DNA of 64,000 nucleotides from Leucothrix arctica. Lineage in GTDB: Bacteria > Pseudomonadota > Gammaproteobacteria > Thiotrichales > Thiotrichaceae. Under the pieces are notes generated by a model. The model searched no databases, was not told the DNA's origin, and was given only the letters and a program-made list of their open reading frames with translations. Each line of letters starts with the position of its first letter. Position 1 is the stretch's first letter. The DNA is taken from positions 62,001 through 126,000 of the forward strand of contig NZ_QGKL01000043.1 of assembly GCF_003172895.1 (NCBI RefSeq). Direction: 5' to 3'. Below, piece by piece: positions 1 through 64,000 of this stretch. The position numbers and the translations under genes were made by a program.

Positions 1-227
1 GCTTACCAGTTGGGTCTGAACAAATTGACACAACTCCAGTCTGCATCACCTCGTCAGCTGTTCAATGAATTAGATATTTTCTCGCTAGATGCTGATGAAA
101 ATACGACCCGTCTTAAGGATGGTGCTTACATTACGGTTCAAGAGCGCGCAGCAGCAATGGCCAGACTGGCTATGTTGGCTTAGTCAATGTTGACGTCACT
201 TACTTAGAAGACAGAGACAACGACTAA
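1..227 (+). pseudogene. 5'-truncated, frameshifted copy of DUF3316-like secreted protein
   Basis: The window opens inside a gene. Frame 1 reads AYQLGLNKLTQLQSASPR and continues to VQER, then meets a stop at 181-183. From about position 150 a second frame continues the family sequence (NGQTGYVGLVNVDV, ending in an Asp/Asn-rich tail) to a stop at 225-227. The intact neighbour at 447-809 shows that these two segments belong to one protein, so one base appears to be missing near 145-152. The homologous parts are highly similar to that neighbour, so this is the left member of a tandem duplication. Either the copy is a pseudogene or the assembly has a single-base error. The start codon and signal peptide lie outside the window. 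Confidence 0.75.
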
Positions 228-281
228 TTATTGTCTCTCAGTAGTACCGCAGTTAATTTCATGCTGCACTCCTCCCTTTTT

Positions 282-309
282 AGACCGGCTTTTTGTCGGT
301 CTTTTTTTG
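282..309 (+). terminator. Rho-independent terminator of the left DUF3316-like copy
   Basis: The arms AGACCGGC and GTCGGTCT form an eight-pair stem with one G-T wobble and a T5 loop, followed by a run of T. A near-identical copy sits after the second gene. Confidence 0.85.
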
Positions 310-339
310 TCTGTACATAACGTCTTTTATTTAATAACA

Positions 340-446
340 AAATAAGTCTTTAAATGGCAGTAATGTCATTTTTCTGAAAGGTTTTTGTCAGCAAGCGATG
401 ACATAATAGACCCACTTAAACGAAAACCTTCAACAGGAAACATATT
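340..446 (+). promoter_or_regulatory. Probable promoter region of the 447-809 gene
   Basis: This AT-rich stretch lies between a terminator and the next start codon. It contains ATGGCAG, ATGTCAT, CTGAAAG and a CATAAT -10-like box close to the gene. The block from ATGGCAG to CTGAAAG is repeated at about 935-980 upstream of the two-component system, so both could bind the same regulator. No operator has been shown. Confidence 0.4.
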
Positions 447-809
447 ATGAAAACGTTAACTTCACTAGTAGCAGCATCTGTTCTTTTAATCGGCGCATCA
501 GCAGCTCAGGCTTATGACTTTGAGCAACACAAGAAAGACACTCTAATCACTGAAACAGCGAGCAGCCGTGCAGAAGCTTACCAGTTAGGTACGAGCAAAT
601 TGTCTCAACTACAGTCTGCTTCACCACGTCAGCTATTTAATGAGTTGGATATCTTTTCGATCGATGCAGATATTAATTCAGCGAAACTACAAAACGGATC
701 TTATGTCACTGTTCAAGAGCGCATGGGCGCAAACGGTAAACTTGGTTTTGTCGGCCTGGTGAATGTTGATGTGAGTTTCAACGAAGATCGTGACAACGAC
801 AACGATTAA
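447..809 (+). CDS. Small secreted DUF3316-like protein
   Basis: This is a 120-residue protein with a Sec signal peptide (MKTLTSLVAASVLLIGASAAQA, cleavage near residue 22). The mature part resembles the DUF3316 family: an AYQLG...LSQLQS segment, then VTVQERM and VGLVNVDVSF, ending in an Asp/Asn-rich tail. It is predicted periplasmic and its function is unknown. AGGAAACATATT precedes the ATG. The gene is the intact right-hand member of a tandem pair and sits just upstream of a metal-type two-component system, which may control it. That link is inferred from position only, and the family assignment is from memory of its consensus. Confidence 0.75.
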   Translation: MKTLTSLVAASVLLIGASAAQAYDFEQHKKDTLITETASSRAEAYQLGTSKLSQLQSASPRQLFNELDIFSIDADINSAKLQNGSYVTVQERMGANGKLGFVGLVNVDVSFNEDRDNDND

Positions 810-862
810 TAGCACTACTCCGCAAGACCGCAGTTAATTTCATGCTGCACTCCTCCCTTTTT

Positions 863-889
863 AGACCAGCTTTTTGTCGGTCTTTTTTT
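863..889 (+). terminator. Rho-independent terminator after the 447-809 gene
   Basis: AGACCAGC pairs with GTCGGTCT, with one mismatch relative to the copy at 282-309, followed by seven T. It is the duplicated terminator of the tandem unit. Confidence 0.8.
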
Positions 890-1028
890 GCCTAAATATA
901 AACTGCTTGATTTAAGTACAAGATAAGACCTTAGATGGCAGAAATGTCATGTTACTGAAAGAGTGAGGTCAGTTTTTTAATGCAATAATTACTCTATTAA
1001 AAGGAATGTTAAACGCTTCCCTGCAGAC

Positions 1029-1074
1029 CAGAGGTTTGGTGACTAAATATCATCATGCCTCTGTTTTATTTTTT
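1029..1074 (+). terminator. Weak hairpin with T-rich tail upstream of the response regulator
   Basis: CAGAGG (1029-1034) can pair with CCTCTG (1058-1063) across a 23-base loop, followed by TTTTATTTTTT. The stem is short, so this may be a leader structure or a residual terminator. The rest of the 310-base gap 810-1119 holds the terminator at 863-889 and the third copy of the duplicated promoter block. Confidence 0.35.
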
Positions 1075-1119
1075 AATATAAGATAGTCTAAACACTTTGC
1101 ACCAAAGGAAATACACAGC

Positions 1120-1812
1120 ATGAAACTGTTGGTCATAGAAGATGAAGTAAAAGCGGGACAATATCTCCAGAAAGGCCTGACAGAGTCTGGGTACACTGTT
1201 GACCTTTGTTGTGATGGCGTTGATGGTTTATATCATGCAACTAGCCAACCCTATGACCTAATCATTCTAGACATCATGCTGCCCAAACTTAATGGATGGC
1301 AAGTGCTTCAAACACTTAGAAGTAGCGAAATAGCTACCCCTGTTATTATGCTTACAGCCAAAGACCAGATCGAGGATCGCGTTAAAGGTTTAGAGTCCGG
1401 TGCAAATGATTACATCGTAAAACCTTATGCCTTTGCAGAATTACTAGCCCGCATTCAAAATGCACTGCGTACTAGCAACCCTCCCCAATCAAGCGCTCAA
1501 AACTCTTCGACCATTGTAATTGCTGATCTTGAGTTAGACCTACTAAAGCGCACAGCCACTCGCCAAGGAAACTCTATCCCGTTGACGGCCAAAGAGTTTT
1601 TATTGCTTGAGTTATTTATGCGCAAAGCAGGCCAAGTACTCTCACGTACAAGTATTGCATCACTGGTATGGGACATGAACTTTGATAGCGATACAAATGT
1701 TATCGACGTAGCGGTAAAGCGACTTCGACAAAAAGTAGATAAACCTTACGAACAACCATTAATCCATACTATTCGAGGCATGGGGTATAAATTCGAAGCG
1801 GTATCTTCATGA
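1120..1812 (+). CDS. OmpR-family response regulator, CusR/CopR heavy-metal type
   Basis: This 230-residue two-domain regulator has a receiver domain at residues 1-115, with acidic pocket EDE at 7-9, phosphoacceptor Asp51 in LDIMLPKLNG, the MLTAKD segment and KPYAF. It also has a C-terminal winged helix at about 130-227 containing the RLRQKVD recognition-helix region. The sequence style (MKLLVIEDEVKAG, LESGANDYIVKPY) is that of the copper/silver-type CusR, CopR and PcoR branch. AAAGGAAATACACAGC gives a clear ribosome site. It overlaps the sensor kinase gene by 4 bases (ATGA), so the two are co-translated. The true signal could be Cu, Ag, Zn or something else. Confidence 0.88.
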   Translation: MKLLVIEDEVKAGQYLQKGLTESGYTVDLCCDGVDGLYHATSQPYDLIILDIMLPKLNGWQVLQTLRSSEIATPVIMLTAKDQIEDRVKGLESGANDYIVKPYAFAELLARIQNALRTSNPPQSSAQNSSTIVIADLELDLLKRTATRQGNSIPLTAKEFLLLELFMRKAGQVLSRTSIASLVWDMNFDSDTNVIDVAVKRLRQKVDKPYEQPLIHTIRGMGYKFEAVSS

Positions 1813-3173
1813 TATTTAACCGCAAACCGTCAATGCGAAAAAATCTAATATTGATGTTTCTTGGTATAACGGTGGTACTTCAGCTAATGCTTGGGTCAAT
1901 CGCGCAGTACACCATTAAAAAACACTTTTTGGATCTTGGATCTAGTTACATCCATGAAAGCTTTACCGCTCTAAACCGCAATACCGCTATTACGCCTTAT
2001 CAGCAAAAAATGATCCGTGGCTTTGAAAGAAACTCGTTGAAGGTCTGGAACATTGAAAATAATATAATTAGTTACCAGAACTCATCAGCATCACTACCTA
2101 GTGACCCATCAAAGTTTGTTTTAGATAACAAAGCGAGTATGTACTCTCGTCAGTGGATAGATAAGGAAGATCACTACCTCGCAGAATCTTTCTACATAAA
2201 TGAAACAACGACTGTGGTTGTAGGCATAAACATTAACAACCATATCGAATTTTTTGAGGCTGTTAGCACCATGTTTTTCTGGTTCACGACAGTCATGACA
2301 TTACTTGCAGGTCTATATAGTGTTGTTATTGTTAGTAATGGTTTAAGGCCGCTTAAACGCTTTGAGAACTACATAGCACGTATACGTCCTGGTCATCTTG
2401 ATATTCGTATTCCGACTCAAAAACTCCCATCAGAGCTGGAAGAGTTGGCCATTGGGCAAAATAACATGCTTGACCGCTTAGATGAAGGTTTCAAGCGCCT
2501 GAGTGACTTCTCATCAGACATCGCTCATGAGTTACGCACACCGCTCACTAACCTGACCACACAAACTCAGGTTGTGTTATCGAGCGACCGCGATGTTGCT
2601 GAGTACCGTGATATTTTAGGCTCAAACCTAGAAGAACTTGAGCGTATTAACAAAACAATTAATGACACCTTATACCTCGCTAAAGCTGAAAATTCATTAC
2701 TCTACAAGAATAATGAAAAGCTAAAACTAGAAGACGTTATTGATCAACTCATTGAATACCACAGTATTGCTGCAGAAGACAAAGAGCTAGAGATTAAAAT
2801 GGTAGGTACAGGTGTACTTAATTGCGATAAGCAAATGTTCCAGAGAGCAATAAACAACTTGCTGTCAAATGCCGTTCGCCACTCTACGCCCTTCTCAACG
2901 ATACGCATCTTGATTAAGCAAGAGGAAGACCAAGACCTAACCATAAGCATTAATAATGTCGGTGACACTATTCCTGCGGACTGCCTACCGTTTATTTTTG
3001 GGCGTTTTTACCGCAAAGATAAATCACGAGAGCATGATTATGGCTTTGGTGCAGGCTTAGGCTTGGCTATTACTAAGTCAATTATTGAGACTTATGGCGG
3101 GACGATTACAGCTGAATCATTTGAAGGAAAAACAAAATTTGAAATGTTTTTCCCAGCAGAGAAGCTAGTATAA
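1809..3173 (+). CDS. Heavy-metal-type sensor histidine kinase (CusS-like)
   Basis: This 454-residue membrane kinase has TM1 at about 13-34, a periplasmic sensor at about 35-150 and TM2 at about 153-176. A HAMP region follows at about 178-230, then HisKA with the H-box DIAHELRTPL (phospho-His240). A HATPase domain carries NNLLSNAVRH (N box), FGRFYRKD (F box) and GAGLGLAI (G2). It partners the preceding regulator through the 4-base overlap. The periplasmic part lacks any obvious Met/His metal cluster, so the ligand cannot be read from sequence. No clear terminator follows before the small gene at 3332. Confidence 0.88.
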   Translation: MIFNRKPSMRKNLILMFLGITVVLQLMLGSIAQYTIKKHFLDLGSSYIHESFTALNRNTAITPYQQKMIRGFERNSLKVWNIENNIISYQNSSASLPSDPSKFVLDNKASMYSRQWIDKEDHYLAESFYINETTTVVVGININNHIEFFEAVSTMFFWFTTVMTLLAGLYSVVIVSNGLRPLKRFENYIARIRPGHLDIRIPTQKLPSELEELAIGQNNMLDRLDEGFKRLSDFSSDIAHELRTPLTNLTTQTQVVLSSDRDVAEYRDILGSNLEELERINKTINDTLYLAKAENSLLYKNNEKLKLEDVIDQLIEYHSIAAEDKELEIKMVGTGVLNCDKQMFQRAINNLLSNAVRHSTPFSTIRILIKQEEDQDLTISINNVGDTIPADCLPFIFGRFYRKDKSREHDYGFGAGLGLAITKSIIETYGGTITAESFEGKTKFEMFFPAEKLV

Positions 3174-3331
3174 AAATACTTACAACTTCTTTGCTAGCAT
3201 CTGCATCCTAACTTCACATTTTACGATTAAAGTGGCTACTAAAATCTTAAATATGGGTGACTTATATCACACACATTTTTGTACTTTATAACGAGTTAAA
3301 GACTCACACTGCCACCTTGGTAAAACGAACA

Positions 3332-3586
3332 ATGAAGACAACACTTGCCTTAATCTCTTCGGCGCTATTATTAAGCACGTGCGTTTGTGCTGGAGAAACA
3401 GCACCAACGACATCTCCTACAGATTTTGGTGAAGCAGCTAGAAAGTTAAACGTAACAAAGAAAGCACTCATCGAAGCGCTACAAGATGCAGGTGCCCCCA
3501 ACGCTGACTTTTCAAAAGTTTCGGATAACCTTGGCGTGAGCATTTATGCGTTGAAAGCAGTATTGCCTAAGAGACTGGGCCAATAA
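3332..3586 (+). CDS. Small exported protein, unknown
   Basis: The open frame extends back to 3257, but I chose the ATG at 3332 because it begins a classic signal peptide (MKTTLALISSALLLSTCVCA). The mature part is about 60 residues and holds two similar helical motifs, AARKLNVTKKALIEAL and VSDNLGVSIYALKAVLP, which look like an internal repeat. It follows the sensor kinase by about 160 bases and is closed by a strong terminator, so it may belong to the same metal-response group. I do not recognise the family. The ribosome site is weak. Confidence 0.6.
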   Translation: MKTTLALISSALLLSTCVCAGETAPTTSPTDFGEAARKLNVTKKALIEALQDAGAPNADFSKVSDNLGVSIYALKAVLPKRLGQ

Positions 3587-3616
3587 AACGGCCTTAAATA
3601 CCTGAAGGTAAAACTT

Positions 3617-3657
3617 AAAAGGAACGGCTAGTAGGTCTCTAGCTGTTCCTTTTTTGT
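3617..3657 (+). terminator. Rho-independent terminator
   Basis: AAAAGGAACGGCTAG pairs with CTAGCTGTTCCTTTT with one mismatch, followed by T6. It ends the transcript of the gene at 3332-3586. Confidence 0.88.
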
Positions 3658-3695
3658 ATCTAGAAAATTATTAAGACAGAACTCAGCTAAACGTT

Positions 3696-4970
3696 TTAAG
3701 ACCGATCACCTTCAAGCGCATCCTCGACCACACCCTTCACACAACGCTGCAAATAAGGGTAAGTATCTGTCCCATAGTAATGATAGATACCATTCGGAAA
3801 CTCAGGTGTTACACCAAAACGACCATTGCACTCATCCAAATCACCCGAACCCTCTACATACTCCCAGTCTTGTTTAAACGTACCTAGTGGGAAAGTATCT
3901 ACTGAAGGTCTTGTCGGACTTTGTGTCAGCATTAACTGATAACTTCCTTTCATCTTAACCAAGGGTGACACTGAACTCATCACACCAGAATAACCATAAC
4001 GCGCGTAAATCGGGAAACCATCGGCCGCCCAAGCAATCAATGTCATTTTATTGCTATGAACTCCGAGTGATAAAATAAACGCTTCTGGCAAGCCATGATA
4101 GTGATAAGTACCATCAGGCCGCACATGTGCATTATTGTAATCAATACCAAAATCAAAGCCGCCTTGACCCAGCACTTCAATACTCCAACTCGCACTATTA
4201 TCTGTAAGACTGCAAAAGTCACCCGAGTCATCACAGGAACCTTCTGTAGACGCGTCAATTTCTACACCATTTAGCATATAACCTAGCGCACCAGATAAGC
4301 CACCTAGCACAATCACTTTATCTGTTAGCACAGGCGCTAATGGATAGATGACAGCAACCTCGTTTTCGCTAATCGTATTTGAATTTCCAGCATTGGGGAA
4401 GGTACCTACGGCGTGGTCAGGCACACCATTTGCAATGAGTTCACGCGTGGTATCTGTGCACGTCCAGTCAGAAAGGCTCGGTAGGTTTACTGAGTCAGAG
4501 TCATTGTAGGTACTACTACTGTAATCACATTCAATGCCTGATGTTGTTCCTTCGCCTGTCGCTGTTCCATCAGTCACAGTAATGGTAACTTCGTCAGTAA
4601 CCGTGTCTATCCCATCACTAACTGCGACTTGAAAGATGTAAGTACCTACTTCGTCGGCAGTAAATGATGGGTTAACAATGGTCGTTTCACTCAACGCTGC
4701 TGAGCTAATGGTTGCGGTAGTTATCCCGGTAGACCAGTCATAAAAGAGTATATCTGAGTCTATATCTGAGCTGCCACTGGCATCTAAACTCACGGTGCTA
4801 CCCGCTGCAACATTCTTATCTACACCCGCATCCGCGATTGGTGCCGTGTTTGTGACTGCCGCCTTAAACGCTGTATCACTTATGAAGTCTGAAGCATATG
4901 AATCGTCATTTGACGATGATAGACAAGCGCTCAAAAGCAGTGCCGATGCACAGATTGATAGATGCCGCAT
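3696..4970 (-). CDS. YHYH-domain lipoprotein with PKD/Ig-like domain
   Basis: This 424-residue protein starts with a lipoprotein signal (LLLSAC). A PKD/cadherin-like Ig domain occupies about residues 45-132 (IADAGVDKNVAAGSTVSLDAS ... VTVTD). The C-terminal YHYH domain contains GTYHYHGLPE and GIYHYYGTDTYPY, with paired Cys. YHYH proteins are secreted, of unknown biochemical role, with His-rich motifs that suggest metal binding. Here it stands opposite a copper-type two-component system and a DsrE-like gene. GGGGACTCTAA upstream supports the start. Metal binding is inferred only. Confidence 0.82.
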   Translation of the reverse strand: MRHLSICASALLLSACLSSSNDDSYASDFISDTAFKAAVTNTAPIADAGVDKNVAAGSTVSLDASGSSDIDSDILFYDWSTGITTATISSAALSETTIVNPSFTADEVGTYIFQVAVSDGIDTVTDEVTITVTDGTATGEGTTSGIECDYSSSTYNDSDSVNLPSLSDWTCTDTTRELIANGVPDHAVGTFPNAGNSNTISENEVAVIYPLAPVLTDKVIVLGGLSGALGYMLNGVEIDASTEGSCDDSGDFCSLTDNSASWSIEVLGQGGFDFGIDYNNAHVRPDGTYHYHGLPEAFILSLGVHSNKMTLIAWAADGFPIYARYGYSGVMSSVSPLVKMKGSYQLMLTQSPTRPSVDTFPLGTFKQDWEYVEGSGDLDECNGRFGVTPEFPNGIYHYYGTDTYPYLQRCVKGVVEDALEGDRS

Positions 4971-5064
4971 TTAGAGTCCCCTTTATTTTTTTGGCTGCAA
5001 TACGGCCAGACTGTAACTTAAAATTTAAGGGGAATTGTGCAGCTATTGTGAAGACTGTCGGCGC

Positions 5065-5520
5065 TTACGGTCGTACGTAACTATAACCTTGTTCCTGCAA
5101 CTCGATAATACGCGCCAGACCCGTCTGAACTTTACCGACACCTTCAATCAACTCAGGCTGCTTACCTGTATTACGAGCAATCGTATCCATGGTATTACCG
5201 CAGGCCGTAACCGTAACATCTTCAAATATCAGGCTAGTTACACGCTCAAGTACCGTGCTTTGTTTTGTGACCATACTCAGCCCCGGGCCATAAGCCACAA
5301 TCTCAATCGCGATATTATCAATGCCATAATGCTTTTGCAGGTTTACAGCGTTACTCAACGCCAATGCATGAACTTTTGGATCGGCCGTACTGACTTGAAT
5401 CACGACCTTATGATCAGGCTCAAAACCGTCAGAAGCATCCTCAACTTCCTTGGCAAACGACACCATGCTGACAACTAAGGCCAACCCCAACGCTAATACA
5501 CTCGCTAACATTGCTTTCAT
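5065..5520 (-). CDS. Periplasmic DsrE/DsrF-like family protein
   Basis: This 151-residue protein has an N-terminal signal peptide (MKAMLASVLALGLALVVSMVSFA). A DsrE-like fold follows: VVIQVSTADPKVHALALSNAVNL, IEIVAYGPGL, and a single Cys in VTACGNTMD, with VQTGLARIIELQEQGYSYVRP at the end. DsrE-type proteins handle sulfur or thiol groups, and the Cys at about residue 112 is the candidate active residue. Export makes a cytoplasmic sulfur-relay role unlikely. AAGGAAAGAATA precedes the ATG. It is separated by 94 bases from the YHYH gene and read in the same direction. Confidence 0.75.
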   Translation of the reverse strand: MKAMLASVLALGLALVVSMVSFAKEVEDASDGFEPDHKVVIQVSTADPKVHALALSNAVNLQKHYGIDNIAIEIVAYGPGLSMVTKQSTVLERVTSLIFEDVTVTACGNTMDTIARNTGKQPELIEGVGKVQTGLARIIELQEQGYSYVRP

Positions 5521-5611
5521 TATTCTTTCCTTGCTCTTGCCATCGTTGAACGGCTTATTAACCTAACCAATATTGATACTAACTGACTTGGACTAGACAC
5601 AGATTTCAAGT

Positions 5612-5650
5612 CCAAAAAAAGCCTCGAAATGAATACACATACGAGGCTTT
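5612..5650 (-). terminator. Terminator of the yggS-proC-yggT operon
   Basis: AAAGCCTCG (5618-5626) and CGAGGCTTT (5642-5650) form a nine-pair stem. On the minus strand it is followed by a T7 run, immediately after the yggT stop. Confidence 0.88.
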
Positions 5651-5679
5651 CAGTCGTTAACATTTAGAGTATCCAACCA

Positions 5680-6237
5680 TTAGAAAACTGGATGAAAAAT
5701 CCCTTTAACGACAATCAATAATATATACAAAGCCAGCATAGCAGCCATCGGTGTTAAATCCATCATACCCACTGGCGGAATGAATTTACGAAAAGGTGCA
5801 AGCAATGGCGCCGTTAAACTATTAATCAACGGCAATACAGGGTTGCCTTGTGCGCTACCAATCCAACTAATAACTGCCATAATTAATAGCCCGATAATGT
5901 ACATCCAAATCACTGAGCTAATCAGTTCACCGACCGACATAAACAGTAGGCTGACAATACTAAAACCGGCGCTCATCATCGAATTAAGCAATATGCCTTT
6001 AATCAAAATAATGATGTAAGCCACTGCCACTGCAGATGTATCAAGCTTACCAATAGATGGCAAAAAGCGTCTTGCGGGTACCAACACTGGGTTGGTTATT
6101 TTGACCAAAAACTGCGATAGCGGATTATAAAAATCAGCACGTGCGTATCCTAATAAGAAGCGCAAAATGATCGCGGAAGTATAAAGCGACAATATGGTTT
6201 GAACTAAAAAAACACCAATATCTAACATCACTGACAT
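5680..6237 (-). CDS. yggT: YggT family membrane protein
   Basis: This 185-residue integral membrane protein has two YGGT repeats, each with two helices around a conserved P/F-R-rich loop (NPLSQFLVKITNPVLVPARR and LINSLTAPLLAPFRKFIPP). The usual length is about 190. YggT has been linked to osmotic shock resistance and cell division in some bacteria, but its mechanism is not known. It is third in the yggS-proC-yggT operon, 12 bases after proC, an arrangement common in gammaproteobacteria. Confidence 0.9.
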   Translation of the reverse strand: MSVMLDIGVFLVQTILSLYTSAIILRFLLGYARADFYNPLSQFLVKITNPVLVPARRFLPSIGKLDTSAVAVAYIIILIKGILLNSMMSAGFSIVSLLFMSVGELISSVIWMYIIGLLIMAVISWIGSAQGNPVLPLINSLTAPLLAPFRKFIPPVGMMDLTPMAAMLALYILLIVVKGIFHPVF

Positions 6238-6249
6238 AACAAATTATCC

Positions 6250-7089
6250 TTATGATTTTTCAATAGCTGGCTGGCCGCCACTTAATACAATTGAGCGATT
6301 AGCTGCAGCTTTCAAGGCACTATCAAATATCCCTTCAAGACCTGACGCTTGGAGGTCATTAATCGCTGCTTCGGTTGTGCCGCCTTTCGAGGTTACTTTT
6401 GCGCGCAGTACTGCTGCTGAGTCAACACTTTCCATCGCTAACTTAGCCGCACCAAACGCGGTTTGCTGTACCAACAAGCGAGCTTGCTCTGGCGTAAAGC
6501 CAAATGACTCTGCTGACTGCTGCATCGCTTCCATGACTAGAAAGAAATACGCAGGGCCTGAACCCGATACTGCGGTAACAGCATGTAGCATATCTTCATT
6601 ATCAAGCCACATCACTACGCCAACCGCACGTAACATGCTTTCTGCTAGGTTCTTTTGCTCAGCGCTAACGCGTGAATTTGCATATAAACCTGACATACCT
6701 GCACCCACTAACGCGGGCGTGTTTGGCATACAACGTACAACAGGAAGCTCACCACCTAACCAACGGCTAAGGCTAGACTCACTGACACCTGCCGCAACTG
6801 AAATAATCATTGGCTTCGTTTTTTGGACGCTCGGCTCTAAGCCTTCACAAACCACTTGCATAACCTGTGGCTTCACTGCGAGTACAATCACATCGGCAGT
6901 ACTCACCGCTTGATGGTTATCAGTCGTTGTATGACAGTTTGGGAACTGCGCACGAACCACGTCAAGCTGACTTTCATTAGGGTCAGATACCGTAATTTCT
7001 ACCGCAGAATCAGACTCAACTAAGCCTGCAATAATGCTACTAGCCATATTGCCAGCGCCGATAAAGGTGATTTTTGTATTCGTTGTCAT
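6250..7089 (-). CDS. proC: Pyrroline-5-carboxylate reductase
   Basis: This 279-residue cytosolic enzyme reduces 1-pyrroline-5-carboxylate to L-proline with NAD(P)H, the last step of proline synthesis. The Rossmann motif GAGNMASSIIAGL is at 11-23, followed by VLAVKPQVM and MPNTPALVGAG. The signature SGSGPAYFFLVMEAM is present, as is the C-terminal RAKVTSKGGTTEAAI region. The length is typical for the family. It sits between yggS and yggT in a tight operon. Confidence 0.95.
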   Translation of the reverse strand: MTTNTKITFIGAGNMASSIIAGLVESDSAVEITVSDPNESQLDVVRAQFPNCHTTTDNHQAVSTADVIVLAVKPQVMQVVCEGLEPSVQKTKPMIISVAAGVSESSLSRWLGGELPVVRCMPNTPALVGAGMSGLYANSRVSAEQKNLAESMLRAVGVVMWLDNEDMLHAVTAVSGSGPAYFFLVMEAMQQSAESFGFTPEQARLLVQQTAFGAAKLAMESVDSAAVLRAKVTSKGGTTEAAINDLQASGLEGIFDSALKAAANRSIVLSGGQPAIEKS

Positions 7090-7112
7090 GCGTGTGTACC
7101 TATTGTTTGTTC

Positions 7113-7796
7113 TTAGGTTCGGGCACCAAAAATAGCGGTACCAATTCTTACAATCGTTGCGCCTTCGGCAATGGCAGCGGGCATATCACTACTCATACCC
7201 ATTGATAAGGTATCTAGCTCATAGCCTTTGGCATTTAAGGTATCTTTTGCGGCGGCAACTAAAGCGAAATTAGCGCGCTGCGTCGCCTCATCGTGTGTCG
7301 CTTCTGGGATCGCCATGAGGCCGCGCAGTTTCAAATTAGGTAGTTTTGACACTGCTTCTGCTAATGCTTCGAGCTCACTGAGGCCGACTCCCGACTTACT
7401 CTCTTCATTGTTTACATTGAGCTGCAAACACACGTTAAGTGGAGGTAGTTCAGCAGGACGTTGCTCACTCAAACGACGCGCTATCTTTAAGCGGTCGATG
7501 GTATGCACCCAGTCGGCAATGTCGGCAATGTCTTTGCTTTTATTGGATTGCAGGGCGCCAATGAAGTGCCACTCGATATCGAGTGATTTCAACGCTTGTG
7601 CTTTCTCGACCAGTTCTTGCACATAGTTTTCACCAAATGCACGCTGTCCTGCGTCATATGCTTGCTTGATAGCATCTACACCATGGCGCTTACTGACGGC
7701 TAACAACTGAACGTGGCCAAACGCCCGATTAACAGGCTTGCAACACTCGGCAATCTCTGCGCCAATTGTCTGAAGATTATGAGGGATATTAGGCAT
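7113..7796 (-). CDS. yggS: YggS/PROSC family PLP homeostasis protein
   Basis: This 227-residue single-domain PLP-binding protein has the PLP lysine in LLAVSKRHG (about residue 36). It also has FGENYVQE, WHFIGALQSNKSK, LQLNVNNEESKSG, GLMAIPE, LSMGMSSDMPAAIAEGATIVRIGTAIFG, all of YggS type. It binds pyridoxal phosphate and maintains PLP and amino-acid balance rather than catalysing a known reaction. It heads the yggS-proC-yggT operon and is divergent from pilT with 48 bases between starts. Confidence 0.95.
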   Translation of the reverse strand: MPNIPHNLQTIGAEIAECCKPVNRAFGHVQLLAVSKRHGVDAIKQAYDAGQRAFGENYVQELVEKAQALKSLDIEWHFIGALQSNKSKDIADIADWVHTIDRLKIARRLSEQRPAELPPLNVCLQLNVNNEESKSGVGLSELEALAEAVSKLPNLKLRGLMAIPEATHDEATQRANFALVAAAKDTLNAKGYELDTLSMGMSSDMPAAIAEGATIVRIGTAIFGART

Positions 7797-7844
7797 CTAT
7801 GGTACGGTCAAACCTGTATTTTCTAAATAATAAAAAGTCTAATC

Positions 7845-8879
7845 ATGGATATTACACAACTGCTGGCCTTTTCGGTAAAGAATAACGCCTCTGACTTGCA
7901 TATCTCGGCCGGTCAGCCTCCTATTATTCGTGTAGACGGCGACATGCGTCGCGTCAATCTACCAGAGCTTGAGCATAAAGATGTTCACAGCATGGTTTAC
8001 GACATCATGAATGATAAGCAACGTAAGGACTTTGAGGAAAAGTGGGAAACTGACTTTTCATTCGAAATCCCTGGCGTAGCTCGCTTTCGTGTTAACGCAT
8101 TTAACCAAAACCGTGGTGCGGCAGCTGTATTCAGAACAATCCCAAGTAAGATCCTTAGCTTGGAAGATTTAAACGCTCCGTCGATCTTTAAGAAGATCAC
8201 TGATAAGCCGCGTGGTTTAGTCTTAGTAACTGGCCCAACAGGTTCTGGTAAGTCGACGACGCTTGCAGCCATGATTGACTACAAAAACAAGAATGACTAC
8301 GGCCATATTTTGACCCTTGAAGACCCGATAGAATTTGTTCACGAGAGTAAGAAATGCTTGATTAACCAACGAGAAGTTCATCGTGATACTAAGAGCTTTG
8401 AAGCGTCACTACGCTCAGCCCTTCGTGAAGATCCCGATACTATCTTGGTCGGTGAGCTGCGTGACCTTGAGACAATTCGACTTGCACTAACCGCTGCTGA
8501 AACGGGTCATTTAGTGTTCGGAACACTCCATACAACCAGCGCACCAAAAACCATTGACCGTATTGTTGATGTATTCCCTGCCGCTGAAAAAGACATGGTT
8601 CGCTCAATGATTTCAGAGTCACTTGAAGCAATCATTTCTCAGACACTACTTAAGAAAACAGGCGGCGGACGAGTCGCTGCTCACGAGATTCTAATCGGCA
8701 CACGTGCTATTCGATCAATGATTCGTGAGAACAAAATCGCACAGATGAAATCAACACTACAAACCAGTGCTGGTGAGGGTATGCAAACCCTAGATCAGGC
8801 ATTGCAAAAGTTGGTTTCTCAAGGGCTAATCACCAAAGAAGTTGCTATATCTAAAGCAGATAGCCCAGACGCAATCTAA
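7845..8879 (+). CDS. pilT: Type IV pilus retraction ATPase PilT
   Basis: This 344-residue hexameric ATPase drives pilus disassembly at the inner membrane. Visible features are the N-terminal PAS-like part (NNASDLHISAGQPP), Walker A GPTGSGKST (130-138), the Asp box, Walker B EDPDTILVGELRD, His box GHLVFGTLHT and the PilT signature AIRSMIREN (compare AIRNLIRE). Length is that of canonical PilT. It is the first of three homologous genes in a row. The short 48-base gap to divergent yggS is conserved in many gammaproteobacteria. Confidence 0.94.
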   Translation: MDITQLLAFSVKNNASDLHISAGQPPIIRVDGDMRRVNLPELEHKDVHSMVYDIMNDKQRKDFEEKWETDFSFEIPGVARFRVNAFNQNRGAAAVFRTIPSKILSLEDLNAPSIFKKITDKPRGLVLVTGPTGSGKSTTLAAMIDYKNKNDYGHILTLEDPIEFVHESKKCLINQREVHRDTKSFEASLRSALREDPDTILVGELRDLETIRLALTAAETGHLVFGTLHTTSAPKTIDRIVDVFPAAEKDMVRSMISESLEAIISQTLLKKTGGGRVAAHEILIGTRAIRSMIRENKIAQMKSTLQTSAGEGMQTLDQALQKLVSQGLITKEVAISKADSPDAI

Positions 8880-8912
8880 ATAATAAAAATAACACTTTCA
8901 GGGAGTACTATT

Positions 8913-10073
8913 ATGGATAAAGAAAGTGCAATGGCATACGTTCATAGTCTGCTGCATAACGTCTTAAAGCTTAATGGTTCGGATCTTTTTGTCACCGCAG
9001 GTGCGCCACCTAGCGTGAAAGTCAGCGGTCTAATGAAACCACTGTCTAACCAAAAGTTGAATGAAGACCAAGCACGCATGTTGGTTCGTTCAATCATGAA
9101 CGACAAACAGATGCGTAACTTTGAAGAGCACATGGAAGGTAACTTTTCTATTAGCCTTCCTGGGTCTGACCGTTTTCGTGTAAATGCATTTACCCAGCGT
9201 GGTTGTGCAGGCATGGTTTTGCGACATATTCCAAGTGATATTCCAAGCTTCAAAAAGCTAGGTATTCCACCAGTGCTTAAAGACTTAACGATGACGACGC
9301 GTGGTTTGATTATCATGGTGGGTTCTACAGGTTCGGGTAAGTCGACAACACTTGCGGCGATGGTCGATTTGAGAAATGAGGCAACACAAGGCCACATTAT
9401 TACCATTGAAGACCCGATTGAATTTACTCATCAACACAAAGGCTGCTTAATCACTCAGCGTGAAATTGGTCTCGATACTGAAGACTATGAAATCGCTATG
9501 AAGAACACTCTGCGTCAGGCGCCTGACGTGATTTTATTGGGTGAGGTACGTGACCGCGAGTCGATGGAATATGCCATAAGTTACGCTGAGACCGGTCACT
9601 TATGTATGACCACCCTTCATGCTAACAGCACTAACCAAGCGATTGACCGTATCATTAACTTCTTCCCAGAAGAGCGACGTGAGCAACTCTTGATGGACTT
9701 GTCGCTTAACTTGAAAGCCATTGTGTCACAGCGTCTGACTCGTACTAAAGACGGTAAGGGACGCTTCCCTGCCGTTGAAGTCATGATCAATTCACCGATG
9801 ATGGCTGACCTGATTTTGAAGGGTGACATAGCAGGCATGAAAGAGCTCATGGCCAAGTCGAACCAGTTGGGTATGTGTACGTTTGACCAAGCACTCTTCC
9901 AAATGATTGATGCAGGTCTAATTACTGTTCAAGAAGGCATGAGAAATGCTGACTCGATCAATGATCTAAGACTACAACTGAAGCTGCATAGCCGTAAGGC
10001 AAAAGGTGGAGATTTCTTCGAAGGTACAGATAGCATGTCGATCGAAGACGTTTATGACGAGGCTGCACTATGA
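8913..10073 (+). CDS. pilU: PilT/PilU family ATPase (PilU-type, copy 1)
   Basis: This 386-residue PilT-family ATPase has Walker A VGSTGSGKST, Walker B QAPDVILLGEVRD, the His box GHLCMTTLHA and a PilU-type C-terminal extension (RKAKGGDFFEGTDSMSIEDVYDEAAL). The AIRNLIRE motif of PilT is replaced by PMMADLILKGD, as in PilU. PilU helps PilT retract pili under load. A good ribosome site (CAGGGAG) precedes the ATG at 33 bases from pilT. It overlaps the third copy by 4 bases. Confidence 0.88.
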   Translation: MDKESAMAYVHSLLHNVLKLNGSDLFVTAGAPPSVKVSGLMKPLSNQKLNEDQARMLVRSIMNDKQMRNFEEHMEGNFSISLPGSDRFRVNAFTQRGCAGMVLRHIPSDIPSFKKLGIPPVLKDLTMTTRGLIIMVGSTGSGKSTTLAAMVDLRNEATQGHIITIEDPIEFTHQHKGCLITQREIGLDTEDYEIAMKNTLRQAPDVILLGEVRDRESMEYAISYAETGHLCMTTLHANSTNQAIDRIINFFPEERREQLLMDLSLNLKAIVSQRLTRTKDGKGRFPAVEVMINSPMMADLILKGDIAGMKELMAKSNQLGMCTFDQALFQMIDAGLITVQEGMRNADSINDLRLQLKLHSRKAKGGDFFEGTDSMSIEDVYDEAAL

Positions 10074-11215
10074 GTGATAGTCCTTTAAAGATAGCCGCGC
10101 TTCTAGCAGCAATGGTGAAGTACGAAGCGTCTGATTTATATTTAACGACTGGCGCTAAGGTCTCACTTAAAGTGATGGGAGGCTTCAAGCACCTAACGAA
10201 AGAGTCGTTAAAGCCGGGCATGGTTGAGAACTTAGCCAAAGGAATGTTTAGCGACGAAGAGTGGGCAACTTTTGAAGCCACGCGTGAAGTTAATAAAGGC
10301 CTTGCCATTGAAGGCGTTGGTCGTTTTCGAGTCAATGGTTATTATCAACGAGGCGAAGTATCTCTTGTCGTGCGCCACGTGCGTTCAGACATCATGGCAC
10401 CTGAAGAGTTAGGCTTACCGGAAGTACTCAAAGAATTAGTCATGAAAAAGGATGGCCTTGTGCTATTCGTTGGCTCTACTGGTGCGGGTAAATCCACATC
10501 AATGGCCTCATTAATTCAGTACCGAAATGAGCGACATGCTGGGCATATTCTGACGATCGAAGACCCTATTGAGTTTATCTTCACACACGACCAGTCAATC
10601 ATTGGCCAACGTGAAGTCGGCTTTGATACCTTGTCTTACAAAAACGCGATGCGTGAAGCGATGCGTGAAGCACCGGACGTTGTCATGGTTGGTGAGGTAC
10701 GAGATACCGAAACAGTTGACTCTGCAATGGGGTTTGCCGACACAGGTCACTTGGTCATTACCACGCTACATGCAACAAATACGACTCAAGCACTAGATAG
10801 ATTATTGTACCTATTCCCTGCTGAGCAAAAGCAACGGATTTTGATGGACTTGTCGCTTAACCTTCGGGGTATTGTTGCACAACGATTGATTCCAGATGTT
10901 TATGGCAGACGTGTACTCGCCAGTGAAGTGTTGATCAATACGCCCTTCATTAGTGAAATTATTCGTAAGGGTAATACTCATGAGTTGGCTCAACTGCAAG
11001 AGAAAGGCTCAACCGATGGTATGCACACGTTTGATCAGTCTTTAGTAAAGCTTTTCCTAGCGGGTCGAATCACCAAAGAGAAAGCACTAGAAAATGCGAC
11101 CTCTAAAAACAACCTCGAATGGCGCATTAACTTTGAACAAAAGGCTGGAACAGACGACGAGCATGGGGTAACCTCCGAGCAAAACGGCTCAGAACTGCCG
11201 GAACTAGAACATTAA
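10070..11215 (+). CDS. PilT/PilU family ATPase (PilU-type, copy 2)
   Basis: This is a 381-residue third PilT-like ATPase. Walker A is VGSTGAGKST, Walker B EAPDVVMVGEVRD and the His box GHLVITTLHA. PFISEIIRKGN stands in place of PilT's AIRNLIRE. The C-terminal tail is acidic. It diverges more from PilT than copy 1 does and has fewer His/Cys near the N-terminus. The ATGA overlap with the preceding gene shows translational coupling. It may be a PilU paralogue with a specialised role, or a subunit of a mixed retraction motor. Confidence 0.85.
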   Translation: MSDSPLKIAALLAAMVKYEASDLYLTTGAKVSLKVMGGFKHLTKESLKPGMVENLAKGMFSDEEWATFEATREVNKGLAIEGVGRFRVNGYYQRGEVSLVVRHVRSDIMAPEELGLPEVLKELVMKKDGLVLFVGSTGAGKSTSMASLIQYRNERHAGHILTIEDPIEFIFTHDQSIIGQREVGFDTLSYKNAMREAMREAPDVVMVGEVRDTETVDSAMGFADTGHLVITTLHATNTTQALDRLLYLFPAEQKQRILMDLSLNLRGIVAQRLIPDVYGRRVLASEVLINTPFISEIIRKGNTHELAQLQEKGSTDGMHTFDQSLVKLFLAGRITKEKALENATSKNNLEWRINFEQKAGTDDEHGVTSEQNGSELPELEH

Positions 11216-11232
11216 ATAGTTAGGGGAATACC

Positions 11233-11475
11233 ATGAAAAAACTAATGCTACTGACCGTAGTTGCAAGTACTTACTTTGTTGTTGGCTGCTCAGGCCAGCA
11301 AGTTGCAGGTGCGACAATTGGTGTTGCAAAAGTACCGTTTAAAGTTGCCGGCGCAGTAGTGACTGCAGGCGCAACCGTTGCAGGTACAGTTGCAGGCACA
11401 GTCGCTGGTGGACCCGTTGGCGGATTGGTTGGCGGCGCAGTTGCCGGCACAGTCGTTGGCGCTATTACACCTTAA
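11233..11475 (+). CDS. Small glycine-zipper lipoprotein
   Basis: This 80-residue protein has a lipobox VVGC (Cys19). The rest is an Ala/Gly/Val repeat (VAGTVAGTVAGGPVGGLVGGAVAG) typical of glycine-zipper membrane or envelope proteins. TTAGGGGAATACC gives a good ribosome site. It follows the third PilT-like gene by 17 bases and could share its transcript. Function is unknown; an outer-membrane association is inferred from the lipobox. Confidence 0.75.
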   Translation: MKKLMLLTVVASTYFVVGCSGQQVAGATIGVAKVPFKVAGAVVTAGATVAGTVAGTVAGGPVGGLVGGAVAGTVVGAITP

Positions 11476-11631
11476 TCTAAAGGCTAACAGCTTGGGGGAA
11501 AAAGTCTGGTATAGTTGGCTCAACCACATACTGGAATTCACGATGTATCGCGACGATAATTATGATAATTTTCTCGCTGTTTGTAGGCCTCAGCTTACAA
11601 GCATTTTTTTTGCGCTCGGACATAACGACGT

Positions 11632-13143
11632 ATGAACAGATCGGACAGTGACTCTAAGCTGCTTTATCAGCGAGCAGAAGAGCTACGTAAAGCTAATAAA
11701 TCTAGTGAAGCTCAACAGCAATACCTAGATACCATCAAGTATACCCAAGGCCGAACGGAACAACGCAACCAAGCAACTATTGATCGCGCTGGTAGTGCTC
11801 AAACTCGTTTGAAAGTAAAACTTGCAGCGTTCTTGATGATCCCTGTGGTACTCGCAGGCGCCGCTTACGCAACTTTTCGTTATATTGATAATGACTTTGC
11901 CGAGCAACAAGCTCAAACCGATCCAAAAACCTTTCTATTTGTTGAATGGCTCGCAGACAGACAAACTAAGCAAGTACTCAGTAATTTAGTTCAGGCAAAC
12001 CCAGACCTAAGTTTTGACTTTAGCAGCTCTGCATCCGCACTAACGCCAGCCGAACTACTCGCGTCAATGACTTCCTCAAGTATGCAAGAGCGGTTTCGTC
12101 AACAAGGCCTGCAAGAAGATGATGACACCGGTGGGAATAATACTGAGGGTGACGGAAGTGGCGCCTTCCAGTGCAGCCTTGAGCCTGCCCCCCAATGCAA
12201 CGACATGCCAACCGCTGGTGGCGCTAGACGAAACGAAATTGAGCTAATTGTAAATTCCTACCGTGCAGTGCTTGATAATGAAAAAGACTGTGCAAAAGTT
12301 GAAACTTCAATTCAAGCTATTGGTAAAGAAGTAAAATGGCGACGCAGTGAAATTGATATTAAATCAGATTTAGAAAGTGTTGCGCTTCGCTGCTTCTCTC
12401 GTCAAGAAAACTATGAAAAAGCCATCGAATACTCAAGAAAAATGCAGTGTTCTAAAGATCCAAGTGCCATCAACTCAAGTTACTGGCACCTGACTGCGAA
12501 TTATCACAAAAGTGGTGACATCGAAAAAGCTAGAACGATGTACTCATGCTTTAGAGAGTCCGTTTCCTTTATTGCAAAATCTAGCCCTGAGCCATGGCGA
12601 GTCGCTTCTGGACATAGAGAGTCTGGTGCACTGGCATGGCTATATTTCAACGACCTAGATACAGCCGTTAGTGAGCTAGAAGCGGCACGCAACGCCTTAA
12701 AAAAAGCACGCGACCAATCACCCGTCCTTCGGAGTGTTGCAGCAGAAGTTGACCTCGATTTACTAGAAACGTATGTCACTGCAAATATCGACCCTAAAAC
12801 GTTCGCCGCATTGCATAACGACATCAACAACAGTGGCTTGCTGACTGATGGCTACAAACAAATTAAAGACGCATTGGCAGGAATTTATTATTTGCAGAAC
12901 AATAACAATGCAGATGCGGCTATTGCACTAGGAAACGTTGCAGAACGTTTTAAACATTTACCAGAATACATTTGTGACTGGGACTGGTCTGGCTTCCAAC
13001 GCGGACTGAGTGACTCGATTAAAGACCCCGTTGCTCGACAAAAAGCTGACCAACTAGTTGTCGCAACTGACTGCTATGTTACACAAACCTCTGATGAACG
13101 CATCGCGAAAGTACGTGATGTCTTACAGTGGCTTAAGCGCTAG
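11632..13143 (+). CDS. Single-span membrane protein with helical repeats, unknown
   Basis: This 503-residue protein has a cytoplasmic N-terminus with a TPR-like segment (residues 8-40, YQRAEELRKANKSSEAQQQY). One transmembrane helix follows at about 60-83 (LKVKLAAFLMIPVVLAGAAY), then a large exported part. A Cys-containing region at about 180-300 includes QCSLEPAPQC and DCAKVE. TPR-like helical pairs follow (NYEKAIEYSRKMQC, YHKSGDIEKARTMYSC, DTAVSELEAARNAL). It is followed 8 bases later by another membrane protein with the same topology. I recognise no family. A scaffold role in the envelope is only a guess. Confidence 0.7.
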   Translation: MNRSDSDSKLLYQRAEELRKANKSSEAQQQYLDTIKYTQGRTEQRNQATIDRAGSAQTRLKVKLAAFLMIPVVLAGAAYATFRYIDNDFAEQQAQTDPKTFLFVEWLADRQTKQVLSNLVQANPDLSFDFSSSASALTPAELLASMTSSSMQERFRQQGLQEDDDTGGNNTEGDGSGAFQCSLEPAPQCNDMPTAGGARRNEIELIVNSYRAVLDNEKDCAKVETSIQAIGKEVKWRRSEIDIKSDLESVALRCFSRQENYEKAIEYSRKMQCSKDPSAINSSYWHLTANYHKSGDIEKARTMYSCFRESVSFIAKSSPEPWRVASGHRESGALAWLYFNDLDTAVSELEAARNALKKARDQSPVLRSVAAEVDLDLLETYVTANIDPKTFAALHNDINNSGLLTDGYKQIKDALAGIYYLQNNNNADAAIALGNVAERFKHLPEYICDWDWSGFQRGLSDSIKDPVARQKADQLVVATDCYVTQTSDERIAKVRDVLQWLKR

Positions 13144-13151
13144 GAGGCAAC

Positions 13152-14951
13152 ATGATAGACAGTCTATTACTAAAGCTGATTGAACAAGAGTCCAATAGCG
13201 AAAACATTGAAGCGATGACTGCTGACGGGTTTGAGCAGCCGAGCTTCTATGACCACTGGATACTGCCGTTACGCTATGTATTAGCGATGCGCTACATCAA
13301 GCATAAAAAAGCCGTGCTTGGCACATTTAAGACGCAGGGGATTTACCCCGTATTTCGTCGAGACTTTATCGGTGCCATGCAACAGCGCTTGCAACAAAAA
13401 GTTTGGTTTAGAGACGGCATCATGCCATCAACCCTACTTAGTCCTTTGTCAAAAGTCATATTTTACCCGCTGATCATTGCAGGTTTGCTTATTGGAAGCT
13501 GGCAAGCTCATACGTGGTATGTAAATAAAAACATGCACCTCGCCTTAGCAGACCGTATGCCCTACTACAGTGAACTACTGCACCAAGCTTTAGTTGCTAA
13601 GCAGTACGCTGCACAAAAACCATTAGAAGAAATTCTTGCAAAAGCCGAGCTTGAAAAACAGCACATTGTTAGCTTAGTCCCTAACAAAGGTGGGGTACGT
13701 ACAGAGATGGAACGTGCCCTATCCAGCATGCAAGATGACACGTTAAGTAGCGCAGAAGTCATGATCTTTTTCAAAAGACTGAATGCTGAGATGGATATAC
13801 AGAATCTGCCTTACTATATGTCGCCTAAGTTATTTACCGATGAGTGCAGCAGCTTTGCTCCCGGAGTCGACAAAGAAGAAAATGCCATCATTAACTTGCT
13901 GAGCCGCCTTCTTAATGAACAAAAAGTTGATGATAGCGTGCCACTTTGCCGTACCGGCATTATTACCGTGTACAAAGTCCAAGATAGAAAGGCGCTAGAC
14001 TACATCGAAGACAATCTAGAAGATGAAGAGCTACCGCTTTATCACGTCTACCGTGCAGATAGAGTGCCAGCCGCTGATGGTGCGCTGGGCCTCACGTTTA
14101 AGAGCCAAGGTATCGGCTCGCTTATTCTATTGGATCAAATAAAACGCTTCAGTGAGCAGTCAGTATTACCCGCACTTACCTTTCAGGGACGCTCTTTCAT
14201 CATCCCTTATTGGCTACAGGGCTACTACGACATTGAAGAAAATATTACCAAAAACTACAAGTCAGATATCACTGAGCTTTTCTCAAGCCCAGAGTCATTG
14301 AAGTTGCTTCGCAGTGCCGCTAAAGAAATGCTACTCGACCAACAACACCTAGCTTCATCACGTATGCAGCAAACTTTGCAGCGCTCACTTCCAGCAACAA
14401 GCTCAGAAGGTGCGCTCGACGTTATTAGTGGAATGATGGATACCTTGCGAGAGCCAAAACCTCAACCCGCCCAAAAAGCGGCAAAGGCTGAGCTTGAAAA
14501 GCTCATGACAAGTCTGTTACCGAGCATTGAATATCACGAGGCTTATCATCAGATTGAAAAAGGCGACTGGAAAGAACCTAGCTGGGTAGCAGAAGAGTTC
14601 TCATCACTCAGCGAGCGTGGCGTCGAAAGCAGTCTTGAAGAGTTAGGTGCTTATCTAACACAACTGGTCTATACCGACTCAAACCACAAAGTCTGGCTCA
14701 CCAAGTTATTGTTATTTTCAATTAATTCAATGACTCAAGGACAGCCTGAGTATTACGCATCTTCTGTTATATTTTCTGCCATGCAAGACACCTACTTGCT
14801 GCAAGATATTTCACCTAACCATCGTTTAACCGTCGATGAGAAGGTAGAAATCTATAAGGCACTCTCGACGTACAATATCAGTGAGCTTCAAGACATGGCT
14901 AAAGTCGTCTTTGAAGCTTTATTTGAGCGCCCAGTGGTGACCCTGCAATAA
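13152..14951 (+). CDS. Single-span membrane protein, unknown
   Basis: This 599-residue protein has a cytoplasmic N-terminal region of about 95 residues. One transmembrane helix (PLSKVIFYPLIIAGLLIGSW) lies at about 97-116, followed by a mostly helical periplasmic part of about 480 residues. It starts 8 bases after the preceding gene with AGGAGGCAAC as ribosome site, so the two are probably a functional pair. No enzyme motif is visible. The topology and gene order next to pilus ATPases and an OmpA-like lipoprotein suggest an envelope machine component. Confidence 0.7.
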   Translation: MIDSLLLKLIEQESNSENIEAMTADGFEQPSFYDHWILPLRYVLAMRYIKHKKAVLGTFKTQGIYPVFRRDFIGAMQQRLQQKVWFRDGIMPSTLLSPLSKVIFYPLIIAGLLIGSWQAHTWYVNKNMHLALADRMPYYSELLHQALVAKQYAAQKPLEEILAKAELEKQHIVSLVPNKGGVRTEMERALSSMQDDTLSSAEVMIFFKRLNAEMDIQNLPYYMSPKLFTDECSSFAPGVDKEENAIINLLSRLLNEQKVDDSVPLCRTGIITVYKVQDRKALDYIEDNLEDEELPLYHVYRADRVPAADGALGLTFKSQGIGSLILLDQIKRFSEQSVLPALTFQGRSFIIPYWLQGYYDIEENITKNYKSDITELFSSPESLKLLRSAAKEMLLDQQHLASSRMQQTLQRSLPATSSEGALDVISGMMDTLREPKPQPAQKAAKAELEKLMTSLLPSIEYHEAYHQIEKGDWKEPSWVAEEFSSLSERGVESSLEELGAYLTQLVYTDSNHKVWLTKLLLFSINSMTQGQPEYYASSVIFSAMQDTYLLQDISPNHRLTVDEKVEIYKALSTYNISELQDMAKVVFEALFERPVVTLQ

Positions 14952-14998
14952 ATTAGTTAAGATGTTTGAAAATAAGTCATAAATTGGGAGATCGAAAC

Positions 14999-15829
14999 GT
15001 GAATAAAACTATTATAAAGCCTGCATCTAAAGCGTTATCACTACTTACTCTAATTGCATTAACGACTGCTTGTAGTACTCAAAACCTTTCCTCTATACCT
15101 GGTAGTCAGCTGTATGGTCAAGAAAAGGAAGAGACGAAAAAAGCGGTGACTACTACTGCAAAGAAAGCCGCGCCTGTCGTGCCTGAAGTCAATACCGACC
15201 TTACTGTGCCGATGCGTAAAACGATACTAAAAGCACCCACGGTCGTAGCAACAAATAATACAAGCACAGCTACAACTGCAAGTACCGGAACCACTTCTGC
15301 TTTTGGTGTAACCGCTACCGCACCTAAAATGACCGTTGCAGCACCTGTTATTACCAAGCCTACGCAAGCACCTATTTCTAGCGCCAAGGTAACAACCATT
15401 CCAAAACCTGCTGCTGCAAAAGTGATGGCAACATCAAAGCCTGCCGCTACACAAAATACAACGCGTCGCTTAACACTTAATGGTAGTGCAACGTTTAAAA
15501 CGGGTAGCTCTCGTCTAAGTGCTGACGGCAAGACAAAACTAAATTCACTAGCACGTAGTTTAAGCGCAGCGAACACCACTATTACTCGCTTACTTATAGA
15601 AGGCCATACTGATAGCTCAGGCTCTGCGTCTACAAACCAAGTCCTGTCACTTAAGCGTGCCAATGCAGTCGCTGACTACCTAGCTCAACAAGGTCTAATG
15701 CGATCATCAATGACAACGGTTGGCTTAGGTGAAAGCACACCCGTTGCTGACAACAAAACAAAAGCAGGACGCGCACAGAACCGTCGTGTAGAAATTACTG
15801 CAACAGGAAGCCGACAAACTACGCGCTAA
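14999..15829 (+). CDS. OmpA-like peptidoglycan-binding lipoprotein
   Basis: I chose the GTG at 14999 because GGGAG lies 8 bases upstream and the product then begins with a lipoprotein signal ending LTTACS; an ATG at 14966 adds 11 residues. A long Ala/Thr/Pro/Lys linker (about residues 35-155) leads to an OmpA C-terminal domain of about 105 residues. That domain contains NGSATFKTGSSRLSADGK, IEGHTDSSGSASTNQVLS and the closing RAQNRRVEI. Such lipoproteins tether the outer membrane to peptidoglycan. It ends the gene series that begins with the PilT cluster. Confidence 0.82.
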   Translation: MNKTIIKPASKALSLLTLIALTTACSTQNLSSIPGSQLYGQEKEETKKAVTTTAKKAAPVVPEVNTDLTVPMRKTILKAPTVVATNNTSTATTASTGTTSAFGVTATAPKMTVAAPVITKPTQAPISSAKVTTIPKPAAAKVMATSKPAATQNTTRRLTLNGSATFKTGSSRLSADGKTKLNSLARSLSAANTTITRLLIEGHTDSSGSASTNQVLSLKRANAVADYLAQQGLMRSSMTTVGLGESTPVADNKTKAGRAQNRRVEITATGSRQTTR

Positions 15830-15844
15830 GCGTTAAACTGCGGC

Positions 15845-18067
15845 ATGCCAAACACACCACCTAATACGCTTAGGGTCGTTATACCGCGACCGCTATATCA
15901 AGCTTTTGATTACGAATGTGACAGCCAGCCTTTACCCGATCCTGGCTGTCGCGTGCGTGTGCCTCTCGGCCCAAACCATAGCGTTGTTGGTATTGTCATA
16001 GAAAATGGCTTTGTCAGTGAGTTTGAAAAACTCAGACCCATTGAGTCAGTATTAGATGAAGCGCCACTACTCGACAAACCCTTATTAGACTTACTTCAGT
16101 GGGCCAGTGTTTATTATCACCACCCCATTGGCGAAGTCTTCTTCACCGCCCTCCCCAACCGCTTGCGAGCCGGAAGACCGTTACAAGAAAACTTTGAATG
16201 GCATTTACAGTGCACCGATGTAGATGACGCGCTTAGTCAAATCAAACGTGCCAAACTGCAACAAGACTTACTCACTAAACTGCAAAAGAGTAGCCTCACA
16301 GAAGCGCAACTCACAAGTCTAATGATGAGTAAGTGGCGTAAGCCAATGCAGCAATTAGAAGATAAAGGTTGGGCCGAGCGGAGACTGGTTGTCCCTAAAA
16401 AGTCATCGGGTACTGACGTTGACCACCCTAACCAACACCTAATAGAGCTTAGTGACGAGCAAGAGCAAAACCTGACGCAACTAGCCGAATGGGTTGAAGC
16501 TGACGAATTACAACCCGTCTTGCTGCACGGTATTACGGGTAGCGGTAAAACCGAAATTTATTTGCGTGCCATCAAGCCTGTTTTAGAAAAGGGTCAGCAA
16601 GCCTTATTAATGATCCCTGAGATAGGTTTAACACCCCAACTATTCCAACGTTTCTGTGACTTCTTCCCTCAGCAGACTGTCGTCGCCTTGCACTCTGGAC
16701 TGAATGACACCCAACGTGCGCAAAACTGGCAAAGTGCTCATAGCGGGGAAGCAGATGTTGTGGTCGGAACACGTTCATCCATATTTTGTGCCTTTGAAAA
16801 CCTTGGCATCATTGTTATTGATGAAGAGCACGATGGCTCGTTTAAGCAGCAAGAAGGCTTCCACTACCATGCTCGTGACTTTGCAGTTAAACGTGCGAGC
16901 CAGTTAAAAATTCCCATTATTTTAGGTAGTGCAACACCTGCGCTAGAAACGTTGCTCAATGCAGACCGCAAACGCTATCACTACCTACAGCTAAAAAGTC
17001 GTCCCGGCACACGTACCCCTCCTAAGACGTCTATTCTCGACTTAAAAGGACAAACCACAGAAGCGGGTGTATCCAATACATTACTAAAACTGGTCGCCGA
17101 ACAAATTAAAGATGGCAACCAAGTAATGCTGTTTTTGAATCGTCGAGGCTTTGCACCGGTACTATTATGCAATAGCTGTGGCTGGCATGCCGTCTGCCCA
17201 GCCTGTGATACAGACATGACTTATCACGCATCCCGAAATAAGGTTATTTGCCATCATTGTGACTATCAACAACAGGTAGGAACGCAATGTCCTTCGTGTA
17301 AAAATCCACAAATAAGCACTCACGGTCATGGTACAGAAAGGATTGAACAATTACTCTGTTCATATTTCCCACAAACACCAGTGGTGAGAGTGGATAGAGA
17401 TACCACTAGCCGAAAGGGTGAATTGGCAAAAAAATTGGAAATTGTACGGGAGGGCAAACCCGTTATTTTGGTCGGCACGCAAATGTTAACAAAGGGGCAC
17501 GATTTCCCGAACCTTACACTGGTTGGGATTTTAGACATTGATCAAGCACTATTTAGTACGGACTACCGCGCACAGGAACAATTAGCTCAGCAAATTGTCC
17601 AAGTCAGTGGACGAGCAGGTAGAGGGGAAAAACCGGGTCGCGTTATTTTACAAACGAGTCAACCGCAACACCCTCTTCTGAACCAACTACTGACACAGGG
17701 CTACAGAGCAGTAGCGGCACAATTATTAATAGAAAGACAAGCTTGGCAATATCCACCCTATGGGTTTCATGCGTTAATCCGAGCAAACACACCGCACTTC
17801 GAGGCAGGACTTCACTTTTTACAAGGAGTGAGGAATGATCTACAGGTTGTAATGTCTGAACAAGTTGGGGAAATAGGTTTATTGGGGCCAATGCCTTCGC
17901 CTTTAGAAAAGCGAGCAGGTCGATACCGCTACCAGATGATGGTTAGCGCAACAAAACGCTCTTCTCTACATTGTTTTTTGGATCAAGTAATTAGCACAAT
18001 GAAGCGTCAAAAAAAGACGAAGGATCTTCGCTATACACTTGATGTTGATCCTACGAACTTCATGTAA
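15845..18067 (+). CDS. priA: Primosomal protein N' (replication restart helicase PriA)
   Basis: This 740-residue 3'-5' DNA helicase reloads the replisome at stalled forks. The N-terminal 3'-DNA-binding domain is followed by Walker A GITGSGKT (229-236), the DEEH box (VIDEEHDGSFKQQEG), a zinc-binding insert with four CxxC pairs (CNSCGW, CPACDT, CHHCDY, CPSCKN), motif V (GTQMLTKGHDFPNL) and motif VI (QVSGRAGRGEKPG). Length is normal. It starts 15 bases after the OmpA-like gene. Confidence 0.96.
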   Translation: MPNTPPNTLRVVIPRPLYQAFDYECDSQPLPDPGCRVRVPLGPNHSVVGIVIENGFVSEFEKLRPIESVLDEAPLLDKPLLDLLQWASVYYHHPIGEVFFTALPNRLRAGRPLQENFEWHLQCTDVDDALSQIKRAKLQQDLLTKLQKSSLTEAQLTSLMMSKWRKPMQQLEDKGWAERRLVVPKKSSGTDVDHPNQHLIELSDEQEQNLTQLAEWVEADELQPVLLHGITGSGKTEIYLRAIKPVLEKGQQALLMIPEIGLTPQLFQRFCDFFPQQTVVALHSGLNDTQRAQNWQSAHSGEADVVVGTRSSIFCAFENLGIIVIDEEHDGSFKQQEGFHYHARDFAVKRASQLKIPIILGSATPALETLLNADRKRYHYLQLKSRPGTRTPPKTSILDLKGQTTEAGVSNTLLKLVAEQIKDGNQVMLFLNRRGFAPVLLCNSCGWHAVCPACDTDMTYHASRNKVICHHCDYQQQVGTQCPSCKNPQISTHGHGTERIEQLLCSYFPQTPVVRVDRDTTSRKGELAKKLEIVREGKPVILVGTQMLTKGHDFPNLTLVGILDIDQALFSTDYRAQEQLAQQIVQVSGRAGRGEKPGRVILQTSQPQHPLLNQLLTQGYRAVAAQLLIERQAWQYPPYGFHALIRANTPHFEAGLHFLQGVRNDLQVVMSEQVGEIGLLGPMPSPLEKRAGRYRYQMMVSATKRSSLHCFLDQVISTMKRQKKTKDLRYTLDVDPTNFM

Positions 18068-18171
18068 GCTCATGTTTATTGAGAAATAATTTTCACTTTA
18101 TCTTGCCTAATGACAAGACGAATGGCACTATTCAGAAAAACTACAATTAAATCGGACGTTGAAATACTGTT

Positions 18172-18810
18172 ATGCAAAAAGATTTCAAAAACGCAAAGCC
18201 AGCCGAATCAGGCTATAAAACAGGAATGGCTTGGATGCTTGCCGGAGTATTCATGGGTCTATTAGTTGGTCTAAGCATGTATTTTTATGCTAACCGCAAT
18301 ACACCATCATTCGCAGCTAACATTCCAGATGTACCAGCATCTGAACTGACACATGCTCAGCGTGTGACACTAGCCAATCAGCAAAATACCGATGCGGTGA
18401 TTACAAGTAAGACAAACTCTGGTCCGACGCCACTACCTGACGTTTTAGAAGAGCCTACGCCTAAAAAACGTGCCATCTTTAGCTTCCACGCGGTTTTGCC
18501 AAGTATTGATATGCCGGTTCAACCACGCACAGTTGCACTAGCGAACACTGCGACACAAGTAGAAGCTAGATCAGCACAATCGGGCGACTACATGCTGCAA
18601 GTTGCATCATTTAAGTCTTCAGCACAGGCTGATCGCTCACAACGTAAACTAAACCAACGTGGTGTTGCTGCAACCGTACAAAAGTACTCTAGCAAGGGTA
18701 CAACTTGGTACCGTGTACTTGCAGGCCCTGTTGCTCCAGTTCAACTAGAAGACTGGAAAAGCCAAGTTAAAGGCCTTGGTTATGATCCGCTTGTCAGACG
18801 CGTTAGATAA
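18172..18810 (+). CDS. SPOR-domain membrane protein (FtsN-like)
   Basis: This 212-residue bitopic protein has a short cytoplasmic part, a transmembrane helix at about 23-42 (MAWMLAGVFMGLLVGLSMYF), a linker, and a C-terminal SPOR domain at about 138-212. That domain contains YMLQVASFKSSAQADR and TTWYRVLAGPV. SPOR domains bind denuded septal glycan, so a role in division near FtsN is likely. The position after priA is the usual one for ftsN-like genes. It is shorter than E. coli FtsN. Confidence 0.85.
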   Translation: MQKDFKNAKPAESGYKTGMAWMLAGVFMGLLVGLSMYFYANRNTPSFAANIPDVPASELTHAQRVTLANQQNTDAVITSKTNSGPTPLPDVLEEPTPKKRAIFSFHAVLPSIDMPVQPRTVALANTATQVEARSAQSGDYMLQVASFKSSAQADRSQRKLNQRGVAATVQKYSSKGTTWYRVLAGPVAPVQLEDWKSQVKGLGYDPLVRRVR

Positions 18811-18958
18811 TATGCTATGATCTGGTCGATATAAGGTAATTCATTGATGGGGTTGATGATTTACCGACCAGCTGTTCAAAAATTGGGCTTCACTATCAAC
18901 AATAATCAATCACAATAATGATTGGCTGGCACTTTCAAACGACCATAGAGGCTATCAA

Positions 18959-20191
18959 GTGAGTATTAATACCGTCCACTCAGGGGTAATGACGGAAATA
19001 AAGCAGGAACAAGTCACTACGCTTTACCGCAAGACCACGTTAGGATTCTGGGGAAACTTAGCACTGGCCGCTGTATTGAGCGTGTTTTTTGCACGTTATC
19101 ATCAAGCGAACTCTGACGGTTACCTCACTTATTACCTAGCGATTTGGTTAGTGCTTTTAGTCGCAACCTGCTTCTATCGCCTTCGTGTTACTCAGCAGTT
19201 TAATCCTGATCATTTTCATGACTCTGGCGCTATTGTCCTTTGGGCAAATAAGCACATCTTGCTGACAAGCATTATCAATACCATTTGGGGTATCGCAGGA
19301 TTTATCCTGATGCCTTTCGATTTCGCACACCAAGTACTGCTTACCATCACCTTGTTTAGTGTGTTATTGATTTCTATACCTGTGCTGGCTATTTCTCGCT
19401 TTGCTTTCAGTATCCAAATCATTGCAGTACTCACACCGTTAGTTGTTTCACTGGTTATCAATAGAAGTAGTGATGCGAATGGCTACCTACTGCCTATCGC
19501 CGTTATTGTTTTTGCTGCAACGATCTATTCTGTTTCAGACTATATCCACCGCACCCTCATGGAGCTTCGTGACTCGCAGTCTTCATTGAGAAAGCAGGCA
19601 AATACTGATCCATTGACACAAATTTCTAATCGTCGCTTCTTTGACCTAACCTTCAAAAATGAATGGCGTCGTTCAACACGGGATGGCGTACCTATCTCTA
19701 TGTTGCTCATCGATATTGATGAGTTTAGTAAGTACAACGAGACTCAAGGCCAGCGTGCTGGTGACAACTGCTTGAAGGCTATTGCTTCGTGCATGGAAGT
19801 AGTTACACGTCGTCCTGCCGATCTTGCGGCGCGTTACAGTGGTGAAGAATTTGCGGTGTTGCTGCCAAATACCACTATGGAAAATGCGGCTATGCTCGGT
19901 GAGAAGCTACGCTCTAAAGTTGAAAGCTTACAGATCGAACACGCAGGCACTGACCACGGTGTAATCACTGTTAGCGTTGGTGTTTCTTGCTGTCCTCCGC
20001 CTGAAGAAAATAATTCGGATGACGATGAAGAGGAAGTAATGTACCCTGCGATGCTCATGAATGCCGCAGATAACGCGATGTTCCTAGCTAAAAAACAGGG
20101 ACGTAATCGTGTTGCAGAACAAAAGTGCGGCGAACAACGTCTTGCCTTAGTGCTGCAAAAATATGCCGAAAAAGAAGCTACACGAACTTAA
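18959..20191 (+). CDS. Membrane-bound diguanylate cyclase (GGDEF)
   Basis: This 410-residue protein has about five to six transmembrane helices (residues 30-195) and a C-terminal GGDEF domain at about 210-395. The active-site loop is SGEEF (294-298) rather than GGDEF, a known active variant. RPAD (285-288) matches the RxxD inhibitory c-di-GMP site at the expected five-residue distance. It probably makes c-di-GMP and could influence pili or attachment. The GTG start is chosen because AGAGG lies 7 bases upstream. The end overlaps hrpA by 29 bases. Confidence 0.88.
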   Translation: MSINTVHSGVMTEIKQEQVTTLYRKTTLGFWGNLALAAVLSVFFARYHQANSDGYLTYYLAIWLVLLVATCFYRLRVTQQFNPDHFHDSGAIVLWANKHILLTSIINTIWGIAGFILMPFDFAHQVLLTITLFSVLLISIPVLAISRFAFSIQIIAVLTPLVVSLVINRSSDANGYLLPIAVIVFAATIYSVSDYIHRTLMELRDSQSSLRKQANTDPLTQISNRRFFDLTFKNEWRRSTRDGVPISMLLIDIDEFSKYNETQGQRAGDNCLKAIASCMEVVTRRPADLAARYSGEEFAVLLPNTTMENAAMLGEKLRSKVESLQIEHAGTDHGVITVSVGVSCCPPPEENNSDDDEEEVMYPAMLMNAADNAMFLAKKQGRNRVAEQKCGEQRLALVLQKYAEKEATRT

Positions 20192-23100
20192 AGAACAACT
20201 CTCTAAATGCCAGGGGTCGCAGCGTTTTACGCTTTCGCGACGCCTGCAGCGTTTGCAAAAAAGCCCTGATGAGGCTGCACTTGAAAAAATGCAGCTCGCC
20301 ATTGATGCTTCTTGTGCCCGTCGAGAGCATCGTCTAAAAAACCTCCCACAACCTACCTACCCACCTGAGCTACCTGTTAGCGAACGTCGGGAAGACATAC
20401 TCAAGTGTATTAGTGAAAACCAAGTCACCATTCTTTGTGGTGAAACAGGTTCGGGTAAAACCACACAGATACCGAAAATGTGTTTGGAGCTAGGTCGAGG
20501 TGTTGATGGTCTAATTGCCCACACACAACCACGTCGTATAGCCGCTCGCAGCGTTGCAAGCCGTATTGCTGACGAGCTAAAGTCACCATTGGGTGACATT
20601 GTTGGTTACAAGGTTCGCTTTAATGAAGAAGGCAGTGACGATAACTACATTCGTTTGCTGACCGACGGCATCTTGTTAGCCGAGATTCGTAGTGACCGCT
20701 TCTTGAATCAATATGACACGATCATTATTGATGAAGCCCACGAACGTAGTCTAAATATCGACTTCCTTTTAGGTTACTTCAAATGGTTACTACCACGCCG
20801 TAAAGACCTAAAGCTGATAATCACTTCAGCAACGATTGATCCACAGCGATTCTCAAAACAGTTTGATGGTGCGCCAATTATCGAAGTCTCAGGGCGAACA
20901 TTCCCTGTTGAGATACGTTACCGTCCTCTCGTCACTGATGATCCTGACGAGTTAGATAGAAACCAGATCCAAGGCATCATTGACGCGAGTGATGAACTAC
21001 TGCGTGATGACCCCGGTGATATTTTGGTGTTCTTGTCAGGCGAGCGAGAAATTCGTGAAACGGCCGAGGCATTACGTAAGCACCACCCTGCTAGCATGGA
21101 AATCTTGCCACTATTTGCGAGATTGTCCGCTGCTGAGCAAAACAAAATTTTTAACTCAGGCCGTCAGCGTCGCATCGTCTTAGCAACCAACGTTGCAGAG
21201 ACCTCTCTGACCGTTCCGGGGATTCGCTACGTCATTGATACGGGTGTTGCCCGAATCTCTCGCTACTCGTGGCGTGCGCGCGTACAGCGCCTACCTATTG
21301 AAGCTATCTCACAAGCATCGGCTAACCAGCGCTCAGGTCGTTGTGGTCGTACTAGTGACGGTATTGCTATTCGCCTATACAGCGAAGAAGACTTTGACAG
21401 TCGTAGCGAGTTTACCGACCCAGAAATACTGCGTACCAACCTTGCTTCAGTTATTTTACAAATGGCGATACTCAAGCTTGGCCATGTCGCTGACTTCCCG
21501 TTTGTAGAAGCACCAGACCAACGCATGATCAAAGATGGCTTTAAGCTGTTATTTGAACTCGGTGCGGTGACAGAAGACAATACAATCACCGAAATGGGAC
21601 GCAAGTTGGCGCATTTGCCGACCGACCCACGTTTGGGCCGCATGTTGTTAGCGGCACAAAAGTTTGGTGCATTAAAAGAAACACTGATTATCGTCAGCGC
21701 CCTAGCTAGCCAAGATCCTCGCGAACGCCCGATGGACAAGAAACAAGCGTCTGATGAAAAACACGCACGCTTTAAAGACGAAAAGTCTGACTTCATGAGT
21801 TATCTCAAGTTATGGAATTACACTCAAGAACAACGCAAAGAACTCACTCAGAATAAATATCGCCAGCTTTGCAAAAAAGAATTCTTATCCTACATGCGTT
21901 TGCGTGAGTGGGAAGATATCTATCGCCAGCTTAAAGAAAGTCTGAAAGACCAAGGCATAAAAGAAGCAGGTAATGAGGCAAGTTACGAGTCTATTCACCA
22001 AAGCTTGCTGACAGGCCTACTTGGCCACGTTGCGCTGCATGAAGAGCGCCAAGAGTACCTTGGGGCTAACGGCCGCAAGCTATTGATCTTCCCTGCTTCA
22101 GGACTGCGTAAGAAAACACCTAAGTGGATTATGGCCTCTGAGCAGGTTGAGACGTCACGCTTATTTGCACGCACTGTTGCCGCGATTCAACCCGAATGGA
22201 TTGAACAGCTTGGTCAGCACTTGATTCGTCGCACATACAGCGAGCCGCGTTGGGAAAAACGTCCTGCACAAGTCGGCGCTGATGAGCGCACCACGCTTTA
22301 CGGCATCACGATTGTGGGACAGCGTCGTATTAACTTTGGCCCGATTGACCCTAAGACATCACGTGAAATATTCATTCGTCATGCGTTGGTCTACGGTGAG
22401 TTTGACAGTAAAGCGGCGTTTTTAAAGCACAACCGTGAGCTAATCAAAGAAGTAGAAAAACTTGAAGCAAAAGCGCGTCGTCGCGATATTCTTGTCGACG
22501 AAGACATACTCTTTGAATACTACGATAAGCACCTGCCTGAGCATGTTTACAACGGTAAAGCGTTTGAGAAATGGCGCAAGATAATTGCCGTGAAAAAGCC
22601 TCAGACACTGATGATGACCAAAGAAGACTTGATGCAGCGTGATGACTCACATGTGCAAGCCGAACAATACCCAGACAGTCTTGAAGTGAATGATATGCGC
22701 TTGCCGCTGACCTACCACTTCGAACCGGGTAACGAGACTGATGGTGTCACCTTACGTGTGCCTGCTGCAGCATTACACCAGCTAAACTCGCAACGTTTTG
22801 ACTACCTTGTACCGGGTATGCTGGAAGATAAAGTCACGGAACTGATTCGTTCTTTACCTAAGCAAACACGCAAACAGTTTGTACCTGTGCCAGATTATGC
22901 AAAGGCCTGTTGTGAATCGCTCAAAACCAGTGACGATGAAAGCTTGCTGTCTGCGGTAGCTCACCAGTTACACCGTATGTCTGGGACTAAAATCGACACT
23001 GAGACACTCAAATCACTGACGTTCTCTGATCATCACCGTATGCGCTTTGCTGTGGTCGATGAAGCAGGAAAAATCATTAAGTCAGGTCGTGATTTAGACG

Positions 23101-24020
23101 TCTTAAAAAATGGCGTTGAGCGAACCACGAGCGCCAATCTGCAAAAACAGGCAACACAAAGCATTGAACAAGAAAGCATCACAGACTGGAGTTTTGGCGA
23201 CTTACCTGAAGATACCATCGTTAAAACAGCAGGAATGCAGATCAAGGCATGGCCAGCGTTAGTTGACAAAAAAGACTCCGTTGCCATTCAATTGTTTGAT
23301 AACCAAGCTAAGGCTGAACAGCAAACAGGCTTACGACGCTTGTATATGCTAGCAATGAAAAAAGACGCAACCTACTTAGAAAAGAACCTGCCAGATGCAC
23401 AAAAGCTTTGTCTCAACTACGCCTCTACTGGTAGCTGCAAAGAGCTCAAAAAGAGCATCGTAGATAACAGTTTCCGCTTAACGTTTGATTGTAAAAATGT
23501 GCGTGGCGAAGCAGCGTTCAATAAAGAATTAGAAACGAATAAAGCTCAGCTAATCCCTACCGCAAATATCATTTGTGAGTACTTATCCGTTTGTTTACCT
23601 AGCGTGCACGCCATTCGTAAAGGCTTAAAAGGCAGTATCAACCCGCAAGCACTTCAAGCGCTGGGCGATATTAAGCAGCAGCTAGAGCAATTAGTTTACC
23701 CTGGCTTTTTAGATAGCTTGAGCTTAGTAACACTGAAGGAATACGGTCGCTATTTGAAAGCGATTGAACGACGTTTGGAAAAACTTGGTCATTCGGCTCA
23801 AAAGGATCGTGAATTACGCCTGCCTGCAACTAAGCACATGGAGCAATATTTACAGCTAATTAAGAGTAAACCAGAGCTGATTCACGATCACGAAACTCAA
23901 CAATATCGTTGGATGATTGAAGAGCTCCGTGTGTCGTTGTTTGCACAAGAACTTGGAACTTCAATGCCTGTTTCTGACAAGCGATTAAAGAAACAATGGC
24001 AATTGATTAATAGCGTTTAG
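20163..24020 (+). CDS. hrpA: ATP-dependent RNA helicase HrpA
   Basis: This 1285-residue DEAH-box helicase has Walker A GETGSGKT (93-100), DEAHERS, SAT in TSATIDPQRF, NVAETSLTVPGIRYVIDTG and QRSGRCGR. HA2/OB-fold regions and the long C-terminal HrpA-specific domain follow. Length matches E. coli HrpA (about 1300). HrpA acts on mRNA and on stalled, colliding ribosomes. The ATG lies inside the end of the diguanylate cyclase gene. The 3' end overlaps the convergent transglutaminase gene by 4 bases. Confidence 0.95.
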   Translation: MPKKKLHELKEQLSKCQGSQRFTLSRRLQRLQKSPDEAALEKMQLAIDASCARREHRLKNLPQPTYPPELPVSERREDILKCISENQVTILCGETGSGKTTQIPKMCLELGRGVDGLIAHTQPRRIAARSVASRIADELKSPLGDIVGYKVRFNEEGSDDNYIRLLTDGILLAEIRSDRFLNQYDTIIIDEAHERSLNIDFLLGYFKWLLPRRKDLKLIITSATIDPQRFSKQFDGAPIIEVSGRTFPVEIRYRPLVTDDPDELDRNQIQGIIDASDELLRDDPGDILVFLSGEREIRETAEALRKHHPASMEILPLFARLSAAEQNKIFNSGRQRRIVLATNVAETSLTVPGIRYVIDTGVARISRYSWRARVQRLPIEAISQASANQRSGRCGRTSDGIAIRLYSEEDFDSRSEFTDPEILRTNLASVILQMAILKLGHVADFPFVEAPDQRMIKDGFKLLFELGAVTEDNTITEMGRKLAHLPTDPRLGRMLLAAQKFGALKETLIIVSALASQDPRERPMDKKQASDEKHARFKDEKSDFMSYLKLWNYTQEQRKELTQNKYRQLCKKEFLSYMRLREWEDIYRQLKESLKDQGIKEAGNEASYESIHQSLLTGLLGHVALHEERQEYLGANGRKLLIFPASGLRKKTPKWIMASEQVETSRLFARTVAAIQPEWIEQLGQHLIRRTYSEPRWEKRPAQVGADERTTLYGITIVGQRRINFGPIDPKTSREIFIRHALVYGEFDSKAAFLKHNRELIKEVEKLEAKARRRDILVDEDILFEYYDKHLPEHVYNGKAFEKWRKIIAVKKPQTLMMTKEDLMQRDDSHVQAEQYPDSLEVNDMRLPLTYHFEPGNETDGVTLRVPAAALHQLNSQRFDYLVPGMLEDKVTELIRSLPKQTRKQFVPVPDYAKACCESLKTSDDESLLSAVAHQLHRMSGTKIDTETLKSLTFSDHHRMRFAVVDEAGKIIKSGRDLDVLKNGVERTTSANLQKQATQSIEQESITDWSFGDLPEDTIVKTAGMQIKAWPALVDKKDSVAIQLFDNQAKAEQQTGLRRLYMLAMKKDATYLEKNLPDAQKLCLNYASTGSCKELKKSIVDNSFRLTFDCKNVRGEAAFNKELETNKAQLIPTANIICEYLSVCLPSVHAIRKGLKGSINPQALQALGDIKQQLEQLVYPGFLDSLSLVTLKEYGRYLKAIERRLEKLGHSAQKDRELRLPATKHMEQYLQLIKSKPELIHDHETQQYRWMIEELRVSLFAQELGTSMPVSDKRLKKQWQLINSV

Positions 24021-24886
24021 AAACTTTCAGTAATCTCAACAATATCAACGACCACAGTCATAACCGGTGGCTCATCAATAAACCCTGAAAACGCACCCGA
24101 AATTGGCGGTACCGTTTCAGGGTTTGAGCTAACGGCAATCGGAATATAGCTACTATCAACCACTTTACCCGAAGTAGAGTCGAAGCCTTTCCAACCCGCA
24201 CCCGGCAAGTAAATTTCAGACCAAGCATGTGTCGACCCTGACTCTATCGGCAAGCCTTTCACATACTGGTAGCCACTGATAAATCGAGCGCCCATGCCTA
24301 ATGCACGGCACGTTTCGATAAATAGCGTCGCCATATCTCGGCAAGAACCGGTTTTCTTAGTCAACGTCACTAGCGGGCTTTGAACCCCTGCTTCTTCACG
24401 TACCTTGTAAACGATCTGATTCTTGATTGCCTTGTTGATATTATCCAACAACACATAAGTCTCTATCTTCTGACCTACCTTCCAAAACTGATGAATCCAG
24501 TCTTCAATCGCCTTGCTATCATCAGGAAACGTCGACGCTTGATAAGGGATTAAGTCATTAAGCTCTACAGCAGCATGCTCAAAAGGAAAGTGCACTGCAT
24601 GCTTCTCAATCAAGAAATCTAACGGTGCATCGTCACGATTTTCAATAATGACTTCACTTGATATATATAACTTGTCACTAGGTTTCTCAAAGGTAACCAC
24701 AGCAACACTATTATCAGATATGTCTCGATGCCATCGCACCTGATTCTTAGGCTCAATAGTTAGCAATGAGTTTTTAATTCTTACATAGTGTCCTTCACGA
24801 GGACGAAACAGTAGCTTATGAGGCAAAAACATAACCTCATTAGGGTACTGATAACTCGTCGTGTGCCTAATTCTCAACCTTCTCAT
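24017..24886 (-). CDS. Transglutaminase-like protein of the Anbu cluster
   Basis: This 289-residue protein has an N-terminal beta domain (bacterial transglutaminase N-terminal type) starting MRRLRIRHTTSYQY. The transglutaminase core shows the Cys in GSCRDMATLFIETCRALGMGARF, the His in STHAWSEIYLPGAGW and the Asp in FDSTSGK. These enzymes act on peptide bonds as proteases or transferases. It lies 21 bases after the Anbu peptidase gene on the same strand, part of the conserved Anbu/ATP-grasp/alpha-E/transglutaminase neighbourhood. The substrate is unknown. Confidence 0.88.
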   Translation of the reverse strand: MRRLRIRHTTSYQYPNEVMFLPHKLLFRPREGHYVRIKNSLLTIEPKNQVRWHRDISDNSVAVVTFEKPSDKLYISSEVIIENRDDAPLDFLIEKHAVHFPFEHAAVELNDLIPYQASTFPDDSKAIEDWIHQFWKVGQKIETYVLLDNINKAIKNQIVYKVREEAGVQSPLVTLTKKTGSCRDMATLFIETCRALGMGARFISGYQYVKGLPIESGSTHAWSEIYLPGAGWKGFDSTSGKVVDSSYIPIAVSSNPETVPPISGAFSGFIDEPPVMTVVVDIVEITESF

Positions 24887-24907
24887 GTCAAATCCTTAAG
24901 TAACTTT

Positions 24908-25732
24908 TTATTGAGCAATATCAGGGTCAGAAATAACAGGAGCACTCTTAACAGGCAACTTCTGAAGAGCAGGTGACGATGATAACGAAGCCTTTTGAGA
25001 TTCTGATAACACTGGTAGCTCTGGCAGCGTACCAAAAGCCTCTAACAATGCCTCACCCCAGCGTTTACGTAATAGACGCAAGTACGCATCACTATTACGG
25101 AAGATACGATACTGACCAGGCGTTAAAGTTCCAACGTCATAACTAATAATTTCAATGGGTGGCCCTACCGTTACATTACTTCGCATCGTTGAGTCCATTG
25201 AAACCATCGCAGCACGAATGGCATCTTCCTCTAGTGTATCTTCAACGATCACTCGGTCAAGTAACGGCTTACCGTACTTAATCTCACCAATCTGCAAAAA
25301 TGGCGTCATAGCAGGACAGGTAATATGGTTTCCTTGTGGGTACACCATAAAGATTTCAGGTGGATCTAATCCGATCTGACCACCAAGAATGAAGGTTGAT
25401 TCTGCATTAAACCCAGACGTCATCTGTGCATTATTGTGTTTATTCTGCATCATCAGACTTACCCTTCCAACATAATCAGCCGCATCGGAGAGGTACTTAA
25501 CCGTGTGGAGATTGGTCTCTTCTTCCTCCCGAATATCACGGTTGATTTGCATCACAACATCTTGTGTTGTTGCCAGGTTTCCAGCACTTAATAATACAAA
25601 CTGACGCTTTCCCGGAATCCCCCAACTAAAAATTTTGCTATAGGTACTCACATGGTCTGGGCCCGCATTCGTTCGTGAGTCAGATGCAAAGATCAAATGG
25701 GTATTAGTTTTAATTGCTATACAGTAAGTCAT
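24908..25732 (-). CDS. Proteasome-type peptidase Anbu
   Basis: This 274-residue Ntn-hydrolase belongs to the proteasome/HslV superfamily. The Thr right after Met1 is the expected N-terminal nucleophile, supported by ASDSRTNAG (Asp18) and Lys33 in STYSKIFSW. FVLLSAGNLATTQDV and ESTFILGGQIG are Anbu-like. Family members have been reported to form open helical assemblies rather than closed rings. A Pro/Ser-rich tail follows the core. The gene is divergent from the ATP-grasp gene and adjacent to a transglutaminase, the classic Anbu context. Confidence 0.88.
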   Translation of the reverse strand: MTYCIAIKTNTHLIFASDSRTNAGPDHVSTYSKIFSWGIPGKRQFVLLSAGNLATTQDVVMQINRDIREEEETNLHTVKYLSDAADYVGRVSLMMQNKHNNAQMTSGFNAESTFILGGQIGLDPPEIFMVYPQGNHITCPAMTPFLQIGEIKYGKPLLDRVIVEDTLEEDAIRAAMVSMDSTMRSNVTVGPPIEIISYDVGTLTPGQYRIFRNSDAYLRLLRKRWGEALLEAFGTLPELPVLSESQKASLSSSPALQKLPVKSAPVISDPDIAQ

Positions 25733-26090
25733 CGTTTTTTTTCGTTTAAAATTTAATCATAAGCAAATACATGCTTAATTTTGGGGTATATTGACCAAAC
25801 AACCTTCAGTAGGTCATTTGAAAGAGGTGTGTAATTTTTATACTGTGATAGAATAGTATCAGAAATAAAAAATTACACTTTAGTAGCCTACTCCTTAGCT
25901 CGAAGGAGGTAATTTCTTAGTCAGGATATTACCCGTAAATCAAAAGTTTTACTTTAAAAGATTAAAAAATAGTTTTGTAAACTAGCTAAACGTTTGGATA
26001 TATTAACTATACACAGGGAATGGCATGGAGTTTGCTTGATACTAGGTAAACCTTCGCTATCACAAAGACACCATTTAAAGGAAACAGTCC
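25733..26090. promoter_or_regulatory. Divergent intergenic region of the Anbu cluster (358 bp)
   Basis: AT-rich, with no recognisable gene. It must hold promoters for the minus-strand anbu-transglutaminase pair and the plus-strand ATP-grasp operon. A bulged hairpin is visible around 25888-25912 (TACTCCTT against AAGGAGGTA). AAAGGAAACAGTCC gives the ATP-grasp gene's ribosome site. I see no clear -35/-10 pair that I would defend. Confidence 0.45.
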
Positions 26091-27527
26091 ATGAAGTGGA
26101 ATACCTATGACCCAGCACCGTTTTTTGATGAGGTTTTAGAAGATATTGATAAACCTCGTCCCGTTGCTGCAAACCTACTAAAGTATATAAAATCACTTTC
26201 GAATGAAGAATTACAGATTAGAAAAGAAGCCTCACAGCTATGTATAGAAGGAATGGGCGTCTCTTTTACCGTCTACTCCGAAGGCAATAACATCGACCGT
26301 GACTGGCCGTTTGATATCATCCCTCGCCCCATCTCTGCGGATGAGTGGGAACAAGTTGATAAAGGCCTTAAGCAGCGACTTAAAGCTCTAAACCTGTTTA
26401 TTAATGACGTCTATAACGATCAAAAAATAATCAAAGACGGGGTTGTACCGGGTCATTTAATTGACGGCTCAAGTAATTACCTAGAGGCTTGTAAGGGTAT
26501 TACACCCCCACATGGCGTGTGGGCCAACATTTCAGGCACCGATTTGGTGCGTGACGGTGAAGGCACCTTTAGGGTGCTTGAAGATAACTTGCGTGTTCCC
26601 TCCGGCGTTTCTTACATGATAGAAAACCGTGGCGTTACAAAACGAACCTTTCCCGAGTTGTTTGACGAGCAAAGCATAATGCCGGTGTCAGACTACCCAA
26701 TTAAGCTTTATGAGATGTTAGCGTCGCTATCACCTCGCAACGTAGACGCGCCTCTTATTGCAGTGCTTACACCGGGTATTTATAACTCTGCTTACTTTGA
26801 ACACTCATTTTTAGCACAAGAAATGGGCGCACAATTAGTAGAAGGTGCTGACCTATTCGTTGATGAAGACGACTGCGTCTATATGCATACCGTTAATGGT
26901 AAGCGCATGGTTGATGTAATTTACCGTCGTGTTGACGACACATTCCTAGACCCTGAAGTATTTAATAAGGACTCGATGCTAGGTGTGCCAGGCATTATGC
27001 GCTCTTGGAAACAAGGTAAAGTAGCTATTGCCAATGCCCCAGGCAGCGGTGTTGCGGACGACAAGGCAGTATACGCCTACGTCCCAGACATGATTAAATA
27101 CTACCTTGATGAAGAAGCAATTCTTCCAAACGTGAAGACTTACCTATGTCACATTGAAGAAGACCTTCAATACACGTTGGACAATATCGAAGAGTTAGTC
27201 GTTAAACCTGTCAATGAGTCAGGCGGTTACGGCATTTTGATTGGCCCAAGAGCAACGAAAGAAGAGCACGAAGAATTCCGGAAGTTGATTAAAGCCAACC
27301 CGCGCAACTACGTCTCTCAACCGACATTAAGCTTATCGACTGCGCCTGTTGTAACGGATGCGGGTATTTCACCTCGTCATCTCGACCTTCGTCCCTTTAT
27401 ATTACAAGGCAAAGATTGCTGGGTAACAAAAGGTGGACTCACACGTGTTGCCATGACTGAAGGCTCGCTGGTTGTAAATTCCTCACAGGGTGGAGGAAGC
27501 AAAGACACTTGGATTGTGGAAACGTAA
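26091..27527 (+). CDS. Circularly permuted ATP-grasp protein
   Basis: This 478-residue protein is of the circularly permuted ATP-grasp type. Typical segments are ISADEWEQVDKGLKQRLKALN, DGEGTFRVLEDNLRVPSGVSYM, LTPGIYNSAYFEH, VDVIYRRVDD, VVKPVNESGGYGILIGP and LDLRPFILQGKDCWVTKGGLTRVAM. It is thought to ligate amino acids or peptides with ATP. It heads the operon ATP-grasp, alpha-E, large transglutaminase, opposite Anbu. Published genomic analysis proposed that this set makes and processes peptide tags; the product is unknown. Confidence 0.9.
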   Translation: MKWNTYDPAPFFDEVLEDIDKPRPVAANLLKYIKSLSNEELQIRKEASQLCIEGMGVSFTVYSEGNNIDRDWPFDIIPRPISADEWEQVDKGLKQRLKALNLFINDVYNDQKIIKDGVVPGHLIDGSSNYLEACKGITPPHGVWANISGTDLVRDGEGTFRVLEDNLRVPSGVSYMIENRGVTKRTFPELFDEQSIMPVSDYPIKLYEMLASLSPRNVDAPLIAVLTPGIYNSAYFEHSFLAQEMGAQLVEGADLFVDEDDCVYMHTVNGKRMVDVIYRRVDDTFLDPEVFNKDSMLGVPGIMRSWKQGKVAIANAPGSGVADDKAVYAYVPDMIKYYLDEEAILPNVKTYLCHIEEDLQYTLDNIEELVVKPVNESGGYGILIGPRATKEEHEEFRKLIKANPRNYVSQPTLSLSTAPVVTDAGISPRHLDLRPFILQGKDCWVTKGGLTRVAMTEGSLVVNSSQGGGSKDTWIVET

Positions 27528-27607
27528 ACGCTCAACTTTCTACAATAAAAAGTGGGTAACAAGGATACTGTTACCTGGACTACTCTATACGATAAAAGGA
27601 TACTGCT

Positions 27608-28573
27608 ATGTTATCTAGAAATGCAGAGCGTACTTACTGGTTAGGACGATATGTGGAGCGAACGGAAGACACCGCTCGCCTATTAAATGCTTTTACACAC
27701 GTCATGATGGACATCCCTAGCTCGGGAAAATTGGGCTGGGATGTACTCTTAAAAATAATGGCATCTGAAGAGTTATTTTACGAAAGCTACGACAAAGCGA
27801 CGGAAAGCAATGTCATCAAGTTTTTACTTTGCGACGAAGAAAACCCAAGCTCTATTCGATCGGCAGTAAAAGCGGCGAGAGAAAATGCCCGTACTTTACG
27901 AGATAGACTACCAGCAGAAGCATGGGAAATGCTCAATGACCTAAACTTGTTTCTCAAAAAAGGCGCTGAAGAGGCGTTACACCAACGTAACCGTTTTCAA
28001 TTCCTCAAAGACACTGTCTCTAAATGCCAACGTTTCAACGGTATGGTTCGCACCACGCTTAGCCGTACACAAGTCTATGAGTTTTTAATCCTAGGCGCCT
28101 GTATCGAACGCGCTGATATGACGACTCGCCTACTGGATGTTGCGGCAGGTGTATTACTTAGTCGCGCAGACAATTTAAGAACTTTTGACAACCACATTTG
28201 GCTGGAGATTCTTAAAGCTCACAATGCTGTGATGATGTACCGCATGGTCAATGGCCCGATGATATCGCCTAAACCCGTATTGAGCTTCCTTATCGGCGAA
28301 GATGAATTCCCTCGGTCAATCAAGCATTGTCTAGACTCAACTAAGTCGCTGGCAGAAAATTTACCGCGCAATGAAACATTCATTAAAAACATTGATGCGT
28401 TGATTTCCAACCTAGACTCATACAAACAGCATGGTAAAGTCCAGTTGGAAGACCTGAGCGAGTTCTTTGACGAGACCCAGCAAGGTATCAACGAGTTACA
28501 CCAAATCATCGCCACAACGTGGTTCCTTAGTGCGGTTGCACCTGAACAAACTCAAACACAGACTGAGGTCTAA
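27608..28573 (+). CDS. Alpha-E domain protein
   Basis: This 321-residue all-helical protein starts MLSRNAERTYWLGRYVERTEDTARL, the hallmark of the alpha-E family, with CIERADMTTRLLDVAAG in the middle. The function is unknown. It almost always accompanies circularly permuted ATP-grasp and transglutaminase genes. It lies 80 bases after the ATP-grasp gene and 4 bases before the large transglutaminase, so the three are one operon. Confidence 0.92.
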   Translation: MLSRNAERTYWLGRYVERTEDTARLLNAFTHVMMDIPSSGKLGWDVLLKIMASEELFYESYDKATESNVIKFLLCDEENPSSIRSAVKAARENARTLRDRLPAEAWEMLNDLNLFLKKGAEEALHQRNRFQFLKDTVSKCQRFNGMVRTTLSRTQVYEFLILGACIERADMTTRLLDVAAGVLLSRADNLRTFDNHIWLEILKAHNAVMMYRMVNGPMISPKPVLSFLIGEDEFPRSIKHCLDSTKSLAENLPRNETFIKNIDALISNLDSYKQHGKVQLEDLSEFFDETQQGINELHQIIATTWFLSAVAPEQTQTQTEV

Positions 28574-28577
28574 CTAG

Positions 28578-31500
28578 ATGACTATTAAAGTCGCACTCTC
28601 CCACAAAACAAGCTACGAATATGATCGGCCGATTACACTGTCTCCGCACGTCATCCGACTAAGACCTGCGGCGCACTCACGTACGCCTATACAATCATAT
28701 TCTCTTAAAATAGAGCCAGAAGACCATTACATCAACTGGATGCAAGACCCGTTTGGTAACTACGAAGCGCGTATTGTTTTCCCAGAGAAGACTAAAAAGT
28801 TTTCGTTTGAAGTAGACCTTATTGCTGATTTGACGGTCATCAACCCGTTTGAGTTTTTCGTCGAAGAGTATGCAGAAAACTACCCTTTTCAATACGAAAA
28901 AGTACTTAAAGCTGAGCTAGCGCCTTACCTTAAGAAAGGCCGCAAATACAAGCTATTAGAAGAGTGGATGTCGACCGTTGACCGCTCTAAAATTCGTGTT
29001 CAAGATTTACTTGTACAGATAAACCAACGCCTTGAAAAAGAAATTGGTTACAACATACGCATGGAGCCGGGTGTTCAAAGCTGTGAAGAAACACTTAAGC
29101 TAGGAAAAGGTTCTTGCCGTGATACCGCTTGGTTGATGGTCAATATTCTACGTCACCTAGGCTTAGCGGCACGCTTTGTTTCAGGTTACTTAGTACAGCT
29201 TACTTCAGATGAAAAATCATTGGATGGCCCTTCTGGCCCAGAAGAAGATTTCACTGACCTACACGCATGGTGTGAAGTATTTATCCCGGGTGCAGGTTGG
29301 ATTGGTCTTGACCCTACTTCTGGACTATTCGCCAGTGAAGGACACATTCCACTAGCCTGTACGCCTGACCCTTACGGTGCTGCACCTGTTACCGGTGGTA
29401 TGGAAAAGTGTGAAGTTGTCGATTTTGACTTCAGCAACACGGTTCAACGTTTCTTTGAAGACCCTCGTGTTACCAAGCCTTATTCAGAAAGTCAGTGGGA
29501 AGCAATTAACACACTCGGTTATCAAGTTGATAGAGACTTGGCCGCGGGTGATGTTCGACTAACGATGGGTGGCGAGCCAACGTTCGTTTCTATCGATGAT
29601 ATGGAAGACGAGCAGTGGAATACTGGCGCACTAGGGGATGATAAACGTCGCCTTGCGGGTGAGCTATTCCTGCGCATGAAAGACCGTTTCTCTAAAGGTA
29701 GCTTACTGCATTATGGGCAGGGAAAATGGTATCCGGGTGAAGAGATTCCACGTTGGGCGCTGAGTTGCTTCTGGCGTAATGATGGCTTTAACATCTGGAA
29801 GAATCCTGAACTGATTGCAGCGGATAACACCGACTACAAGCACGATGAGAAAACGGCAGAGAAGTTTAGTAAGTTACTGACAAAGCATCTTGGTCTCGAT
29901 GAGAAATATGTCGTGCCTGCTTATGAAGACAAGATGTATTTCTTGTGGAAAGAAGGCTCACTCCCTGCAAACTTAGACTCAGAAAAGGTCGACCTGAAAG
30001 ACTCGCTAGAGCGTCAGGCTATTGCTCGCGTATTATTACGTGGCTTAGACACACCTTCGGGTTACGCGTTACCGATTGCTTGGGACTTTGTACAACAAGG
30101 TTGGCACTCTGCGCCTTGGGAATTCCGTAACGACAAGTTACTGCTTATCCCTGGTGATTCACCAATGGGTCTGCGTTTACCGTTGGGTTCTCTACCTTGG
30201 CAAGCTGAGGATGAGCGTGAGATTCAAGTTGAGCGTTGCGGTCTTGAAGAGCGTGATGAGCTAAGCAATTTTGAGAAAGATGTTGCAGGTCGCTTTAAGA
30301 AATCAGACAAGAAAAAGTCTAAAAAGCAGCAAGCATATGAAGCTAAGAAGATCTTAGTCGACGTTCCACATACGGCAATGTCTATTGAAGCGCGTGATGG
30401 TTGCCTATGCATCTTCATGCCACCGATGAGTCACCTAGAGCACTATCTAGACTTGATCTCATCAATTGAAGCGACTGCTGACAAGCTTGAAACGCCTGTA
30501 CGTATTGAGGGTTACCCGCCACCGCGTGATCCACGTGTGACGTCGTTTGCGGTAACGCCTGACCCAGGTGTTATTGAGGTGAATATTCACCCAGCAAGCA
30601 ACTGGAATGACTTGGTAAAAAATACTACAGCACTTTACGAAGAAGCACGTCTGACACGTTTAGGGACTGAGAAGTTCATGCATGATGGTCGCCACACTGG
30701 AACTGGTGGTGGTAATCACGTGACATTGGGTGCTGCTAACGCACTGGATAGCCCGTTCTTACGTCGTCCTGAGCTACTGCAAAGTATTATTACTTACTGG
30801 CAACATCACCCTGCTTTGTCTTACCTGTTCTCTGGTCTATTCATTGGTCCAACCAGTCAGGCACCGCGAGTGGATGAAGGTCGTGACGAGAAGCTGTATG
30901 AGCTTGATATTGCATTCTCTCAAATGCCTAAAGGCGAGACAGATCAACCATGGTTATCTGACCGTTTACTCCGTCACTTGCTGACTGATTTAACGGGTAA
31001 TACTCATCGTTCTGAGTTCTGTATTGATAAGATGTATTCGCCAGACTCTGCGTCTGGACGTCAAGGTATCTTGGAGTTCCGTGGTTTTGAAATGCCACCA
31101 CATGCACGTATGAGCTTGATGCAAGGTTTGCTGATTCGTTCATTAGTTGCGATGTTCTGGGACAAGCCTTACAAGAAGCCATTGGTTCGTTGGGGCACAG
31201 AGCTACATGACCGCTTTATGCTACGTCACTATGTCGAGTCAGACATGAAAGACGTGGTACGTGATCTAAACGATGCAGGTTATGACTTTAAGTTTGACTG
31301 GCTAACACCGTTTATTGAGTTCCGTTTCCCTCGTTATGGGTCGGTACAAATTGGTGACATGAGCATGCATCTTTATAACGCGATTGAGCCGTGGCATGTA
31401 CTGGGTGAAGAGTCTGGCAGTCAAGGTACAGCACGTTATGTTGATTCGTCGCTTGAGCGTGTTCAGGTGACGCTAGAAGGCCTTACTGATTCTCGTTACA

Positions 31501-31934
31501 TATTGGTTTGTAATGGCCAACGTGTACCGCTTAAGAATACGGGTAAGCATGGTGAGTATGTTGCGGGTATCCGTTACCGCGCTTGGAACCCGCCGTCAGC
31601 ATTGCACCCTACTATTGGTGTTCACGCGCCATTGGTGCTTGATCTTGTGGATACTTGGAATGACCGTTCAGTCGGTGGTTGTACTTACCATGTGGCACAC
31701 CCAGGTGGTATGAATCCTGAGTATGCTCCGCTTAATCCACTAGAAGCTGAGTCTCGCCGTAATAGTCGTTATTGGGACTTTGGTCACTCGCCTGTGTCTA
31801 TCTCTAACCCTGGTTATCAGGATATTCAAAGAGATATTCAGTCACACACGACCAGTGAGACTAAGTTTAGTGAGCTAGAAGTGAAAGAGTCTAATGAATA
31901 CCCTTACACGTTAGATATGCGTAATACGCTGTAA
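28578..31934 (+). CDS. Large transglutaminase-DUF2126 fusion protein
   Basis: This 1118-residue protein has an N-terminal transglutaminase-type beta domain and core at about 1-300: the Cys in GKGSCRDTAWLMVNILRHLG, the His in DLHAWCEVFIPGAGW and the Asp in LDPTSGL. A DUF2126 region follows at about 320-1118, with LTMGGEPTFVSIDD, HDGRHTGTGGGNHVTLG and RFPRYGSVQ. The C-terminal part resembles a glutamine-synthetase-like/COOH-NH2 ligase fold in published analyses. It closes the plus-strand Anbu-cluster operon. A charged insert (KKSDKKKSKKQQ) interrupts the middle. Confidence 0.9.
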   Translation: MTIKVALSHKTSYEYDRPITLSPHVIRLRPAAHSRTPIQSYSLKIEPEDHYINWMQDPFGNYEARIVFPEKTKKFSFEVDLIADLTVINPFEFFVEEYAENYPFQYEKVLKAELAPYLKKGRKYKLLEEWMSTVDRSKIRVQDLLVQINQRLEKEIGYNIRMEPGVQSCEETLKLGKGSCRDTAWLMVNILRHLGLAARFVSGYLVQLTSDEKSLDGPSGPEEDFTDLHAWCEVFIPGAGWIGLDPTSGLFASEGHIPLACTPDPYGAAPVTGGMEKCEVVDFDFSNTVQRFFEDPRVTKPYSESQWEAINTLGYQVDRDLAAGDVRLTMGGEPTFVSIDDMEDEQWNTGALGDDKRRLAGELFLRMKDRFSKGSLLHYGQGKWYPGEEIPRWALSCFWRNDGFNIWKNPELIAADNTDYKHDEKTAEKFSKLLTKHLGLDEKYVVPAYEDKMYFLWKEGSLPANLDSEKVDLKDSLERQAIARVLLRGLDTPSGYALPIAWDFVQQGWHSAPWEFRNDKLLLIPGDSPMGLRLPLGSLPWQAEDEREIQVERCGLEERDELSNFEKDVAGRFKKSDKKKSKKQQAYEAKKILVDVPHTAMSIEARDGCLCIFMPPMSHLEHYLDLISSIEATADKLETPVRIEGYPPPRDPRVTSFAVTPDPGVIEVNIHPASNWNDLVKNTTALYEEARLTRLGTEKFMHDGRHTGTGGGNHVTLGAANALDSPFLRRPELLQSIITYWQHHPALSYLFSGLFIGPTSQAPRVDEGRDEKLYELDIAFSQMPKGETDQPWLSDRLLRHLLTDLTGNTHRSEFCIDKMYSPDSASGRQGILEFRGFEMPPHARMSLMQGLLIRSLVAMFWDKPYKKPLVRWGTELHDRFMLRHYVESDMKDVVRDLNDAGYDFKFDWLTPFIEFRFPRYGSVQIGDMSMHLYNAIEPWHVLGEESGSQGTARYVDSSLERVQVTLEGLTDSRYILVCNGQRVPLKNTGKHGEYVAGIRYRAWNPPSALHPTIGVHAPLVLDLVDTWNDRSVGGCTYHVAHPGGMNPEYAPLNPLEAESRRNSRYWDFGHSPVSISNPGYQDIQRDIQSHTTSETKFSELEVKESNEYPYTLDMRNTL

Positions 31935-31970
31935 CGACTTTAAGGGGTTACTTCAACCGCTAGAAATGAC

Positions 31971-32002
31971 AAGCCAACTGCTTCGGTAGTTGGCTTTTTT
32001 GT
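31971..32002 (+). terminator. Rho-independent terminator with UUCG loop
   Basis: AAGCCAACT pairs with AGTTGGCTT around a C-UUCG-G tetraloop and is followed by T6. It ends the ATP-grasp/alpha-E/transglutaminase operon. Confidence 0.92.
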
Positions 32003-32003
32003 A

Positions 32004-32079
32004 GGTGTAAATTATCTAGGAATGACTACATGAAGTGTAAAATCGTCCAGTTGGTGGACGATTTTACACTCTTGAGTGG
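32004..32079. repeat. Extragenic element with a 16-bp perfect inverted repeat
   Basis: AGTGTAAAATCGTCCA (32034-32049) and its exact complement (32055-32070) flank a 5-base loop. Just upstream, ATTATCTAGGAA (about 32011-32022) recurs in similar form (TTTATCTAGGAA) at about 48080. Both sites follow an AAGCCA...TTGGCTT hairpin. This looks like a dispersed extragenic repeat family. The perfect stem has no T run. Confidence 0.6.
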
Positions 32080-32106
32080 ATGAATTTAATAATCTACAAT
32101 GGCTTT

Positions 32107-33348
32107 ATGCATACACGACACATCACACCACTCATCAAAGAAGCGCTTAGCGACACACCTGTCGTGTTACTCAATGGCGCGCGTCAAACAGGTAAAAGCA
32201 CCTTAGCTCAAAACCTCAACGAGTCTGATCCACGACGCTACTTAACACTCGATGACCAAGTGACCTTGGCCGCCGCAACCAGCGACCCCGACGGCTTTAT
32301 CTCAGGACTGACTGGGCCAATTATATTGGACGAAGTACAACGCGCTCCAGACTTGTTTCTAGCAATTAAAGCGGCTGTTGATAGAGACCGACAAGCCGGA
32401 CGCTTCCTGTTAACAGGCTCTGCTAATGTGATGTTGCTACCCAATATCTCTGAGTCGCTCGCAGGCCGCATGGAAGTTTTATCACTCCTGCCTTTATCTT
32501 GTGCTGAGATAAATGACACACCTGATACTAACTTAGCGGATTGGTTATTTGATGGAGAAATGAACGCTCTGAACATCTTACCTTGTGACCGTGCAGAGCT
32601 TATAGAAAGACTAATGTCTGGTGGCTATCCCGAAGCTGTTGAACGAAGCACTCCTCGCCGCCGAACAAGTTGGTTTGATAGCTACTTGCAGGCTATTTTG
32701 TATCGAGATGTACGTGAGTTAGCGCACATAGAACAACTGACAGAATTGCCTAACTTATTAAGTCTGATCGCACACCGCAGCGGTAATCTGCTTAACCATG
32801 CCGAACTATCACGCACTAGCGACTTAACTCAGACAACACTGAAACGTTACTTCACCTTGCTTGAAACGCTGTTTTTAGTTTATCGGCTACCAGCTTGGTC
32901 GCGCAACGCCACCAAACGATTGGTTAAAGCACCCAAGGTATTTATACCTGACTCGGGGCTAATGGCTAACTTAGCAGGCTGGTCAGCAGATCGCTTGGCG
33001 CCGGGCGTTGGCTTATCTGGTGGATTGGTTGAGACGTTTGTACTGGCTGAACTGTTGAAGCATTTAGCCTTTTCCGAAAAGAGCCTAACCCTATGGCACT
33101 ACCGCACTCAAAATAATATCGAAGTTGATTTTATTTTGGAGAATCGAGCGGGGCAGCTAACAGGCATTGAAGTCAAAGCTAGTAGTAGCATTGATGGTAA
33201 AGACTTCAAAGGTCTGCGTCATTTGCAGGAAACTGAGCCTAAGGTGTTTCAGAGAGGTATTGTTCTTTATAGCGGTCGTGAGGTTATTCCGTTTGGAGAG
33301 AAGTTGTTTGCTGTGCCTTTGTCTATGTGGTGGGCAGATATCACATAG
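32107..33348 (+). CDS. ATPase with DUF4143 domain
   Basis: I chose MHTRHITPLI at 32107 as the likely start; an ATG at 32080 would add 9 residues. The AAA-like N-terminal domain has Walker A NGARQTGKST and Walker B IILDEVQRAPDLF. The C-terminal DUF4143 domain includes a restriction-endonuclease-like NNIEVDFILENRAGQLTGIEVKAS. Family members are widespread, often in accessory regions, and their function is unknown. It stands alone between the Anbu operon terminator and the large NTPase operon and may be part of the accessory island. Confidence 0.85.
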   Translation: MHTRHITPLIKEALSDTPVVLLNGARQTGKSTLAQNLNESDPRRYLTLDDQVTLAAATSDPDGFISGLTGPIILDEVQRAPDLFLAIKAAVDRDRQAGRFLLTGSANVMLLPNISESLAGRMEVLSLLPLSCAEINDTPDTNLADWLFDGEMNALNILPCDRAELIERLMSGGYPEAVERSTPRRRTSWFDSYLQAILYRDVRELAHIEQLTELPNLLSLIAHRSGNLLNHAELSRTSDLTQTTLKRYFTLLETLFLVYRLPAWSRNATKRLVKAPKVFIPDSGLMANLAGWSADRLAPGVGLSGGLVETFVLAELLKHLAFSEKSLTLWHYRTQNNIEVDFILENRAGQLTGIEVKASSSIDGKDFKGLRHLQETEPKVFQRGIVLYSGREVIPFGEKLFAVPLSMWWADIT

Positions 33349-33467
33349 GAGTGCCTAAACTCACTACACTTGAGCAGTGAGTGAAAAATGATAAGGCTAA
33401 TATTATCGATGTTTTTTATAACAAAGTGCATCAAAACCATATCAATAAATCGTATATCATCATAAGT

Positions 33468-36400
33468 ATGGTAAAAAATCAGACACTATTAGATATACGA
33501 GAGCTGGCGATCAGTTTCACTACAGATGGGCTGCTAGACGCTGCCTTAGTTTACTTGATACTAACTCGGATTTAAGTTGTATCACTTTAGAAGGAGTTTC
33601 TCCCAGTGAGGCGATTTCTGAAAATACTGGTACTGGTGAAGAAGTTGTCGATGTTGCGGAGTATTTTGGTAGTTACGAAATCAAGCTTGCCCGTAAAATC
33701 ATCTACCACCAACTGAAGCATTCCTATAAAAGTGATAAACCTTGGACTCTTAGCGCCTTAAAAAACACTTTAGAAGGCTTTTTTAAGCGATTCGTGATTT
33801 GGAAAAAAGAAGCTACGAATAACATATCGCAAGAAGTTGTTTTCACTTATACGACCAATCGACCAGCAGCCCAAGACGTATCTGATCTGGTATCAAGAAT
33901 TCACTCCAGAAGCCTTATTAAAGAGGACAATAAGCAATGGGCTCAAATCAAAGGGTACCTGAAAACTAATAGTGACGACCTTGCTTATGAGTTCTTTTCA
34001 AATTTTCGTATAGATGATTCGCATGATATTCACTGGAAACAGCGCAGCATTCTAATTGAAGAACTAAGAGGATATATACCAGGAAGTGATTCCGAAGCCG
34101 TAGACCAATTGTGGCGTCTTGTAGTTGAAAAAATTTCTCCGGAGTACGCCGAAAACCCAGAAATCACTCGTGAGGATGTACTGAGATACCTAAATACAAG
34201 TCACGATGAGTTGTATCCGGCCCCATCACTCATAGAGTCAGGAGAAAGCCATTTCGCCAGAGAACAGGAAAGTGACTTCATTCAAAGCATAATGGAAAAC
34301 GATGGTAACCCAATTGTTATTCATGCAGAGGGTGGCGTTGGTAAAACAGCCCTCGCAAAACGTTTAATAAACAAGATACCACATGGCTCTCAAGCTCTTA
34401 TCTATGATTGTTTTGGAAACGGGAGCTACCGAAATGCAACTCAAAGACGGGACGAACATGCTGTTGGTTTAGTCCAAATTGCAAATGAGTTAGCGTCTTT
34501 AGAACTATGTCACCCCCTAATCCCCTCAAGGTTAGCAAATCCTGCGGACTATCTTAAGGCTTTTTTATTCCGACTAGAACAAGCCGTTAATGTACTTCAT
34601 GCTGATAACCCAGAAGCGAAACTGGTTATTTTAGTTGATGCTGCTGATAACGCCGAAATGGCCGCAGAAGAATATCAAGAGCGTGCCAGTTTTGCTAAAG
34701 ACCTAATAAGGGAGAAATTGCCAAAAGGTGTCGTGTCAGTTTTCCTCTGTCGGTCTCATAGAATTAGTAAAATAAATCCTCCGCATGGCTATGTGGATTT
34801 ATCACTAAAATCATTTTCTGAAGCCGAGACTCGTGCACATCTAATCGCACAATTTTCGAATGCAAGTGACCGTGATGTTCAAGAATTCCATAGACTCAGC
34901 ACGCAAAATCCTCGCGTGCAAGCTACGGCATTGAGCAGAGACAGAGATTTACAAGAAACAATTACCCTTCTCGGACCAGAGCCCAGCTCTGTTGAAGATA
35001 CCATTCGCGGGTTGTTTGAAGAAGCTATCGCTAAACATTTGGATAGCATACCCCAAGCCGAAGCCTCACAAATAAAGGCTCTTTGTGAAGCACTTGCATC
35101 GCTTCGTCCGTTTGTGCCGGTTGACACTCTGTCACTTGTGTCTGGACTTGAAACAAGCGCAATTCGGAGTTTTGCCAGTGATTTAGGACGACCATTGTCC
35201 ATAATCGGAGATGCGATCCAGTTCTTCGACGAACCCTCAGAAACTTGGTTCAGAGAAACTTACAAACCACACAGCACTAAACTCATCAAGTTTGTTGAGA
35301 CTCTTAAGCCGCTTGCTACCACAAACAGCTACGCGGCATCTGCATTACCGCAGCTGATGTTGGAAGCAGGCCTTTATGACGAACTTGTCGAGCAAGCCCT
35401 AAGTGACACTGACCACTATGGAGACAATGCCGTTGACAAACGGAATGCTTCTCTTCAGAGGTTACAATTTTCGCTCAAAGCCGCATTGCGAAGAACACGA
35501 CATGATGACGCGGTAAAACTTGCCCTTAAGGCTGGTGGTGAAACAGCAGGAAATGCCCGTCAAGAAGCGTTAATACAAGAAAACACTGACCTGATATCAC
35601 ACCTTCTTCCAGCACATCGCATTAGAGAAGTCATAGCTCAAAAATCATTTTCAACCAGTTGGCATGGAGGTCACCATGCCTATGAGGCATGTTTATTATC
35701 TGGGAATAATAAAACCTTGCCAGAAGCACGCAGTTATCTACGCCTTGCTCACAAGTGGGTACAGAATTGGTCCAAGCTACCTGATGAAAAACGTAAGAAT
35801 GAAGAGATACAAGATGCTGATATTGCAGAAATGGCTATGTGCACATTATATCTTGTTGGTGCTGAATCTTTCGTCCATGAACTAGGGAGATGGACGCCAA
35901 AGTCTATTTCATTTCGTGTTAGTTCAATCGTATTACAAAGGCTCATTGATCTCAAAGAATATGATTTAATCAATCAGATTACCCAAAGTGCTCAGAAGAA
36001 CTTGTGCATATTGTTGGCTGTCATTAGCAAGCAAAGTGTCATTCTTCGGTATCCTAAACGACAATTCGTATCAATAGCCGTTGAAGGTTTGAAAAAGCAT
36101 CACCTGAAAATAACTAAACAGCAAACTGGACCGACATATGAGGAGTCCTTACTTTCCGTGGTGAACTCAGTCGCCCAAGCAGCAATTGCACAGAGAGTTG
36201 GAAGGTGTAGTGATATTGCTGACATACTCGATATCTACATCCCACCGCAGGAAAAATTCTACTTCAGCAACATCTCAGATGAGCCTCGGTTTACGATACT
36301 CCGAGCCAGTTGTCTTAGAGCTGCATTACGAAAAAAAGATATTAACTTAAGGGACTTTGCCAAGCCAGATATCCAAGAGCAGTTAGATAGAGAACACTAC

Positions 36401-39400
36401 TCTCAGAGCAGAGAAACACGAGAACTGAAAGAAGGAGTTGGGTCAGTGTTGCCTTGGCACAAACTGTGGGTGCGGGCACTTTTCAAGAAAATCAAAGCCG
36501 AAGACTTGGATCAAGCAATTGATAGTTGCCTCAAAGAGTTTAGAAGTAGTGATTATGATGGCTATCTTGGCAGTCGCTTTGTTACGAAAGAAATCTCTCG
36601 CTTGTGGGTGGAGATACTTCTTTTGGTTGATCCTACTGAGAAACGAATTAATAGGTTCAATACATGGAAGTTATCTTTAAAACAAAGGCTTTTCACTCCA
36701 GCACTAACGCACTTGGCTCACCTCTGCGCAAGAACAGAGCGTTACACTGATCATTCATTTGATTTTGCTAAAGAAGCCTTCGATATCATTGATCAGGAGC
36801 GAATGGATGCAGAACAAAAAGTCGAGTCCTATACACTCTTATCTCGAGCAGTTTATGCGATAAATACAAGTGAAGCAGAATATTACCTCGAGAAAGCTGT
36901 AGAAGTTGCAGGAAATATTGGAGAGGAAAACCTTGATCGCTGGTCCTCCCTATTAGATCTTTCAAATATCGCGGCTCATAAAGACAGTCCTCAGCCAGAA
37001 ATTAGCTATCGTATCGCCAGAGCCACAGAAGTAGTCTATGACTTTGTTGCCCGTGATAAATATTTCGATTGGGAGGGCACTATTGAAGCTATTGCGAAAC
37101 TTTGCCCCTCTTCATCTTTAGCAATTTCAAGCCGTTGGAAAGATCGTTCTTTTGGCTGGATGAACAGAGAGGTTCCACGAACCGTAAAACAGTTGAACAA
37201 TTTAGGGGAAATTTCCTCAGCAGCCGCACTAGCCTTGATCGGTTTTCAATATAATTGGGAAACTTCAGAACTATTAGAAAACGCGATTGAAGATATTGAT
37301 GATAAGGCGAAACAAAAGAAACTGTTTGATTGCGCGGTTCAGTACATGCAAATCCGAGGCGAGACTCCCGAAGCGTGGAACCGAGTAATCAAAGTCGCAT
37401 CAAAAAACGGTTGGAATACATCCGGCTTCAGATGCCGGAGTCGAATATCCGAAAGTAAGGAAAAACGTCGACGGGATCGTAACAGCGGTTCACTCAAAAA
37501 TTACGAACCTAAACCTGACCCAGTAAAAGATTGGGACAATATTTTTGCTAATTTGAATGTAAAGTCGTCCGAATCTATTCAAAACTCACACCGCCTAATG
37601 TGGAAAGGTGAGCCTCCATATCATGTTGAGCCATTTGCTAAAGATTTTTTCAAACGAGTTGATAGTGGCGAAGAAAGCGCAGCACTTGAAGCAATATTCT
37701 CGGTTTCGGATTTCGGCTTATACGAAATAAGAGGAGTCTATGAGTCTGTTCCACAAAACTGGCTCAATAGGAACTATATTCAGTCCTCCCTACGCAATAT
37801 AACAGAGCAAGTTTGTAAGACTCATTTTTATGACATAACGAAATCACGCTATTGGCAACCGTTACCTTATAACGTCATTTCGCGTTGTTCTGGCGTCACA
37901 GAGTCTGAGATATTCCATTGGGTTGTAGAAGCCTGCGCAGAAAACCCAATAATACTGGGATCAAGTCGTCTATTTTCACTAGTTGGATTAATTGCACCCT
38001 CACTTACCCAAGAGCAAGCGACATCAGCCTTGGACTTCGGCCTTACATTACTCGAAAGTGACATGACCGAAGATGATGGTGACGGGAAATGGAAGCCACA
38101 CCTTCATAATCCTCCGTCAGAAGTATCAGCATCCTATGCAGGGTACATTTGGGTAGCTCTTGCATCACCAGATACAACAGAGCGTTGGCAGGCAGCCCAT
38201 GTGGTTTGTATGCTTTGTGCGTTTGATGAATATACACCCTTAGCTCATTTATCATCGTTCGCAGAAGGCCAAGATGCCACACCATTTCATGACCCGACTC
38301 TGCCATTATATGAAATGACAGCCAAGCTTTGGTTATTATTTTCTCTACAGCGTGCACTCGCACTTGGTCACGCCAAAGCAGTTGGACAGTTCAGGGCCTT
38401 CCTAGAAGCAAGTTGTCATACAAAAGAGCGACACGTTATGCTGCGAGGTGTTAGTGCTAAAATACTGCTTGGATTGCATGAGGCGAGTGCTGTTGAACTC
38501 CTAGACACAGAGATTAAGCGACTCACTTCAATTAATGTCTCGAAACAAAAGACTATATTAGCCGCAACACACAAAAGACAACTTACCGTTCAAACTACCG
38601 ATGAGAATCGAGGAAAGGACAAATATTACTTTGACTTCGACTTCTCTCTCTACTGGTTCGAAAGCCTTGGGGAAGTATTTGGCTTTGGAGCAAAAGAAGT
38701 TGAAAATAGAGCCTACAAATTATTACGTGACGACTGGGGTATATTTAACCAAGCCCACATGATCGCTGATCCAAGGCGGGAACATGGTCTATATAGAGAT
38801 CAAGATACTGACCACTCACATTATTCCTATCCTCAAACAGAAGACTTGTCATTTTATCATTCATATCACGCAATGATGACAGTGGCTGGAGAATTAATTG
38901 ATACCGCTACACGTTATCAACATAATTATGAAGGTGACGAACTTGAAGAATGGATTAATCAACATCAACTTACTCGCAGTGATGGTTTTTGGTTGTCAGA
39001 TCGACGTGACCCAGAGCCAAATGACGAGCCTAGTTGGAAATCGACTGAAGAAAATGATGAATGGAGATGGTCTGTTCACAAAGATGATTTTTTGAATGCA
39101 TTGTCTTCTGATGAAAACGATCTTGTGGTTTGGGGTAATTGGAACTTCGCAGACGGATATAGGGAAGAACGTATAAGAATTTCTAGCGCATTAGTCAGCT
39201 CCAAAAATGCCACATTCTTACTTAGAGCCTTGCAAACCGCTAATAATTCACATGATTATACAATTCCAAGTAGTGGTAACGAACTAGAGATCGATAGTGA
39301 AGCCTATAAACTGAAGGGTTGGATATGGAATACTCATAGGGAACATGGAATTGATGGACGTGACCCTTGGGCAGGTGACATAGGTTACCCCCCATTAAGA

Positions 39401-39751
39401 CCAGCGAAATGGTTCACAGACAAATTTAATCTCAATTCCGACTACGAACGACGAAGCTGGAATTCAGCTGAATCTTGTGATCAACCGGTTTTGAAGTCTT
39501 TGGTCTGGGGACGGAAGTCAGGTCAAAATGACCACAACACTCCCGAGACGGGATCGCGCTTATTAGCAGACCGAGTGGCATTAAAAACTTGGTTAAAGAG
39601 CCTCAAAATGGAGCTGATAGTCGAAATTCAGATCGATCGTGAATTTAAGAGGGATTCTTATCAGTATAAACAAGATGACAGTCCAAGTTATCTTCCATCA
39701 TATACATTATTGGTAATATTTAACTCAGATGGCAAAATTGAAACAATCTAA
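33468..39751 (+). CDS. Giant STAND/NACHT-like NTPase with N-terminal nuclease-like domain; apparent -1 frameshift near start
   Basis: From the GTG at 33794 an unbroken frame encodes 1985 residues. Walker A is EGGVGKTAL (about 179-187), with a Walker B-like LVILVDAADNAE, then about 1600 residues of helical repeats and a Trp-rich C-terminus. The same frame is open back to 33449 and encodes AGDQFHYRWAARRCLSLLD, VVDVAEYFGS and IIYHQLKHS. This is a PD-(D/E)xK-like domain with a QxK motif, but it has no ATG, GTG or TTG. The upstream ATG at 33468 is in another frame and would join by a -1 shift at the A6 tract 33473-33478, giving about 2094 residues. Architecture (nuclease, P-loop NTPase, long sensor-like repeat region) resembles Avs-type anti-phage proteins. 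Defence function is inferred. Confidence 0.7.
33472..33480 (+). other. A AAA AAT slippery-type heptamer at the start of the NTPase gene
   Basis: After ATG GTA, the codons AAA AAT overlap the heptamer A AAA AAT (33473-33479) in the register of classical -1 slippage. Slipping by -1 enters the frame that encodes SDTIRYTRAGDQFHY and then the whole NTPase. Without slippage the ATG frame ends at 33573-33575 after 35 residues. One additional A would make the gene continuous. I see no strong Shine-Dalgarno sequence upstream. Confidence 0.5.
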
Positions 39752-40100
39752 AGAAACTCTAAGGCTTGGCGAACTTCTGGTAAAAGAACTCGACCTTGAT
39801 CAGTCGGTTGATACACTCGGGCGCTGGATGTCGCATCATATTTCTGACCTGATGGCTGAAGTTGACAGTTCAGAAGGGACTAAAAAACAGGAAATAGAAG
39901 ACCGTTGCCACGAAGCCATTCTTGCGCTTTGGCAGCACATTGGTGTTTTTCAGAAAAGCCACAGACCTTTAGAAGATACCGAGACACTATTTACGACAAT
40001 AAGAGCTCTTGACCCAGAAAAAACTCATACTTTTTCCGTACGGAAGCTATGGAAAGTATCGAAAAGTCAGGTATCCATGAAAAGTCAAAACATTGGTTAG
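39729..40100 (+). CDS. Accessory protein of the NTPase operon, 5' part (probably split gene)
   Basis: This is a 123-residue frame starting MAKLKQSKETLRLGELLVKEL. It overlaps the end of the NTPase gene by 23 bases, so it is translationally coupled. Helical segments LGRWMSHHISDLM and CHEAILALWQHI follow. After RALDPEK the frame becomes low-quality (THTFSVRKLWKVSKSQ). A single extra A in the A6 tract at 40018-40023 would instead continue into the frame of the next entry (EKNSYFFRTEAMESIEKSG). The natural protein is therefore probably about 235 residues. Function is unknown; it is likely a partner of the NTPase. Confidence 0.6.
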   Translation: MAKLKQSKETLRLGELLVKELDLDQSVDTLGRWMSHHISDLMAEVDSSEGTKKQEIEDRCHEAILALWQHIGVFQKSHRPLEDTETLFTTIRALDPEKTHTFSVRKLWKVSKSQVSMKSQNIG

Positions 40101-40435
40101 AGCTTTCTCAAGGCATAGACTATTCAGCGAGACTATTGATTAGAATGTGCCTCAACAATGCGGCTGCGGATATTAGGAATAAAAATGAAGAGTGGTTAGA
40201 GTTAGCCCAATCTCTTGACGCAGATATTCCTCAAACCCGTATTATACAAATGCTTCACAACGAGCCAAGCCCATCAGATGAGGAACTTAAAGATGAAGAT
40301 ATCAAGCAAGAAATAGACCTTCTGACGAATAGGAAAGATAGGCTTCAAGGTTTAGTCGATTTGTCCCAACACCTCGTATCTGAAATTGATGAAAAGCTAG
40401 CAAAATTACAAGTACAAACAAGCCCTGAAGAGTAG
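40049..40435 (+). CDS. Accessory protein of the NTPase operon, 3' part
   Basis: This 128-residue frame overlaps the previous one by 52 bases in the -1 frame. It is helical and acidic: HWLELSQGIDYSARLLIRMCL, WLELAQSLDADIP, DIKQEIDLLTNRKDRLQGLVDLSQHLVSEIDEKLAKLQ (a C-terminal coiled coil). An internal ATG at 40049 exists, but no ribosome site is visible, which supports its being the C-terminal part of the gene that starts at 39729. Independent translation by reinitiation is possible. I do not recognise the family. Confidence 0.55.
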   Translation: MESIEKSGIHEKSKHWLELSQGIDYSARLLIRMCLNNAAADIRNKNEEWLELAQSLDADIPQTRIIQMLHNEPSPSDEELKDEDIKQEIDLLTNRKDRLQGLVDLSQHLVSEIDEKLAKLQVQTSPEE

Positions 40436-40509
40436 CTACCAATATACAACCATTTTTCTATCCTCGACTACTGCGGCCAAACTCTATAGTAGTTACCCTA
40501 TAACTGTTG

Positions 40510-40580
40510 TTAGCCAATATTTTCATTATTGGCCAATATCGGCTAATATCGGCTATCAGTCTTTATCCAATTAGCCAATA
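40510..40580 (+). promoter_or_regulatory. Operator-like repeats upstream of fic
   Basis: TTAGCCAATA occurs at 40510-40519 and again at 40571-40580, where its last A is the start-codon A. TATTGGCCAATA (40527-40538) is a perfect palindrome. ATATCGGCTA is repeated directly at 40536-40545 and 40546-40555. The same two motifs recur just downstream of the gene. This dense array fits a repressor binding site covering the promoter and start. Confidence 0.6.
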
Positions 40581-41635
40581 TGAAAATTCACTCGCTCAGC
40601 ATTTCACCAGAACATCTCAAAAATATTTCTGAGATTGATGCATTCAGTGCTAGCTGGGATCTGCGTCATAGCCTAACGCCTGAGCGTCTAAGTGCGCTTC
40701 GCCATGTTGCGACTATCGAAAGTATTGGTTCGTCAACCCGTATTGAAGGCGCCCGCTTAAGTGATGCTGAGGTTGAACAATTGCTTGGTAGACTAGAGCA
40801 ACAGTCTCTAGATACCCGTGATGAACAAGAAGTGGCAGGCTATGCTGATGCGATGGAGACTATCTTCTCCAATTATTTAGAGATTCCGCTGACTGAAAAT
40901 TATCTAAAGCAACTTCACAGCATTCTGCTTAGCTACTCCGAGAAAGATAATCGTCATCGTGGTCAATACAAAACCTTAAACAACCATGTTGAAGCCTTTG
41001 ATTCTGACGGGAATAGCTTGGGTATTGTGATTAAAACAGCAACGCCTTTTGACACGCCACGCGAGATGGAAGCTTTAGTGCGTTGGACACGGGAGTCACT
41101 TGAAGATAAAAGCATCCACCCTCTTTTGGTGATTGGTGTGTTTAATGTTGTTTTCTTAGCGATACACCCGTTTCAAGATGGTAACGGTAGAGTTTCACGA
41201 GTGATAGCAACGTTATTGTTACTCAGAGCTGGCTACCATTACGTGCCATATAGTTCTCTTGAAAGCGTCATCGAGCGCAGCAAAGACAGTTACTACCTCG
41301 CTCTGCGTCGTACCCAAAGTACACTCGACCAAAGTGATCCAGACTGGCAGCCTTGGCTTACTTTCTTTTTGCGCTCTCTCGTTTCACAAAAGACACACTT
41401 AGAAACAAAGCTGACGGCTAGCCAAGGCTGGGATGCTTTACCGAAAGATAGTGTAGCGATACTCAACTACCTCAGTGACAACGAGCGTATTACAGCGTCT
41501 GAGGCAGAAAACCTAACCCAGACACCTCGTTCAACATTGAAGCTTCGATTGAAAGAATTGCAGGATAAAGGCTTAATTCAACGTCACGGTAAAGCTCGCG
41601 GTACATGGTATGTATTAGCTGAGCCACTCAAGTGA
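40580..41635 (+). CDS. Fic family protein (AMPylase) with C-terminal winged helix
   Basis: This 351-residue protein has the inhibitory-helix motif S-x-x-x-E-G at 52-57 (STRIEG) in the N-terminal region. The Fic core carries HPFQDGNGR (196-204), which is the full catalytic HPFx(D/E)GNGR. A C-terminal wHTH at about 285-351 includes NERITASEAENLTQTPRSTL and GLIQRHGKARGTW. Fic enzymes transfer AMP to target proteins; class II members hold their own inhibitory helix. The DNA-binding domain suggests it also represses its own gene. It lies in an accessory island after the NTPase operon. Confidence 0.9.
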   Translation: MKIHSLSISPEHLKNISEIDAFSASWDLRHSLTPERLSALRHVATIESIGSSTRIEGARLSDAEVEQLLGRLEQQSLDTRDEQEVAGYADAMETIFSNYLEIPLTENYLKQLHSILLSYSEKDNRHRGQYKTLNNHVEAFDSDGNSLGIVIKTATPFDTPREMEALVRWTRESLEDKSIHPLLVIGVFNVVFLAIHPFQDGNGRVSRVIATLLLLRAGYHYVPYSSLESVIERSKDSYYLALRRTQSTLDQSDPDWQPWLTFFLRSLVSQKTHLETKLTASQGWDALPKDSVAILNYLSDNERITASEAENLTQTPRSTLKLRLKELQDKGLIQRHGKARGTWYVLAEPLK

Positions 41636-41636
41636 C

Positions 41637-41682
41637 TTAGCCAATAAATTATTTATTGGCTAAAATCGGCCAATATCGGCTA
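41637..41682. promoter_or_regulatory. Inverted repeat and operator-like motif downstream of fic
   Basis: TTAGCCAATAAA (41637-41648) and TTTATTGGCTAA (41652-41663) are perfect 12-base arms around TTA. ATATCGGCTA follows at 41673-41682 and runs into the stop of the convergent gene. These are the motifs seen upstream of fic. No T run follows, so it is not a convincing terminator. Confidence 0.55.
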
Positions 41683-42189
41683 CAAATATTCTACGTCGCT
41701 AAATGAGATTGTTACAATGTCGCTACTGCCATAGCAGATCTCTTCATTGCCAGTGCCGAAGCGACTTGTACTAAGCACACTCCCCATTTCTTTCTCTTCA
41801 TCCCAATGCTCCAAGCGACGCGAATACATCTCTGTAATGCAAAAATTGTTCATACCTGTTGATACAAACGCTATCTCTACTTGTTGGTGAGCACCAATAT
41901 CCTCACCAGCATTACCAGCATTACCAGCAAGGTCGGCGAGCGAAAACTCATAACAACTCCACTGCTTAGGTATAAAGTCATTTCCGGGGTTATCTAAGTT
42001 CAACTGACCTGTCGAACCACTGACACCCGTTAGGTTGACATAAATACTGGTGCTGTCCGTCCCTCCTTGAGTGTTCGAATTCAGTAAACAAAACTGGGTT
42101 GTTATTGCTGCATTTGCAAAGTTAGGTGCAATTACCATTGTTGCAGCAACCACTATGAGATTAAAAATACTGGGGGTATTAACTTTCAT
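41680..42189 (-). CDS. Secreted protein, unknown
   Basis: This 169-residue protein has a signal peptide (MKVNTPSIFNLIVVAATMVIAPNFANA). The mature part holds four Cys (FCLLN, WSCYEF, NFCITEMY, EICYGSS), which could form two disulfides. It has Thr/Ser/Gly-rich beta-like segments and a short NAGNAGNAG-like stretch. It is convergent with fic and shares the operator-like DNA at its 3' end. GGAGAGTCGTC upstream of the ATG is a good ribosome site. I recognise no family. Confidence 0.65.
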   Translation of the reverse strand: MKVNTPSIFNLIVVAATMVIAPNFANAAITTQFCLLNSNTQGGTDSTSIYVNLTGVSGSTGQLNLDNPGNDFIPKQWSCYEFSLADLAGNAGNAGEDIGAHQQVEIAFVSTGMNNFCITEMYSRRLEHWDEEKEMGSVLSTSRFGTGNEEICYGSSDIVTISFSDVEYL

Positions 42190-42377
42190 GACGACTCTCC
42201 TCTAAAAACATACTTAATAGGACTAATTTGTATGCCTTAATAGCTAATACCTGTATTTACAAGCCACCTGATAATAACTTATAACTATATATGGTAATAA
42301 CTTATTAATATTAGTAGATAAAGTTCGTATTTACTTAATATTTATCCTTTTTATTGGTCTCGCCACTACTGAAGACT
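42190..42377. other. AT-rich intergenic region
   Basis: 188 bases between two minus-strand genes, strongly A/T biased. It probably carries the promoter of the secreted protein at 41680-42189. No hairpin terminator or gene is visible. Confidence 0.4.
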
Positions 42378-43040
42378 TTATCTGTGGACTACTAGGTTTA
42401 TTAAATGCAGGAACCAAAGCAATATAGTGCCAACCATGAAGTAAAGCTCCAGTAGCCCCAATGTCGAAGCAAATGCACCACTAACTACGACCCAAAGTAA
42501 TGGAATGACCACTAACAGGTGTCGCCAGCGGCTATTCAGCAGCACTAACAATGCCACCGTTACCAGCGTCACAGGCGCAGGTAATAAGGGAAACCATTCC
42601 AACTGAGTCAGCGTTCTTTCTTCTAACAAACCACTCAATGGATAAACGACTAGCGCTAGCAATACCATAAAACTAGCGAGCCAAGCGCACGGTGAAGACA
42701 GAGATATCCAAGCACCCTGCTTTAGAAATAAAGCGGCCAATATCAATAGTGTACCTTCTACGATAAACACCCAACCAAACCAAGGTGCAGCCCAATTTAA
42801 ATTAGAAAAATACTGCCAATGAAATACCCCGCCACACCACAACCAACTCACGCCTAGCAACAACAAACCGAGCCTTGCTGAGCCACGTGCTATCAGCAAT
42901 GGCACTGATAACGTAAACAGCACCGCTAGCAAGTTAAACGGCCATAGTGACTGGTTATAGCCACCCACCAAATTAAACCAACTCTGCTTATCGTATGGCG
43001 TCATATCCAACAACGAAAATTGCAGCAAGTCCATGATCAA
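42378..43040 (-). CDS. DUF6064-like multi-span membrane protein
   Basis: This 220-residue hydrophobic protein has about six to seven helices. The start (LLDMTPYDKQSWFNLVGGYNQSLWPFNLLAVLF) resembles the DUF6064 family, as does PWFGWVFIVEGTLLI. The function is unknown. It overlaps the stop of the aldo/keto reductase gene by 4 bases, so the two are translationally coupled. Confidence 0.65.
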   Translation of the reverse strand: MIMDLLQFSLLDMTPYDKQSWFNLVGGYNQSLWPFNLLAVLFTLSVPLLIARGSARLGLLLLGVSWLWCGGVFHWQYFSNLNWAAPWFGWVFIVEGTLLILAALFLKQGAWISLSSPCAWLASFMVLLALVVYPLSGLLEERTLTQLEWFPLLPAPVTLVTVALLVLLNSRWRHLLVVIPLLWVVVSGAFASTLGLLELYFMVGTILLWFLHLINLVVHR

Positions 43041-44005
43041 ATACTCTGTAAATAAGCCAGCATTCGGTCACGTGTTGCTTGAGTCACTAACTCGCCACGC
43101 CCTGCCGCCATATTCTCTTGCATGTGAGCGACTTGCGACGTCGCTGGAATAGCACAAGTCACCGCAGGATGAGAGACAACAAATTTGAGGAAAAACTGCG
43201 CCCAGTTATCACAACCGATCTCACTTGCCCAGCTGGGTAATGGCTTGTTTCCATATCGGTCAAATAAACGCCCGCCTTGAAACGGTCGATTCACTATCAC
43301 GGCAATGCCTTTTTCTTTAGCAAGCGGTAACAAACGCGCTTCTACTTCACGATCTTCAACATTGTAAGTAAGTTGAATAAAGTCGAGCGCTTGCGTTTTC
43401 ATAATCTGTTCTAGGTCAGCATGTCGTCTTCCGTGCGACGTCGTGATACCGACATAACGTATTTTCCCAGCCTTTTTTAGCGCCTGTAATCGTTGTAAAT
43501 GGTCTTCCCAGTTCACAAGATTATGGATTTGGAATAGGTCAAACTGGTCAACACCCCAGAGGCTGTAGGAGTCATTGATTTGCTCCTCACCATCAAAAGG
43601 CGTCCAGACTTTGGTTGTAGCAAATAGTGACTTGCGGACGGCCTCACCTTGAGTTTTAGCTAATTGCTTGAGCGCGTAACCCATGACTTCCTCGGCAGAA
43701 CCATACATAGGTGAGGAGTCCACCATTTTACCACCAAGGTCAAAGAAGGTTTTCAATACCTGAGTTCGACCATTTCGTGTGGCGATATCGTTTCCGACAT
43801 TAAACGTAATCCAAGTACCCATACCAATCACGGGGATCTGTTCGCCACTGACTGGAATAGCTTTGGTAATAATCGCCTGATTGCCTGAGGCAAAAGCACC
43901 GCTGGGAAGTAGTGCTAATAGAGCGGGCGTCGCGAGGGATTTTAGAAATCGACGGCGTTCTGAAACGTTGTTAACTGCGGATAGTCTCGACGGATTTGAC
44001 TTCAT
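43037..44005 (-). CDS. Tat-exported aldo/keto reductase
   Basis: This 322-residue protein has a twin-arginine signal (ERRRFLKSLATPALLALLPSGAFA). The aldo/keto reductase barrel shows VIGMGTWITF, the catalytic Asp-Tyr pair region VDSSPMYGSAEEVMG, TKVW, FDLFQIHNL, GITTSHGRR, and the NADPH-binding C-terminal AIPATSQVAHMQEN. Periplasmic members of this group occur in many gammaproteobacteria, with unknown substrates. It is coupled to the downstream DUF6064-like membrane protein, which could be a partner. Confidence 0.85.
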   Translation of the reverse strand: MKSNPSRLSAVNNVSERRRFLKSLATPALLALLPSGAFASGNQAIITKAIPVSGEQIPVIGMGTWITFNVGNDIATRNGRTQVLKTFFDLGGKMVDSSPMYGSAEEVMGYALKQLAKTQGEAVRKSLFATTKVWTPFDGEEQINDSYSLWGVDQFDLFQIHNLVNWEDHLQRLQALKKAGKIRYVGITTSHGRRHADLEQIMKTQALDFIQLTYNVEDREVEARLLPLAKEKGIAVIVNRPFQGGRLFDRYGNKPLPSWASEIGCDNWAQFFLKFVVSHPAVTCAIPATSQVAHMQENMAAGRGELVTQATRDRMLAYLQSI

Positions 44006-44084
44006 ACCTTAACTCCTTTCGTTAGCTCATGATGCATATTGCCACATATTTAAACGAGCCAACATTACACACAACAGAGAAACG

Positions 44085-44114
44085 AATTCTGCCGACACAT
44101 TCGTCGACAGAATT
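44085..44114 (-). terminator. Hairpin after the DUF302 gene
   Basis: AATTCTGCCGAC pairs with GTCGACAGAATT with one mismatch. It lies just past the stop of the minus-strand gene at 44137, but the T run is poor on the minus strand. It may act as a terminator or an mRNA-end stabiliser. Confidence 0.5.
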
Positions 44115-44136
44115 TTGTTCAGTCGATACTGAGCTT

Positions 44137-44628
44137 TTACTTACTTGTTGCCGCTTTACTCAATGCACCAAGTACATTCGTAATTTTCCCTAATACCTCG
44201 TCACACCCTTCGATGCTGTGACGCTTTTTTAGGTAGTCAGGTGTGTTGTATGAAAGCCATACTTTGTCAGCCTCATCCTGCCAAATCAGCATTTTCTGTG
44301 GAAGATCAATCGCTACCGTTTGAGCACACAGCATTAGCGGTGTTCCAACTTTCGGATTTCCAAAGATCATCAGCTCTGTCGGTCTCAGCTTCATACCTGC
44401 TTTTTCAGCATTCTCTGCGTGATTGATTCTCGCAAACTCAGTTAAGCCTTTGCTCTTAAGAATCGCGCTTAGTTTATCTGCTGTATCTTTTACTGAGAAT
44501 ACACTCGGAATCACGACCGTTGTCTTTTCAGCATTATCAGACTTTTCAGCCTTGTCAGAAGTACCAGCAAATGCTGCGGTCAAAGGGACTGCAGCGAGTA
44601 GAAGCGTACATAATAAATTCTTTTTCAT
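44137..44628 (-). CDS. Secreted DUF302-domain protein
   Basis: This 163-residue protein has a signal peptide (MKKNLLCTLLLAAVPLTAAFA). The DUF302 domain shows SVKDTADKLSAILKSKGLTEFARINHAENAEKAGMKLRPTELMIFGNPKVGTPLM, including the conserved FGNP. The function of DUF302 is unknown. A Lys/Glu-rich spacer (SDKAEKSDNAEK) separates signal and domain. It has its own AAAGGATG ribosome site and stands as a single gene. Confidence 0.85.
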   Translation of the reverse strand: MKKNLLCTLLLAAVPLTAAFAGTSDKAEKSDNAEKTTVVIPSVFSVKDTADKLSAILKSKGLTEFARINHAENAEKAGMKLRPTELMIFGNPKVGTPLMLCAQTVAIDLPQKMLIWQDEADKVWLSYNTPDYLKKRHSIEGCDEVLGKITNVLGALSKAATSK

Positions 44629-44779
44629 TAGACATCCTTTTAGTTAGATTAAATCTTAGCTTAGATACTACGGCTAACAAGACACCTTGGATCGCTATTA
44701 CGAGGATAAATTTTCAGATTTTCGACAAGTGGCACTAATATCAAGACGACAGGATAAGGTTATTAAATGTACATTCAAA

Positions 44780-45682
44780 TTACTTATCCGACAACAAACG
44801 CTCAGCAACTGCCAGAACTGAATCAACCGCAGGGTGCTTAATTTTTCTATCCGGTAAAATCGCATAATAACGGTCAGAGAGCGAATCAACCCGCCCGATC
44901 ACAGCCACATCAAACTGAGCCAATACGTCCTGCTCGACTGACGATGACACACAAAATATGCCACGCCCTGACTGCCCAAAAAACTTGAGCAAGGCACTAT
45001 CATCAACCTCGGCAACAATCGTCGGTGAGATTTTAGACTGAACAAACCATGAGATCAGATTTTGAAACTGAGCAGAGTTGCGGCTCGGCATCAAAAACGG
45101 TGAGTTATGCAACGAGTTTGGAAAGTCATCCCGGTACTTCTCACACTGATCTTTAGTCGTGAAAAACGTCACACCAGACTGACCAAGGTAATGGTTTACC
45201 GCACGCACGCTGACACCTACAGGCAGTGGATGGTCTGAAAGTATCAAATCAAGCTTATTGATCGATAAGTCTGCCAAAAGGCTCGGTAAGTCACCTTCAT
45301 GACACTCCAATACAAACTGCTTATCTAAATCAAAACAACAGTCCAGCATATCAAAGACCATCACTTTAGGAATCGCATCAACGACACCGACATTGAAATT
45401 AGCCATCTTTCCAACGTCTTGTGTCGCTAGTGTGCGAGACAGCTCTTGGCCTAAATTAAAAATATCTTCGGAATAGCCTAATGTGACCTGCCCCAAACTA
45501 TTTAGCTCTAGCCGCTTGCCTTCACGCTTAAACAGTGGCGCTCCAATGTACTCCTCAAACGTTGAGATTTGACCACTCACCGTTTGAGGCGTGACGTTCA
45601 TTAGCTCTGCGGCACGCGTCACGCTGCCCTCTTTAGCGACAGCGTGAAAGTACTGAAGGTGATGGAAATTTAATTGCTTCAT
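44780..45682 (-). CDS. nhaR: LysR-family activator NhaR
   Basis: This 300-residue LysR-type regulator has an N-terminal HTH (FHHLQYFHAVAKEGSVTRAAELMNVTPQTVSGQISTFEEYIGAPLF) very close to NhaR. An effector domain follows (NFNVGVVDAIPKVMVFDML, ILSDHPLP). NhaR activates nhaA in response to Na+. It lies directly after nhaA with 49 bases between, the same order as in E. coli. Confidence 0.92.
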   Translation of the reverse strand: MKQLNFHHLQYFHAVAKEGSVTRAAELMNVTPQTVSGQISTFEEYIGAPLFKREGKRLELNSLGQVTLGYSEDIFNLGQELSRTLATQDVGKMANFNVGVVDAIPKVMVFDMLDCCFDLDKQFVLECHEGDLPSLLADLSINKLDLILSDHPLPVGVSVRAVNHYLGQSGVTFFTTKDQCEKYRDDFPNSLHNSPFLMPSRNSAQFQNLISWFVQSKISPTIVAEVDDSALLKFFGQSGRGIFCVSSSVEQDVLAQFDVAVIGRVDSLSDRYYAILPDRKIKHPAVDSVLAVAERLLSDK

Positions 45683-45731
45683 GTCGTACCTCAGGCGCTA
45701 ATGTTTATTAAACGCATCATTAATTTACCGA

Positions 45732-46907
45732 TCATTTAACCGTTGGCTTTGCTGTTCGCAATACGTAATAACCAAAAATACCCGACAAGAACGATCCTAT
45801 TAAAATCGCTAGTTTGTCTGCGTAGTGGTAAATCTGCGTGTCGTTGTACGCGAGCGTGTCGATAAATAAACTCATGGTAAAACCAACACCGGTAAGGATT
45901 GATACACCGTAAAGCTGACGCCAATCACTACCCTCTGGCAACTTCGCGATACCCATTTTAATAGCCAACCAGCTAAAGCCAAACACACCTAGCTGCTTAC
46001 CTATAAATAAACCAGCAATGATTCCCAATGGTACTGGTGTAAACATTTGGTCTAGCGAAATGCCTCGCAAATCCACACCTGCATTTACAAAAGCAAACAT
46101 CGGCAAGATCAGGAACGCGACCCAATAGTGTAATCCGTACTCCATTTCCTTACTCATGGAGAACTCAGTGCCATCCTTTTTCTTACACGTTAGTGGGATG
46201 GTAAAGGCAAGCGCGACACCGGCTAATGTTGCGTGAACACCTGACTTTAGTACGCTGATCCACAACACGATACCCAACACGATGTAGGCTGCTCTGTTGG
46301 TCACACCCATTCTATTCATAATGATTAAACTGAATAACGATATAGACGCTACTGTAATTGATGCGGTCGACAGCTCAGCCGTATAGAACAAAGCAATGAT
46401 AACAATCGCGCCAAGGTCATCGATGATCGCCAATGCCAACAGGAAGACCTTCAGAGATAGCGGCACACGTTTTCCAAGCAGTGACAAAATACCTAAGGCA
46501 AACGCGATATCTGTCGCTGTCGGTATTGCCCAACCTTTCATAGCAAACACGTCGCCTTGGTTAAACGCGATGAATACCAGTGCGGGAACTAACATTCCAC
46601 CCACTGCCGCTGCGCCTGGAAGTGCTACTTGGCTCAGTGAAGAAAGGTGCCCTTCTAACACTTCACGCTTCACTTCAAGCCCGATGAGGAAGAAGAATAT
46701 CGCCATCAAACCGTCGTTAACCCACAGTAGTAACGGCTTGGCAATTTGTAGCTCGCCAAAACGTACTTCTACGGGCGTATGTAAGAACGCACTGTACACA
46801 CTTGAGAGCGCGCTATTTTGTAGGATTAAGGCAAAGATCGTGACGAAAATAAGTAATATTCCCGCTGACGACTCACGTTTTAAAAAAGACTCAATGGTAG
46901 TCATCAT
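45732..46907 (-). CDS. nhaA: Na+/H+ antiporter NhaA
   Basis: This 391-residue inner-membrane antiporter has about 12 helices. It shows the family hallmarks ATDIAFALG, the paired aspartates in LAIIDDLGAI (ion-binding site) and the end helix VGFTMSLFIDTLAY. It exchanges two H+ for one Na+ and protects against sodium and alkaline stress. It overlaps the preceding Ca2+/Na+ antiporter gene by 4 bases and is followed by nhaR, forming a cation-homeostasis operon. Confidence 0.95.
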   Translation of the reverse strand: MMTTIESFLKRESSAGILLIFVTIFALILQNSALSSVYSAFLHTPVEVRFGELQIAKPLLLWVNDGLMAIFFFLIGLEVKREVLEGHLSSLSQVALPGAAAVGGMLVPALVFIAFNQGDVFAMKGWAIPTATDIAFALGILSLLGKRVPLSLKVFLLALAIIDDLGAIVIIALFYTAELSTASITVASISLFSLIIMNRMGVTNRAAYIVLGIVLWISVLKSGVHATLAGVALAFTIPLTCKKKDGTEFSMSKEMEYGLHYWVAFLILPMFAFVNAGVDLRGISLDQMFTPVPLGIIAGLFIGKQLGVFGFSWLAIKMGIAKLPEGSDWRQLYGVSILTGVGFTMSLFIDTLAYNDTQIYHYADKLAILIGSFLSGIFGYYVLRTAKPTVK

Positions 46908-47890
46908 GATGGCGAACCTCCGAATAAGATAAAGCCTTGATAAACAAAGAAAGAAATCAGTAACACTGCACCCACCCAGCGATGAATAACGAACGACTCA
47001 CCTTTGGGGACGAATCGCGTGACTAGATAAAACAGCACAACCAAGCCAAGCATAATTGGATAGTCTCGGACAATGACTTCGTTGCTAAAGGTGTTGGGGC
47101 CAACAATTCCAGCGATACCCAGCACCGCTAAAATATTGAATAAACTAGAACCGATCACATTACCGACGGCCATGTCGTGCTCGCCTTTTTTGACCGCTGA
47201 AACAGAAGCTGCTAGCTCTGGTAGGCTAGTACCTATCGCAACGATAGTTAGGCCGATAACAAGATCACTGACACCAAATATTTGTGCGACACCGACTGCG
47301 CCCCAAACTAATAATTTTGCGCTGATCAGTAAGATGATGACGCCAGACACTAGCATCCAAATGATTTGCTTGGAGACCTTCTCTGTTTTGGTCGTTGTTT
47401 CATTACTCGCGTTGGTTTTAGCCGCTGACTCTTTACGAGCGCTAACAATGGTCAACCAGATGACAAAGATCATCGCTGCCATTAGCAAGATCCCATCTAG
47501 GCGAGATAGCACGTCGTCCCAAAGCAAAATACCGAGCGCAAACAACATCCCTATTATTAGTAATGGCGTGTCTTTATTTAGCGTTTGTGGCCCAACTAAT
47601 AAAGGCGCGAGAAGTACGGTCACGCCTAACACTAAGGTCATATTTGCAATATTAGACCCCACCACATTACCGATAGCAAGGCCGTTGTTGCCTTGAAAAG
47701 CGGCCAATCCAGACACCAGCATTTCTGGCGCTGACGTACTAAACGCAACAATCGTCAGTCCAATAATAAGCGGTGAGATACCGAGGCTTTTTGCAATACC
47801 TGATGCGCCGTCGACGAATCGATCGGAGCTCCAAGCCAGTAGCACTAGGCCGATAACTACTGCAACACTGTAAAGTGCTAAGGTTTCCAT
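46904..47890 (-). CDS. CaCA-family calcium/sodium antiporter
   Basis: This 328-residue membrane protein has two inverted repeats, each with the alpha-repeat motif. They are GLTIVAFSTSAPEMLVSG with GNVVGSNIANM, and GLTIVAIGTSLPELAASV with GNVIGSSLFNI, characteristic of YrbG-type exchangers. It probably exports Ca2+ in exchange for Na+. It overlaps nhaA by ATGA, so Na+ that enters in exchange could be expelled by NhaA. Confidence 0.92.
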   Translation of the reverse strand: METLALYSVAVVIGLVLLAWSSDRFVDGASGIAKSLGISPLIIGLTIVAFSTSAPEMLVSGLAAFQGNNGLAIGNVVGSNIANMTLVLGVTVLLAPLLVGPQTLNKDTPLLIIGMLFALGILLWDDVLSRLDGILLMAAMIFVIWLTIVSARKESAAKTNASNETTTKTEKVSKQIIWMLVSGVIILLISAKLLVWGAVGVAQIFGVSDLVIGLTIVAIGTSLPELAASVSAVKKGEHDMAVGNVIGSSLFNILAVLGIAGIVGPNTFSNEVIVRDYPIMLGLVVLFYLVTRFVPKGESFVIHRWVGAVLLISFFVYQGFILFGGSPS

Positions 47891-48002
47891 TTTACTAACT
47901 CCGAGTCATAATTTTCATAATATTTGCCTATAGTAAGGAAATTTCTGATTAATTAAAATTCGTATAATATTTAGTTTTTATCAGATAAAACCTTAATAAA
48001 AA

Positions 48003-48110
48003 ATAAAAGCCACTGCTTAGATAGTTGGCTTTCTTGGTTTTGGATGCAGTAAAAGTGGATTTCCTGCAGGTGGGATTTATCTAGGAAGACCTGTATTAAG
48101 TGGACGAATC
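48003..48110. repeat. Second copy of the extragenic element seen at 31971-32079
   Basis: AAAGCCACTGCTTAGATAGTTGGCTTT is an imperfect copy of the hairpin at 31971-31996. It is followed by GGATTTATCTAGGAA-like text and AAGTGGACGA, in the same order as the other copy. The long perfect inverted repeat is degraded here. The remainder of the 295-base gap 47891-48185 is AT-rich with no gene. The hairpin may also terminate something on the plus strand. Confidence 0.5.
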
Positions 48111-48185
48111 TCATAATCTTCATAGCAGGCCATTTAAAACCTAGCGTCAGTTTCTCTAATACCGGCTAATTCACCTAAAAACAGA

Positions 48186-48686
48186 TTACTCTTCTTCCGT
48201 CCAAGTCACTTTTTGGCCATATAGAGGAATGGTAGAAAGATCCATTTTTGCGGAGCCGTTTTGTACTTCCGTCGCATGAGAAAGGTAGATAAGGGTTTTA
48301 TTCTCCTCATCATAAACGCGTGTGACTTTCAGTGACTTCCATACCAACGAGGTACGCTTTGAGAATACACTTTCACCGCCCTCATCCTTTTCAATATCAC
48401 CAATCACTAGCGGCCCTGTCTGCTTACAAGAGATGGCAGAGTTAGACGGGTCACTAAACACTTCACCATTACGCAAGCGCTCTATAACGCCACGGTCAAA
48501 GTATGAAAAATGACACGTCACGCCTTTAACCTTTGGATCTTCAATCGCTTCAATCTTGATGTCACTACCTAACCAATCGACATTTACATCGCCAACTTCC
48601 TTGGCTTGTACTGAAAATGACAGCGCCATAAGCGAGAAACTAGCGATAGCAACAGTAGAACCTAAAGCGGTAGATAACTTATTCAT
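48186..48686 (-). CDS. creA: CreA family exported protein
   Basis: I chose the ATG at 48686 because GGAG lies about 10 bases upstream and the product then begins with a clean signal peptide (MNKLSTALGSTVAIASFSLMALSFSVQA). The body is CreA-like: VGDVNVDWLGSDIKIEAIEDPKVKGVTCHFSYFDRG, SISCKQTGP-type Cys pair, and VYDEENKTLIYLSHAT. Two Cys could form a disulfide. Periplasmic, function unknown. It lies after the terminator of the bufferin operon and is probably a separate unit. Confidence 0.88.
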   Translation of the reverse strand: MNKLSTALGSTVAIASFSLMALSFSVQAKEVGDVNVDWLGSDIKIEAIEDPKVKGVTCHFSYFDRGVIERLRNGEVFSDPSNSAISCKQTGPLVIGDIEKDEGGESVFSKRTSLVWKSLKVTRVYDEENKTLIYLSHATEVQNGSAKMDLSTIPLYGQKVTWTEEE

Positions 48687-48800
48687 AAACGGTAACTCCA
48701 TGTTTGGTTTAAGGTGGTTCGCCTATTACTAATAATAGACCTTCCTCAGAAAACCACAAATAGCAGTACCTTATCTTTGAAATATCGGTAATCCAGAACC

Positions 48801-48837
48801 AAAAAAGCACCCGTTGAGTGTCCCCAACGAGTGCTTT
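48801..48837 (-). terminator. Terminator of the bufferin operon
   Basis: AAAGCACCCGTTG pairs with CAACGAGTGCTTT with one mismatch. On the minus strand it is followed by a T6 run, right after the DoxX gene. Confidence 0.88.
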
Positions 48838-48863
48838 AGTTAAGCTGAAATTTTAGCTCGACA

Positions 48864-49397
48864 TTATCGTGAATCTTTTCTCTCGAAACCAAACAAGTGG
48901 TCCAAAGACAACTTACCAGGGCCGATAATAACAAGTGCAGCTGCAACACCAGCCCACCACATCGCTGGGTTAACCCAGTGAGACCATGTTGGGAAGACAG
49001 CTAGCTGGATAAACACCGTCATTACCAAAATACCTAACGCTGCAAATCGAGTGAACAAACCGAAGATAAGCAATAACGGCAATGCAATCTCAGCGACACC
49101 CGCTGTCACAGCAAAGAACTTAATGTAAGCAACCGTTGGAGACCCTTCAACATACTCTAATGTTTTAGGATCACACAGTAGCAATGCGCCTTCACGCACT
49201 TCTTCTGGACAAAAGAACTCATACATAAACAGGTCATATACACCCGGATCAGGCTTGAACCAACCATTCCATTTAGCCAGTCCTGAGTAAAAGAACACGC
49301 TAAAGATCTGCCAGCGAAGACCCAGCAATGCTAATGGTTTGAAGACGATGTTCAGCCACTCAAATATAGTTATGTAGAAAGATTTTATTGCACCCAT
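48864..49397 (-). CDS. DoxX family membrane protein of the bufferin operon
   Basis: This 177-residue membrane protein has four helices of the DoxX type (WQIFSVFFYSGLAKWNGWFKPD, ITAGVAEIALPLLLIFGLFTRFAALGILVMT, VNPAMWWAGVAAALVIIGPGKLSLDHLFG). DoxX proteins are quinone-linked oxidoreductase subunits in some systems and are regular companions of BufB/BufC genes. It is last in the operon, 29 bases after bufC, before a strong terminator. It may supply or take electrons during precursor maturation, which is inference. Confidence 0.85.
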   Translation of the reverse strand: MGAIKSFYITIFEWLNIVFKPLALLGLRWQIFSVFFYSGLAKWNGWFKPDPGVYDLFMYEFFCPEEVREGALLLCDPKTLEYVEGSPTVAYIKFFAVTAGVAEIALPLLLIFGLFTRFAALGILVMTVFIQLAVFPTWSHWVNPAMWWAGVAAALVIIGPGKLSLDHLFGFERKDSR

Positions 49398-49426
49398 AGT
49401 GTATTCACTCGTATATATATCGTATT

Positions 49427-50233
49427 TTATTTAAGAAGATGTGCGTTCAATAACTCAGCAAACAACGTCGATACATCGAAGTCTTCATCCAAAGACGTCG
49501 CTGCTTCAGTTGCTGAGTCAAAACTTGCGGTTTGTTTCAAGCTAGACATAAACGCAGACTCAACGTCTGACAGTGGCTTTGCTTGAACTTGTAAATTACT
49601 TTGCCAAAAAATGACGGCGTTTTTATGAGCGCTTAACTCAATCTTTTGGTCTTCTTCCATCTGGCCAAAACGTAGCTGGCTCCACAGTTCAAATATGTCG
49701 AACTCAAGATTCACTATCTGAGTAGAGTCAACCAACGCCATTGGTAACTCCGACAAGTCTTCACCCCGTGAAATTATGCCCTGCACAACTTCTAGCGTTA
49801 AAAAGTCATCACCATTTGCATTGAGCGCTTGCATCCATGCTTGGTCCAAACGACAAAGATCAGGTACGTAAGGATAGCTGACAATCAGTTCTGCAACCTT
49901 AACGTGTAGAAATTCTACAAAACTTGTATTACTTGTATCTGGGTCATCCGCAAAGCCATAACCAATGAGTGTCGCTGATGCTGGTGGCGCTTCATTGACA
50001 TAGCTCCCTGCCAGTTGCGCGAAATAATCCTCGCCCCATAGTTTTACTAAGGTAGGAAAGTTACTTTCAAGTGCAGAGGCACTGGCTCGAATAAAGCCAT
50101 TTCGGTACACACTAAGAAACGATGCGGGTCGGTCACCGCCAAGATAAGCATTAAGCTTGTCACGCTCCCCTGTCTGCATAAAGCGCTCAAAAGCACCGAT
50201 ATAGTCATCGTGAGAATAGCGGTTATCTGCCAT
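49427..50233 (-). CDS. bufC: BufC, DUF2063 partner protein of the MNIO enzyme
   Basis: This 268-residue protein has the N-terminal DUF2063 (HvfC/BufC) domain: FERFMQTGERDKLNAYLG, FLSVYRNGFIRASASALESNFPTLVKLWGEDYFAQLAGSYV and PYVPDLCRLDQAWMQA. In characterised systems this partner binds the precursor and presents it to the MNIO enzyme. It overlaps bufB by 11 bases. The C-terminal domain is about 100 residues and more variable, as in relatives. Confidence 0.9.
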   Translation of the reverse strand: MADNRYSHDDYIGAFERFMQTGERDKLNAYLGGDRPASFLSVYRNGFIRASASALESNFPTLVKLWGEDYFAQLAGSYVNEAPPASATLIGYGFADDPDTSNTSFVEFLHVKVAELIVSYPYVPDLCRLDQAWMQALNANGDDFLTLEVVQGIISRGEDLSELPMALVDSTQIVNLEFDIFELWSQLRFGQMEEDQKIELSAHKNAVIFWQSNLQVQAKPLSDVESAFMSSLKQTASFDSATEAATSLDEDFDVSTLFAELLNAHLLK

Positions 50234-51149
50234 GATTCACGTTCTCCAGAGGTGCTTTTGTAATTGCTTCTAGTAAAGAAGAAGCGCGGTTACGTTCCTC
50301 CATCAACTCGCTAAACTCTGGCACATTGTCATCACGCTCTAGCAGCACAGGCTTTGGCCCAAGTACTTGCATTGCGGTTTCTAACAACTTCCAGACAGCT
50401 TCATCAACGGGTGATGCATGACTATCAATCAATAGCTTATCTGGAAAGTTTGGGTCAGGGTCAAAACCAGCGATGTGGATCTCGCCCACTTTCGACGGGT
50501 CTAACGCTGACAGGTATTGCCCAGGATCTAAGTCAGTATTGCGATAACTTAGGTATAAATTATTGACGTCGACCAATAGCCCTGCGCCAGTTCGATTGGC
50601 AGCTTCCATTAAAAAGTCAGCTTCATCCATTTCTGAAATAAAGTCTAAATAGTTCGTTGGATTCTCAATCAGTATTGGGCGGCCAATGGCCTCTTGGTAA
50701 CGGTCAATACCATCGCACAAGCAGTTGAGTGCTTGCTGCGTTCTAGGTAGTGGTAATAGGTCAGAGAAATAGGCATGCTGACTGGTTGACCAAGTCGCAT
50801 GTTCTGACACCATCACTGGATTAAAGCGTTTAACTAACGCGCTAACTTGCGCCAAATGGCGACTGGTAATAGCAGCGGGCTTCTCGGTAAAAGAACCGAG
50901 AGAGCCTGCGACCCCATGAAAACTCAATGGGAAATGTTCTGCAATTGCTTGCAGATAGCGCAATCTTGGCCCACCTTGAACGAAATAGTTTTCTGTATGC
51001 ACCTCAAACCATAGATCTGGGAAGGATTCTTGCTGAACACTAGGGTCAGCGAATGAGAGTGCATCATCATAATGCTGGGGTTTTAAATTAATCCCAGCGC
51101 CTGACAGTGTTGACTGTTTCGAATCAAATTGGACCAAGTGACTATTCAT
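50223..51149 (-). CDS. bufB: BufB, multinuclear non-haem iron oxidase (DUF692)
   Basis: This 308-residue TIM-barrel enzyme is of the MNIO/DUF692 family. Metal-binding segments are visible in order: EVHTENYF, LSFHGVAGS, VSEHATWS, LIENPTNY, LLVDVNNLYLS, EIHIAGFDP, LIDSHASPV and LLERDDNVPE. MNIO enzymes use two or three irons and O2 to rebuild Cys side chains in ribosomal peptides, forming oxazolone/thioamide or thiooxazole groups. The gene starts 3 bases after the second precursor and overlaps bufC, as in bufferin operons. Its likely substrates are the two BufA proteins just upstream. Confidence 0.93.
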   Translation of the reverse strand: MNSHLVQFDSKQSTLSGAGINLKPQHYDDALSFADPSVQQESFPDLWFEVHTENYFVQGGPRLRYLQAIAEHFPLSFHGVAGSLGSFTEKPAAITSRHLAQVSALVKRFNPVMVSEHATWSTSQHAYFSDLLPLPRTQQALNCLCDGIDRYQEAIGRPILIENPTNYLDFISEMDEADFLMEAANRTGAGLLVDVNNLYLSYRNTDLDPGQYLSALDPSKVGEIHIAGFDPDPNFPDKLLIDSHASPVDEAVWKLLETAMQVLGPKPVLLERDDNVPEFSELMEERNRASSLLEAITKAPLENVNHGR

Positions 51150-51152
51150 TAT

Positions 51153-51515
51153 TTACTTCATGTTGCGTTCTAGAGCAGTTTTAGATGCAGAACCTTCTGG
51201 TGTAAGGATATGCTCACAAGTACCTTTAGGTGCATATGTCCATGCATTACCTTGGAAGTCAATTGTTGAAGTACCCTGACAACTTGTACCTGGGCCTGCT
51301 GCACAATCATTTTCAGCGGTAAGCGCGATACCGAAACACTTGTCTTTACGACCTGAAATTGCTGCGCCCTGAACCCAAGCGTTAAAGCTTTGCTTTACAC
51401 TTGCAGAAGCATCTGCAGAAATACGTAACTGGTCGTTTGGCTTAGCCGCCGCGACTGATGTTAAAACGGCCAATGCTGCACCAGCGATAAGTGCTGAATT
51501 TGTAGACTTTTTCAT
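51153..51515 (-). CDS. bufA: BufA, DUF2282 bufferin precursor without repeat tail
   Basis: I chose the ATG at 51515 because it starts a signal peptide ([24 protein letters not shown]) and GAGAG lies upstream; the frame is open further back. This 120-residue DUF2282 protein has four Cys in [18 protein letters not shown] and GTCEHI, the usual modified positions in bufferins, which bind copper after maturation by BufB/BufC. It is nearly the same as the first 120 residues of the next precursor, so they are recent duplicates. It ends ERNMK with no tail. Confidence 0.9.
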
Positions 51516-51616
51516 AAGATGACTCTCTAATTTTGTTGCCACACTACTAGGGGTGGATTTCACAAGGAATACGCAGTGCCAGATTTCAAAAATCGACACC
51601 GCACATTATTTGTTAA

Positions 51617-52222
51617 TTACTTAGCTGCACATGGGTTAGCTGCACAAGGATTCTTTGCTGCACATGGGTTTTTAGCTGCGCAAGGATTTTTAGCCGCACA
51701 TGGGTTAGCTGCACAAGGATTCTTTGCCGCACATGGGTTTTTAGCTGCGCAAGGATTCTTTGCTGCACATGGGTTAGCCGCGCAAGGATTCTTTGCTGCA
51801 CATGGGTTAGCCGCGCAAGGATTAGCTGCACATGGGTTAGCTGAACAAGGGTTGCTACCGCCGCTGATGTTACGCTTCAACGCTGTTTTTGATGCTGGGC
51901 CAGCTGGAGTAATGATGTGCTCACAAGTGCCTTTAGGTGCATATGTCCATGCGTTACCTTGGAAGTCCGATGTTGAAGTACCCTGGCAACTTGTACCAGG
52001 ACCTGCTGCACAATCGTTCTCAACTGCTAGAGCGATGCCGAAGCACTTATCTTTACGACCTGAAATCGCGCCACCAGCAACCCATGTGTAAAAGCTCTTC
52101 TTTTGAGCGGCACTCGCGTCATCAGAGATACGAAGCTGGTCATTTGGCTTAGCTGCTGCTACAGAAGTTAAAAGAGCAAGTGCTGCACCTGCGATTAATG
52201 CGTTGTTAGTAGATTTTTTCAT
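51617..52222 (-). CDS. bufA: BufA-like DUF2282 precursor with 14 [11 protein letters not shown] Cys repeats
   Basis: The ATG at 52222 is preceded by AAAGGATTGATAACC and begins the signal peptide [20 protein letters not shown]. Residues 1 to about 122 form the DUF2282 body with four Cys ([24 protein letters not shown]). After KRNISGGS a tail of about 78 residues contains 14 units of [11 protein letters not shown] or NPCSA, one Cys each. The tail is not part of ordinary DUF2282 proteins. It resembles in style the repeated Cys motifs (EGKCG type) of HvfA-class MNIO substrates. It is the promoter-proximal gene of the operon. Total Cys outside the signal peptide is 18. Confidence 0.9.
51620..51856. 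repeat. Tandem 15/18-base coding repeats in the precursor tail
   Basis: On the plus strand, GCTGCACATGGGTTA-like and GCTGCACAAGGATTCTTT-like units alternate; each encodes NPCAA or NPCAAK on the minus strand. Units are similar but not identical at DNA level. Such a tract could change in unit number by slippage or recombination. Confidence 0.85.
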
Positions 52223-52568
52223 GGTTATCAATCCTTTACTGTTTATGTAATATAATTATTAAGTTCCCCTCTTATACGCAGTACTATTGATTTTAGATTA
52301 AAACTATTTGTATTTATTAAAATAACCACACAAAGGATAGAGAATAAATCACTTTTATTTTAAGGACTTAGATTAAAGAAAACTTATTTACATTTATCTA
52401 TTACCTTATCTTTTTTGGTTAAAATTACAGCGCTTGCAAATCCAGATTGTTTGAAAATCAACCTAATAATCAAGTCCAAGTCTATTGATGTAATTATGTT
52501 TATCTATAAGCTGTTTGCTAACATCATGTGATACCGCGAAACACACAAACTGAATTAAGGACGGATTT
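52223..52568. promoter_or_regulatory. Divergent promoter region between bufferin operon and codA-like gene (346 bp)
   Basis: AT-rich, with no gene. On the minus strand GGAACTT (plus-strand AAGTTCC, 52261-52267) lies about 40 bases before the precursor start, as a -35 of ECF-type promoters would, but no matching -10 is convincing. TATAAT-like text also occurs nearby. AATTAAGGACGG is the ribosome site of the plus-strand deaminase gene. Confidence 0.4.
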
Positions 52569-53819
52569 ATGAAAGTAGTTAATGCGCGTTTACGTGGGCA
52601 AGCAGCGCTCTACACAGTTACTTGTGAAGACGGAACCTTTGCCGCCATCACAGAACAGAGCGAAACAGTCAGTGCGCAAGACGCAGACATAGATGCAAGC
52701 GGTAACCTATTGTGCGCGCCATTTGTTGAGCCACACATCCATCTTGATGCCGTGCTCACCGCAGGCCAACCTCGCTGGAATATGAGTGGCACATTGTTTG
52801 AAGGTATCGATTGCTGGTCTGAGCGCAAACCAATGCTGACCCATGACGATGTGCAACAGCGTGTATTAAAGACAGTCGAGTTACTCTTAGCAAACGGCGT
52901 ACAACACATTCGTACGCATGTGGATGTGACTGACCCAAACCTAGTTGCACTCAAAGCCATTAACGCGCTAAGACCTAAACTTGAACCCTATCTAGACCTC
53001 CAGATTGTCGCATTCCCTCAGGAAGGTATCTTGTCATTCCCAAATGGCAAGCAGTTGATGGAGAGCGCCATAGAGCATGGTGCTGACGTTATTGGGGGTA
53101 TCCCACACTTTGAGTTCACGCGTGAATATGGTGTTGAGTCGATGCGCTGGGTGGTAGACCTAGCCCAAAAGCACGATAAGCTGGTTGATGTACATTGTGA
53201 CGAGATCGATGATGGTGCATCACGATTCCTTGAAGTGTTGGCAACCGCTGCACTAGAAACGGGCATGGGCTCAAAAGTGACGGCCAGCCATACTACAGCC
53301 ATGCACTCTTATAATAATGCGTATTGCAGCAAGCTATTCCGATTATTAAAGATGTCAAAAATCAACTTTGTGTCTTGCCCAACAGAAAGCCTCCATCTAC
53401 AAGGCCGCTTTGATTCATACCCTAAAATACGGGGTATCACACGAGTGAAAGAAATTCGTGATGCTGGAATGAATATCTGCTTTGCCGAAGACTCAATCCA
53501 AGATCCTTGGTATACGCTGGGTAACGGCAAGCTGCTACGCGTACTGGACTCAGGCTTACACTCTTGCCACATGATGGGCTATGACGATATGTCGACCGGT
53601 TTAGACTTGATCACAGATAATGGTGCTAAGACGTTAAACATCGCTGACCGTTACGGTATTGATGTGGGTAAGCCTGCGAATTTCATCATTCTTGAAGGCT
53701 TTGATGATGTCGATGTTATTCGTCGTCAGGGTGACGTTTTATGGTCAGTGAGAGAGGCAAAGGTACTAACTTGCCGCAAACCGAGCTTACTGACGCAGTC
53801 GGTTTGCCTTACTGATTAA
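52569..53819 (+). CDS. CodA-like cytosine/isoguanine deaminase family amidohydrolase
   Basis: This 416-residue amidohydrolase is colinear with E. coli CodA (offset 5). Metal ligands are His56, His58, His209 and Asp308; catalytic Glu212 is in HCDEID, His241 in SHTTAMHSY and Gln151 in FPQEG. It hydrolyses an exocyclic amino group of a pyrimidine or related ring. The active-site loop differs: FAEDSIQDPW replaces FGHDDVFDPW, so the second Asp (314 in CodA) is Ser309 and Phe316 is Gln311. Substrate may differ from cytosine. It stands alone, with no codB permease beside it. Confidence 0.85.
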   Translation: MKVVNARLRGQAALYTVTCEDGTFAAITEQSETVSAQDADIDASGNLLCAPFVEPHIHLDAVLTAGQPRWNMSGTLFEGIDCWSERKPMLTHDDVQQRVLKTVELLLANGVQHIRTHVDVTDPNLVALKAINALRPKLEPYLDLQIVAFPQEGILSFPNGKQLMESAIEHGADVIGGIPHFEFTREYGVESMRWVVDLAQKHDKLVDVHCDEIDDGASRFLEVLATAALETGMGSKVTASHTTAMHSYNNAYCSKLFRLLKMSKINFVSCPTESLHLQGRFDSYPKIRGITRVKEIRDAGMNICFAEDSIQDPWYTLGNGKLLRVLDSGLHSCHMMGYDDMSTGLDLITDNGAKTLNIADRYGIDVGKPANFIILEGFDDVDVIRRQGDVLWSVREAKVLTCRKPSLLTQSVCLTD

Positions 53820-53832
53820 GTCCCAATAGTGT

Positions 53833-53868
53833 AGTCGTGCATGGAAGGAAGCCTCTCATGTACGACTG
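53833..53868. terminator. Hairpin after the codA-like gene
   Basis: AGTCGTGCATG pairs with CATGTACGACT with one G-T wobble and a 13-base loop. There is no T run, so it may be an mRNA-end structure or extragenic repeat rather than an intrinsic terminator. Confidence 0.5.
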
Positions 53869-53892
53869 ATACTGGCTAATATATTCTGATTG

Positions 53893-54126
53893 TTAGTTTG
53901 CCAACAAACGCATCAGCTTCTGCGCATGATTTGCAGCTTCAATACCACGCTCGGTTAAGTAACCACCATCAACATGATCAGTAAAACCCTTGTCGAATAA
54001 GCGCGCTGCGGCTGCAACGGCTGTCTCTGTGGCTTCGGTGCTATGTACCTTTATTCCGCTTGCTGTTGATTCAAGATTAAACTCATTCAGCAATTTTATT
54101 TCTTCCAACTTTTCATTTGAACACAT
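53893..54126 (-). CDS. Small conserved protein, TIGR02647 type
   Basis: This 77-residue protein contains LNEFNLESTASGIKVHSTEATETAVAAAARLFDKGFTDHVDGGYLTERGIEAANHAQ. The pattern fits the TIGR02647 family of small gammaproteobacterial proteins of unknown function, with a possible winged-helix-like fold (GGYLT turn). It has no signal peptide. It is a single gene 67 bases downstream of the SGNH hydrolase gene on the same strand. Confidence 0.75.
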   Translation of the reverse strand: MCSNEKLEEIKLLNEFNLESTASGIKVHSTEATETAVAAAARLFDKGFTDHVDGGYLTERGIEAANHAQKLMRLLAN

Positions 54127-54193
54127 AGAGGCTTTCCTATTGTTTTAGAATTTACGGAGGTGAAGTTTACTATAGCTGAGATAAACCATTGCT

Positions 54194-54835
54194 TCAGCTA
54201 GTTTTTTTCTCTTTTGCCAAACGCGCCACCACTTCAGCCATCGCTTGACCTAAGACTTGATGCGACTCAGCACTGAAATGAACACCATCAACATGACTTG
54301 ATTCAATCCAACTTCCAACATCAAAAAACTTACAGTTAAGTTCTTTAGCGACTTCAGCATAATGGTCTGCAAAGCCTTGTGATTTAGCAGAACCATTGAC
54401 CCGAATACCGACGCCATCTAAGCCCAATATCGTTGGTGGTGGTGCCATCAAAACAACGTTAGGAGCAGCGCCCTGTGGACCACAGTCACTTTGTTGAATA
54501 ACTTTAACCAACCGTGCAACAGACTTGGCGATTTCCGGAGCCGTCACACAGTAGCGATCTTTTAAGTCGTTTGTGCCCAACATAAGTAATACAAGGTCAA
54601 GTGGCTTTTGTGACTTCAGGCAAGGCGCTAAGTAGTTTAAACCACTCATTAAACCATCTACAGGGTCATCCCAGACGGTGGTGCGGCCATTCATTCCTTC
54701 TTCAACTAACTCAAAATCTTCGCCTAAATAATCATGCATCACACCTGTCCAGCGAGTATGACGGTCAAAGCGCTCACCATTTTCAGGCGCGTAGCCCCAA
54801 GTATTTGAATCACCAAAACACATTACACGATACAT
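54194..54835 (-). CDS. SGNH/GDSL hydrolase (arylesterase-like)
   Basis: This 213-residue hydrolase has block I CFGDSNTWGY (Ser nucleophile), Gly and Asn positions in NGRTTVWDD and MLGTNDLKDRY, and block V DGVHFSAESH (Asp/His). It has no signal peptide, so it is cytosolic. It resembles the short aryl/acyl esterases of the SGNH superfamily. The natural substrate is unknown. Confidence 0.88.
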   Translation of the reverse strand: MYRVMCFGDSNTWGYAPENGERFDRHTRWTGVMHDYLGEDFELVEEGMNGRTTVWDDPVDGLMSGLNYLAPCLKSQKPLDLVLLMLGTNDLKDRYCVTAPEIAKSVARLVKVIQQSDCGPQGAAPNVVLMAPPPTILGLDGVGIRVNGSAKSQGFADHYAEVAKELNCKFFDVGSWIESSHVDGVHFSAESHQVLGQAMAEVVARLAKEKKTS

Positions 54836-54930
54836 ATTTCACCTGTTAAATTGTTATGAATTATTTCAAAAGCGTAGCACTTAGATAACTACTATAACTC
54901 AGAATTCATAAAATAAGCCCCTGCAAAATC

Positions 54931-54965
54931 AAAAAAGGCCCGAGTGCGTAAACACTCGAGCCTTT
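54931..54965 (-). terminator. Terminator of the mechanosensitive-channel gene
   Basis: AAAGGCTCGAGTG and CACTCGGGCCTTT (minus-strand sense) pair with one mismatch, followed by T6. It lies 20 bases after the channel gene's stop. Confidence 0.88.
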
Positions 54966-54984
54966 AGCTAAACCGCGTTAACGA

Positions 54985-56142
54985 TTAGTCTTTAAATAAC
55001 TTTTTAGCCCACTTGTTTGCGATATATTTCGCAGCGTCCTGACCACCTAAACCGAAGGCAATCGCAGCAGCAATAGCAACCGCACCGATAGTGAAACCAA
55101 AGGCCATGTTAACAATATTGTCCGCAAGACCCATCGCCTTAAGACCCATTGCCAATACCAAGCCAAGAATAGCGAAGCGTGCAATACCTGCTAGACCCGC
55201 ACTCGATGACTCAGAAAGCTTGTTATAAGCGATGTTGCTAAGCGTAAAGCCAACAAGCAAGATAACGCTACCGATCAAGATACCACCACCAAACTCAAGC
55301 ACTTTCGCGAAGATTTCAGAGATAACATCGATACCCAATGTGTTTATTGCAGCAGTCGTCGCAGTCAACATAGAGAAGAACATGATCGCGCCGCCGACTA
55401 AACGAGTCGGTGTAAATGTTGGTGTAAACAAGCCTTGAACACCCAGCTTCTCAGGTAGTGCATCAACGCCCATGCTATCCAAAATATCGCTCAGCATTTG
55501 CACAACAAACTTCGTCACAAAGTAAGCAACTGCCAAGATAATACCTGCACCGATAATGTTCGGGATAGAAGCCATTAACTTGTTAATCATCTCAGAAGCA
55601 GGCCCTGAAATGGCAGGAATATTCAATACACCCAACGCAGCAACAAGGATTGGCAATAGGATTGCCGCAAAAATAAACGTGCTACCAACTTTAGCGATTT
55701 GAACGTCAGATGACCCTGTCTTTTCTACGAGTCTCTGCTCAACACTCTGCAAGCCGATACCCACAAATTCAGCAACAATCTTAGCAATGATCCAACCCGC
55801 ATAAGCGATGACACCTGCACCGATAATGTTAGGGATAACACCAAGGAACTTAGCAACCATGTCTTTTAATGGCTCAAGTACGCCCGTCAAACCAAAGTGC
55901 TGAAGTACTGCAATCAGTACAAATATCGTCATGATTGCTTTGATAAGTGAGGCAATAGGGTTCGCTAGGTTATGACGCCCAAGAAAGTCTACCTTGCCCA
56001 GCAAGCGCTTAAACAAGCCTGCCAACAGTTTCACGATTAAAAGACCAACCACTAAAATAAGCAGCCCAATTAATGCCTTGCCTAAGCCACCACTTACAGC
56101 TGGGCCCAATGCGTTGGTAATAGGTGATAAAAAATTATCCAT
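54985..56142 (-). CDS. Mechanosensitive-channel-type protein with conserved TM-helix repeats (CmpX-like)
   Basis: This 385-residue membrane protein has several copies of the conserved TM-helix repeat: IPNIIGAGVIAYAGWIIAKIVAEFVG and IPNIIGAGIILAVAYFVTKFVVQML, plus GGILIGSVILLVGFTLSNI. The end is FGFTIGAVAIAAAIAFGLGGQDAAKYI, which matches the MscS-like pore helix. It probably helps relieve osmotic or envelope stress. CCGGAG precedes the start. The OmpA-like gene is 31 bases upstream, so they may be one operon. Confidence 0.88.
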   Translation of the reverse strand: MDNFLSPITNALGPAVSGGLGKALIGLLILVVGLLIVKLLAGLFKRLLGKVDFLGRHNLANPIASLIKAIMTIFVLIAVLQHFGLTGVLEPLKDMVAKFLGVIPNIIGAGVIAYAGWIIAKIVAEFVGIGLQSVEQRLVEKTGSSDVQIAKVGSTFIFAAILLPILVAALGVLNIPAISGPASEMINKLMASIPNIIGAGIILAVAYFVTKFVVQMLSDILDSMGVDALPEKLGVQGLFTPTFTPTRLVGGAIMFFSMLTATTAAINTLGIDVISEIFAKVLEFGGGILIGSVILLVGFTLSNIAYNKLSESSSAGLAGIARFAILGLVLAMGLKAMGLADNIVNMAFGFTIGAVAIAAAIAFGLGGQDAAKYIANKWAKKLFKD

Positions 56143-56173
56143 TTTATGTCATTCTCCGGATTTAATAGTTTGC

Positions 56174-57214
56174 TTAATCATTAAGGATTAGTTCGATTCT
56201 TCGGTTGGCGTTACGCCCTTCTTCCGTGTCGTTTGGTGCTATAGGCTCAAGTGAACCGACACCCTGGACATTAATGCGACGAGCATCGATGCCAAGTTTT
56301 ACCAATGCGTTTTTCATATAACTACTGCGAGTCAGTGACAGCAGCGTATTGTTGCGTGAGTCACCGGTACCGTCCGTGTGTCCCTTAATCAGAACATGCA
56401 CTTCTGGATATCCATTCATCAACGCAGCGGTTGCTGTGATTTGGCTCTGCGAGTTTTTGGTTGGCTCAGAAGCCCCTGACTCAAAGTAAATCGCATCAAA
56501 GATAATCGGTGTATTGGTCGCTCTTACTTCAAGCGCTTGCTTTAATAAACCTTCAAAACCCTGATCCGTTACATTCACCGCAGTACCGTCAGGTAACTGA
56601 TAGCTTTGTAATCCAGCGTTATTCGTTTGCGCTGCTTGAGGTTCAGTCTGGGCTGATTGAGCTTTAGTTGATTGAGCTAGGGCTGGTTGAGGAGCAGCCG
56701 CCTGCTTAGTCGTGGAAAGTTGCTTGATCACCGCTTCCGCTTCTACGATCAACTCATCATTAGTCGCAATTAACTCATCTCTATCTGAACGAAGCGCTGT
56801 CACTTCACCTAACAACTTAGCCTTCTCTGCCGCTAACGCTGCAATGGCTTGTTGATTGGCTTCATCTGCTTTTTGTTGGTCAGTGTTTGTTGTTGCCAAC
56901 TTGACAGCGTTACCCGCTGAGTCGCCTTCTGCAACTTGAGTAGTATCTGCTTTAGTCGTGTCGTCAGATGCCTGCTTAACATCAGGCTTGTCGCTGACAT
57001 CTGCGCTAACAACACCAGCTGTGCTTAATGCGGCTGTTGCAGCGTTAGCATTGCTGCTTGAGCTAACCGCATAGATTGGCTGCCCTGTTGCATCATCCCC
57101 GACATGATTGATGAAATAGTACAGTCCACCAAAGAAAAGAATGACCAAACCTGTAATGAGATATTCGAAAAGGGAGTTTTCGTCTTCCTGTGTATCAACC
57201 ATATAACAATCCAT
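56174..57214 (-). CDS. Membrane-anchored OmpA-family protein
   Basis: This 346-residue protein has one N-terminal helix at about 17-36 (LFEYLITGLVILFFGGLYYF). An Ala/Gln/Thr-rich linker follows, with a coiled-coil stretch (QQAIAALAAEKAKLLGEVTALRSDRDELIATNDELI). An OmpA C-terminal domain occupies about 235-346 (IYFESGASEPTKNSQSQI, VLIKGHTDGTGDSRNNTLLS, EGRNANRRIELI). It would link the inner membrane to peptidoglycan. It is divergent from the ECF sigma factor gene, with a perfect palindrome between. Confidence 0.88.
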   Translation of the reverse strand: MDCYMVDTQEDENSLFEYLITGLVILFFGGLYYFINHVGDDATGQPIYAVSSSSNANAATAALSTAGVVSADVSDKPDVKQASDDTTKADTTQVAEGDSAGNAVKLATTNTDQQKADEANQQAIAALAAEKAKLLGEVTALRSDRDELIATNDELIVEAEAVIKQLSTTKQAAAPQPALAQSTKAQSAQTEPQAAQTNNAGLQSYQLPDGTAVNVTDQGFEGLLKQALEVRATNTPIIFDAIYFESGASEPTKNSQSQITATAALMNGYPEVHVLIKGHTDGTGDSRNNTLLSLTRSSYMKNALVKLGIDARRINVQGVGSLEPIAPNDTEEGRNANRRIELILND

Positions 57215-57289
57215 TGTTGTTGAACTTTACCCGCTCCTCTCATATAGAAAATAAAGACTTAGAGCGGAAAGATGCCACAATACTTATAT

Positions 57290-57303
57290 AGGTTACGTAA
57301 CCT
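57290..57303. promoter_or_regulatory. 14-bp perfect palindrome AGGTTACGTAACCT
   Basis: It lies in the divergent region between the OmpA-like gene (start 57214, minus) and the sigma-factor gene (start 57455, plus). It is the right size for a dimeric regulator's operator and could control either direction. Confidence 0.45.
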
Positions 57304-57454
57304 CAGAATTTTATAGGTTCATTTATTGTTCATGTTTCTGGCCTGATTTTTATGTTTAACACAGGTCTCATTCAAAAGTAACTTGGAATATCAGCGAATT
57401 TGTTGCCATACTTCACCTTACCTACCCTACAAAGCCGATAGGAATAAACGCTTC

Positions 57455-57979
57455 ATGCCCAGCCAGTCCGAACAAGAAGTCAGAAAAGGCCTACCTGCGC
57501 TACTGCCGCGCATGTGGCGATACTCCTTAGTACTCTCTAAAAAGCGTGACATTGCTGACGACCTTACCCAATCCGGTGCTGAGCGAGCGTTGAATAAAGC
57601 TTCACAATATCAATCAGGTACACGCCTCGACGCGTGGACCTTTAGCATTATCTCATCCATTTGGAAAAACCAACTTCGCTCTGACAGCGTACGACGTGGT
57701 CAAGGCGTACAATCGGTTGATGAGGTCGAGCTGGAAGCTGTGGGTAGTGATTCAGAAACGAATATTTTTGGCGTTCAAGTTTTAAACTTAGTAATGAAGT
57801 TGCCATCAGAGCAAAAAGACGTGGTGTTTTTAGTGTACGTAGAAGGTTATTCCTATAAAGAAGCGGCAAGCGTCTTAGATATTCCCATTGGCACCGTCAT
57901 GAGTCGGCTAGCCGCTGGGCGAAAAAAGATAAATGAAGCCGTAAACGCCACCTCGACGACTAAACAGGGAGGTCTATAA
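57455..57979 (+). CDS. ECF-type RNA polymerase sigma factor
   Basis: I chose the ATG at 57455 (MPSQSEQEVRKGL), since AGGAATAAACG lies upstream and the protein then has the normal ECF length of 174 residues; the frame is open back to 57383. Region 2 contains RMWRYSLVLSKKRDIADDLTQSGAERAL and LDAWTFSIISSIWKNQLRSD. Region 4 contains LPSEQKDVVFLVYVEGYSYKEAASVLDIPIGTVMSRLAAGR. The stop abuts the anti-sigma gene start. It probably controls the secreted proteins that follow. Confidence 0.9.
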   Translation: MPSQSEQEVRKGLPALLPRMWRYSLVLSKKRDIADDLTQSGAERALNKASQYQSGTRLDAWTFSIISSIWKNQLRSDSVRRGQGVQSVDEVELEAVGSDSETNIFGVQVLNLVMKLPSEQKDVVFLVYVEGYSYKEAASVLDIPIGTVMSRLAAGRKKINEAVNATSTTKQGGL

Positions 57980-58744
57980 ATGACTACCTTCACTGATGAA
58001 CAACTCACCGCATTTTTAGATGGTGAATTACCTGAAGCAAAAATGGTACAGATTGCCGAGGCGCTTGAGACTGACGAGTCACTCGTAGAACGTTTAAGCG
58101 GCTTGGAAGTAGACTTTGCGCCGATCAAACAAGCCTTTGATCAACTGCTACAGGAAGCGCCAACTGAGTCGTTAAATGCCAATATCCCAGCGGTTGAAGT
58201 TGAGAGCATGCCTACTAAAGCAGCTTCGAACGACAATAGCTGGATGAGCTACGCGGTTTCTGCCTGCTTTGCGCTAGCGATTGGTGTCGGTGTTGGGCGT
58301 GCTATGTTCCAAACACCGCCTGAACCAGTAGGATGGAAAGGCGAAGTTGCGCGATATCAAAAGCTGTACAGCAAAGACACCCTAGCTACTTTCACCGTGA
58401 CCGCTGATGCCGCAGAAAAGAGTATTTCTCAAGTCTCTACTAAGCTAGGACTGGCTGTACCAACGCAACAGTTCTTGCCGGATGGCTTAACGTTTAAACG
58501 CGCCCAAACCTTGGTATTTAACCAAAAGCCATTGGCGCAGTTTATGTATCAGGGTGAAGACGGTACGCCGATTGCCATTTGTGTGTTGAAAAATGGTAAA
58601 CCAGATCAGGCAATTTCCCTAGCAAATATAAAAGGGCTAAATGCGGCTAGCTGGAATCATGGCGGATTTGCTTATATTGCAATTGGAGATACACAGCCTG
58701 AAGTCATTGAAAGTATTGCAAAAAACTTCCTAACGACGATTTAA
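57980..58744 (+). CDS. Membrane anti-sigma factor
   Basis: This 254-residue protein has a cytoplasmic N-terminus (MTTFTDEQLTAFLDGELPEAKMVQIAEALETD) typical of anti-sigma domains without the zinc Cys/His motif. One transmembrane helix lies at about 88-106 (WMSYAVSACFALAIGVGVGRAMF), followed by a periplasmic domain of about 145 residues. The gene begins right after the sigma gene stop, so the pair is translationally coupled. It should hold the sigma factor inactive until an envelope signal arrives. Confidence 0.85.
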   Translation: MTTFTDEQLTAFLDGELPEAKMVQIAEALETDESLVERLSGLEVDFAPIKQAFDQLLQEAPTESLNANIPAVEVESMPTKAASNDNSWMSYAVSACFALAIGVGVGRAMFQTPPEPVGWKGEVARYQKLYSKDTLATFTVTADAAEKSISQVSTKLGLAVPTQQFLPDGLTFKRAQTLVFNQKPLAQFMYQGEDGTPIAICVLKNGKPDQAISLANIKGLNAASWNHGGFAYIAIGDTQPEVIESIAKNFLTTI

Positions 58745-58868
58745 AATAAAACTTTTTTAAAAAAAATAACAATTCGATCGAATAAAAACGGAGCTGAGGG
58801 GTTTACAGAGCATAACCGAGTGAAAACACGGTGTTGTGAACCTCTTTCAACCGATAAGGATCGAAACA
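58745..58868 (+). promoter_or_regulatory. Region upstream of the first secreted repeat protein
   Basis: 124 bases with an A-rich start and AAGGATCGAAACA as ribosome site. It may hold a promoter for the ECF sigma factor encoded upstream, but I cannot name -35 and -10 boxes with confidence. Confidence 0.3.
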
Positions 58869-59318
58869 ATGAATACAGTCATCAAATTGTCTGCAATAAG
58901 TTTAATCGCACTATCTAGTATCGCGCGTGCCGCTTATGACACACCATCAGCAGCGACAAGCATGAGCCACGCTTGGAAAGCAGCAGACTCATCTAAAGGT
59001 AAAATCTTTACCGACCCGTCTGGAAAATCACTTTATACCTTTAAGAAAGACACCTCAGGCGTGTCTAACTGCGATGGCGCTTGTGCTACGGCATGGCCTC
59101 CATTCGCTGCAAAGGCGGGTGCGAGCACAAAAGGAGCTTGGACAATCGTTTCACGCAAAGACGGCTCACAGCAATGGGCACTCAACGGTATGCCTTTGTA
59201 CTACTTTGCGGCTGATAAAGCGGCCGGTGATGTAAGAGGAGATGGTATTGGCGGTATTTGGGATCTTGCCCGACCAGCCAAAGCAAGCATGCAAACACCA
59301 TCAACTAGTACTTACTAA
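58869..59318 (+). CDS. Secreted Lipoprotein_15 (COG4315) protein
   Basis: I chose the ATG at 58869 because AAGGA lies 8 bases upstream and a signal peptide follows (MNTVIKLSAISLIALSSIARA). The 149-residue product has two secreted-repeat motifs: GKIFTDPSGKSLYTFKKDTSGVSNCDGACATAWPPF and SQQWALNGMPLYYFAADKAAGDVRGDGIGGIWDLARP. These match the PF03640 family. Two Cys in NCDGACA probably form a disulfide. Its function is unknown. It follows a sigma/anti-sigma pair, as this family often does. Confidence 0.85.
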   Translation: MNTVIKLSAISLIALSSIARAAYDTPSAATSMSHAWKAADSSKGKIFTDPSGKSLYTFKKDTSGVSNCDGACATAWPPFAAKAGASTKGAWTIVSRKDGSQQWALNGMPLYYFAADKAAGDVRGDGIGGIWDLARPAKASMQTPSTSTY

Positions 59319-59330
59319 GAGGACATGACC

Positions 59331-59711
59331 ATGAAAAAAGTTAATCAAATTATCGCAGGCGTTTTGTTATCCGTAAGTTTTTGTTCAGTGGCACTAGCAA
59401 CTGCTTGGAGTGTTGCAGACACCGGAGCAGGTAGAGTATTTGCAGGTGAAAAAGGCTTATCGCTATACACCTTTCGTAAAGACACACCGAACCTATCTAA
59501 CTGTTATGACGACTGTGCAACGGCTTGGCCACCGTTTTTAGCCAAAGCTGACGCTAAGGCAACAGGCGCATGGACGTTAGTAAAACGTAACGATGGCAGC
59601 ATGCAATGGGCGCTTAAAGGTATGCCTTTGTACTACTGGGTGGGCGATAGTGCACAGGGTGATACTACGGGTAATGGTGTTGGTGGGGTTTGGGATCTAG
59701 CACGTCCATAA
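59331..59711 (+). CDS. Second secreted Lipoprotein_15 (COG4315) protein
   Basis: The ATG at 59331 gives spacing of 8 from GAGGA; the ATG at 59325 is too close. This 126-residue paralogue of the preceding gene has a signal peptide (MKKVNQIIAGVLLSVSFCSVALA), KGLSLYTFRKDTPNLSNCYDDCATAWPPF and MQWALKGMPLYYWVGDSAQGDTTGNGVGGVWDLARP. It starts 12 bases after the first copy, so they are co-transcribed. It probably arose by tandem duplication. Confidence 0.85.
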   Translation: MKKVNQIIAGVLLSVSFCSVALATAWSVADTGAGRVFAGEKGLSLYTFRKDTPNLSNCYDDCATAWPPFLAKADAKATGAWTLVKRNDGSMQWALKGMPLYYWVGDSAQGDTTGNGVGGVWDLARP

Positions 59712-59723
59712 TCAACAAAAAAA

Positions 59724-59753
59724 GAAAGCGTATTGGGTGTTCTCAATACGCTT
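59724..59753. terminator. Hairpin between convergent genes
   Basis: AAGCGTATTG and CAATACGCTT form a ten-pair stem with an eight-base loop. The better T run is on the minus strand (TTTCTTTTTTTG), while the plus-strand tail is CTCATT. It may serve both directions. Confidence 0.7.
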
Positions 59754-59849
59754 CTCATTAGAGTGTAACTATCCAGCTATATTGTACGGAGCGCCCTCCC
59801 CATGTTCTCGTTTCCTTCGTTTTCCTCGCTGACTGCGGTATTTGCTCGG

Positions 59850-60002
59850 TCTTCGCGGTTTTCAAACAAACCGACATATCTTCACCCGCAGGTACCTGCG
59901 CAGTCTTTGCGGCCTTCAAACAAACCAATATCTCTTCACCCGCATGTACCTGAGCGATCTTCACGGTCTTCAAAAAAACCAACATCTCTTTACCCGCATA
60001 TA
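59850..60002. repeat. Three imperfect 54-bp tandem repeats
   Basis: The unit contains TTCAAACAAACC, a short AT-rich core, TCTTCACCCGCA, GGTACCTG and GATCTTC; it recurs at 54-base spacing, with the last copy partial. On the minus strand it would read as 18-residue repeats of the type LVCLKxAKxAQVxAGE in a 75-residue frame (59758-59985). No ribosome site or family match supports that frame. The 357-base gap 59712-60068 otherwise holds only the hairpin at 59724. Confidence 0.65.
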
Positions 60003-60068
60003 TAGCTCGGTAATAAAAGGTGAGAACTAAGGACTATTATTCACTTCAATATCGTAAGAATAAAACCT

Positions 60069-61247
60069 CTAAAGCCGAGCCAGATATTCCCTAACCTCTT
60101 TCTCACTCATTGCATCAAGTTGCTTTTGTTTAAATGCTTCGCGCTTTTTGCGCCTCGGATCCATGTATCCAGCACCAATCACTTGTTCACCCTCGTTACA
60201 CATAACATAACGGGAAATGCGTTGTGCATGTGGCGACAGTTTTTTCCATTGTTCATAAGGCATGCAACGCATGATGCCTTCACTGTGAAACCACGGCGCA
60301 TAGTACTCAACATTCGGCATTGCACGAACCTCGCGTGACAAGTTCGGTGTACCTCCATGCCAAGCACGAATATCACGGATAATAGCCGTCCCTGCGGGAA
60401 CTGGACAAAGAGTTGAGAGTTTCATCCACTCTGGCTCATCAACCAAGTTTGGTATCGGCGCTCGTGAACGCTGCGTTCCCGGGATTTGACGTATGGGTCC
60501 ATTTTCAAAGGTCAGGTCTGTCATCGGAAAATTGATGGTAAGAACAGGCACCGGTACATCTCTCATGGTAACGGCATTTGTCGGATCAGGCAGTTCAGAC
60601 CACATATTGTCCGAGTGCAACCCCTGATACTCAATCGCACCGGGCATAGCAACGTCACCGCCAGCACCACCAACTACGTAGTTGTCAGAACCGAAAATAG
60701 CTTTAAGAATGGGCGTCATAGTTGGCAAGTCGATTAGCTCGCACCATTCATCAACGTGCAGCATGTGTCGTGACGCCGAGCCTCCGCCAAATGAATATCG
60801 ATGCGGTAGCCCACCTGCTCCACCACCTGCAGAGCAGTCAGGGTCATCGGCCATTAATTGCATGATTGCCGTATCTGATGCTTTTCGCATCCGTTCCAGC
60901 AGGTCGTCTGACAATGCGTCCTTAACTGCGACAAAACCATCACGGTGTAATAGTGCTGCGGCGCGCTCTGGGTCGTCTGGTGACACTAATTCCAGACCTT
61001 TAATGCCATTATTTTCTCGCAGATGTTCACGCAACGCTGAGACATCAGGATCATCGTATTTACGCGTCCAAGTTGCACAGGCGGGATCACCAGATACTAG
61101 GTTCAAATGTTCGGGCGTGGTCTCGATGTCAATTGAAGCGACTGAAGATAAACCATCGGGGTTGTCATTGTATTCGACGGTACGTGGTCGATTTACAAAA
61201 CCATTGGGCGGCACAGCTTGATGCCAGCCTGCATTCTTTAATGACAT
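60069..61247 (-). CDS. Phytanoyl-CoA dioxygenase (PhyH) family protein
   Basis: This 392-residue Fe(II)/2-oxoglutarate-dependent oxygenase has GFVAVKDALSDDLLERM, GAIEYQGLHSDN (His-x-Asp of the metal triad), FPMTDLTFENGPIRQIPGT and IIRDIRAWHGGTPNLSREVRAMPNVEY (distal His and the Arg that binds 2-oxoglutarate). The C-terminus is basic (RRKKREAFKQKQLD). Substrate is unknown; relatives act on small metabolites. It is a single gene with TAGACG-type weak upstream sequence and AAGGAGGCG as ribosome site. Confidence 0.87.
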   Translation of the reverse strand: MSLKNAGWHQAVPPNGFVNRPRTVEYNDNPDGLSSVASIDIETTPEHLNLVSGDPACATWTRKYDDPDVSALREHLRENNGIKGLELVSPDDPERAAALLHRDGFVAVKDALSDDLLERMRKASDTAIMQLMADDPDCSAGGGAGGLPHRYSFGGGSASRHMLHVDEWCELIDLPTMTPILKAIFGSDNYVVGGAGGDVAMPGAIEYQGLHSDNMWSELPDPTNAVTMRDVPVPVLTINFPMTDLTFENGPIRQIPGTQRSRAPIPNLVDEPEWMKLSTLCPVPAGTAIIRDIRAWHGGTPNLSREVRAMPNVEYYAPWFHSEGIMRCMPYEQWKKLSPHAQRISRYVMCNEGEQVIGAGYMDPRRKKREAFKQKQLDAMSEKEVREYLARL

Positions 61248-61348
61248 AGACGCCTCCTTGTAAGATGATCCTGAAACTATTTCTACACCACTTTAAAGCC
61301 AGACTCAACCTCTTTAAATAGAGCGATTCCAGCTTCGAAAAATAGCGA

Positions 61349-61741
61349 CTATTTCTGGTCTTGAATCAACTCATGAAAGTAATAACAAAGACTATCTGGT
61401 GCTATGACAAAAAAGGCCTTATAGCTTTGACCACCACGTTCATCATTCTGCAAGTCACCCGTATTCACACCATTTGACTCAAGCATTACTTTTGCCTGAT
61501 GAATATCTAACACTAAGATTGCCGCACCGTCTTGAGCCGCATCACCACCATTAACTGCAAAACCAAGTCTTATGCCACCTCTTTCCAAAATCACCGAAGG
61601 TTGGGCGCCTGTATGACGCTGCACTTCGAACATACCAAATGCATTCGAGTACCAAGAAACTGCATGTTCTACACTCTTAATCGGTAAGGTTAATAAATCG
61701 TTTTGGTACGGATACGCTGCTAAAAATAGAGGCTCTTCCAT
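61349..61741 (-). CDS. VOC/glyoxalase-like protein
   Basis: This 130-residue protein of the vicinal-oxygen-chelate fold contains VEHAVSWYSNAFGMFEVQRHTG, SVILERGGIRLGFAVNGGD, AILVLDIHQAKVMLESNGVNTGD and DSLCYYFHELI. It resembles the glyoxalase/bleomycin-resistance superfamily. The metal-binding positions are not clearly conserved, so enzyme activity is uncertain. It is a single gene 101 bases upstream of the PhyH-family gene on the same strand. Confidence 0.75.
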   Translation of the reverse strand: MEEPLFLAAYPYQNDLLTLPIKSVEHAVSWYSNAFGMFEVQRHTGAQPSVILERGGIRLGFAVNGGDAAQDGAAILVLDIHQAKVMLESNGVNTGDLQNDERGGQSYKAFFVIAPDSLCYYFHELIQDQK

Positions 61742-61910
61742 CGTCAGTCTCTCGCTATAGTATTGTTAGATTCTAGAGGAAATAATGGAATAGGATGAAA
61801 GTTATTTGAGTGAGGCAGGGTGAGAGGCGTAGTACATCAGCAACTCGCAATATGAATCTGATTTTTTTTAAAAACTGATATCATGTCGAAAATCACACAT
61901 GGAATAAGCA
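61742..61910. other. Intergenic region
   Basis: 169 bases between divergent genes with no recognisable feature except an AT-rich tract (TTTTTTTTAAAAA) that could form part of a promoter for the small gene at 61911. Confidence 0.3.
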
Positions 61911-62078
61911 ATGAACCGTCGTAAGAAAAGTATTCAGATAGTAAAGTCGCGCATCAACAAGGCGAAAGCCAAATTATCGACAAAGAAGAAGCCTAAATAT
62001 ATTAGCAAAGCAGATCGGGCGAAATTAGCGGAAGAGGAAGAGGAAGAGGAAGAGGAAAATCAAGATACAAGCACGTAA
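61911..62078 (+). CDS. Small basic protein, DUF2986 type
   Basis: This 55-residue protein starts MNRRKKSIQIVKSRINKAKAK and continues KPKYISKADRAKLAEEEEEEEEE, ending NQDTST. The N-terminal MNRRKK and the YISKADRAKL block match the small gammaproteobacterial DUF2986 family. It is strongly bipolar, with a Lys/Arg-rich first half and a Glu9 run. GGAATAAGCA precedes the ATG. Function is unknown; nucleic-acid binding is a guess from charge. Confidence 0.75.
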   Translation: MNRRKKSIQIVKSRINKAKAKLSTKKKPKYISKADRAKLAEEEEEEEEENQDTST

Positions 62079-62135
62079 GCTATTGAGTTAACTAAAGCCA
62101 GCCAAAATATGAATGTTATATCTTTAAATTCTGGA

Positions 62136-62741
62136 TCAGAAAAGATTATAAATTAAAACACGCCCCCATGCTTTCAGGCACCTTTCTTCGACTAACTGTA
62201 ATTTATTTTTTACACATAAAGCCGGTTTGCAAAACCCGTAAATATAATCATCAACATATTTACCGTTGATTATGACATTTTGCTTTATACAACCTTCGCG
62301 CATAAAACCATGTTTTTCTAGTAGCTTAAATGAACCAGTATTGCTAACTGAACAAGTAGCCACTAATTTATTTAGATTTAATTCTGATAAAGCGTAGTTT
62401 TTGACAAGACTTAGCGCCTCACCAGCAAACCCTTTACCTTGGGCACTCGGTTTAATCATAAAACCTACTTCAGCAATTTTAGCGTCATGATTTGTGATTT
62501 TTAGCCCTACATTCCCAAGTTTTTCGCCTGTTGCTACTTCAGAAATTCCGAATGACAACCAACCATCACTTTCCATAGACCAAGGTTGTGACTTAGCAAT
62601 AAACGCTTCATTAGCTTCTTCAAATGAACAAGGGTCATATACATGACCCATCATTTCTGGAGACATAGATATCTCGACAAAGAGATCTAAATCTGATTCA
62701 TCAAATGGCGATAATTGTATTTTCTGGGCGGTGAAATACAC
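62136..62741 (-). CDS. GNAT N-acetyltransferase (RimJ/RimL-like)
   Basis: This 201-residue protein has the GNAT fold: IQLSPFDESDLDLFVEI, GNVGLKITNHDAKIAEVGFMIKPSAQGKGFAGEAL (acetyl-CoA loop Q-G-K-G-F-A-G) and NKLVATCSVSNTGSFKLLEKHGFMREGC. It transfers an acetyl group from acetyl-CoA to an unknown amine. After about residue 172 a tail of some 28 residues (LCVKNKLQLVEERCLKAWGR) goes beyond the usual fold. Base composition looks AT-richer than its neighbours, which may hint at transfer. Confidence 0.85.
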   Translation of the reverse strand: MYFTAQKIQLSPFDESDLDLFVEISMSPEMMGHVYDPCSFEEANEAFIAKSQPWSMESDGWLSFGISEVATGEKLGNVGLKITNHDAKIAEVGFMIKPSAQGKGFAGEALSLVKNYALSELNLNKLVATCSVSNTGSFKLLEKHGFMREGCIKQNVIINGKYVDDYIYGFCKPALCVKNKLQLVEERCLKAWGRVLIYNLF

Positions 62742-62803
62742 GGTAATTCCTTAGGCTTAAACCTCTTTAACTATCCGCTAAACTCTTGAAAAAGCAGCTG
62801 AGA

Positions 62804-63817
62804 CTAAGAATTATCATCAAGACAAGCCATCAACCCCGCCTCTAACGAATCATCCAACCCCTCACCAATAATCTCAACACGACTCTCTTCACAGCTTTTC
62901 AGCGCCATTTCAGTCTGAGCATCCCTAGTGATGTTAAACCCAACCAACCCTTCGTTAGTAATAAACGCTCCCTTCACACGCTCCGCATCCACTGCTTTTA
63001 GGAACTCAGCAAGCTTTTGATAATCAAACACCTTCTCTTTAGCAAAGCGCCAACCAACACTTTTAAACCCTTCACCTTGGTTCTCAGCCTTCAAAAAGCC
63101 AACCTCAGGCATGGGCATATCAGACACTAAAGGCTTGTCCTCATGACCGTGATGATGATGGTGACCGTGCTCATCAACACTAGCAGTAGCCTTACCCGAC
63201 AACACAGACAAGTCAATATCACCATGACTAGCAAAGATCACATCCGTATGAGGGGCAGCATGCTGCTTAACGTACTCAATCAAGTTCGCCTTATCAGCGT
63301 CAGTATACAAGTCGGCCTTATTACCAATCACCGTATCCGCTATCGCGATCTGCTGGTTAAAGGTTTCGTGTGAGGTGTAACGCTCATCAGACAGGTTTCT
63401 TGCATCAACCAAGGTTAGCGTTTGCTGTAAAGACAAAACCTCTTCGTAGTGCTTGGTGGATAGCACTTGCATGATTTCTTTGGGGTGACCAAGCCCAGTA
63501 GGCTCTATCAATAAACGATCAGGCATCGCATTCATCAACAACTGATTTAACGCAATTTGCATAGGTAAACCAGCAGCACAACACATGCAACCACCGGGTA
63601 CTTCTGTGACGAATATACCGCTGTCATTAATTTGTTGACCTTGCAACAAACTACCGTCAACTCCAATCTCGCCAAACTCATTCACCAACACTGCCCAGCG
63701 CTCACTCTCTGGTTTGTTTTTGAGTAACTGCAAGATGGTTGACGTCTTACCAACACCCAAAAAACCGGTGATGATGTTAGTAGGAACAGCCTTGATATCC
63801 AGTCTTTTAGCGTTCAT
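62804..63817 (-). CDS. COG0523 zinc-chaperone GTPase (CobW/ZigA-like)
   Basis: This 337-residue G3E GTPase has Walker A GFLGVGKT, the metal motif GGCMCCAAG (CxCC), LLIEPTGLGHP and GNKADL. A His-rich loop lies near residues 217-228 (EHGHHHHHGHED), and the C-terminal CobW domain follows (GFKSVGWRFAKEKVFDYQKL). Such GTPases deliver zinc to client enzymes during zinc shortage. The start codon shares one base with the stop of zur (TAATG), so the two are translationally coupled and the gene is probably Zur-controlled. Confidence 0.92.
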   Translation of the reverse strand: MNAKRLDIKAVPTNIITGFLGVGKTSTILQLLKNKPESERWAVLVNEFGEIGVDGSLLQGQQINDSGIFVTEVPGGCMCCAAGLPMQIALNQLLMNAMPDRLLIEPTGLGHPKEIMQVLSTKHYEEVLSLQQTLTLVDARNLSDERYTSHETFNQQIAIADTVIGNKADLYTDADKANLIEYVKQHAAPHTDVIFASHGDIDLSVLSGKATASVDEHGHHHHHGHEDKPLVSDMPMPEVGFLKAENQGEGFKSVGWRFAKEKVFDYQKLAEFLKAVDAERVKGAFITNEGLVGFNITRDAQTEMALKSCEESRVEIIGEGLDDSLEAGLMACLDDNS

Positions 63818-64000
63818 TAGTGCTTGTTACCCTTCTTACAGTCATTACAAATACAGTTGATCTCTAGCTGAGGCGTTATCAAGTGAAAACCCGCTTCTTC
63901 TACATTTTTCTCAAGCTCAGCAAACACTTGCTTAGGCACGCTAATTTCATCAACTTTGCTGCACTCACCACAGATCAAAAACTGCGATACAGAGTGTGCG
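63817..64000 (-). CDS. zur: Zur family transcriptional repressor (C-terminal part)
   Basis: The last 60 residues of a Fur-family regulator run off the right edge. They read AHSVSQFLICGECSKVDEIS, then ELEKNVEEAGFHLITPQLEINCICNDCKKGNKH. The two Cys pairs CxxC (CGEC and CNDC) form the structural zinc site of Zur/Fur. The order zur then COG0523 GTPase is common and points to Zur rather than Fur. The N-terminal HTH is outside the window. Confidence 0.88.
   Translation of the reverse strand, partial: AHSVSQFLICGECSKVDEISVPKQVFAELEKNVEEAGFHLITPQLEINCICNDCKKGNKH

Follow-up and report, generated by a model that had tools for sequence, protein, structure and literature searches.

The closest described systems to the gene studied here are the bufferins, which sequester periplasmic copper via thiooxazoles derived from Cys residues; in Buf1, the central Cys are the targets of the posttranslational modification and the first and the last Cys form a disulfide (PMC12452194). 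The examples of Buf1 fusions given in section 14 of that paper are cytochrome c/FGE-sulfatase, cytochrome c, Buf1/Buf1 and MerC fusions, and a tail of NPC (Asn-Pro-Cys) repeats is not among them. The copper-induced gig operon of Cupriavidus metallidurans codes for a small periplasmic protein with four Cys, a DUF2063 protein and a DoxX-like protein (PMC10304878), and from this gene content we infer that gigPABT is a bufferin operon; the paper uses neither the name DUF2282 nor DUF692. Short repeated Cys motifs are found in the oxazolin/fontiphorin (EGKCG) precursors, which are encoded beside an MNIO and a DUF2063 protein (PMC13097082) and in which every repeat tested was modified (PMC13097082, PMC12538549).

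We analyzed a stretch of 64,000 nucleotides from Leucothrix arctica (contig 38, NZ_QGKL01000043.1, positions 62,001 to 126,000; in the following the window), which carries the genes for a tailed BufA, an untailed BufA, an MNIO, a DUF2063 protein and a DoxX protein in this order and on the same strand (Table 1), the tailed gene lying 101 bp upstream of its untailed paralogue. An earlier note on the same DNA had described the tailed gene as the first one of an MNIO operon and its product as a DUF2282 body with four Cys followed by 14 regular Cys units. Gene order and Pfam domains bear out the former, translation, PF10048 and tandem repeat detection (TRF) confirm the latter, and the gene was also placed correctly at 51617–52222, with the reading frame running on the minus strand from an ATG at 52222 to a stop at 51617. 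PF10048 scores 71.7 bits on the tailed BufA against a gathering cut-off of 22.4, and the PF05114, PF09836 and PF07681 matches beside it all exceed their cut-offs; with model NF050167 (MNIO_BufB) BufB reaches 306.9 bits, just under the cut-off of 310. A terminator-like hairpin follows the DoxX gene as a consensus match, in a scan that gave six sites in the region compared to a mean of 4.0 in shuffles, and the same scan found none between the two bufA genes. Judged by gene order and domain content this is a bufferin operon, which shares with the Buf1 systems the DUF2282 body, the four Cys, the signal-like N-terminus and the BufB/BufC/DoxX content but differs from them in the 78-residue NPCAA(K) tail, the 14 additional Cys and the second, untailed precursor. 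Outside the operon, the same genome contains three more MNIO matches, one of them partial, and two more DUF2282 matches on contigs 19 and 22 (L047, L048).

Table 1. Features of the bufferin operon in the window, in the direction of transcription (positions of the window).
Feature	Position	Strand	Description
Tailed BufA1-type precursor	51617..52222	(-)	201 aa; signal-like N-terminus, DUF2282 body and NPCAA(K) tail
DUF2282 domain of tailed BufA	51914..52054	(-)	residues 57-103; PF10048 E 5e-20
ISGGS linker before the tail	51854-51868	(-)	
Tail of tailed BufA	51620..51853	(-)	14 NPC[AS]A(K) units, 14 Cys, residues 124-201
Untailed BufA paralogue	51153..51515	(-)	120 aa; shares 84% identity with the tailed body
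BufB, MNIO (DUF692) enzyme	50223..51149	(-)	PF05114 E 7e-83
BufC, DUF2063 partner protein	49427..50233	(-)	PF09836 E 9e-12
DoxX-family membrane protein, final operon gene	48864..49397	(-)	PF07681 E 5e-11
Terminator-like hairpin after DoxX	48804..48837	(-)	15 pairs; consensus match only

The tailed BufA has 18 Cys, four in the body and 14 in the tail. The body Cys (60, 71, 79 and 100) are invariant in all eight aligned BufA sequences, and Cys71 precedes Ala-Ala as the tail Cys do. By inspection, the N-terminus is hydrophobic and ends in an AAA-K type site. The tail consists of one NPCSA, five NPCAA and eight NPCAAK units, so that Lys is present in eight of them, and it is detected as a tandem repeat in two TRF rows with scores of 303 and 358, which excludes a chance origin. 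All five third codon positions vary between the units while only one amino acid changes (Ser in unit 1), the array contains neither a stop nor a frameshift, and pN/pS among the 14 units is 0.019, a value that comes from units of a tandem array, which are not independent. With this caveat the array fits a translated sequence under protein-level selection, and the variable third positions, the single residue difference and the low pN/pS together indicate that the tail is due neither to chance nor to drift. The genome is a draft of 44 contigs, so the exact number of tail units could be affected by the assembly. An AlphaFold model of the tailed BufA built from eight sequences was uninformative (pLDDT 36) and was left unused.

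For the distribution of the fusion we used 57 relatives, a sample of 370 genomes of the class and 50 genomes picked for the motif NPCAAKNPC, 47 of which also match the tailed protein. Four operons from the same genus and two from the same family have a single untailed BufA followed directly by MNIO, DUF2063 and DoxX, and the tail is absent in all seven BufA aligned with the tailed one (these six and the window paralogue), so that the lineage of the window holds one bufA more than these relatives, and it is this additional copy that gained the tail. The earlier note had proposed to look for DUF2282 domains followed by NPC repeats elsewhere, and with the tailed protein as query no second fusion was found in the 57, 370 and 50 genomes, a single match over the body and the complete tail being given by the window's gene alone; bodies too distant from the query could be missed in this search, and a few other body matches extending beyond a stop codon were not counted as fusions. 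By these comparisons, the tailed BufA combines two Cys-peptide systems in a hybrid that is specific to this lineage. Among the loci compared, the best two DNA matches of the tail are cytochrome arrays from the genus Leucothrix with 76–78% identity. We considered a recent copy of the cytochrome array present in the same genome and rejected it, as the codon usage of the two differs: the cytochrome array has AAT CCA TGC GCT GCT in 17 of its 18 NPCAA units and the tail uses other codons. The near-uniform codons of the cytochrome array suggest its recent homogenisation. The tail units resemble those of a cytochrome in another genome (G004), the common unit being AAT CCT TGC GCG GCT, and with regard to codon choice an older Leucothrix-type source of the tail is possible, the alternative being convergence through synonymous codons.

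NPC arrays are found far beyond this operon. Scanning genome contigs for NPCAAKNPC gave at least 119 stretches, and the matches listed come mostly from alpha-, beta- and gammaproteobacteria but also from Rokubacteria, Nitrospinota and cyanobacteria. In 112 of the 119 stretches among the matches listed we found 139 open frames with at least three NPC, which can be roughly divided into 57 short, 37 plus 11 cytochrome-like, 21 P460-like and 13 other frames, using simple regular expressions that include some shadow frames; the one protein scanned for the P460 label scored below the Pfam cut-off. As the array occurs on cytochromes and P460-like proteins as well as in short secreted peptides, it is a portable Cys-repeat module that different exported proteins carry. 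The genome of the window itself encodes a SoxA/TsdA-like cytochrome c of 276 aa with 19 NPC units on contig 31. In the cyanobacteria Plectonema and Richelia (L132, L168), NPC(A/G)K-type repeats precede a thioredoxin-like part as judged by reading; the Plectonema genome gave no DUF6969 match.

The commonest neighbour of the NPC arrays is DUF6969 (PF22308), which is present in 46 of the 119 stretches among the matches listed. DUF6969 matches occur in 40 of the 50 NPCAAKNPC genomes versus 30 of the 370 class-sample genomes, a comparison that mixes taxa. From the ten NPC genomes in which it was not detected, one (Halotalea, L091) has just a single chance NPC match, and three class-sample genomes (G142, G355, G152) carry variant NPC repeats with no DUF6969 detected. 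Among the 57 relatives, DUF6969 occurs only in the six genomes with verified NPC proteins (Fisher P 3e-8), yet these six are not independent, since five of them belong to one genus and the NPC and DUF6969 genes are adjacent. The 78-residue stop-to-stop frame with NPCLSQ repeats in G044 was left uncounted here and its inclusion would give six of seven instead of six of six; weak tail matches in two other relatives were not counted as NPC (a Lys-Pro repeat in G036, and a 35% match with three stops in G016). In the class sample, the tail matches in G212, G448 and G217 proved to be something other than NPC repeats, those in G412, G150, G137 and G169 were left out of reading, and a frame with NPCHR-type repeats in G360, a genome with no DUF6969 match, was left unjudged. 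NPC and DUF6969 occur together with no MNIO match in the isolates Marinobacter changyiensis, Marinobacter sp. CHS3-4, Vreelandella utahensis, Stutzerimonas stutzeri CLN100 and Nitrosomonas mobilis. Judged by neighbourhood and genome content, the usual partner of the NPC arrays is DUF6969 and not MNIO. In the genome of the window, the sole DUF6969 match (contig 31, 9503-10090, E 3e-74) is located directly upstream of the cytochrome with 19 NPC units (L040, 7393-8991). None was found in the window or beside the repeat gene of the tailed BufA, and any action of DUF6969 on the tail would therefore be in trans.

The association was also analyzed in the opposite direction, starting from DUF6969 at 49 places (28 of the 30 class genomes, with G246 and G439 left out, and 21 further matches from a phylum sample). 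An automatic test required a frame on the same strand within 1.5 kb with at least three Pro-Cys and a hydrophobic N-terminus, and it was positive at 20 of the 28 class and 10 of the 21 phylum places, compared to 1 of 104 strand-segments from elsewhere, which was the tailed bufferin itself, and, on the strand opposite to DUF6969, 1 of the 49 segments (G741). Reading added three places from the class, namely G194 with an NPC cytochrome 0.94 kb away, G215 with a frame at a contig end and G227, and three from the phylum (G769, G668 and G765, on the other strand at 1.3–1.5 kb), none of these six having passed through the control. An x-Pro-Cys repeat protein is thus found beside DUF6969 at 36 of the 49 places by automatic test and reading, and Cys repeats without Pro at four more (G114, G109, G528, G788) raise this to 40 of 49. 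G408 has a weak Cys-repeat neighbour, and the surroundings of DUF6969 gave no Cys-repeat peptide in G162, G195, G465, G822, G523 (at a contig edge), G592, G804 and at the second place in G774.

The repeat motifs near DUF6969 vary by lineage and the Pro-Cys is nearly constant. Short peptides with RGGNPCAPS/D repeats adjoin DUF6969 in L206, L207 and L208 (G325, G227, G400) as a lineage-specific Pro-Cys precursor form, and in L209-L217 and L219 it is adjoined by membrane-anchored peptides with a shared DHTRH-like segment and SPCGL/SPCSL/NPCTL-type repeats. The secreted Pro-less peptides of L257 and L258 (G528, G788) have Cys repeats of the AEGCCAAEGCC and GCAACAAGC types. Another small protein, which begins with a signal-like segment and has a PCQFLE/GCQFVE motif, is encoded beside DUF6969 or bufferin genes (L220, 7687-8136; L223, 7287-7796) and gave no Pfam match at E 0.01. 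Near the membrane-anchored peptides Pfam also confirmed a rhodanese in L213-L215, together with a sulfur transporter in L214 and L215.

Pfam lists DUF6969 as a domain of unknown function. In 46 sequences H87, H89, E95, G97, H98, F99, H100, F102, H132, G142, N151, W153, V154, W186 and L201 are invariant, and by inspection the protein from the genome of the window has no signal-like N-terminus. The DUF6969 structure model is confident (pLDDT 92.6, pTM 0.89) and places H87/H89, H98/H100 and H132 on or just after the successive strands 82-92, 95-104 and 130-138; this placement would agree with a single metal site, for which a conserved His/Glu/Asn set is typical. Sequence searches gave no solved relative, and fold searches with the model had no match in Foldseek at E<=0.001 and a best Z of 4.2 in a second search, which does not by itself prove a new fold. 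A search by name found no published account of DUF6969/PF22308, a provisional result as subscription journals are thinly covered, and a search by motif letters found, among the papers listed, only unrelated uses and no published system for the NPC repeats. None of ten DUF6969, NPC or x-Pro-Cys proteins tried was matched by an NCBIfam model above its cut-off. By these comparisons the DUF6969/Pro-Cys pair may be categorically new.

The bufferin genes and the NPC/DUF6969 genes are neighbours in several genomes. From the 17 NPC genomes having an MNIO, five (G063, G082, G092, G099, G106) have it within 8 kb of NPC/DUF6969 genes, versus an expectation of about 0.34 that assumes at most three NPC places per genome and a distance of ±10 kb, and in G205 a distance of 0.64 kb separates the DUF6969 match from the MNIO match. 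G063 and G099 carry on one strand and in this order the genes for an NPC cytochrome, DUF6969, DUF302, a sulfur transporter, DUF2282, MNIO, DUF2063 and DoxX together with extra genes, all named by similarity and the transporter and DUF302 of G063 also by Pfam. In G082, mercury-type-like translations were seen by reading between the cytochrome and DUF6969. As the two modules are neighbours in six other genomes and fused here, the fusion in the window represents a Rosetta-stone case. The tailed BufA shares with the NPCAA(K) cytochromes and peptides paired with DUF6969 the repeat unit and the tandem Asn-Pro-Cys (14 of them) in a predicted exported protein, but it differs from them in that its array forms the C-terminus behind a DUF2282 body and the DUF6969 gene lies outside the operon.

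Our leading explanation, which we regard as evenly poised between right and wrong, is that the tailed BufA is a hybrid precursor, the body of which is processed by BufB-BufC and the tail by DUF6969 to give a two-part periplasmic buffer. In the tailed BufA a duplicated Buf1-type bufferin body is fused to an NPCAA(K) array of the DUF6969 system, and the precursor would be made in the cytoplasm, where BufB-BufC might turn the two central body Cys into thiooxazoles as in known bufferins. DUF6969, a putative enzyme, would mature the Pro-Cys units of the tail, or could hold the tail for export, before the matured protein is exported by Sec. In the periplasm it could buffer a soft metal, most likely Cu(I), or sulfane sulfur, with the body as the high-affinity site and the tail providing capacity. 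A multi-Cys metal or sulfur sink is a plausible role. More tentatively, DUF6969 could in general be a Cys-directed maturation enzyme for secreted x-Pro-Cys proteins in Proteobacteria and perhaps beyond, with the tailed BufA serving two unrelated Cys chemistries; we lean somewhat against this wider proposal.

It could also be possible that the tail Cys are unmodified thiols in a metallothionein-like or sulfane-sulfur-binding arm and that DUF6969, instead of modifying Cys, serves as a chaperone, a reductase, a metal loader or a regulator. Free or metal-bound Cys could work unmodified in NPC arrays on c-type cytochromes and P460-like proteins, ten of the 50 NPC genomes gave no DUF6969 match, and in L214 and L215 the peptide-DUF6969 pair is located between the sulfur transporter (PF04143) and the rhodanese. 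These sulfur neighbours, together with the array on a SoxA/TsdA-like domain in the genome of the window, make sulfur handling a serious alternative to copper, and the sulfur genes around some of the DUF6969 pairs speak against copper as the sole role. However, the tight pairing of precursor and partner at 40 of 49 places, as well as an invariant His/Glu/Asn set in a protein that lacks a signal-like N-terminus, looks like a maturation enzyme, which many unmodified metallothioneins do without, and we consider unmodified tail thiols to be rather unlikely.

A further possibility is that BufB-BufC modify the Cys of the tail as well as those of the body, resulting in one precursor with up to 16 thiooxazoles. 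The tail is part of a precursor from the same MNIO operon, the Ala-Ala after Cys71 of the body resembles the context of the tail Cys, the tested EGKCG repeats were all modified as mentioned above, and MNIO operons are neighbours of NPC genes in five of the 17 genomes having both. The earlier note had named NPC tails occurring with no DUF692 partner as evidence against such a modification, and precisely this was found, with no PF05114 match in 33 of the 50 NPCAAKNPC genomes; the 17 carriers compare with 220 of the 370 class-sample genomes, a rough comparison of different taxa. Moreover, MNIO lies inside only one of the 119 array stretches among the matches listed, each stretch being at most 8 kb, and in G063, G092, G099 and G106 it is outside the array stretch yet within 8 kb. 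The captophorin enzyme FonBC did not tolerate Pro anywhere in its 5-mer repeat, as stated in PMC13097082, but the same paper describes little conservation around the Cys of DUF2282 sequences and at the corresponding position in the partner MNIOs (PMC13097082), so that this intolerance may not carry over. Thus, MNIO modification of NPC arrays is not supported as a general rule, MNIO action on this one tail is compatible with the data, and we consider it improbable. The idea from the earlier note of a bufferin/HvfA hybrid holds for the bufferin-type precursor in an MNIO operon and fails for the HvfA part: the translation contains no EGKCG motif, and the tail belongs to a different module with a different usual partner. 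From the oxazolin/fontiphorin precursors it also differs in the NPCAA(K) motif itself and in the many array genomes with no MNIO. Finally, a neutral accident, in which recombination brought repeat DNA like that of the NPC cytochromes to the end of the duplicated bufferin gene and left a functionless tail, would agree with the occurrence of the fusion in one genome only and with the Leucothrix cytochrome arrays as best DNA matches, but it is very improbable in view of the low pN/pS with all third positions variable, the intact array and the six other genomes in which the two systems are neighbours.

Returning to the tailed BufA as a hybrid of two systems, the fusion and the recurring gene neighbourhood connect the DUF6969/Cys-repeat family to the bufferins. 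If this explanation is right, one odd gene reveals a second family of secreted Cys-repeat peptides with DUF6969 as their dedicated partner, the precursors of which could be found by looking beside DUF6969, and it would provide a substrate-enzyme pair that is open to test. The tailed BufA itself would then be a natural two-chemistry scaffold.
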